This document shows, in pieces, positions 1-24,948 of a stretch of DNA of 24,948 nt. The notes beneath the pieces were generated by a model. It worked only from the letters and a program-made list of their open reading frames with translations. It did no database searches and had not been told where the DNA came from. Made by a program: the position numbers and the translations under genes. This stretch comes from Clostridia bacterium (GTDB lineage Bacteria; Bacillota_A; Clostridia; Christensenellales; Aristaeellaceae), in NCBI GenBank assembly GCA_017432405.1, contig JAFRJF010000252.1:1-24948 (forward strand). Direction: 5' to 3'. Numbering within the stretch: position 1 is the first letter of the stretch; every line of letters starts with the position of its first letter.

Positions 1-15
1 CGTCTGGAGGGGCGT

Positions 16-152
16 GGCGGCCTGGAAGGCCGCCGCGACGGGGTGCATCGTGTCGGGCGCGGGGGGGGCAGCGGGGCGGCCTGGAAGGCCGCCGCTGCGG
101 GGCGCCGCAGGGGGGGCGCGTGTGGGGGAGCGTGGCGGCCTGGAAGGCCGCC
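16..152. repeat. Three tandem palindromic (REP-like) hairpin repeats, 59-bp period
   Basis: The palindrome GGCGGCCTGGAAGGCCGCC (8-bp arms, GGA loop) occurs identically at 16-34, 75-93 and 134-152, so its start recurs exactly every 59 bases. The sequence between copies is G-rich and only loosely conserved (CGACGGGG, CTGCGGGG and CTACGGGG follow the three copies). Because 59 is not a multiple of three, this is not a peptide repeat. The array lies just downstream of the stop codon of the minus-strand surface-protein gene and may continue beyond the window start. It could stabilise the 3' end of that transcript, act as a terminator array, or be a REP/BIME-like dispersed element. Neither strand shows a long T run after the hairpins, so simple intrinsic termination is not the obvious reading. 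Confidence 0.8.
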
Positions 153-208
153 GCTACGGGGTGCTGCTGAACGGCTGCAGTTTGATGTATTTTCCTGTTT
201 CCCGGCCA

Positions 209-3200
209 TCAGTTTTGTCTCGCCCTGCGCCGCAGCAGCCAGAGCAGCGCCAGCGCCGCAAGGGCCACGGCCGAATACAGGGGCAGGTTGCTGTGGTCGC
301 CGGTATCCACCGGGTGGGGGTCGATGACGGTGAGGGTCGCGGCGTCGCTGACGATCTGCTGACCGGAGGAATCGCTGACGATGCACCGGGCCTTCCTGCC
401 ACTCATCGCCATGGTGACGTTATCCACCTGCAGCGTCGGCAGCACCGCGCCGTCCAGGTCCATCCAGCCCTTCTCCTTGCCCATCCATACCTGCCACTGA
501 TAGTGGTAGGGTGTGGCGCCGCCGCTGGCGCTTACGTTGAAGGTCGCGGTTTCGCCCACCTTGCAGGTGACGTCCCTGGGCTGGCTGATGATCATCAGCG
601 GCCCGGCTTCGCCATCCAGGTACAGGGTAAATTCGTTGTCCGCCAGGCCGCGGTCCTCGATGCCCACGCCCTGGATGACCACCCTGGCCGTGCGGTAGGC
701 GGTGGGATCCACCAGCGCGGAAAGGGGCATGTCGTAGGTGTGGGTCTTGCCGTCGGACACGGCCTGCTCATAATAGGGCAGCGCCAGCCGCACCGGCTCC
801 TTGGCGTCGTCCAGGTACATCTCGGCATAGAGCTTGATGCTCTCGCCGGTCTCGGCGTAGTCGAAGAAGGATACGCTCAGCCACTTCTCGTCGTTCGGCC
901 CCAGATAGACCCTGTGGGACACGCTCAAATCGTGCATCGAATGGATTTTTACGCTCTCCGGCGTCCGAATGGCATTGGCGACCAGCCCGTTTTGCACCAG
1001 CGCGTTCGTGGCCAGTCCATCGTCCTGAAGCACCATTCTGCCCGTCTGGGGATCGCGCACATAGGTCAGATCGACGCCCGGGTTGTTGGCCGCAAGGCCG
1101 TTCCGGGAAGCGGATATGGTATTTCGCTGTGCGGCCCTGGCCATCAGACCCACCCAGTTGGTATTGGTGGTGATGCTGCTGAAGCGCACCTCCAGCTCCT
1201 TCTTTCCGTCCCAGCTGGCCGGAATCTGCATCGTGCTCTTAAAGGCCGCCAGTGAACCGGGGAGAAGCACGTCGGTGGTCACATAATCGAACTGCTCCTT
1301 CGTTTCATCGGAATGCGTCAGCTTGCCGCCTTCGACGGTATACTTCTTGTTCTTTTCGCTGACCACCCAGTCGCGCCGCTGCGGGGTCATGTCAAAATCG
1401 AAGAGGCGCTTGAAGGCCTTGGCCCCGGTGGACACCACGTCGTTCCCCATCTTCATCCAGCACAACTCCGGATTCAGGCAATCGGCATGCAGCGTGCCCA
1501 CGACGGTTTCCCTGCTGCCCTCGTGCAGCACCATTTCCATCTCAAACCGCGTCAGTCCCATGCTTCCGGAATTCATCACGGAGACCGTATAATCGTCGAA
1601 TTCGCCTGGGGATACCAGCGTCTCCTCGAATACGAGGCCCTTGACGTCCATCACCGGCTTGAAGTTGGTCTGGAAGGAATACAGCGAAACCGGCGTCTTT
1701 TCGGAGGTGGCCTTCTTGCCGATGCTCTTGGGCAGCGGCGAAGCGGTCAGATAGCCCTTGCCCGTCGGCGTCAGGAACAGATCGCGAACCACCGGGGCAT
1801 CCGCGGGCATCGTAAACTCGGCGCACACGGAAGCGTTGGACAGGGTGTTGGTGCCCTGGTCGTAGACCGCGACCATCACGCGATAGAGGTCGTAGTTTTC
1901 GCCCCTGTCGTCCTTCATGACCACGGTGGACAGCCAGTACAGATTCACCAATCCGGCGATGGTCTGCTGCTTGAAGTTATCCGTAGGCATGTCGATGTCG
2001 TAGCCGGTGGCGCTGACCTTTATCTCCAGGTTGCCATCGCCTTCCCTGTGATCGGTGGGCTCCAGGTACAGGCTCTTCAGGCGGTAGCGCTTGCCGTCGG
2101 TGCCCACATCGTCGGTGTAGAAGATCACCCTGGCGTACTGATCGTCCTTTACCGGTATTACCGCCTGGGCGAAGCCTCCGGTATTGGCCTCGTCCAGCAC
2201 GATGGACACCATGTCATCCTCGCCCGCGGCATCCATCGCATTATCGTAGAATTCGATGGCGCCCTTGTCGCCGTTGCCCTTCTCCGAACGGCTGACGGCC
2301 AGCCAGCTGTCGTCGGGGCCCATCCTGTGGAATACGCGCACGTAGTCGTCGCCCGCGCCGCTTTGGACCTCATCGTCCGTGGATGCGGTATTGGTATTCG
2401 TCACCTTCAGGCCGTTCAGGTCCGGCTTGTTGCCGCTGACACTGGTGGTTTCAACCTGCTCGACGCTCACGGAGGCCGCAATCTGCTCGCGCTTTTTAGT
2501 CGCCTTCTGTATCCGGGTCAGCCCCACATCCACGCTGTTGGCATAGCTGTAATTGTTGTCGCCGTCCACGTTCACCTTGCTGGTCACCAGATCGATGACA
2601 GGTTCGGCGCCGACGAATTCCACCAGGCCCTTCCTGCCACCGACCCAGGCCCAGCTGAAGAAGCCCGGCATGGCCCTGTTGTCGTTCATCGACGCGCTCA
2701 GGGCGCCGTTACCCGCGCGCCACAGGTGCATCGTGTAAAGGCAGGCGTTGTTTTCCACCTCGAGGGGATAACCGCTGTCATCAAAGCTGCCGGCGCAGAG
2801 CACCGCCACAGTGATAAAGGTATCTGGATTAAAGTCGGCGGATTTGGCACTGTACGTGCCCGTGGCAGTGGTCACATCAAAGTCGTAATCCTTCACGCTG
2901 CCGGTCACATAGGTGGAATTGTAAACAGAGGGGTAGAGCTGGCGGCCCTGATTGATGGCGTCGACGATGCTGCCGGTGATATTGCGGGTCACGTTGCGCC
3001 AATGCAGGCGGCCGTTCTGGATGTAGAAGGTATACAGGTCGTCGCCAAGGGTCACGATCTTCATCTGTTCAAGGGTGTCGTCCAGCTTCGCGACCTCCGA
3101 CGCCAGCGCCGGCACGAGATCGGGATAGGTCTGCGGGCCCATCGGCACCAGATTGGCGTTCTTTTCGGGGTTCCCGCCGTCCTCGCCATCGTTGGGCATG

Positions 3201-5581
3201 TAGTGGTCCAGCAGCGAATACGGGACGTTCTTCTTTTTTCCATCAGGATAGCTGTACAGTGGCCACGGACCGCCCTTCCAGATCTCCATGCTGAACGACA
3301 CAAACAGTATCGTTATGCCGCCGGTGACATTCGCACCTCCGGTGATCTCAAAGTCGACCTGTTTGTCGTTCAACAGGAAGACGTGCAGGGAAATGTCGAT
3401 ATAGCCGGCGCCCTTGATCCAGGCGCAGAGAAGCCCTTTGATGCCGATGCCCAGCGTCGCGCTGATCGTCAAGCGGATGTCGATGGTGAAATCATCGGGG
3501 TGCAGCGTCCACCTGATGCTCTTGTCATCGCCCTTGGGCAGGATCAGGTCAAGGTTCAGGCCCATGCTCACGCCAACGCTCAGGTTGATGTTCAGGTTGG
3601 CGTAGAAGGGCACCGGGCCGATGGCAGTCTGGAAGGTGATATCGACGTAGAAGGATACCGTCACGCCGCCCACACCGTTGATCTTCAGGTAGGTTTCGTC
3701 CTCCTTCTCGTCGGGCTTCCACTTGGCTGAAAGCAGCCCAAACACGCCCACGTTGATGCCGCCCTTGGCCAGCCAGTTGACCTTGTTATATTTATAGTAA
3801 TCCCTCAACGTGCCGGAGTGCTGCCTCAAGTTGCTCAGGTTGGTGATCTTCTGGATATCCTTATAAAGGTCATTGTAATCCTGCATCGTCTTGGACTTCC
3901 ACTTGGGATCCGGGTTCATCTCCTTGGGCATGTAGCCCAGTCCGACGGAAACGGTGCCCGAGATATCCACATTCAGCTTGGGCATCCATTGTTGAAGGAA
4001 GGAAGGCGTCAAATCCAGCGAGGCGAGTCTGTTGATGCCGGGGATATTGAAGCTGAACCCAAACCCGCCCGAAAGGCCCCTCATAAACGAGGACATGTCG
4101 GCGGGCTTTTCGAAAATGCTGTTGACGGGCCTGAGCATCGTCTTTTCGGTTTTAACCGTCTTATCGTCCGCATTGCCGGAGCCGAAGCGGATATAGACGT
4201 CGGGATAAACGGGCGAAATGATCTTCTTCCAGGTGTCGGTAAAGGTGTACACATTGCCCTTCGGATGGGGATCGACCGCGGTCCGCACAAAGCCCCTGGG
4301 GTCCGTGTACGCCAAAACCGGCGCCCGGGGATCCTTGTCCTCGAGATTGCGCATCTCCACTATGAGATCAAAGCTTTCATCGTTAGCGCTTGTATAGTAG
4401 AACTGATATTCACTGTACATGATATCATAGTCGTCCAGGGTGGCCTTGTAGATATACGGGCTGCCATCGTTGTACTTCAGTGTAACATTGTGCTTGGAGC
4501 CACGCTGGATCTTCTCCCTGGGAAGGCAGATGCTCTGATACTTGTCTATGCCCGTATCCGTCTTGACCGCACTGGCGTCGATTTCTATGTAGGCAAACAC
4601 ATAGCCATCATCATTGATTGTAAAGTCGTGGATATTGAAGGCGACCCAGCCTTCCCCATTCTTGGTCACTTCCTCCACCAGCGGCGCTTTCGGGTCGCCT
4701 TTGGCGTCCCGAACGCTGACCTTGATGCCGTCAGGCGCGTGCTTGCCGTTTTTATCATACAGCACGACGCCGATGGTGTCCTTGCCCAGCACGGTGACCG
4801 AGGCGGTATCATTCGCCAACACGCTTCCATTCGCGCCCAGGCGCGAGGCAAAGCTGTTGGCATTGCCCGCGACCACCAGGGGCGCTTCGGTCGTCACATG
4901 GTTGCCGTCGTCCTCGAACAGCGCGTGCATCCACGCTCCAAAGCCGGAATTATGCGTGGCGCCGTCCACGGCAGCAGACAGCTGTTCGATCTGGGCAAGC
5001 CAGTCCACACTGTTCTCGACGACCTGCTGGCGAATCTCCCTGATATCCCCGCCCGCCTGACGAATGCGCTCGGAATAGCGGACCTTCTCATAGTCATAGA
5101 CCTGGTCGCTTTTCATCAGGTCGGTCATCGCCTGGATGATCTCCTGGCTCTCGTCCACGGTGTCATAAGCGTAAAGCAGCGTCTCACGCAGGTCCTCGAC
5201 CCCCAGAACCAGCGACTTCAGGAATTCGATATATTCCGCGCTGTCATCGTTGGTCAACAGGCTGCTGTCTGACCCCGACGACCCACTCTTCACGTCGTAG
5301 ATCGCCGCCTGCGCGCGGGCCAGCAAGTTGCTCAGGGAATACAGCTTGCCTGAAAGCCGTTCGTCCAGCCAATCCGACACCTGCTGCGCGTTCATCGAGG
5401 CATTGGCACGCATGCCGCTATGGTATTCGCCGGCGCCATCGTTCAGGCCGGCCAACACCATGTAGGTCGCAAGCTCGTCCTCGGTCAGGATCTTACCGCT
5501 GACGATGACGGCCAGCGCATTCACAGGCAGCATCCCGACCAGCATGATGAGTGTCAGCATCGCCGCAATCCATTTCTTCAT
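209..5581 (-). CDS. Very large secreted surface protein with Ig-like domain and C-terminal anchor
   Basis: The protein has 1790 residues and was not recognised as a named family. It begins with a classic signal peptide (MKKWIAAMLTLIMLVGML, cleavage near residues 22-26). It ends with an Ig-like/PKD-type domain at about 1660-1754, a PVDTGD stretch resembling a degenerate LPXTG-type sorting signal, one hydrophobic helix (about 1766-1784) and a basic tail. The N-terminal third (about 30-240) is helical. The middle (about 540-850) is rich in alternating hydrophobic and glycine beta-strand patterns, and the rest looks like stacked beta domains with very few cysteines. The open frame extends 15 codons further upstream to a TTG at 5626. 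The ATG at 5581 is preferred because the signal peptide starts there and AGAGGG lies about 8 nt upstream. The gene follows the foldase gene by 45 nt and is probably co-transcribed with it. A role as a cell-surface adhesin or structural protein is inference. Confidence 0.85.
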   Translation of the reverse strand: MKKWIAAMLTLIMLVGMLPVNALAVIVSGKILTEDELATYMVLAGLNDGAGEYHSGMRANASMNAQQVSDWLDERLSGKLYSLSNLLARAQAAIYDVKSGSSGSDSSLLTNDDSAEYIEFLKSLVLGVEDLRETLLYAYDTVDESQEIIQAMTDLMKSDQVYDYEKVRYSERIRQAGGDIREIRQQVVENSVDWLAQIEQLSAAVDGATHNSGFGAWMHALFEDDGNHVTTEAPLVVAGNANSFASRLGANGSVLANDTASVTVLGKDTIGVVLYDKNGKHAPDGIKVSVRDAKGDPKAPLVEEVTKNGEGWVAFNIHDFTINDDGYVFAYIEIDASAVKTDTGIDKYQSICLPREKIQRGSKHNVTLKYNDGSPYIYKATLDDYDIMYSEYQFYYTSANDESFDLIVEMRNLEDKDPRAPVLAYTDPRGFVRTAVDPHPKGNVYTFTDTWKKIISPVYPDVYIRFGSGNADDKTVKTEKTMLRPVNSIFEKPADMSSFMRGLSGGFGFSFNIPGINRLASLDLTPSFLQQWMPKLNVDISGTVSVGLGYMPKEMNPDPKWKSKTMQDYNDLYKDIQKITNLSNLRQHSGTLRDYYKYNKVNWLAKGGINVGVFGLLSAKWKPDEKEDETYLKINGVGGVTVSFYVDITFQTAIGPVPFYANLNINLSVGVSMGLNLDLILPKGDDKSIRWTLHPDDFTIDIRLTISATLGIGIKGLLCAWIKGAGYIDISLHVFLLNDKQVDFEITGGANVTGGITILFVSFSMEIWKGGPWPLYSYPDGKKKNVPYSLLDHYMPNDGEDGGNPEKNANLVPMGPQTYPDLVPALASEVAKLDDTLEQMKIVTLGDDLYTFYIQNGRLHWRNVTRNITGSIVDAINQGRQLYPSVYNSTYVTGSVKDYDFDVTTATGTYSAKSADFNPDTFITVAVLCAGSFDDSGYPLEVENNACLYTMHLWRAGNGALSASMNDNRAMPGFFSWAWVGGRKGLVEFVGAEPVIDLVTSKVNVDGDNNYSYANSVDVGLTRIQKATKKREQIAASVSVEQVETTSVSGNKPDLNGLKVTNTNTASTDDEVQSGAGDDYVRVFHRMGPDDSWLAVSRSEKGNGDKGAIEFYDNAMDAAGEDDMVSIVLDEANTGGFAQAVIPVKDDQYARVIFYTDDVGTDGKRYRLKSLYLEPTDHREGDGNLEIKVSATGYDIDMPTDNFKQQTIAGLVNLYWLSTVVMKDDRGENYDLYRVMVAVYDQGTNTLSNASVCAEFTMPADAPVVRDLFLTPTGKGYLTASPLPKSIGKKATSEKTPVSLYSFQTNFKPVMDVKGLVFEETLVSPGEFDDYTVSVMNSGSMGLTRFEMEMVLHEGSRETVVGTLHADCLNPELCWMKMGNDVVSTGAKAFKRLFDFDMTPQRRDWVVSEKNKKYTVEGGKLTHSDETKEQFDYVTTDVLLPGSLAAFKSTMQIPASWDGKKELEVRFSSITTNTNWVGLMARAAQRNTISASRNGLAANNPGVDLTYVRDPQTGRMVLQDDGLATNALVQNGLVANAIRTPESVKIHSMHDLSVSHRVYLGPNDEKWLSVSFFDYAETGESIKLYAEMYLDDAKEPVRLALPYYEQAVSDGKTHTYDMPLSALVDPTAYRTARVVIQGVGIEDRGLADNEFTLYLDGEAGPLMIISQPRDVTCKVGETATFNVSASGGATPYHYQWQVWMGKEKGWMDLDGAVLPTLQVDNVTMAMSGRKARCIVSDSSGQQIVSDAATLTVIDPHPVDTGDHSNLPLYSAVALAALALLWLLRRRARQN

Positions 5582-5626
5582 AGCTCCATCCCTCTCTATT
5601 CGCGCTCGTGGTGTCGTCCTGGACAA

Positions 5627-6943
5627 TCAATACTTCAACAGCTCCGGGTGGGTCTCTATATCGTAATCCGGCTTCCACTTCTCAAAGAGCGCCGCCAGCG
5701 CATCCACCTGGCTGGCGTGCAGCGCCGACTGCTCCAGCAGCTCCTCCTCCTGCTCGGTCAGCACGTGATCCCCCGCGGGCAGATCCCCGACATAGCACAG
5801 GATGTGCACGCCCTTCTCCGTCAGCACCGGCTCCGACACGTCGCCGACCTTCTCCAGCGCCATGCCCGCGTTGATGAATTCATCCGGCCAGCCTTCGGAA
5901 AGGGTGTGAAGCGGATAGCCCGGGCCGGTCACGTTGCGCTCGCTGGTATCGGCGCTGTACTGCGTTATCAGGGTCACGAAGTCGATGCCGGCGGACAGGC
6001 GCTCGTCGATCTCGTCCAGCTTGTCCTGGATCAGCGGCATCGTTGCAGCCCTGCGCGCCTGCATATAAGCCAGCTTCGCTTCCTTCAGCGCCTCCATGGC
6101 CGCGTCGTACTCCGCCTTCGGCGCATCCAGGTTTGACCAGTCGTCGGTGGTGAGGACCATCTGTGTCAGCGCCGCCATCTTTTCGTTGGCTTTCTTCACC
6201 GCGCGCTCCACCGCGTCCTGCTCGTTCTTCAGCGACTCGATCACCCCGTCGGGATAATCCAGCAGGATCTGCCGCACCAGGCGATAGCCCTCGGGGGTGT
6301 AGAACGAATCGCTGTCCGTATTCAGAATCTCCCGCTCGTAGCGGGGAATGTCGTCCTTATAGCGCTCGCGATCCGGCGCGAGGTACTGGGTTTCGTAAAA
6401 TTCGTCCAGCTCGTCCTGGGTGATGGGAATATCGCCCACATACAGCTCGATGGCGCGCCGCTGGCGCTCGGACACCAGGTACTCCCGATAGATGTTGTCC
6501 ATGTCGTAGCCCTCGTCGGCCACCGCTTTGGAAACCTCCTCCTGCGTCGCGTCCATTCCATTGGCCTGCATCATTTTATAGACGCTCTGCCAGATCTCCT
6601 CGTAGCGGCTGGACGCCGCGCCGCGCAACAGTTCCTCTTCCTGTTCGGTAAAGTCGTGCTTTCCCGCCTCGGTCAACTTGGCTTCAACCAACCCGATGCC
6701 CACGAAGTTATCGATGACGTTCGCGGCCATTTCAGCCTTTTCAGTTTCCGTCATCGTTTCCTCTGAAAGCGACTCCGTCATCTTGATGATCGAATCCAGC
6801 GAGCCCTGTACCATGCTGAGGGGATAGCTGAATTCCCCCACCCGCACGCAGACCGGATCCTCCGCGGCCTCTGCCTGCGCCGGCTGGAAAAGCGCCAGAA
6901 TCAATAACAATGACAGGATAAGGAAATGCACGCGTCCATACAT
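5627..6943 (-). CDS. Secreted SurA/PrsA-like foldase (parvulin-type peptidyl-prolyl isomerase)
   Basis: The protein has 438 residues. A signal peptide (MYGRVHFLILSLLLILALF, ending near AQAEA) is followed by a helical SurA-N-like chaperone region (about 30-190), a long charged helical insert (about 225-310) and a parvulin-like C-terminal segment. Near residues 370-395 it reads GMALEKVGDVSEPVLTEKG followed by VHILCYVGD, the usual end of PpiC/rotamase domains. There is no cysteine after the signal peptide that would suggest a lipoprotein, so it may be released or held by an uncleaved signal. The frame opens 11 codons earlier at 6976, but GGAGGT sits 8 nt before the ATG at 6943, which decides the start. 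The giant exported protein lies immediately downstream in the same transcript, so this foldase probably assists its folding after export; that is inference from context. Whether the isomerase site is active cannot be judged by eye. Confidence 0.8.
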   Translation of the reverse strand: MYGRVHFLILSLLLILALFQPAQAEAAEDPVCVRVGEFSYPLSMVQGSLDSIIKMTESLSEETMTETEKAEMAANVIDNFVGIGLVEAKLTEAGKHDFTEQEEELLRGAASSRYEEIWQSVYKMMQANGMDATQEEVSKAVADEGYDMDNIYREYLVSERQRRAIELYVGDIPITQDELDEFYETQYLAPDRERYKDDIPRYEREILNTDSDSFYTPEGYRLVRQILLDYPDGVIESLKNEQDAVERAVKKANEKMAALTQMVLTTDDWSNLDAPKAEYDAAMEALKEAKLAYMQARRAATMPLIQDKLDEIDERLSAGIDFVTLITQYSADTSERNVTGPGYPLHTLSEGWPDEFINAGMALEKVGDVSEPVLTEKGVHILCYVGDLPAGDHVLTEQEEELLEQSALHASQVDALAALFEKWKPDYDIETHPELLKY

Positions 6944-7011
6944 GGCGACGACCTCCATTTGTAAACTGTTCGACATTGGAATGGCAATATTATATACTTT
7001 TAGTCAATATT

Positions 7012-7041
7012 ATTATAAATCAAGTGCCTTATTCAATGCAA
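7012..7041 (-). promoter_or_regulatory. Promoter of the foldase/surface-protein operon
   Basis: On the minus strand TTGCAT (7036-7041) is separated by 18 nt from a perfect TATAAT (7012-7017), about 70 nt upstream of the foldase start codon. It lies in a conspicuously AT-rich island (about 6965-7110) within otherwise GC-rich DNA. A second TATAAT nearer the gene (about 6990) has no good -35 element. Confidence 0.6.
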
Positions 7042-7119
7042 TGCAATCAACCGTTAAATAAGTGAGGCAAATATTACCAAATTCATGTGATATTTGATCG
7101 ATTAGGCCTATCCCCACTG

Positions 7120-7158
7120 CCGATAAAACATCCCGGGCGATCCTGTTGATCACCCGGG
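7120..7158 (-). terminator. Intrinsic terminator of the three-gene minus-strand unit
   Basis: The inverted repeat CCCGGGCGATC (7132-7142) / GATCACCCGGG (7148-7158) forms an 11-bp stem with one G-U pair and a 5-nt loop. On the minus strand it is followed by ATGTTTTATC, a short U-rich tract. It lies about 230 nt after the stop of the DUF6884 gene, so it would end the 11962-7387 operon, leaving a long 3' tail. Confidence 0.5.
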
Positions 7159-7204
7159 CTGTTGAAAAGGTCACGATGTGCCCCTGTTCGCCAGGCAGAG
7201 CCGG

Positions 7205-7360
7205 CTACGAAAGCGTTCCCAGCGCCTCCAGCTTGCCCAAGACGGAATCCGGCAGCGCCAGGCTGCGCCGCGAATCACGGCGCCCTACGCGGGCGTCGGA
7301 TCGATCGTCCAGATATCTTGCTTCCCCCTCTTGCGTCCGTAAATCCCATACAATCGGCCC
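7205..7360 (-). other. Possible gene remnant downstream of the DUF6884 gene
   Basis: The region between the DUF6884 stop (7387) and the terminator (7158) has no complete gene. On the minus strand one frame stays open from 7360 to a TAG at 7205-7207 (51 codons, no ATG or GTG start). Its end, reading SRRSLALPDSVLGKLEALG, has codon use like a genuine C-terminus. An overlapping frame reads YEGRLYGIYGRKRGKQDIW before a TAG. This could be the decayed 3' end of a gene with a frameshift, or chance in GC-rich DNA. Confidence 0.25.
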
Positions 7361-7386
7361 TCATAGATGCGTCAAGGGATCTGGTT

Positions 7387-8754
7387 TCAGATTCCCGGCA
7401 CGATGATCCGCGCCAGCTGCAGGGATTCATCGGCGGTGAGGGGGTCTGCGTCCAGGGCGCGCTTCTGCCACAGGCCGCTGGCGCGAATCTCCGGCTCGGT
7501 GCTGTAATGGCCGAGCCAGCCGTCGCTGGGTGCGAAGTCCTTCGCCTGGTGCAGCGTGGCGATGATGGCCGATCCCAGGCGCAGGCGCGATTCGGCAGAT
7601 GCCACGGGGATGACCGAGAAGGCGAGGTTGACGCGCATGTAGGCGCTGACATCCCGCTCCACCCGCGCCGCGGTCCTGAAGTCCTCCCGCTCCCGGTCGG
7701 GCTGCCCGGAGGTGTCCAGCGACCAGATGTCCAGGTAAGGGTCCTTGGCGCGGTTCAGCAGGGCCCCGCCGATGTCCCTGCGGAACGGGCTGGCATTGCG
7801 GTCCTCCCGGTCGAAGTGATCCGCCAGGCGCTGCTTCAGCCGACCGGGGTCGGTATTGGCGCCCACGCGCACCACGCGGGCGAAGCCGCGATAGGTCTCG
7901 CCCCGCTCGTAGACGATGGTGATGCCGTCCTCAAAGGGTATGGCGTCGATATCCCGCCATTCGTAGCGGGGCAGCCGCTCAAACAGCCGGTGCAGCCACA
8001 GCGCCGCGCCCTCGGCGCCGCTGGGCGCCTCCTCGAAGCTGGCGTTGAGGCGGTACAGCAGATCGATGCGCTTGCCCAGGGGCAGGTTGCCCAGGGGCAG
8101 CGTCACATTGGCCAGCCCCGGCAGCAGGTATTCGTAGTGATTCCGTCCCGCAAGTATGATGAACTGGTCCCGCTGCGTATCGCACACCCGGCCCAGCTGC
8201 GCAAGCACCCCCTCCGCCCAGGCCCTGCGCCCGTCAGCGGACATGTCGTTCAGCGACTCGTCACAGGGCGCGACCAACGCGTCCTCCGGCACCAGGCCGC
8301 GCTTTGCGGAGAGTAGGTAAATGCGTTCGGTGAGGGTCCTGGCATAGGCGTGGGACAGGGAAAACAGCGTGCCGGGCGCGTCCGGCACGGCGGCGTCGCC
8401 TGGGTCGTCCTGCCCGCTGCCGGCGCAGGCGATCAGCGCAACGACCCGCCCGCCATCCCGGGGCGCGTCCGGGGAGGGCGCGACTTCATCCCTTGAAGGC
8501 CGGGCCGCGCGATAAAACACCACCGTGCCGCCGGCACGGTCCGCCCGGGCCCGATAGCCCGCCGCATGCCATGAACGGGCGTGGCTGTGCCGGGTATCCG
8601 CGTCGTCGCCGACGTTGGCCCACCAGGCGTCGTACTTCCGCGCGGAGGCGGGCAGCGCCCGGCCCAGTATCTCCTCGATCCGGGCGAAGGTCAGAACGAC
8701 CTCGTCGCTGTCGCAGCCCATCAGGTAATCTTTCAGCGGATCGTAATATCCCAT
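7387..8754 (-). CDS. Three-domain DUF7662-like / DUF6884 / GIY-YIG-like protein
   Basis: The protein has 455 residues and no signal peptide, so it is cytosolic. Three modules are visible. Residues 1-85 (YDPLKDYL near the start, then EEILGRALPASARKYDAWW) resemble the small DUF7662 domain. Residues 103-235 (IACAGSGQ, then YLLSAKRGLVPED) match the DUF6884 pattern, a CxxxK-type nucleotide-related fold in which AKYGLV is typical. Residues 274-430 resemble a divergent GIY-YIG nuclease domain: GITIVYERGE, then RVVRVGANT, an RLKQRL helix, SPFRRDIGGALL, and a late WLGHYS..EIRASGLW segment. AGGAG sits 8 nt before the ATG. The gene starts 36 nt after the phosphomannomutase homologue and is probably the last cistron of that operon. 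A DNA-processing or defence role would fit the modules but is inference; nuclease activity is untested. The domain names come from memory of the motif patterns. Confidence 0.65.
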   Translation of the reverse strand: MGYYDPLKDYLMGCDSDEVVLTFARIEEILGRALPASARKYDAWWANVGDDADTRHSHARSWHAAGYRARADRAGGTVVFYRAARPSRDEVAPSPDAPRDGGRVVALIACAGSGQDDPGDAAVPDAPGTLFSLSHAYARTLTERIYLLSAKRGLVPEDALVAPCDESLNDMSADGRRAWAEGVLAQLGRVCDTQRDQFIILAGRNHYEYLLPGLANVTLPLGNLPLGKRIDLLYRLNASFEEAPSGAEGAALWLHRLFERLPRYEWRDIDAIPFEDGITIVYERGETYRGFARVVRVGANTDPGRLKQRLADHFDREDRNASPFRRDIGGALLNRAKDPYLDIWSLDTSGQPDREREDFRTAARVERDVSAYMRVNLAFSVIPVASAESRLRLGSAIIATLHQAKDFAPSDGWLGHYSTEPEIRASGLWQKRALDADPLTADESLQLARIIVPGI

Positions 8755-8790
8755 GGCAAACGCTCCTCAAGGCTATATATTATACAGCCG

Positions 8791-10290
8791 TCATTCCCTG
8801 CCCACAGCCGCCTTCAGCTTCTCCAGATCCAGCGTCTGGCTGTCCTGGATCAGCGCGTACAGCGCCCCCAGTATGCGCCGGACGCCGCCGGGCACGTCGC
8901 TCTCGGCGTTCAGCACCATCACGGGGTCGTGCACCGACATGCGCAGCTGGAACCAGGCGTTGTTCACGCCGCCGTCCAGGTTGAAGGTGATGCGCACGCC
9001 CTCCCGGCTGTCCGGCGCGACCTGCCAGCGCGGGTCGTCCAGCGTATAGCTGAGCACGACCTCCACCACATCCTGGCCGGCGGCGGGGTCCTCCACGTCC
9101 AGCGCGGGCAGGCGCAGCTCCACGCTCTCCACCGGCTCCCGCAGGTCGTCGATCAGGCGGAACACGTTCTGGGCTTCCCGCTTGCGGTTCAGCGCCTCGC
9201 AGATCACCCGGGTGGCCAGGTAGAGCCCGTCGTCCAGGAAGCCGTTCTCGCGGAAGGCCGCGTGACCGCTGGTCTCGATGGCCAGGGGGCAGTCGATGCC
9301 CTCGGCGTTCAGGCGCACGGCCTCCTCGATCACATTGCGGTAGCCCCGCTTGAAGCGGTAGTGTATGCCCCCCCATTCGGCGATGAAGGCCGACAGGCCC
9401 GACGAGGTCACGCTGTCGGTAACGAAGGTGGCGCCGGGCTTAACGTCCAGCAGCATGGCGGCCACCAGCGCGATCAGGCGGTTTTGGGAGATGAGCCTGC
9501 CGCCGTCGTCCACGATGGCGGCGCGGCTGCCGTCGGCGTTGAACAGCACGCCCAGGTCCGCCCGATTGGCCCTGACGGCACGGGTGACGGCTTCTATGGC
9601 GGCGAGGTCGTCGGGGCCGCCGGCGATGCCGTCCTCGATTCCCACCGGATACAGGCTGCCCTCGGTCTCCACGCCCATGGCGTCCAGGAAGCGGGCGTAC
9701 CCCTCGCCCACGCTGGTTCGGGCGTCCACGACCACGCGCATGCCCAGCAGCGGCTTCAGCGCGTCGTCCTCCAGGCAGCGGGCCGCGGCGCTGCGCAGGG
9801 CATCGTAATAGATCCCGTCGGCGTCGTGGCGCACCACCAGCCGCTCCGGCACCTCGGCGTCCCTGGCCCGCAGCAGCAGCGCGTTCACGTCCACGTCCTT
9901 CAGGCCGCCATCGGCGGTGATGAACCGGAAGCCGTTCAGGTTCGGGTCGGCGGTGCCGGCGGTGATCATCACCGCGCCGTCAGCATTGCCGCAATCCGGC
10001 TGCACGGCCTTGAAGAGCGCCGGGGCGGAGCAGAGCCCGCAGTCCAGCACGTCGCTGTCCGCGGCGGTGATGCCCCGGGTCAGCGCCGCCTTGATGCGCG
10101 CGCCGGAGGGTCTGGGATCGTGGCCCACGGCCAGGACGAGGGCGTCCGGGGTGGTGCCCCGGCGCTCCGCCAGCCAGCAGGCGAAGGCATAGCCCAGCTT
10201 CTCCGCCCGCTCGTCGGTCAACTGCTGCTGGGGCCCGCGAATCTCCGAGCCGCTGCGCAGCTTCAGCCATCTTGCACTGTCGCTATCCAT
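8791..10290 (-). CDS. Phosphomannomutase/phosphoglucomutase homologue with degenerate active site
   Basis: The protein has 499 residues, the normal length for the alpha-D-phosphohexomutase superfamily. Family marks are SGSEIRG (13-19), VGHDPRPSG (55-63), the KRGYRNVIEEAVRLN stretch (314-328) and the sugar-binding loop ETSGHAA (339-345). Two hallmark sites are altered. The phosphoserine loop TASH(N/L)P is TAGTADP (110-116), so the phosphorylated serine is a glycine and the following histidine a threonine. The Mg-binding loop DxDxDR is NADGSR (251-256), losing two of three aspartates. Active enzymes of this family interconvert mannose- or glucose-6-phosphate and the 1-phosphate; this one probably cannot by the usual route and may be a binding or regulatory pseudo-enzyme. 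GTGAGG lies 7 nt before the ATG. It follows the membrane-anchored repeat protein by 22 nt, which suggests an envelope-related context. Confidence 0.8.
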   Translation of the reverse strand: MDSDSARWLKLRSGSEIRGPQQQLTDERAEKLGYAFACWLAERRGTTPDALVLAVGHDPRPSGARIKAALTRGITAADSDVLDCGLCSAPALFKAVQPDCGNADGAVMITAGTADPNLNGFRFITADGGLKDVDVNALLLRARDAEVPERLVVRHDADGIYYDALRSAAARCLEDDALKPLLGMRVVVDARTSVGEGYARFLDAMGVETEGSLYPVGIEDGIAGGPDDLAAIEAVTRAVRANRADLGVLFNADGSRAAIVDDGGRLISQNRLIALVAAMLLDVKPGATFVTDSVTSSGLSAFIAEWGGIHYRFKRGYRNVIEEAVRLNAEGIDCPLAIETSGHAAFRENGFLDDGLYLATRVICEALNRKREAQNVFRLIDDLREPVESVELRLPALDVEDPAAGQDVVEVVLSYTLDDPRWQVAPDSREGVRITFNLDGGVNNAWFQLRMSVHDPVMVLNAESDVPGGVRRILGALYALIQDSQTLDLEKLKAAVGRE

Positions 10291-10312
10291 AAATAAACCT
10301 CACTTGTCGCGT

Positions 10313-11962
10313 TTATTGTTTGCCCTTTTTGGCATTCTTTCGATCGTTGGACCGACGGGGCGGACGGCCGCCCTTCACGGCCGGGACGGAACCGGTCCGG
10401 CCCAGCTGGTCCTTGATGCGCTGCTTTTCCGCCGCCATGCGCTTCAGGCGCTCCCGCCGGGCGCGGATGGAGGTGACCGCAAGTATCGTGATCATCACCG
10501 TCAGGGCCGCGCCCGCGATGATCAGCAGTATGATGAAGGTGGCGCCGTTGCCCCCCGGCTTCACGGACTGGCCCTCCAGCATCCGCCCGGAGGCGTCCAG
10601 CTGCTGGGGATTGACCCCGTCGGCAGCGATCTGCACGGCGATGGGGCTGGTGGTCCGCTCCTGGCGGCGGCCCTGGGCGTCGGTGTATTCCAGGGAGAAT
10701 ATGAACTCGGCGTCCTGGCTGACGTCGTAAGTGGCGCTGAACACGGTGGGCTCCCGCTCGCCCCGGGGAATCACGGCCAGCCGGCGGATGTCGCCCCGGC
10801 TGACCTCGTAGAGCCGGACGTCCCGGGCCATGACGGTGCCGGTGTTGAGTATGGTGAAATCGAAGGTCACCCGCCCGGGCCGGTTGATCCTGGGCGTGGC
10901 GGTCTGGGCCGTCAGGCTGATCTCCATGTCCTGCGCCTCGGGCGTGTTGGAGGCCACGATGGTGCTGGTGCGCAGGTCCAGCAGCTGGCCAGCGCTGTTG
11001 CTGCCGGTGATGTGCCAGCGGTATTCCCCCTCGCCCCGCAGCGGATAGGTGTAGGGGATCTCCACCGGGTGGGCGCCGCTGGGCAGGCTGATGGCGTCCG
11101 CGATGAGGCCGCCGTAGACGTCGTCCCAGACGGTGATGTCGGTATAATCCACGTTTCCCAGGTTGGTCAGTATCAGTATGGCGTCGGCGATATCGTCGTT
11201 GAACTCCGCCTGGCGCACGTAGAACGACGTGATCAGGTGGTCGTCGGCGATGGGCAGGGAGGCCGGGTCGAGGCTGAGGGAGAATTCGTCGCCGGTGGGC
11301 ACCGCGTATTCCAGCACGGGCATCGACAGGTCGTCCCCGGTCAGCGTGACCCGGCTGATGAAGCTCTTGGTCTCGCCCACGTCCAGCTGCTCCAGCCGAC
11401 CGGTGAAGTCGCCCAGGCTGTCCCGTATGCGCAGCGCGCTCAGCGGCACGTTGCCGGTATTGACGATCTTGTAGGTGACGGTCATCAGCCCGTCCTTCAC
11501 GCCGTAGGGGGATGAAAACTGCCGGGTGAAGGCCACGCCGGGCTGCTGCTCGCCCTTGATGACGGGCACGTCGAGGGTGTAGACCACCTTCTCGCCGCCC
11601 GCCTCCTGGGCATCGTGGCTGATGGTGTAGCGCACCTGTCCGGCGTCCAGCTCCTCCTGGGTGACGGCATGGGGCCGCACCAGGGTCTGGCTCTCGCCCG
11701 CGCCGAGCTGGCCGATGGGCTCCGAGAGCAGGCCGTCGGCGGAGGCGAGGTAGATGTTCTGCACGGGCCGGTTGGAGCGGTTTTCGATCAGGAAGGTCAT
11801 GGTAATGTCTCCCGGGGCGACCATCATGGCGGGCTGGGCGGTGGTATCGATGAACAGCGCCGGCTGCGGCGCTTCCTCGGCCAGGGCCCGCGCCATCGCA
11901 AGCGAGCAGAGCACCCCCAGCAGAGCTGCCAGTCGTCGCCACATTCCAGTCCGTCGAACCAT
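10313..11962 (-). CDS. Secreted, membrane-anchored protein with CARDB/COG1361-like repeats
   Basis: The protein has 549 residues. An N-terminal signal sequence (WRRLAALLGVLCSLAMARA) is followed by several beta-sandwich repeats of the CARDB/COG1361 type, each centred on phrases such as TFLIENRSNRPVQNIYL, VTYKIVNTGNVPLSALRI and FDFTILNTGTVMARDVRL. A transmembrane helix follows at about 475-500 (ATFIILLIIAGAALTVMIT), then a very basic cytosolic tail of about 50 residues with RRERLKRMAAEKQRIK and KGGRPPRRSNDRKNAKKGK. It should be a type-I membrane protein with its repeats outside the cell. The start is uncertain: ATG at 11962 gives a six-residue longer N-terminus than ATG at 11944, and neither has an ideal ribosome binding site. 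It is the first gene of the unit, behind the consensus promoter at 12025-12054. The ligand or partner is unknown. Confidence 0.75.
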   Translation of the reverse strand: MVRRTGMWRRLAALLGVLCSLAMARALAEEAPQPALFIDTTAQPAMMVAPGDITMTFLIENRSNRPVQNIYLASADGLLSEPIGQLGAGESQTLVRPHAVTQEELDAGQVRYTISHDAQEAGGEKVVYTLDVPVIKGEQQPGVAFTRQFSSPYGVKDGLMTVTYKIVNTGNVPLSALRIRDSLGDFTGRLEQLDVGETKSFISRVTLTGDDLSMPVLEYAVPTGDEFSLSLDPASLPIADDHLITSFYVRQAEFNDDIADAILILTNLGNVDYTDITVWDDVYGGLIADAISLPSGAHPVEIPYTYPLRGEGEYRWHITGSNSAGQLLDLRTSTIVASNTPEAQDMEISLTAQTATPRINRPGRVTFDFTILNTGTVMARDVRLYEVSRGDIRRLAVIPRGEREPTVFSATYDVSQDAEFIFSLEYTDAQGRRQERTTSPIAVQIAADGVNPQQLDASGRMLEGQSVKPGGNGATFIILLIIAGAALTVMITILAVTSIRARRERLKRMAAEKQRIKDQLGRTGSVPAVKGGRPPRRSNDRKNAKKGKQ

Positions 11963-12024
11963 CCCACGCGCAACCTTTCCATCGTCGTTTCGGTGCCCCG
12001 TCCAGGGCGCAAACCACCGACTCT

Positions 12025-12054
12025 ATTGTATTTCATTTTGCCCACATCTGTCAA
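12025..12054 (-). promoter_or_regulatory. Strong sigma-A-type promoter of the 549-residue gene unit
   Basis: On the minus strand, consensus TTGACA (12049-12054), an 18-nt spacer and TACAAT (12025-12030) place the transcription start near 12018. That leaves about 55 nt of leader before the ATG at 11962. The promoter begins immediately after the terminator-like hairpin at 12059-12093. Confidence 0.75.
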
Positions 12055-12058
12055 GGAG

Positions 12059-12093
12059 AAAACGGCGCGGGCCGAAATACACGGCCGACCGCC
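12059..12093 (-). terminator. Terminator-like hairpin ending a possible minus-strand RNA
   Basis: On the minus strand GGCG..GGCC (inner loop GTGTATTTC) pairs with GGCC..CGCC, with small bulges, and the structure is followed by GTTTTCTCC. It lies directly upstream of the next promoter and would end transcription from the minus-strand promoter at 12291-12319. Confidence 0.45.
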
Positions 12094-12284
12094 CTCGGCG
12101 CACAGTTCGGTGGGTCCGCGTCTCCCTATCATTTCAGGTCGCGCAAGGGCTCCCGGCGCTGACCCGCCGCTTTCCAAAGGCGGCGGACGCATCCTTGGGC
12201 GCACCCCAACCCATCGTCCATCCCTTCCGTTCGCTTCGCCAGCCCCTGTCTCCTCGGACGGTTCAACCGGCGCTTCCCGGGATT
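12059..12284 (-). ncRNA. Candidate structured non-coding RNA (minus strand, about 225 nt)
   Basis: The interval is bounded by a good minus-strand promoter (-10 at 12291-12296) and the terminator-like hairpin at 12059-12093. It includes a strong internal stem at 12164-12186 (CCGCCGC paired with GCGGCGG). An overlapping frame on this strand is very rich in Arg, Gly and Pro and does not look like a protein. Conserved elements of RNase P RNA, tmRNA and SRP RNA were looked for and not seen. It could also simply be a long leader for the downstream 549-residue gene. Function unknown. Confidence 0.35.
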
Positions 12285-12290
12285 GGCATG

Positions 12291-12319
12291 AGTATAGCAA
12301 ATCGCGGCAATACGCGCAA
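12291..12319 (-). promoter_or_regulatory. Left half of a symmetric divergent promoter pair
   Basis: On the minus strand TTGCGC (12314-12319), a 17-nt spacer and TATACT (12291-12296, preceded by TGC) form a promoter. Its -35 abuts the palindrome at 12320-12334, and its -10 neighbourhood (TGCTATACT) is identical to that of the plus-strand partner. Confidence 0.55.
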
Positions 12320-12334
12320 TAAACCACTGGTTTA
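12320..12334. promoter_or_regulatory. Perfect 15-bp palindromic operator between two divergent promoters
   Basis: TAAACCACTGGTTTA (7-bp arms and one central base) sits exactly between the two outward-facing -35 elements, touching each. Position 12327 is the symmetry centre of the whole 73-bp arrangement, so one bound dimer could control both promoters. The regulator is not identified. Confidence 0.6.
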
Positions 12335-12363
12335 ATGACAGGCGGGCTCGGCGGTGCTATACT
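12335..12363 (+). promoter_or_regulatory. Right half of a symmetric divergent promoter pair
   Basis: ATGACA (12335-12340), a 17-nt spacer and TATACT (12358-12363, preceded by TGC) predict a start near 12370. No convincing protein gene follows for hundreds of bases, which suggests an RNA product. Confidence 0.55.
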
Positions 12364-12369
12364 GATTGC

Positions 12370-12437
12370 GTGCTGAGGAACGGCAGGCTGCCCGAAAGGA
12401 CGGTCTGCCCCGGCCCACCGGCCCGTCGCAGCGGTTT
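12370..12437 (+). ncRNA. Candidate short structured RNA (plus strand)
   Basis: Just downstream of the plus-strand promoter the sequence can fold. GCTG and ACGG near the start pair with CCGT and CAGC near 12424-12432, enclosing a hairpin in which GGCAG pairs with CTGCC around a GAAAGGA loop. This is followed by GGTTTTTC, a possible terminator. Read-through could extend the transcript to the stronger terminator at 12801-12832. No riboswitch or known RNA family was recognised. Confidence 0.35.
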
Positions 12438-12597
12438 TTCATGACTGCATCCATCGATTTTTTCTTTTTTATCATTCGTTCAGACACATCGAACCGTTCG
12501 CGAGCTTCCGCGGACACCCGCTTTGTCATGAATGGTATTCGCGACGAGTCGGCAGACACCCCCGCACGATTGCCGCAGCGGTTTCCATGACTGCATC
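12427..12597. repeat. Direct repeat R1, two copies (about 25 bp)
   Basis: CGCAGCGGTTT(TT/C)CATGACTGCATC occurs at 12427-12451 and, nearly identical, at 12574-12597. Each copy is followed by a T-rich tract (12458-12470 and 12598-12610). A looser third relative (GGGCGCTTTTCCATGCAGCG) follows the hairpin at 12801-12828. The copies look like repeated 3' ends of transcription units or parts of a decayed larger repeat. Confidence 0.7.
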
Positions 12598-12795
12598 TTT
12601 TTTGAATTTTCATCGCATTCAGGAGACGGCCCCGACGAGGGCCACAGCAGAACCGCCGGTTCGCCGGCAGCCCGTCCACGGGTGAATGTGGAATCGGCGT
12701 CCGCCCGGTCAGGCGGACAGCGCCGCCCGGGCGTCAATCCGGGCACCCGTCCGCAGGTCAACGCGGACACCCGCTCGTCATGGGAGATATTCGCG
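12509..12795. repeat. Direct repeat R2, two copies (about 35 bp)
   Basis: A segment starting CGCGGACACCCGCT, continuing through GTCATG and ending ATTCGCG, occurs at 12509-12543 and 12762-12795 with a few mismatches and one indel. In both cases an R1-type element follows 30-50 nt later, so R2 plus R1 appear to form one larger repeated unit with variable interior. The segment between the copies holds further GC-rich hairpins, for example GTCCGCC/GGCGGAC near 12698-12718. Confidence 0.65.
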
Positions 12796-12800
12796 GCATT

Positions 12801-12832
12801 GCGCCCGGCACAAGGTGTGTCGGGCGCTTTTC
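12801..12832 (+). terminator. Strong intrinsic terminator on the plus strand
   Basis: GCGCCCGGCACA pairs with TGTGTCGGGCGC across a 3-nt AGG loop (12-bp stem with one G-U pair), followed directly by TTTTCC. No plus-strand protein gene precedes it, so it most likely ends a non-coding transcript from the promoter at 12335-12363. Confidence 0.6.
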
Positions 12833-12843
12833 CATGCAGCGTT

Positions 12844-13008
12844 ATGGGTTTGGCGGATCGGCTTGCGGAGATTTTGAAGCAAATGGGGGCGACAGGTATT
12901 GCCTTACTCCCTTTATTATGTTTTGTGACCGTCGAGGCCGTTCAGGCCGACAACAACAAGGGTTCAACAATTGTAGAGCAAAGGGCTTCAACGGACCGGG
13001 GAAGATGA
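12844..13008 (+). CDS. Possible small membrane protein (54 residues)
   Basis: An ATG-to-TGA frame encodes a short amphipathic start (GLADRLAEILKQMG), one hydrophobic segment (ATGIALLPLLCFVTVEAV) and a polar tail. It begins 12 nt after the plus-strand terminator and has no clear ribosome binding site, so it may be chance. It could be the end of a decayed membrane protein. No family was recognised. The remaining sequence up to 13111 shows no feature that can be supported. Confidence 0.2.
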   Translation: MGLADRLAEILKQMGATGIALLPLLCFVTVEAVQADNNKGSTIVEQRASTDRGR

Positions 13009-13111
13009 TCCTGATCCCTGGGGAAGAGATCGAATTGGAGTGACCCTCACGCCCCGAGTGAATACACCCTCAAAAGTGAAATACAATTGTTGTCCCCCGG
13101 AAGTCACAGGC

Positions 13112-13175
13112 AAAATGAAAAGAAAAGGGCGCCGCCACGGTTCTTCTGCGCGATCGGCATGTCTGTGGCGACGCC
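13112..13175 (-). terminator. Terminator of the four-gene methyltransferase/hydrolase operon
   Basis: On the minus strand GGCGTCGCCAC (13165-13175) pairs with GTGGCGGCGCC (13128-13138), an 11-bp stem with one G-U pair and a 26-nt loop. It is followed by CTTTTCTTTTCATTTT. It starts about 10 nt after the stop of the alpha/beta hydrolase gene. Confidence 0.65.
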
Positions 13176-13184
13176 GCTATTCCC

Positions 13185-13961
13185 CTATCCCATGCGCGCC
13201 GCGATGGCGTCCAGTATGGGCTGCGTCCACTGGCTCTGGAAGATCCACGCCTCGTGCTGCATGTCGAAGCGGATGATGTCCGGGTCGCGGAAGTGCTGCT
13301 GGTACCGCTTTTCGTACTTCGGCCCCATCTTCAGTGCGTAGATGACGTGCACCGTGGTGCCGTCCACGTGAATGTCGTCCTCCAGGGGCGTCACATAGTC
13401 CGAGTAGAACTCCCGGGCCACGGTCTTTGGGTGCAGGGATACCATGCTGCCCGCGAACGCGTCCATGAAGGCGTCCGTCTCCGGGTCCATGTCCATGCCG
13501 AAGTTTTTCACCAGCATATCCTTGAGCTTCTGGCGCTTCCTGTCGTTCTTCGCCGCGTCGCCGATCCAGCGGCCCACGATCCATGTCATGATCCGGGCGA
13601 CGATGGGGCTGCCCTGGTCCAGGTCGGAGGAGCCGATGAAGCCGTGGTCGATATGGATGCGTTTGCGCTGGATCAGCAGGCCCACAAAGCTGCCGCCCAG
13701 CGAGGAGCCGTAGGCCCCGTCCACGCGCCCGCCGTGATTTTTGATGATGTAATCCTCGATCTTCCCGGTCACCGTCAGCATGTCCGTAAACGGTTTTGTC
13801 GCCTTCTCGTCGTCGAAGCCGTCGTAATTGACGCAGATCAGGTGATACTGCGCCGCCAGCCGGTCGATGACCGTGTGGAAGTTGATCTCCCAGGTGCATG
13901 CCGTGCCGGGCAGCAGCAGCATGGTCCTGCCGTCCGGTTTGCCCATCTCTGTGAACTTCAT
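13185..13961 (-). CDS. Alpha/beta-fold hydrolase
   Basis: The protein has 258 residues and no signal peptide. An early LLLPGTACTW stretch supplies the oxyanion-hole turn. The nucleophile elbow is G85-S-S87-L-G89, with Ser87 as the likely nucleophile, and His236 in QHEAWIF is the probable catalytic histidine. An acidic partner probably lies in the 195-215 region. The fold fits an esterase, lipase or thioesterase; the substrate is unknown. GAGG is 8 nt before the ATG, and the upstream methyltransferase ends 15 nt away, so it is the last gene of a four-gene operon closed by the terminator at 13112-13175. Grouping with two methyltransferases and an MBL-fold hydrolase suggests modification or detoxification of a small ester-like molecule; that is inference. 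Confidence 0.8.
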   Translation of the reverse strand: MKFTEMGKPDGRTMLLLPGTACTWEINFHTVIDRLAAQYHLICVNYDGFDDEKATKPFTDMLTVTGKIEDYIIKNHGGRVDGAYGSSLGGSFVGLLIQRKRIHIDHGFIGSSDLDQGSPIVARIMTWIVGRWIGDAAKNDRKRQKLKDMLVKNFGMDMDPETDAFMDAFAGSMVSLHPKTVAREFYSDYVTPLEDDIHVDGTTVHVIYALKMGPKYEKRYQQHFRDPDIIRFDMQHEAWIFQSQWTQPILDAIAARMG

Positions 13962-13976
13962 TGCCTTGTCCTCGTT

Positions 13977-14756
13977 TTACTTAATCCCCGTCAGCAGCGC
14001 CGAGCCGCCCAGTCCCATCCAGGTGGCCTCAAACTTCGTCATGTATTTGCCGTCGGTGGTATCGATCAGCTCCACCCTCCGATAGCCCATGTCCCTGAGG
14101 TGCCTGACAAAAGCCTGCATGTCGCCGTACTTCGATTTGGAAAAGATGTCGTGCAGCGCGAAGGTGCCGCCCACCTTCAGCGTCCTCAGCGTCTCCAGCA
14201 GGTATTGCTGGCGGTCGCCGGGAATGTTGTGGTACACGTAGTTGCTGACCACGGCGTCGAAGCTTTCGTCGGGAAAGTCGAGATGCGTGGCGTCGCCCTG
14301 CCGGAAGGTGGTGTTTTTCACGCCCTCTGCCTGTGCGTTGCGCTCGCACAATTGCTTGTTGAAGGAGGCGTACTCCTTGCCCCAGCGGTCGATGCCCACG
14401 ACATGGGCCTGGGGATTGCGCTTGGCCACGGCGATGGCCAGCGCACCGCTGCCGCAGCCCACGTCCAGGCACCTGCCGCCAGCGGGCAGCTTCACATGCG
14501 CCGCCGTGCCCTCGATGATCTGCCGGGACATCTGCCGCTTGCCGTCATAGCTGAATGCCCGATGCATCAGCAGCGCCCAGATGGTCATTGCGCAGAAGAC
14601 CGCCGCCAGTGCCACGAACACTACCGTCAGCACGGTTCTCAGCGTCCCGTTCAGCAGCGCGTTGAGAACGACCGCCACGATCCCGCAGCCAATCGCCCCG
14701 CCCAGAAAGGACCAGATCATGCCCTTGGGCATCCAGTTCTTATAGTCCGGCTTCAT
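13977..14756 (-). CDS. Membrane-attached SAM-dependent methyltransferase
   Basis: The protein has 259 residues. Two N-terminal transmembrane helices (about 13-33 and 42-64) precede a class I methyltransferase domain: motif I CLDVGCGSGALAIAVA, the acidic end of strand 2 (VVGIDRWG), an FRQGDATHLDFPDESFDAVVSN region and a post-motif LLETLRTLKVGGTFALHD. The membrane anchor suggests a lipid-like, quinone-like or other hydrophobic substrate near the inner face. A TTG two codons upstream (14762) is in frame, but GGGGG lies 7 nt before the ATG at 14756, which decides the start. It follows the MBL-fold gene by 2 nt, so translation is probably coupled. The exact acceptor cannot be told from sequence. 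Confidence 0.8.
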   Translation of the reverse strand: MKPDYKNWMPKGMIWSFLGGAIGCGIVAVVLNALLNGTLRTVLTVVFVALAAVFCAMTIWALLMHRAFSYDGKRQMSRQIIEGTAAHVKLPAGGRCLDVGCGSGALAIAVAKRNPQAHVVGIDRWGKEYASFNKQLCERNAQAEGVKNTTFRQGDATHLDFPDESFDAVVSNYVYHNIPGDRQQYLLETLRTLKVGGTFALHDIFSKSKYGDMQAFVRHLRDMGYRRVELIDTTDGKYMTKFEATWMGLGGSALLTGIK

Positions 14757-14758
14757 AG

Positions 14759-15622
14759 TCAAACCCCCTTCTTTTTCAGGCGCTGCGTTCGTGCCCTCCG
14801 TTCGGTGTCATCGTCCTCCACATAGCCGTCATAGGGCGCTTCCGGATCGACGTATTTCTTCGTGAAGGGCTTGCAGATCTCCGTGCGATGGGCGAAGGCG
14901 AAGTCCAGGTCGTCCGTCCAGCCGGTGTGCCCCGTGATCACCGCGATGCGGCGCTTCCGGGCGCGGAGGTTCGCCTCCAGCTTTTCAAGGGACCGCACGG
15001 CCAGCTTGTTGTCCTCGGCCAGCGTGCTGATGAAGCTGTAGCCACCGTCCGCGCCGAACCAGATCGTATCCCCGGTAAACAGGTATTCGTCATCGATCAG
15101 GTACACCATGTGGCCCCAGGTGTGTCCCGGCACCAGCAGGCATTCGACCTTGATGCCGTCGACGGTGAACACGTCGCCGTCCTTCAGCAGCACCTTCTTG
15201 TTGTCCATCTTTACCATGGGCAGCGTGTACAGCCCGTGGATCACCCTGCGCCGCTTCTCGCCGGTCAGGTATCGGTTTTCGATCTCGCCGATATAGACGG
15301 TGGCGTCCCTGAACAATCGCTCGCTGTCCGGCTCCAGCGCGCCGACGTGGTCGGTGTCCTGGTGGGTGATCAGTATGTGCTTGATCGTCGCCGGGTCGAT
15401 GTCCAGCCAGCCCATCTTCTCCCTGAGCCGCGCGTAATTGTAGCCCGCGTCGATCATGATCGTCGCGCCGTTCTTCGTGTAAAAGAAGATGTTCGCCACC
15501 CACTCCCGCACGCAGGCGACGCGATCGTCGATGCGGCCGGTGTTCAGCGGCTTGAAGATCGCCCTGCCGCGAAACATCGCGCTCATGGATCGCTTTTGGT
15601 TGTCGGAATCCCTTCTCGCCAT
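14759..15622 (-). CDS. MBL-fold metallo-hydrolase
   Basis: The protein has 287 residues and is cytosolic. Metallo-beta-lactamase-fold metal ligands are visible: THQDTDH at 86-92 (a known HxDxDH variant of the usual HxHxDH), His167 in VPGHTWGH, Asp185 in FTGDT and His232 in TGHTGW. Family members hydrolyse lactones, thioesters, phosphodiesters or beta-lactams; the specificity here is open. A basic tail (RRARTQRLKKKG) ends the protein. AAGGAG lies about 9 nt before the ATG. The gene is second in a four-gene operon, 13 nt after the first methyltransferase and 2 nt before the membrane methyltransferase. Confidence 0.8.
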   Translation of the reverse strand: MARRDSDNQKRSMSAMFRGRAIFKPLNTGRIDDRVACVREWVANIFFYTKNGATIMIDAGYNYARLREKMGWLDIDPATIKHILITHQDTDHVGALEPDSERLFRDATVYIGEIENRYLTGEKRRRVIHGLYTLPMVKMDNKKVLLKDGDVFTVDGIKVECLLVPGHTWGHMVYLIDDEYLFTGDTIWFGADGGYSFISTLAEDNKLAVRSLEKLEANLRARKRRIAVITGHTGWTDDLDFAFAHRTEICKPFTKKYVDPEAPYDGYVEDDDTERRARTQRLKKKGV

Positions 15623-15635
15623 GCCCGCTCACTCC

Positions 15636-16268
15636 TTACTTCCTCGCCAATACGGTGATCCAGGGCCTGGACGGATGATGGTCGCTGGTCACTTCGCAAA
15701 AGCCCGCCACCCTCAGCGCCGCTTCGATCTGCTGCGCCGTGTGGTTCTTCATGCCGTCGATGATCTTCTCAAATTTCAGGCTCGTGGCGTCCGTGCCGTC
15801 GGATTCGTTGCAGATCATGAAAATTCCGCCCGGCCGGAGCACCCTCGCCACCTGGGAAAAGCACTTCTCCAATCCCGGCCAGAAGTAGATCGTCTCAAAG
15901 GCCGTGGCGAGGTCGAAGCGCTCCGCGGGCAGCTTCAGATTGGATACGTCTCCCTGCTGAACCTCGCAGCGCCCCGCGGCAATCATGTCCCGGTTGTATT
16001 CCCGCGCCTTCTCCACGGACAGCTCGGAATAGTCGACGGCGGTCACATGCGCCCTGGGAAACCGCTTCAACAGCTCGCCGGCATTCCGTCCGCCGCCGCA
16101 GCCGAGATCGACGACCCTTCCGGGGTCGAGCTGGGGCAAATGGGTGAATCCCCAGTCCGCCATTTTCGCGTGTCCGGAGTTCATGCCGTTCAGCATCAGC
16201 TTCCCCAGAAAGCCCTCCGGCTTGCGCGTCTGGCTCACATAATCCTTGAACAGTCCCACGGTCATCAT
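15636..16268 (-). CDS. Class I SAM-dependent methyltransferase
   Basis: The protein has about 210 residues, is soluble and is single-domain. Motif I is VVDLGCGGGRNAGELLKRF; the strand-2 acid lies in VTAVDYSE. A QQGDVSNLKLPAERFDLATA segment and LRPGGIFMICNESDG complete the fold, which is of the UbiE/COQ5 or Methyltransf_11/25 type. The start is uncertain: ATG at 16268 abuts GAGGGG, whereas a GTG at 16259 lies 9 nt from it and gives a natural beginning (MGLFKDYVSQTRKPEGF), so 16259 may be the true start. It is the first gene of the four-gene operon, behind the promoter at 16300-16327 and a palindromic operator over the transcription start. The substrate is unknown. Confidence 0.82.
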   Translation of the reverse strand: MMTVGLFKDYVSQTRKPEGFLGKLMLNGMNSGHAKMADWGFTHLPQLDPGRVVDLGCGGGRNAGELLKRFPRAHVTAVDYSELSVEKAREYNRDMIAAGRCEVQQGDVSNLKLPAERFDLATAFETIYFWPGLEKCFSQVARVLRPGGIFMICNESDGTDATSLKFEKIIDGMKNHTAQQIEAALRVAGFCEVTSDHHPSRPWITVLARK

Positions 16269-16276
16269 CCCCTCAA

Positions 16277-16298
16277 TAAGTTAGTTTAACCTTACTTA
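16277..16298. promoter_or_regulatory. Palindromic operator at the start of the methyltransferase operon
   Basis: An imperfect 22-bp palindrome (18 of 22 positions symmetric) with core GTTAGTTTAACC covers the predicted transcription start. A second copy of the core, GTTAGTTTTAAC on the opposite strand, lies at 16337-16348, upstream of the -35. The spacing would suit a TetR- or MarR-type repressor; no candidate regulator gene is adjacent. Confidence 0.5.
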
Positions 16299-16299
16299 T

Positions 16300-16327
16300 A
16301 TTATACGCCTCAAACCGGAGAATGCAA
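16300..16327 (-). promoter_or_regulatory. Promoter of the four-gene methyltransferase/hydrolase operon
   Basis: On the minus strand TTGCAT (16322-16327), a 16-nt spacer and a perfect TATAAT (16300-16305) put the start near 16293. This leaves a leader of about 25 nt that contains the operator palindrome and the GAGGGG ribosome binding site. Confidence 0.65.
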
Positions 16328-16404
16328 GAGTTATTTGTTAAAACTAACAAGGCAGCATCAAAGTAACAGATACCAAAAGTGAAACAAGCCCTCAGAAAAA
16401 GGGC

Positions 16405-16434
16405 TTGACGCACTCCTTCCATCAATGGTAAAAT
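16405..16434 (+). promoter_or_regulatory. Promoter of the two tiny plus-strand genes
   Basis: TTGACG (16405-16410), an 18-nt spacer and TAAAAT (16429-16434) predict a start near 16441. The -35 overlaps the right arm of a small hairpin (AAGCCCT/AGGGCTT, 16386-16406). Confidence 0.65.
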
Positions 16435-16443
16435 AGACATTGC

Positions 16444-16462
16444 TGTGACGGCCACCGTCACA
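16444..16462. promoter_or_regulatory. Perfect 19-bp palindrome in the leader of the 63-residue gene
   Basis: TGTGACGG, CCA, CCGTCACA is perfectly symmetric and starts about 3 nt after the predicted transcription start. It could be a repressor operator or a 5' RNA hairpin that affects mRNA stability. No T run follows, so it is not a terminator. Confidence 0.6.
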
Positions 16463-16495
16463 TTCTCATCATAATTCAGAAGGAGACGACCGACC

Positions 16496-16687
16496 ATGCT
16501 CACGCCCAATCAAACCGTATATTATACCTCGGGTCCTCTGGTACAGAAGGCAGTCTTTATCGGCTATGACGGCTCCAGCTGCATCCTTCGCACACCCCTC
16601 GGTGAACTGAAGATTCGCAAATCCCGCGTATTCACAGCCGAGGAAGCAGACCAGCAGGGGCTGCTGAACAGGGGGGTGTCCGCATGA
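16496..16687 (+). CDS. Small conserved-looking beta-barrel protein (63 residues)
   Basis: The product of 63 residues was not recognised as a named family. The sequence alternates beta strands (TVYYTSGPLVQKAVFIGY, then SSCILRTPLGELKIRKSRVF), a pattern like small SH3- or KOW-type barrels, followed by a short acidic helix (TAEEADQQGLL). AAGGAG sits 9-10 nt before the ATG, and a good promoter with a palindrome lies upstream, so the gene is very likely real despite its size. Its stop codon overlaps the start of the next small gene (ATGA), implying coupled translation. A nucleic-acid or protein-binding role is a guess from the fold only. Confidence 0.7.
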   Translation: MLTPNQTVYYTSGPLVQKAVFIGYDGSSCILRTPLGELKIRKSRVFTAEEADQQGLLNRGVSA

Positions 16688-16785
16688 GTCTGTTCTACTG
16701 TCCAGCCTGCGGCCAGCTGTACAAGGCTGCTTCCGCCAAGTACAGTGCCTTCTGCATCCGCTTGTGTCCATACCGCAGCCGGTGA
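16684..16785 (+). CDS. Tiny cysteine-rich (zinc-ribbon-like) protein, 33 residues
   Basis: This 33-codon gene starts inside the stop of the preceding gene (ATGA overlap), a strong sign of translational coupling. The peptide has a CPACG knuckle near the start (FYCPACGQLYK) and a second cysteine pair (C27 and C31 in FCIRLCPYRS), four cysteines spaced as in rubredoxin- or zinc-ribbon-like metal sites. It probably binds one zinc ion and may partner the 63-residue product. It is too short for default gene finders and could equally be the shortened remnant of a longer zinc-ribbon protein. Confidence 0.6.
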   Translation: MSLFYCPACGQLYKAASAKYSAFCIRLCPYRSR

Positions 16786-16790
16786 CTTGC

Positions 16791-16811
16791 AAAAAGCAGC
16801 GGGTAAGCCGC
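16791..16811 (-). terminator. Intrinsic terminator of the small hydrolase gene
   Basis: On the minus strand GCGG, CTTAC, CCGC forms a short stem followed 3 nt later by TTTTT. It lies about 45 nt after the stop of the alpha/beta hydrolase gene (16856) and just past the convergent tiny gene. Confidence 0.5.
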
Positions 16812-16855
16812 ACTTCCTGTTATTTATCTTCTTCTCTTTCGTCTCCTTGTTGATG

Positions 16856-17452
16856 TCATTTTCCAAGTATCCAGTTATCCAGAAACCGCATCTGGTCCTC
16901 CGTGTGAAACCAGTGCTCGCCGCCCTCCATGACGGTGAGTGCTGCATTGTGCTTCTTTGCAAAATCAGTGATGGTTTCAAGCGATGTCAGGTCGTCCAGG
17001 CTTCCATAGAGGATTCGCGTCGGCGCCGTCCAGGCCATGGGGTGGCTTCGCACATAGCAGAGATAGTTCCATGACAAATCCTCGCCGAACGAGGTGTGGA
17101 TTGTTCCCCCGGCTTCCAGCTCCGCCTCCGTGACATCGGCCCACCGCATCATATCGGTGATCAGCTTCTCCATATCGACGACGGGGGAGATGAACCAGGC
17201 GCTTTCTATCATCGCGTCGATCCCGGCGCTCATGCTGAAATACGCGCCGATGCTGTTTGCGATCAGGATGACGCGCTTATCCTCTGCCTTCAGTGCTTCC
17301 ACTGCTGAGCGAATTTCCGCGCCGGTTTCCCACGGGGTAAAGGTCTGGTAATCCAGCCCAACGACCTCGCATTCCGGAAACAGCGCCTTATAGTGTTCAC
17401 TCTCCGCCGCGCTGCCGCCCTTGCCGTGGATGTATAATGCCGCTTCTTTCAT
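16856..17452 (-). CDS. Small alpha/beta hydrolase
   Basis: The protein has 198 residues, a minimal alpha/beta-hydrolase fold with no signal peptide. The opening strand-turn LYIHGKGGSA supplies the oxyanion hole. The elbow is A65-N-S67-I-G69 (Ser67 nucleophile; alanine replaces the usual first glycine), the likely acid is Asp153 in YGSLDDLT, and His180 in GGEHWFHTE completes the triad. This resembles the RBBP9/YdeN-like or short serine esterase group. GGGAGGAG is 3-5 nt before the ATG. The MerR regulator gene ends 55 nt upstream on the same strand with a perfect hairpin between them, so the hydrolase may be expressed from the MerR promoter. The substrate is unknown. Confidence 0.82.
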   Translation of the reverse strand: MKEAALYIHGKGGSAAESEHYKALFPECEVVGLDYQTFTPWETGAEIRSAVEALKAEDKRVILIANSIGAYFSMSAGIDAMIESAWFISPVVDMEKLITDMMRWADVTEAELEAGGTIHTSFGEDLSWNYLCYVRSHPMAWTAPTRILYGSLDDLTSLETITDFAKKHNAALTVMEGGEHWFHTEDQMRFLDNWILGK

Positions 17453-17471
17453 AGGCTCCTCCCTGCGTACT

Positions 17472-17496
17472 GCCCCGACCCTGTATGGGTCGGGGC
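17472..17496. terminator. Perfect intercistronic hairpin between MerR and hydrolase genes
   Basis: GCCCCGACCC and GGGTCGGGGC form a perfect 10-bp, very GC-rich stem with a TGTAT loop, between the MerR stop (17508) and the hydrolase ribosome binding site. Neither side carries a T run, so it is an incomplete terminator. It may attenuate read-through or protect mRNA ends. Confidence 0.5.
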
Positions 17497-17507
17497 TTGG
17501 GTATCGC

Positions 17508-18326
17508 TTATCCGCGTCGCTTCACGGGATAGCAGATCTCCGTCACAAACTCGTCCGGGTTCTGGGTCTCGTGGGGGCTGACGTGGTAGATGTTGAACAT
17601 GGCTCCCGAGGGCTCATAGCCGTTGGCTTCGATCCACGCGACCACCGCCGCGTAGACCTCCGTGATCAGGGTGTAGCTGCCCTTGTAGGTGCAGCTGGCG
17701 ACGGTCACCTCCGGCAGCGTGCGGAACTTCACGTGCTCTGTGTCGGGATAGTGGCCCTTCACGGTCTTCCAGGCCATCACCTCCACGTCCTCCTCCTTGT
17801 ACTCCCCGTCCAGGAAGGTCACCGCGCAGAGGCAGGGGTCCGCCTCCACGAGGTTCATCCGGCAGGTCTCCTGCACGAGCGTGCCCCACACCATGCCCTC
17901 GTCCTCATAGCGGGGAATGGTCATCTGAACGGTGGCGGCGTAGCGCTCGGGAATGGTTCTGATGGTTACGTCATAGCTCATGTGCTCTTCCTTTCTCAGC
18001 CTTTTGACGGCTGCGTCCAGAAGCGTCAGCCTCCGCGCGGTATCCTGAGCCTGGGCTTCCATCTCCGCCCGCCGAGTGGAAAAGAACGGCTCCAGCTGTT
18101 CGCGGTCGTCATAGACCTCGAGCATCCTGACGATGTCGGCGAGGGAGAAGCCCATGTCCTTCAGCGCGGCGATGCGGCCCGCCATCGGCAGCTGATCCTC
18201 CCTGTAATACCGATAATCCGTGAAGCGGTCGATCTCGGCGGGCTTCAAAAGTCCAATCTCATCGTAGTGGCGCAGCATTCTGACGCTGACCCTGGACAGC
18301 TTTGAAAATTCTCCGATCTTCAGCAT
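17508..18326 (-). CDS. MerR-family regulator with GyrI-like effector-binding domain
   Basis: The protein has 272 residues. An N-terminal MerR winged helix-turn-helix (1-70: LKIGEFSKLSRVSVRMLRHY, then YRYYREDQL) is followed by a dimerising coiled coil (about 75-115) and a C-terminal GyrI-like/AraC effector-binding domain (about 118-270), ending near VSPHETQNPDEFVTEICYPV. This is the BmrR/BltR architecture: family members bind amphipathic drugs or metabolites and activate promoters with over-long spacers. GGAGGT lies 6 nt before the ATG. Its own promoter (18368-18398) has exactly that long spacer, so it is probably autoregulated. The small hydrolase gene downstream is a likely member of its regulon. 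The ligand cannot be predicted. Confidence 0.9.
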   Translation of the reverse strand: MLKIGEFSKLSRVSVRMLRHYDEIGLLKPAEIDRFTDYRYYREDQLPMAGRIAALKDMGFSLADIVRMLEVYDDREQLEPFFSTRRAEMEAQAQDTARRLTLLDAAVKRLRKEEHMSYDVTIRTIPERYAATVQMTIPRYEDEGMVWGTLVQETCRMNLVEADPCLCAVTFLDGEYKEEDVEVMAWKTVKGHYPDTEHVKFRTLPEVTVASCTYKGSYTLITEVYAAVVAWIEANGYEPSGAMFNIYHVSPHETQNPDEFVTEICYPVKRRG

Positions 18327-18367
18327 GGCGGTACCTCCATAAGCGGATTCCTGTTGAGCTCAGACGT

Positions 18368-18398
18368 ATTGTAATGCCTGCCACAGTGTGAGAGTCAA
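18368..18398 (-). promoter_or_regulatory. MerR-type promoter with 19-bp spacer
   Basis: On the minus strand TTGACT (18393-18398) and TACAAT (18368-18373) are separated by exactly 19 nt, the overlong spacer typical of promoters that MerR proteins activate by untwisting DNA. The spacer contains an imperfect dyad (CTCACAC-TGTGGCAG). It lies about 40 nt upstream of the MerR start codon. Confidence 0.75.
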
Positions 18399-18406
18399 GA
18401 TTTTTT

Positions 18407-18550
18407 TCAGCGTTCCGATTTCAGGATGGCATACCAGCACGCATCACATATTCCCTGGTTATTGCGATCCGAGCATCTCAATGTGCCTTCATATTTCATC
18501 CCGCATTTTTGCATCACCATGCCGGAATGAGGGTTATCTTCTTTATGATC
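18407..18550 (-). pseudogene. C-terminal remnant of a GNAT N-acetyltransferase
   Basis: A 47-codon minus-strand frame has no start codon. It reads DNPHSGMVMQKCGMKYEGTL, then a stretch ending ICDACWYAILKSER and a stop. This is the recognisable end of RimJ/RimL-type acetyltransferases, covering the NPxSxxVMxKxGM acetyl-CoA helix and the final YAI strand. The first 110 or so residues of the family are missing; the fragment begins at the end of the HTH-desulfoferrodoxin gene and ends just before the MerR promoter. It must be non-functional. It indicates a past deletion or insertion here. Confidence 0.75.
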
Positions 18551-19127
18551 TCATTGAAAACAGCCCGTGTCGGTTGCAATAGACATAGAGACCTCTCACG
18601 CGGCTGCGCTTGAACCGCGCTTCCGCTGCTCCTTCCGGATACAGCTTGACGATCTGCATTCCCAGATCCGACACCGCCGCCAGGAACGAGATGTAATGCG
18701 CCTTGGTCATGGGATGATCCATCCAGACGTATATCTCGTCCTCCATGACTTCCACATGGATGGCATGGCTTTCATCCGCCGTCTCAGGCGCCAGCGGCGG
18801 CAGCACGATGCCGCAGCAGCTGATCACCGCCTCCCCCGTCGCCAGGATCACGTTGCCGCAGGCGGGGCAGACATACCAGACGCTCTTCAGCATGTTGAAG
18901 GCGCGGTTCCGGTTCCGTATATCCTCCCCGGACAGCAGTTCGATCACGGAAATATCCAGCGCGCCTGCCAGTGGCTCCAGCAGGCTGATATCCGGAAAGC
19001 CCTTCCCCGTTTCCCATTTACTCACCGCCTTCGCGCTCACATGGATGCGCTCCGCCAGCTCCTCCTGCGTAAGTCCCTTTCGCTCCCTCAAGTTTCGAAT
19101 CGTTGCTCCGGTCACATAGTTATCCAT
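18543..19127 (-). CDS. HTH (XRE) regulator fused to a complete desulfoferrodoxin/superoxide-reductase-like domain
   Basis: The protein has 194 residues. Residues 7-65 are an XRE helix-turn-helix (IRNLRERKGLTQEELAERI, then KAVSKWETGKGFPD). From 85 on it matches class I desulfoferrodoxin. Cys87-x2-Cys90 and Cys104-Cys105 match the rubredoxin-like iron centre. Glu119-x-His121, His138, His144, Cys184 and His187 match the catalytic Fe(His)4(Cys) centre with the right local spacing (H-x5-H, C-x2-H) and the CNxHG signature. The catalytic-lid lysine is a serine here (Ser120). Superoxide reductases reduce superoxide to peroxide in anaerobes, so this may be an iron-based redox or superoxide sensor that controls transcription; that is inference. 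The frame extends 11 codons further to 19160, but AAGGAGG lies 8 nt before the ATG at 19127. Confidence 0.85.
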   Translation of the reverse strand: MDNYVTGATIRNLRERKGLTQEELAERIHVSAKAVSKWETGKGFPDISLLEPLAGALDISVIELLSGEDIRNRNRAFNMLKSVWYVCPACGNVILATGEAVISCCGIVLPPLAPETADESHAIHVEVMEDEIYVWMDHPMTKAHYISFLAAVSDLGMQIVKLYPEGAAEARFKRSRVRGLYVYCNRHGLFSMRS

Positions 19128-19150
19128 TGCTTTCGCCTCCTTGCGGAGCC

Positions 19151-19207
19151 AGTTTAACATGTGTTTTCAGTGAGGACAACCTACGAAGCGTAGACAGTGG
19201 GGCAACC
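19151..19207 (-). promoter_or_regulatory. Promoter region of the HTH-desulfoferrodoxin gene with direct repeat and small hairpin
   Basis: On the minus strand TTGTCC (19174-19179), a 17-nt spacer and TAAACT (19151-19156) form a moderate promoter. A repeated motif, GGTTGCCCCACTG (19195-19207) and GGTTGTCCTCACTG (19168-19181), flanks a small palindrome CTACGCTTCGTAG (19181-19193). The repeats could be operator half-sites, perhaps for autoregulation. Confidence 0.4.
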
Positions 19208-19219
19208 GGCCGGCTCGGT

Positions 19220-20275
19220 TCAGCTCTCTTCGAGAATCCGCAGTCCCTCCCGGCAATCCTGCCCCAAAATCTCCTGCGTTTTCGCAAAATCGTATTTCTG
19301 ATGGAGCCGGTCGTGCACCTTCAGGAATGCCTTCTTTCCATGCTTTCGAATGTACATGGCCTGCGCCTTCGCAGCCTGAGCGCCGTCGTTCGAGGGAATA
19401 TAGAATCCCGCTTCGCAGCTTTCCAAATCGGCACATTCGTAGCACCCGTCGATGCCCTTTTCCTGACAACAGACCGCGTTGGGACATTTGCCATCCGGGG
19501 AGATCGTGGCAAAGGCGCAGACGTTATACGCCGTCCGGCATGGCCCGCACCATTCAGCCAGAAAGCAATGATTGCAGGAAAAGCCGCAGTAGGCGATGGG
19601 ATCGACGCCCCTTCGGGCCTGCCTGCACAGCCTGTTCTTGATGCGCCGCATGGCTTCGATGTGCATGATCCAGTGCCGGCTGAACGGCATTTTGACGAGC
19701 CCCAGCACGTCCTTTGAGCACCAGTAGCTGATCAGCCAGCGCGCGCTTTCATCCCCGCTGACACAGCCGGTCGCCCCCAGCTTTTCGACCATGTCCGCCC
19801 CGAATTTGCGCTTCAGATCGGGGTATTCCAGGGACGACAAAATCCCGTTCGTGGACTCCATGACTTCCCGGGCGTACCGGTACAGAGCTCTCACGTCCAG
19901 CTGTTTTGAGAAGTCCACGATCTCCTCACCTGCCAGCTCGTTGCCGGTGGTGATGATGGGCGAGCGAATTGCCGTCTGGAAATCCAAGTGGAATAGCACC
20001 TGTTGATCCTCCGCGATCATCTCATGTGCCACAATATCCTCGATGCGGAAAATGTGCCAGATGGAATAGGCCAGCGTCTTGCTGTGGTACCCCTCTGCAC
20101 CTGCGAAGGGCATTTGCCAAAATGCCTCCTCCGGGAAGGTGGTCACAATCTGCGTGATCTGCTCAAACAGGCTCTTTCGCAGCTCCAGGAGCTTCCTTAT
20201 GCCGTCTTTGAAGGTGGCTTTCTTTGCAATCAGCGCTTGCATTTCTTTATTCATCTCAGACCAATGCTTGTCCAT
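19220..20275 (-). CDS. DinB-like domain fused to DUF3795 cysteine-rich domain
   Basis: The protein has 351 residues. The N-terminal part (about 1-225) is helical with DinB-superfamily features: a conserved YSIWHIFRIEDIVAHEMI helix and a late PFSRHWIMHIEAMRRI helix that could supply metal-binding histidines. The C-terminal part (about 228-295) is a DUF3795 domain with eleven or more cysteines (YCGFSCNHCFLAEWCGPC, then CPNAVCCQEKGIDGCYEC), probably binding zinc or iron-sulfur. A lysine-rich tail follows. DinB-fold proteins include bacillithiol- or mycothiol-dependent transferases; the substrate here is unknown. The frame can begin at a GTG (20290), but GTGAGGG lies 8 nt before the ATG at 20275. 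It follows the P-loop gene by under 40 nt and is probably co-transcribed with it. Confidence 0.75.
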   Translation of the reverse strand: MDKHWSEMNKEMQALIAKKATFKDGIRKLLELRKSLFEQITQIVTTFPEEAFWQMPFAGAEGYHSKTLAYSIWHIFRIEDIVAHEMIAEDQQVLFHLDFQTAIRSPIITTGNELAGEEIVDFSKQLDVRALYRYAREVMESTNGILSSLEYPDLKRKFGADMVEKLGATGCVSGDESARWLISYWCSKDVLGLVKMPFSRHWIMHIEAMRRIKNRLCRQARRGVDPIAYCGFSCNHCFLAEWCGPCRTAYNVCAFATISPDGKCPNAVCCQEKGIDGCYECADLESCEAGFYIPSNDGAQAAKAQAMYIRKHGKKAFLKVHDRLHQKYDFAKTQEILGQDCREGLRILEES

Positions 20276-20312
20276 GGTATGATCCCTCACGCTTATTCAG
20301 GTCGTTTTATCA

Positions 20313-20741
20313 CTACTGTGTCAATTTCTCGCACAGCGCAGTCGCATCGCCATTGGCTCCGTCATACTGATAATCATAAGCGCAGTGGTCAAACATGCCA
20401 TGTTTGCCTTCAAGCATCCGTTCGACCGGCGCGGGCAAAAAGCCACACATCCTGGCTCTGAACCGCGCCTTGATCGTATCCAGATCCGCGCTGATCAGGA
20501 TTCGTACCGCGCCCTCCGGCAGCAGATCAAGCTGGTCCGATTCCGAAATCACATAGATGATATTGCCGCCGCTGACAGCGCCTGCCAGCTTCTTCCGGAA
20601 CAACCGCCTGGCTTCCGCTTCGGACTTCGCCATCCTCAGGTAGTCCCTGCCGGTGACGACCTCCGCCCCGATCGCGTCCCTGATGCGGGCTGCCAGTGTC
20701 GATTTTCCAGCGCAGTTCTCTCCGATAAGTCCAATCACCAT
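20313..20741 (-). CDS. Small P-loop NTPase/kinase-like protein
   Basis: The protein has 142 residues. A Walker A motif GENCAGKST (7-15) follows the first strand MVIGLI. The size and order resemble nucleotide or small-molecule kinases of the AAA_18/shikimate-kinase-like type, but no clear lid or Walker B pair (ISESDQLD at most) can be assigned. The phosphate acceptor is unknown. The open frame runs 53 codons further upstream, but that part overlaps the PfkB fragment in another frame; the ATG at 20741 with AGAGG 9 nt before it is the natural start. It starts just after the PfkB stop codon at 20747, so the two are coupled. Confidence 0.7.
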   Translation of the reverse strand: MVIGLIGENCAGKSTLAARIRDAIGAEVVTGRDYLRMAKSEAEARRLFRKKLAGAVSGGNIIYVISESDQLDLLPEGAVRILISADLDTIKARFRARMCGFLPAPVERMLEGKHGMFDHCAYDYQYDGANGDATALCEKLTQ

Positions 20742-20746
20742 TTCAA

Positions 20747-21226
20747 TTATCCTCTCTGCGCGTCGATGAGCGCCCGCACTTCCTCCGGCTTCGGCGGATG
20801 CAGTGGCAGCGGGAACCGGGAGATGGCCACGGCGGAACAGGCACTGGCAAAGCGCACCAGATCGGCGTCGGCCATCCCGTGCAAAAGACCGTAGACGCAC
20901 CCGGCCTTGAACGTATCGCCCGCGCCCAGGGTGCTCCTGACCTCCACGTCAAAGGGCTTCATTCGATGGATTCCTTCGCCCTTCCGCCCATACAGCATAT
21001 CGCCGCCGCCCTGGGTGAGGATGGTGAGGCCGTCCGAATTGCCTGTCATCAGCGCCATCACGTCCTCCGGGGCCATGCCCGCGTAATGCTCCGAGGTGCA
21101 TTCTTGGGAGACCACATTGACGGCGGCATGCCGGTGCAGCGGCGAATCGTGTGGGCTGTCGATGGTCACATAGGGAATGCCGTGTTTTCGGCACAGCTCA
21201 GCTGCCAGAAGTGACCTTTCGTTCAC
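20747..21226 (-). pseudogene. 3' half of a PfkB-family carbohydrate kinase (5'-truncated)
   Basis: A frame of 159 codons covers only the C-terminal half of a PfkB/ribokinase-type sugar kinase. It keeps the anion-hole and catalytic motif (STLGAGDTFKAG, about 108-119) and the following helices, but lacks the first 130-150 residues with the sugar-binding lid and N-terminal Gly-Gly motif. The frame opens at a GTG inside the right arm of a palindromic promoter (21211-21250), upstream of that promoter's own predicted start site. It therefore has no good start codon or ribosome binding site. It is most likely a remnant that now serves as leader for the P-loop gene. Confidence 0.75.
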
Positions 21227-21257
21227 ATATTATAGTGAACGAAAGGTCACCCGTCAA
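21211..21257 (-). promoter_or_regulatory. Promoter embedded in a perfect 16-bp-arm inverted repeat
   Basis: On the minus strand TTGACG (21252-21257), a 17-nt spacer and TATAAT (21229-21234) form a near-consensus promoter. The perfect inverted repeat GTGACCTTTCGTTCAC / GTGAACGAAAGGTCAC (arms 21235-21250 and 21211-21226, 8-nt centre) places one arm in the spacer and the other over the transcription start, with the -10 in the centre. This is an ideal repressor operator. Confidence 0.7.
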
Positions 21258-21304
21258 GCACTTTATAAAACTTTACATTCCGACTCGCTGTCAAATCACG
21301 TATC

Positions 21305-23209
21305 TTATCGTATCACAAAGCCTCGCCTGGTTTTTTTGGCTTCATACAGTTTTTCATCCGCCCGGGTCGCAAGGGCTTCCCAATCAGTTCTGGTCTGAGC
21401 TATCCCCGTGGCATAGCCCACCGAGATCTCCAGAAAGTACGGCCGTTCCGAGCATTCGTTATACCGTTGACACATCACCTTGACCGAACGAATCTTCTCC
21501 TCGATTTCCTCCTCTGTCATCTGGACAAAGCATGCCTGGAACTCATCGCCGCCGATGCGTCCGATCACTTGCCCTGTGCCAAACACCTGGGTGAGAATCT
21601 TCGCGACGCTTTTCAGCGCGATATCGCCCTCCCGATGGCCGAAGTGATCGTTGATCTGCTTCAAATGGTCCAAGTCGGCCATGATGACCGTCACTGGCCT
21701 CTGCCTGTCAGCGGTCAAGCGCTCCCTTGCGCTGATCAAACCTGCGCGATTGTACAGGCCGGTCAGCTCATCGGTGCGCGCCATGGCCTGCAGCTGGGCG
21801 CGGTATTGCTTTTGCCGCGTCCAGATGTCCATATATCTCAGGCTCGTACCAATGTCGAGGGACAGCATGTAATAGAAATCTATCTTTTCCGGCTCGATTT
21901 CAACATTCAGTACGCCATATTGGTATTCTTCGTCAAACAGCAGGAACGTCATGACGTTGCCCGGGAAGCGGAACGCCGGATTGCCCGACTTCCGAAGCAT
22001 CACCGGCGCCTCGTCCCAGCTGTAGCCCTCCACATGCTTGCCCTCCTGCCGCATGCAAACATGTATCCTTTCCGGAAGATCCGGTATCGTACCCGGCTTG
22101 ACGCGCAACGGCTTCTCAAACAGGCAAAGATAGGAACCGGCTGTTCCAAGATAAGCCATGCAGGAACCGATCGAGGCAAAAAAACGCTTCGGATCATCCA
22201 CCTCCAGCAGCATTTCACGGTTCATCAGCGCGCCAATCCAGGAATTGTGCTGATACTCGCGGCTGCGCTGCAATCTGCGGATGACCTCTTCCTGCTCCGG
22301 ACGTTCCTGCCCCTTTTCAGGCGCACAGCCACAGGAGCAGCGGCGTATAAAGGGCACATGGATTCTTCTTGAATTGACGCTCTCGCCCCGAAGTATACCC
22401 AGGGCGCTCTCAACGTCCTGCCTGGAAAAGGCGTCATAATCCTGCCGCGCTGTGGTGAGAGGAGGGTCCATATAGCCAGCCATCAGCATATCGTCAAAGC
22501 CCGTTACCGCGATGTCCTTGCCGACCTCCAGGCCCCGTGCGCGGCACACCCGGTAGATTGCCACGGTCATCTCGTCGTTCGCGGATACGATCGCTTCCAA
22601 TTCAGGCGCGTGATCCAGCAGCTGTTCCACACTTCTGTCCACATTCTCGGAATAATCGCCCTGCACGATGTATTCCTCGCGTATCGGAATGCCGTGCTTT
22701 ACGAGCGTATCCCGATATCCAATGAAGCGCTCCTCCGCGTCCTGGTTGTTCTTCGGTCCTGTAATATAGCCGATTCGAGTCAACCCATGGACCTCTATCA
22801 GGTGCTCTACGCACCCGGCGATGCCCTGCGTGTTGTCCGCGATCAGGGTAATCCCGCGCTTTGGCGCACGGTCTGTCTCCGTCAGAATCATTGGAATATC
22901 AGGCGTGTGCCTCAGAAATTCCTCCAAGGGAATCTCATTTTGGTAAATGGAAAGCGTGCCGGCAGAAATGATCAGCAGATCGAGATTCTCATACTCCGTG
23001 TAGCCACAAAGCGAGGCATACTGATAGTCAAACCGGCTGGACCGCAGGGCAAAGTCCTGAATGAAGCTGGCGCTCTCCGTTCCAAGGAAGACCTGCAACT
23101 GCACATTTTCGTCCTTGAGCAGATTCCAGATCATATGTACCAGCCGGCCGGGATGATCCGTATGGTAGTTCCCGACGACGAAGCCAATCTTCTTTTTCGT
23201 TTCCTTCAT
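21305..23209 (-). CDS. Diguanylate cyclase with LacI-type ligand-binding sensor domain
   Basis: The protein has 634 residues and no signal peptide or membrane helix. Residues 7-290 are a periplasmic-binding-protein-like (LacI/Peripla_BP_3) sensor starting at KKIGFVVGNYHTDHPG, with no helix-turn-helix before it. A linker domain (about 290-455) has cysteines CSCGC near 295 and may be GAF-like. The C-terminal GGDEF domain (about 470-634) has FKxIND-like LKQINDHFGHREGD and an intact GGDEF at 553-557, so it should make c-di-GMP. The inhibitory RxxD site just before GGDEF is absent (GTGQ). A sugar or similar ligand would thus control c-di-GMP in the cytosol; that is inference from architecture. GAGGG is 9 nt before the ATG. 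The gene has its own promoter and operator at 23263-23304. Confidence 0.9.
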   Translation of the reverse strand: MKETKKKIGFVVGNYHTDHPGRLVHMIWNLLKDENVQLQVFLGTESASFIQDFALRSSRFDYQYASLCGYTEYENLDLLIISAGTLSIYQNEIPLEEFLRHTPDIPMILTETDRAPKRGITLIADNTQGIAGCVEHLIEVHGLTRIGYITGPKNNQDAEERFIGYRDTLVKHGIPIREEYIVQGDYSENVDRSVEQLLDHAPELEAIVSANDEMTVAIYRVCRARGLEVGKDIAVTGFDDMLMAGYMDPPLTTARQDYDAFSRQDVESALGILRGESVNSRRIHVPFIRRCSCGCAPEKGQERPEQEEVIRRLQRSREYQHNSWIGALMNREMLLEVDDPKRFFASIGSCMAYLGTAGSYLCLFEKPLRVKPGTIPDLPERIHVCMRQEGKHVEGYSWDEAPVMLRKSGNPAFRFPGNVMTFLLFDEEYQYGVLNVEIEPEKIDFYYMLSLDIGTSLRYMDIWTRQKQYRAQLQAMARTDELTGLYNRAGLISARERLTADRQRPVTVIMADLDHLKQINDHFGHREGDIALKSVAKILTQVFGTGQVIGRIGGDEFQACFVQMTEEEIEEKIRSVKVMCQRYNECSERPYFLEISVGYATGIAQTRTDWEALATRADEKLYEAKKTRRGFVIR

Positions 23210-23262
23210 GCGCTTTCACCCTCGGTCCCTCAATTGCAGATTTTACAGCGCCAATCAAGCTT

Positions 23263-23304
23263 ATTATAACATTATGCCATTGATATGACAAGTGTCTCAT
23301 ATCA
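23263..23304 (-). promoter_or_regulatory. Promoter and palindromic operator of the GGDEF gene
   Basis: On the minus strand TTGTCA (23286-23291), a 17-nt spacer and TATAAT (23263-23268) form the promoter, about 50 nt before the start codon. A palindrome with 8-bp arms TGATATGA / TCATATCA (23281-23288 and 23297-23304, 8-nt centre) covers the -35, as expected for a repressor site. Confidence 0.65.
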
Positions 23305-23321
23305 CAACATACACACTTTAG

Positions 23322-23567
<246 letters not shown>

Positions 23568-23570
23568 CAG

Positions 23571-24065
23571 TCAAGCATTAACAAAGGGCTGTAAAAGGTC
23601 AAGACCCTTACAGACCTTTTCATCGGCTCTCCGTCTTGCATACACAAAACCGGCACAGGCTTTCGGCGGATCCTCGCGGACGGGACAGAACCAGTGCTGC
23701 CGACCCATTATCACGGTATTGCGATGGTGGACGACCTCCCGCGGATGCATCGGTTCCCACGCGACAAATGCCAGGAACAGACAGCTCAGCATGATCCAGC
23801 GATGTCCCTCCGGCGCATCCGGCATATGGCGCTCCAGGTTATCACACAGGGATGATATGAGCGCTTCAACGCTCGCCGCAGGTATGTCGCCGGGTTCGGG
23901 AACAAACCCGCGCATGCGCAGCAGCGTTCCCCTGTTCCATTGGCTTATGGTTGCTTGGGCCTTGATCTCAGCCATGCAGCGCACCATGACACCCCTGGCC
24001 ATCTTGGCGCAGACGCCCTTCTGGACGACCTTGCCCTGCTCCAGCTCCCCGAACAAAGCTCTCAT
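23571..24065 (-). CDS. DUF2115 (UPF0305)-like protein
   Basis: The protein has 164 residues and is soluble. The helical N-terminal half ends in a CLFLAFVAWEPMHP stretch. A TVIMGRQHWFCPVRED segment and PPKACAGFVYARR follow, resembling the YL.FIA..PLHP ... YYCPVRE ... A.C.FC.A pattern remembered for DUF2115/UPF0305; the second cysteine of the last pair is valine here. The family function is unknown; a metal-binding role has been supposed from its cysteines. The frame opens as far as 24191, but that extension is not protein-like; the ATG at 24065 has AGG about 9 nt upstream. It is divergent from the DUF6398 gene. Confidence 0.5.
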   Translation of the reverse strand: MRALFGELEQGKVVQKGVCAKMARGVMVRCMAEIKAQATISQWNRGTLLRMRGFVPEPGDIPAASVEALISSLCDNLERHMPDAPEGHRWIMLSCLFLAFVAWEPMHPREVVHHRNTVIMGRQHWFCPVREDPPKACAGFVYARRRADEKVCKGLDLLQPFVNA

Positions 24066-24147
24066 CGAAGAAACCTGTCCATTCCAGGCCGCATATGTTT
24101 GTAAACAATAGGGTAGAGGGAGAGCAATAGCCCTCGCCCCTCCCGTT

Positions 24148-24178
24148 GCGCCGTACATACCGGTCAGGTATACGGCGC
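24148..24178. repeat. Long hairpin in the divergent region before the DUF6398 gene
   Basis: GCGCCGTACATACC and GGTATACGGCGC pair over 12 bp with a 2-nt bulge and a GGTCA loop. It lies in the 235-nt gap between the DUF2115-like and DUF6398 genes and has no T run on either side. It could be an operator or an inverted-repeat scar. No convincing promoter is visible in this gap. Confidence 0.5.
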
Positions 24179-24300
24179 TACATCGTAACATGGATTCAAG
24201 TATGACTCAGGTAGTAAGCGAGAGGATCGACCAAACCAGGCCGGTTCTCTTTCTTATTAGACAAGGCAAGAGCCTTCGGACTCAGCAGAAAGTTCACCAC

Positions 24301-24945
24301 ATGAAAATCTCTGCCCAGATGCGGCCGGTCTACGAAGAGATTGCCGGGATGATAGAGGAATACTGTGAGAAGTACCTGAATGAGGAATATCTGGAACTCT
24401 GCCTGCGCCTGCTGGAAAATCTGTGCCGCAAGCGCCCGTCTCCGCTGCTGAAGGGCAGGCGCAATACCTGGGCCGCGGGGATCGTCTATGCCATTGCCGC
24501 CAACAACTTCATATTCGACAAGTCCATGCCGATCCACCTGACCGCCGACGAGTTGAGCCGGCCCTTTGGCATTGCCCCGTCCACCGCCGGTAATAAGGCG
24601 GCCGAGATTCGCAAGCTAATCCGCATGTCTCACTGGGATACGGAATGGCTGCTAAAGGAACTGATTAAGGACAACCCAGCCATCTGGATGCTCTCCGTGG
24701 ACGGGTTTATCGTGGATGCCCGGGACTTGCCTCTGGAAATCCAGCAGGAAGCCGCATGCAGAGGATTGATTCCCTATGTGCCCGCCCCGAGGCAGAAGGA
24801 AGAAGAACGGCCCGAGCAGCATTCGGAGAAGGCCGATATTCCTGCTCCGAATTCCTCACAGGCTTGCGTATCCAATGATTCTCCTTCCGTACCGGCTCCT
24901 CCTGCTGACTTCTCCGATATCTACGACCGTTTTCGGACAGTCTGA
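24301..24945 (+). CDS. DUF6398 domain protein with helix-turn-helix-like segment
   Basis: The protein has 214 residues. An all-helical domain (1-125) matches the DUF6398 pattern: an EYLELCLRLLENLCRKRPSP helix, WAAGIVYAIAANNFIFD, then LTADELSRPFGIAPSTAGNK, which looks like a helix-turn-helix. After a conserved-looking middle part (about 130-170) a proline- and serine-rich low-complexity tail follows. The fold recalls the cyclin/TFIIB-type repeat, so nucleic-acid binding is possible but not shown. The frame is open from an ATG at 24190, but the added 37 residues do not look conserved; the ATG at 24301 begins where homology would. Neither start has a strong ribosome binding site. The gene ends three bases before the window end. 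Confidence 0.7.
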   Translation: MKISAQMRPVYEEIAGMIEEYCEKYLNEEYLELCLRLLENLCRKRPSPLLKGRRNTWAAGIVYAIAANNFIFDKSMPIHLTADELSRPFGIAPSTAGNKAAEIRKLIRMSHWDTEWLLKELIKDNPAIWMLSVDGFIVDARDLPLEIQQEAACRGLIPYVPAPRQKEEERPEQHSEKADIPAPNSSQACVSNDSPSVPAPPADFSDIYDRFRTV

Positions 24946-24948
24946 CCA

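Follow-up and report, generated by a model that had tools for sequence, protein, structure and literature searches.

HTH-Dx-SOR from a Clostridia bacterium: a putative autoregulating redox regulator with a lidless desulfoferrodoxin module

Background

The window (the whole 24,948-nucleotide stretch analyzed here) encodes a protein in which an XRE-type helix-turn-helix (HTH) precedes a desulfoferrodoxin-like domain. This combination raises the question of whether the protein is an iron enzyme that manages its own supply, a regulator that uses the fold of superoxide reductase (SOR) as its input domain, or something else. A sequence-only reading had taken it for a possible one-component superoxide or redox sensor, and had implied that the architecture was new. 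Novelty can no longer be claimed: in 2011 SORGOdb distributed 325 SORs among seven classes and, in the available part of the paper, named an HTH-Dx-SOR class, then of 19 proteins (PMC3116461). The class is described there as an HTH followed by a desulforedoxin-like (Dx) domain and the SOR centre II domain, which is also the domain order of the window protein; the same part of the paper gives no function, operator or target for the class (PMC3116461). Some relatives carry the JGI name 'DNA-binding XRE family transcriptional regulator/desulfoferrodoxin'. With the architecture already known, what becomes newly readable is the regulatory circuit: an operator, its position in the promoter, a lost catalytic lid, a centre II that erodes in a sister clade, and a gene that may be a target. 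Together these turn a named but unexplained class into a testable one.

Results

Domain architecture and constraint

The proposed fusion was borne out, with an HTH_3 match (Table 1) and, behind the Dx domain, the SOR centre II domain. The alignment likewise bore out the presence of all four centre I cysteines and all five centre II ligands in the window protein. Fold matches of the XRE domain include P22 c2, C.AhdI, and SinR, and HppE and MPnS are also among the fold matches of the protein. In comparisons with seven relatives, dN/dS ranges from 0.11 to 0.18 for the whole gene, from 0.06 to 0.14 for the HTH and from 0.15 to 0.34 for the iron domain, i.e., the HTH is the more constrained part.

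Table 1 Features of the HTH-Dx-SOR locus, in window positions
Feature	Position	Strand	Details or basis
HTH-Dx-SOR gene, 194 aa	18543..19127	(-)	ATG at 19127, stop at 18543-18545
XRE/HTH_3 domain, residues 10-64	18936..19100	(-)	Pfam HTH_3 3.3e-14
Centre I cysteines C87, C90, C104, C105 (CX2CX13CC)	18813..18869	(-)	Alignments of relatives
Catalytic lid remnant (E119, S120 = Glu47/Lys48 positions) and first centre II His H121	18765..18773	(-)	
Centre II H138 and H144 (HPMTKAH)	18696..18716	(-)	Each 79/79 in the diverse set
Centre II C184 and H187 (CNRH)	18567..18578	(-)	C184 79/79, H187 71/79
Ribosome-binding site AAGGAGG	19136..19142	(-)	Sequence; feature shared by many relatives
Extended -10 TGTTAAACT, hexamer TAAACT at 19151-19156	19151..19159	(-)	Alignment of 65 promoters
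-35 element TTGTCC, 17 bp from the -10	19174..19179	(-)	Comparison of relatives
Putative operator CTACG-CTT-CGTAG, centre near -43, abutting the -35	19181..19193	(-)	Relatives' promoters, genome pattern searches

Iron ligands and the catalytic lid

In a close set, consisting of the window protein and the best 120 of 7999 passing proteins, the four centre I cysteines, H121, H144, C184, and H187 are each kept in 121/121 rows, and H138 in 120/121. The diverse set has 79 rows, i.e., the window protein and 78 of 80 genome loci (L052 and L073, with cut frames, were left out). In this set C87, C90, C104, H121, H138, H144, and C184 are each present in 79/79 rows, C105 in 74 (His in the remaining five) and H187 in 71 (Asp in seven, Gln in one). 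Five loci (L067, L071, L075, L076, and L078) all combine replacement of the fourth centre I cysteine by His with replacement of H187 by Asp, a paired change that touches both metal centres; at L193 the cysteine is replaced by His without the change at H187.

Replacement of the lid lysine, noted from the sequence, was confirmed: the window protein has Ser at this position, and Lys is found at the Lys48 position in 2/79 rows of the diverse set, being absent in 77/79. Glu is kept at the Glu47 position in 41/79. As judged from these alignments, the catalytic lid is lost across the class. A pairwise PDB alignment had indicated loss of both Glu47 and Lys48, with H124 as the ligand; this was ruled out by the multi-row alignment, where the ligand is H121 and the window protein has Glu at 119. 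Canonical SORs are encoded separately from the fusion in 14 of 20 genomes of relatives (E from 1e-23 to 6e-19). Glu-Lys-His is present in 11/11 of those read for the lid, the pattern having left L130, L133, and L137 unread. Compared with the canonical SORs, the fusion protein is three residues shorter before the lid and three residues shorter before the HPM motif.

Two clades with a different fate of centre II

A midpoint-rooted tree of 54 rows splits with 100/100 support into clade A, which contains the window protein (31 rows), and its sister clade B (23 rows). Among the best 120 of 4911 passing clade-B-type proteins, the four centre I cysteines are kept in 120/120, the H121 position is Glu in 101/120, C184 is Ser in 24/120, and H144 is lost in 13/120. 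Erosion of centre II in clade B is not uniform, as six of its loci (L172, L175, L176, L177, L185, and L186) keep all five ligands. The sensor proposal had counted on homologues with a complete set of ligands; this part stands for close relatives and mostly for clade A, and falls for the sister clade. As centre I is constant and centre II eroded in clade B, the core of the family is therefore the HTH with centre I rather than an intact active site, and for the same reason centre II cannot be the universal sensor.

Of 398 genomes sampled from one phylum, 30 have a match to HTH-Dx-SOR, a partial one in three cases. Members from Treponema are nested in the otherwise Bacillota clade A and possess the same operator, which suggests that gene and promoter were transferred together. 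In a sample of the phylum of Treponema, the gene is present in 2/120 genomes, one of them the sample centre.

A phased operator in front of the gene

In the window, the promoter has the sequence CTACGCTTCGTAG-G-TTGTCC-17 bp-TAAACT; a TG lies one base ahead of the last hexamer. The window contains a single copy of the palindrome, and by itself this could be due to chance. A generic promoter and terminator scan returned nothing, including at the proposed promoter, so that the -35 rests on comparison of relatives; Rfam and tRNA scans of the window gave no matches. The comparison covered 80 upstream regions (79 loci and the window; L052 was left out). A relaxed operator, defined with no reference to any -10, is present in 67/80 of them (shuffle mean 0.08). 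Full alignment was possible for 65 promoters; with the operator as the only anchor, the -10 hexamer has its T, A, and final T at the same offset in 65/65, and TG precedes it in most of them. Operator and phased -10 together were found in 73/80 promoters (shuffle mean 0.04), the offset being part of the test. Because of their shared ancestry these promoters do not count as 65 independent cases, and the fixed spacing weighs correspondingly less as evidence.

Further clade A promoters behave alike (7/8 pass the operator and -10 scoring). In clade B, 10/15 promoters pass with the same spacing, the right half-site being altered, in most cases to CGTTNATTG or a similar sequence (shuffle 0); the operator keeps its place, with a changed half-site, even at L161-L164, though their proteins are only 40-44% identical to that of the window. 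It is lacking in the other 5/15 clade B loci, which belong to a subclade (L178, L182, L183, L185, L186, L167, and L166) situated just behind a gene for a CobT-like vWA-domain protein; the five scored members of this subclade have no operator of their own. Comparative evidence of this kind indicates that the palindrome is a putative operator conserved in relatives from Clostridia to Treponema, and it strongly supports the autoregulation for which, as remarked earlier, the promoter carries suitable repeats.

Confinement of the operator to its own gene

In 30 gene-holding genomes, the relaxed pattern yielded 25 sites in 23 genomes (reversed-pattern control, 20). Of these sites, 24 lie beside an HTH-Dx-SOR gene and one in an ORF; one genome carries two HTH-Dx-SOR paralogues, and a site accompanies each of them. 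The other 7/30 genomes show no exact match to this pattern. Among 199 genomes, the operator was found in five, all of which belong to the 12 gene holders and have it upstream of the gene, and in 0/187 genomes without the gene (the reversed control gave five sites, in genomes without the gene). A search with one mismatch in 20 clade A genomes produced 26 sites, 21 of them at the gene and five extra (reversed control, 37). Three of the extra sites are inside ORFs, one is at L109, and one, phased and promoter-like, is at L110. The latter locus (L110:1502-2245, genome G022) has the operator with a phased -10 approximately 365 nt upstream of a stand-alone, HTH-less and lidless Dx-SOR relative. The palindrome without GGT, searched in eight genomes, gave 14 listed sites, eight at the gene and six (at five places) in ORFs (control, 34). 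Neither the one-mismatch (20 genomes) nor the GGT-less (eight genomes) search revealed a wider regulon in clade A; weaker sites are possible. By these pattern searches, the operator is nearly confined to its own gene in the genomes of relatives. Its location beside the gene, kept despite the change of half-site, is expected of the operator of an autoregulator, and the window protein is very probably one.

Candidate targets and gene neighbours

In 10 clade B genomes, the one-mismatch search gave eight sites, five at the gene and three elsewhere, and none in the control. Of the three sites elsewhere, the one in G309 lies at the end of a contig, and the other two (G199 and G249) are phased upstream of a gene whose 223-residue product is an FMN_red/flavodoxin-fold protein (Pfam 3e-17). 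The cysteine motif of the flavoprotein, CX2CX2CX7C, resembles that of iron-sulfur flavoproteins. At L199, L205, and L208, an FMN_red-family flavoprotein with this motif lies under the clade B operator. FMN_red-family genes are located near the regulator in 6/81 loci; in five of the six, the gene comes directly next to the regulator on that strand. Counted at E <= 1e-40 across the 398 genomes, the flavoprotein is present in 12, the regulator in 30, and both in seven (0.9 expected; Fisher 4e-6, kinship ignored). The flavoprotein gene starts 13-18 nt behind the regulator in three genomes (clade B, G033 and G162; clade A, G022), follows a phased operator of its own in three others, all of clade B (G199, G249, and G364), and shows neither arrangement in G413. 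Flavoprotein genomes without the regulator have the operator in 0/5 cases. The regulator thus appears, from operator and gene order, to control an FMN_red-family gene in part of clade B and at a few clade A loci. Since the flavoprotein was found in 0/29 other clade A genomes, the link is not extended to the window, where no target besides the gene itself is visible.

There are no fixed gene neighbours: the gene itself apart, no family occurs within five genes in more than 7/81 loci. Downstream in the window, on the same strand and 216 nt from the stop codon, lies a gene (17508-18326, (-)) for a MerR-type HTH with a GyrI-like ligand-binding domain, which falls in no shared neighbour cluster for the window across the 81 loci compared. 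Upstream, also on the same strand, a cysteine-rich protein is encoded (19220-20290, (-)), with no Pfam family above the cut-off; a similar gene is near the regulator in only 3/81 loci, window included. Farther away, a gene (21305-23209, (-)) joins a LacI-type sugar-binding sensor domain to a GGDEF diguanylate cyclase domain; its product may couple a ligand to c-di-GMP as a cytosolic sensor.

Discussion

A self-controlled regulator with an enzyme fold as its input domain

The observations are best accommodated, with somewhat better than even confidence, by an autoregulating one-component iron/redox regulator whose input domain is a lidless desulfoferrodoxin (2Fe SOR) module. Redox sensing by the window protein is, in itself, moderately probable. 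Centre I would hold iron as a rubredoxin-like FeCys4 site and centre II as FeHis4Cys, and the Dx-SOR domain would make the dimer needed by the palindrome. Binding of this dimer to the palindrome at about -43 may then be altered, and with it expression of the gene, when exposure to superoxide or O2 changes the redox state or occupancy of the iron. The signal would most likely be this change in redox state or occupancy of the iron, at centre I with or without centre II.

The fixed phasing of the operator to the -35 and -10, together with the poor -35, suggests class II-type activation. An activator that contacts sigma would need a fixed phase of this kind to a poor -35 and a recognizable -10, retained through the change of half-site and at three flavoprotein promoters, whereas repressors are usually less particular about operator position. 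The balance tips slightly towards such activation and away from repression. Apparent control of the FMN_red-family flavoprotein suggests that the output is probably oxidative-stress defence. It is hard to see an output for a regulator that controls itself alone, unless the protein also has an activity of its own; in most of clade A, where its own gene is the sole visible target, the protein may also scavenge. A fuller scenario can be offered tentatively: an SOR would have become a transcription factor, loss of the lid turning it into a superoxide/O2 sensor and a self-activating single-gene switch operating from -43, which in some lineages would also govern the iron-sulfur-type flavoprotein and in clade B would sense by FeCys4 alone.

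Alternative explanations

The clade A domain might instead be a working, perhaps slower, superoxide reductase, with an HTH that controls nothing beyond its own supply, i.e., sensor and effector would be the same. Some SORs do not strictly require the lid Lys, the best 120 of 7999 close relatives retain the nine ligands (H138 in 119/120), the own gene is the sole target seen in most clade A genomes examined, and an operator-bearing region lies upstream of the stand-alone HTH-less relative at L110. Such a self-supplying enzyme is nevertheless rather unlikely, as the lid Lys is gone in 77/79 and the lid loop shortened, C105 or H187 is replaced in some clade A lineages, and 14/20 genomes have a canonical SOR as well. 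In addition, clade B drops ligands yet keeps the HTH, centre I, and mostly the operator, as would be expected of a regulator more than of an enzyme.

Less likely still is a structural role of the Dx-SOR fold as a dimerization domain, possibly with bound zinc, the signal then being something other than redox (e.g., metal availability or a ligand). XRE repressors need a dimerization part, CX2CX13CC could hold Zn, and the centre I cysteines are constant in both groups (120/120 in the best 120 of 7999 and in the best 120 of 4911) while centre II drifts; against this, close relatives keep five centre II ligands that a structural role would not need, and part of the family is linked to the flavoprotein. 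A third possibility is an iron enzyme with a vestigial HTH, on the model of the fold matches HppE and MPnS, which are enzymes in spite of their XRE-like domain (as PDB titles indicate). This is very improbable in view of an operator that is conserved, specific to gene-holding genomes and different in its half-site between the clades, and of an HTH more constrained than the iron domain.

Comparison with known systems

Within the HTH-Dx-SOR class, the window protein differs from the spacing quoted for Dx in the available part of the SORGOdb paper (CXXCX15CC; PMC3116461) in having CX2CX13CC. The SOR from Treponema pallidum (PDB ID: 1y07) has no HTH, and its N-terminal domain is described there as lacking iron (PMC3116461). 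TrtA from T. denticola was considered as a member of the same family and rejected: it is an XRE oxygen-response protein of 104 residues, and the available part of its description mentions no Dfx part (PMC12724145). The open literature, covered as titles and abstract starts and with subscription journals mostly outside, contained no functional, operator or target study of the class; as far as could be seen, there is no earlier description of the operator, of lid loss as a trait of the class, of the difference in centre II between the clades, or of a link to the flavoprotein.

Canonical Dx-SOR or desulfoferrodoxin (2Fe-SOR; PDB ID: 1dfx, 1vzg, and 2ji1) has no HTH, an intact Glu-Lys lid, and longer loops at the lid and before HPM. 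The XRE repressor-activators (e.g., lambda/P22 c2 repressor and the C.AhdI controller protein) lack a metal domain. HppE and MPnS join an XRE-like domain to an iron-binding domain, as the window protein does; they are cupin enzymes and not of the SOR fold. To our knowledge, the SOR enzyme fold has no role in transcription elsewhere, nor is a redox regulator of the SoxR, PerR, or IscR type known with this fold. The latter regulators exert one-component, metal-based control of oxidative stress genes with other DNA-binding and sensor folds; if the preferred reading of HTH-Dx-SOR is true, its mostly anaerobic bacterial carriers own an oxygen-stress switch made from an enzyme fold.
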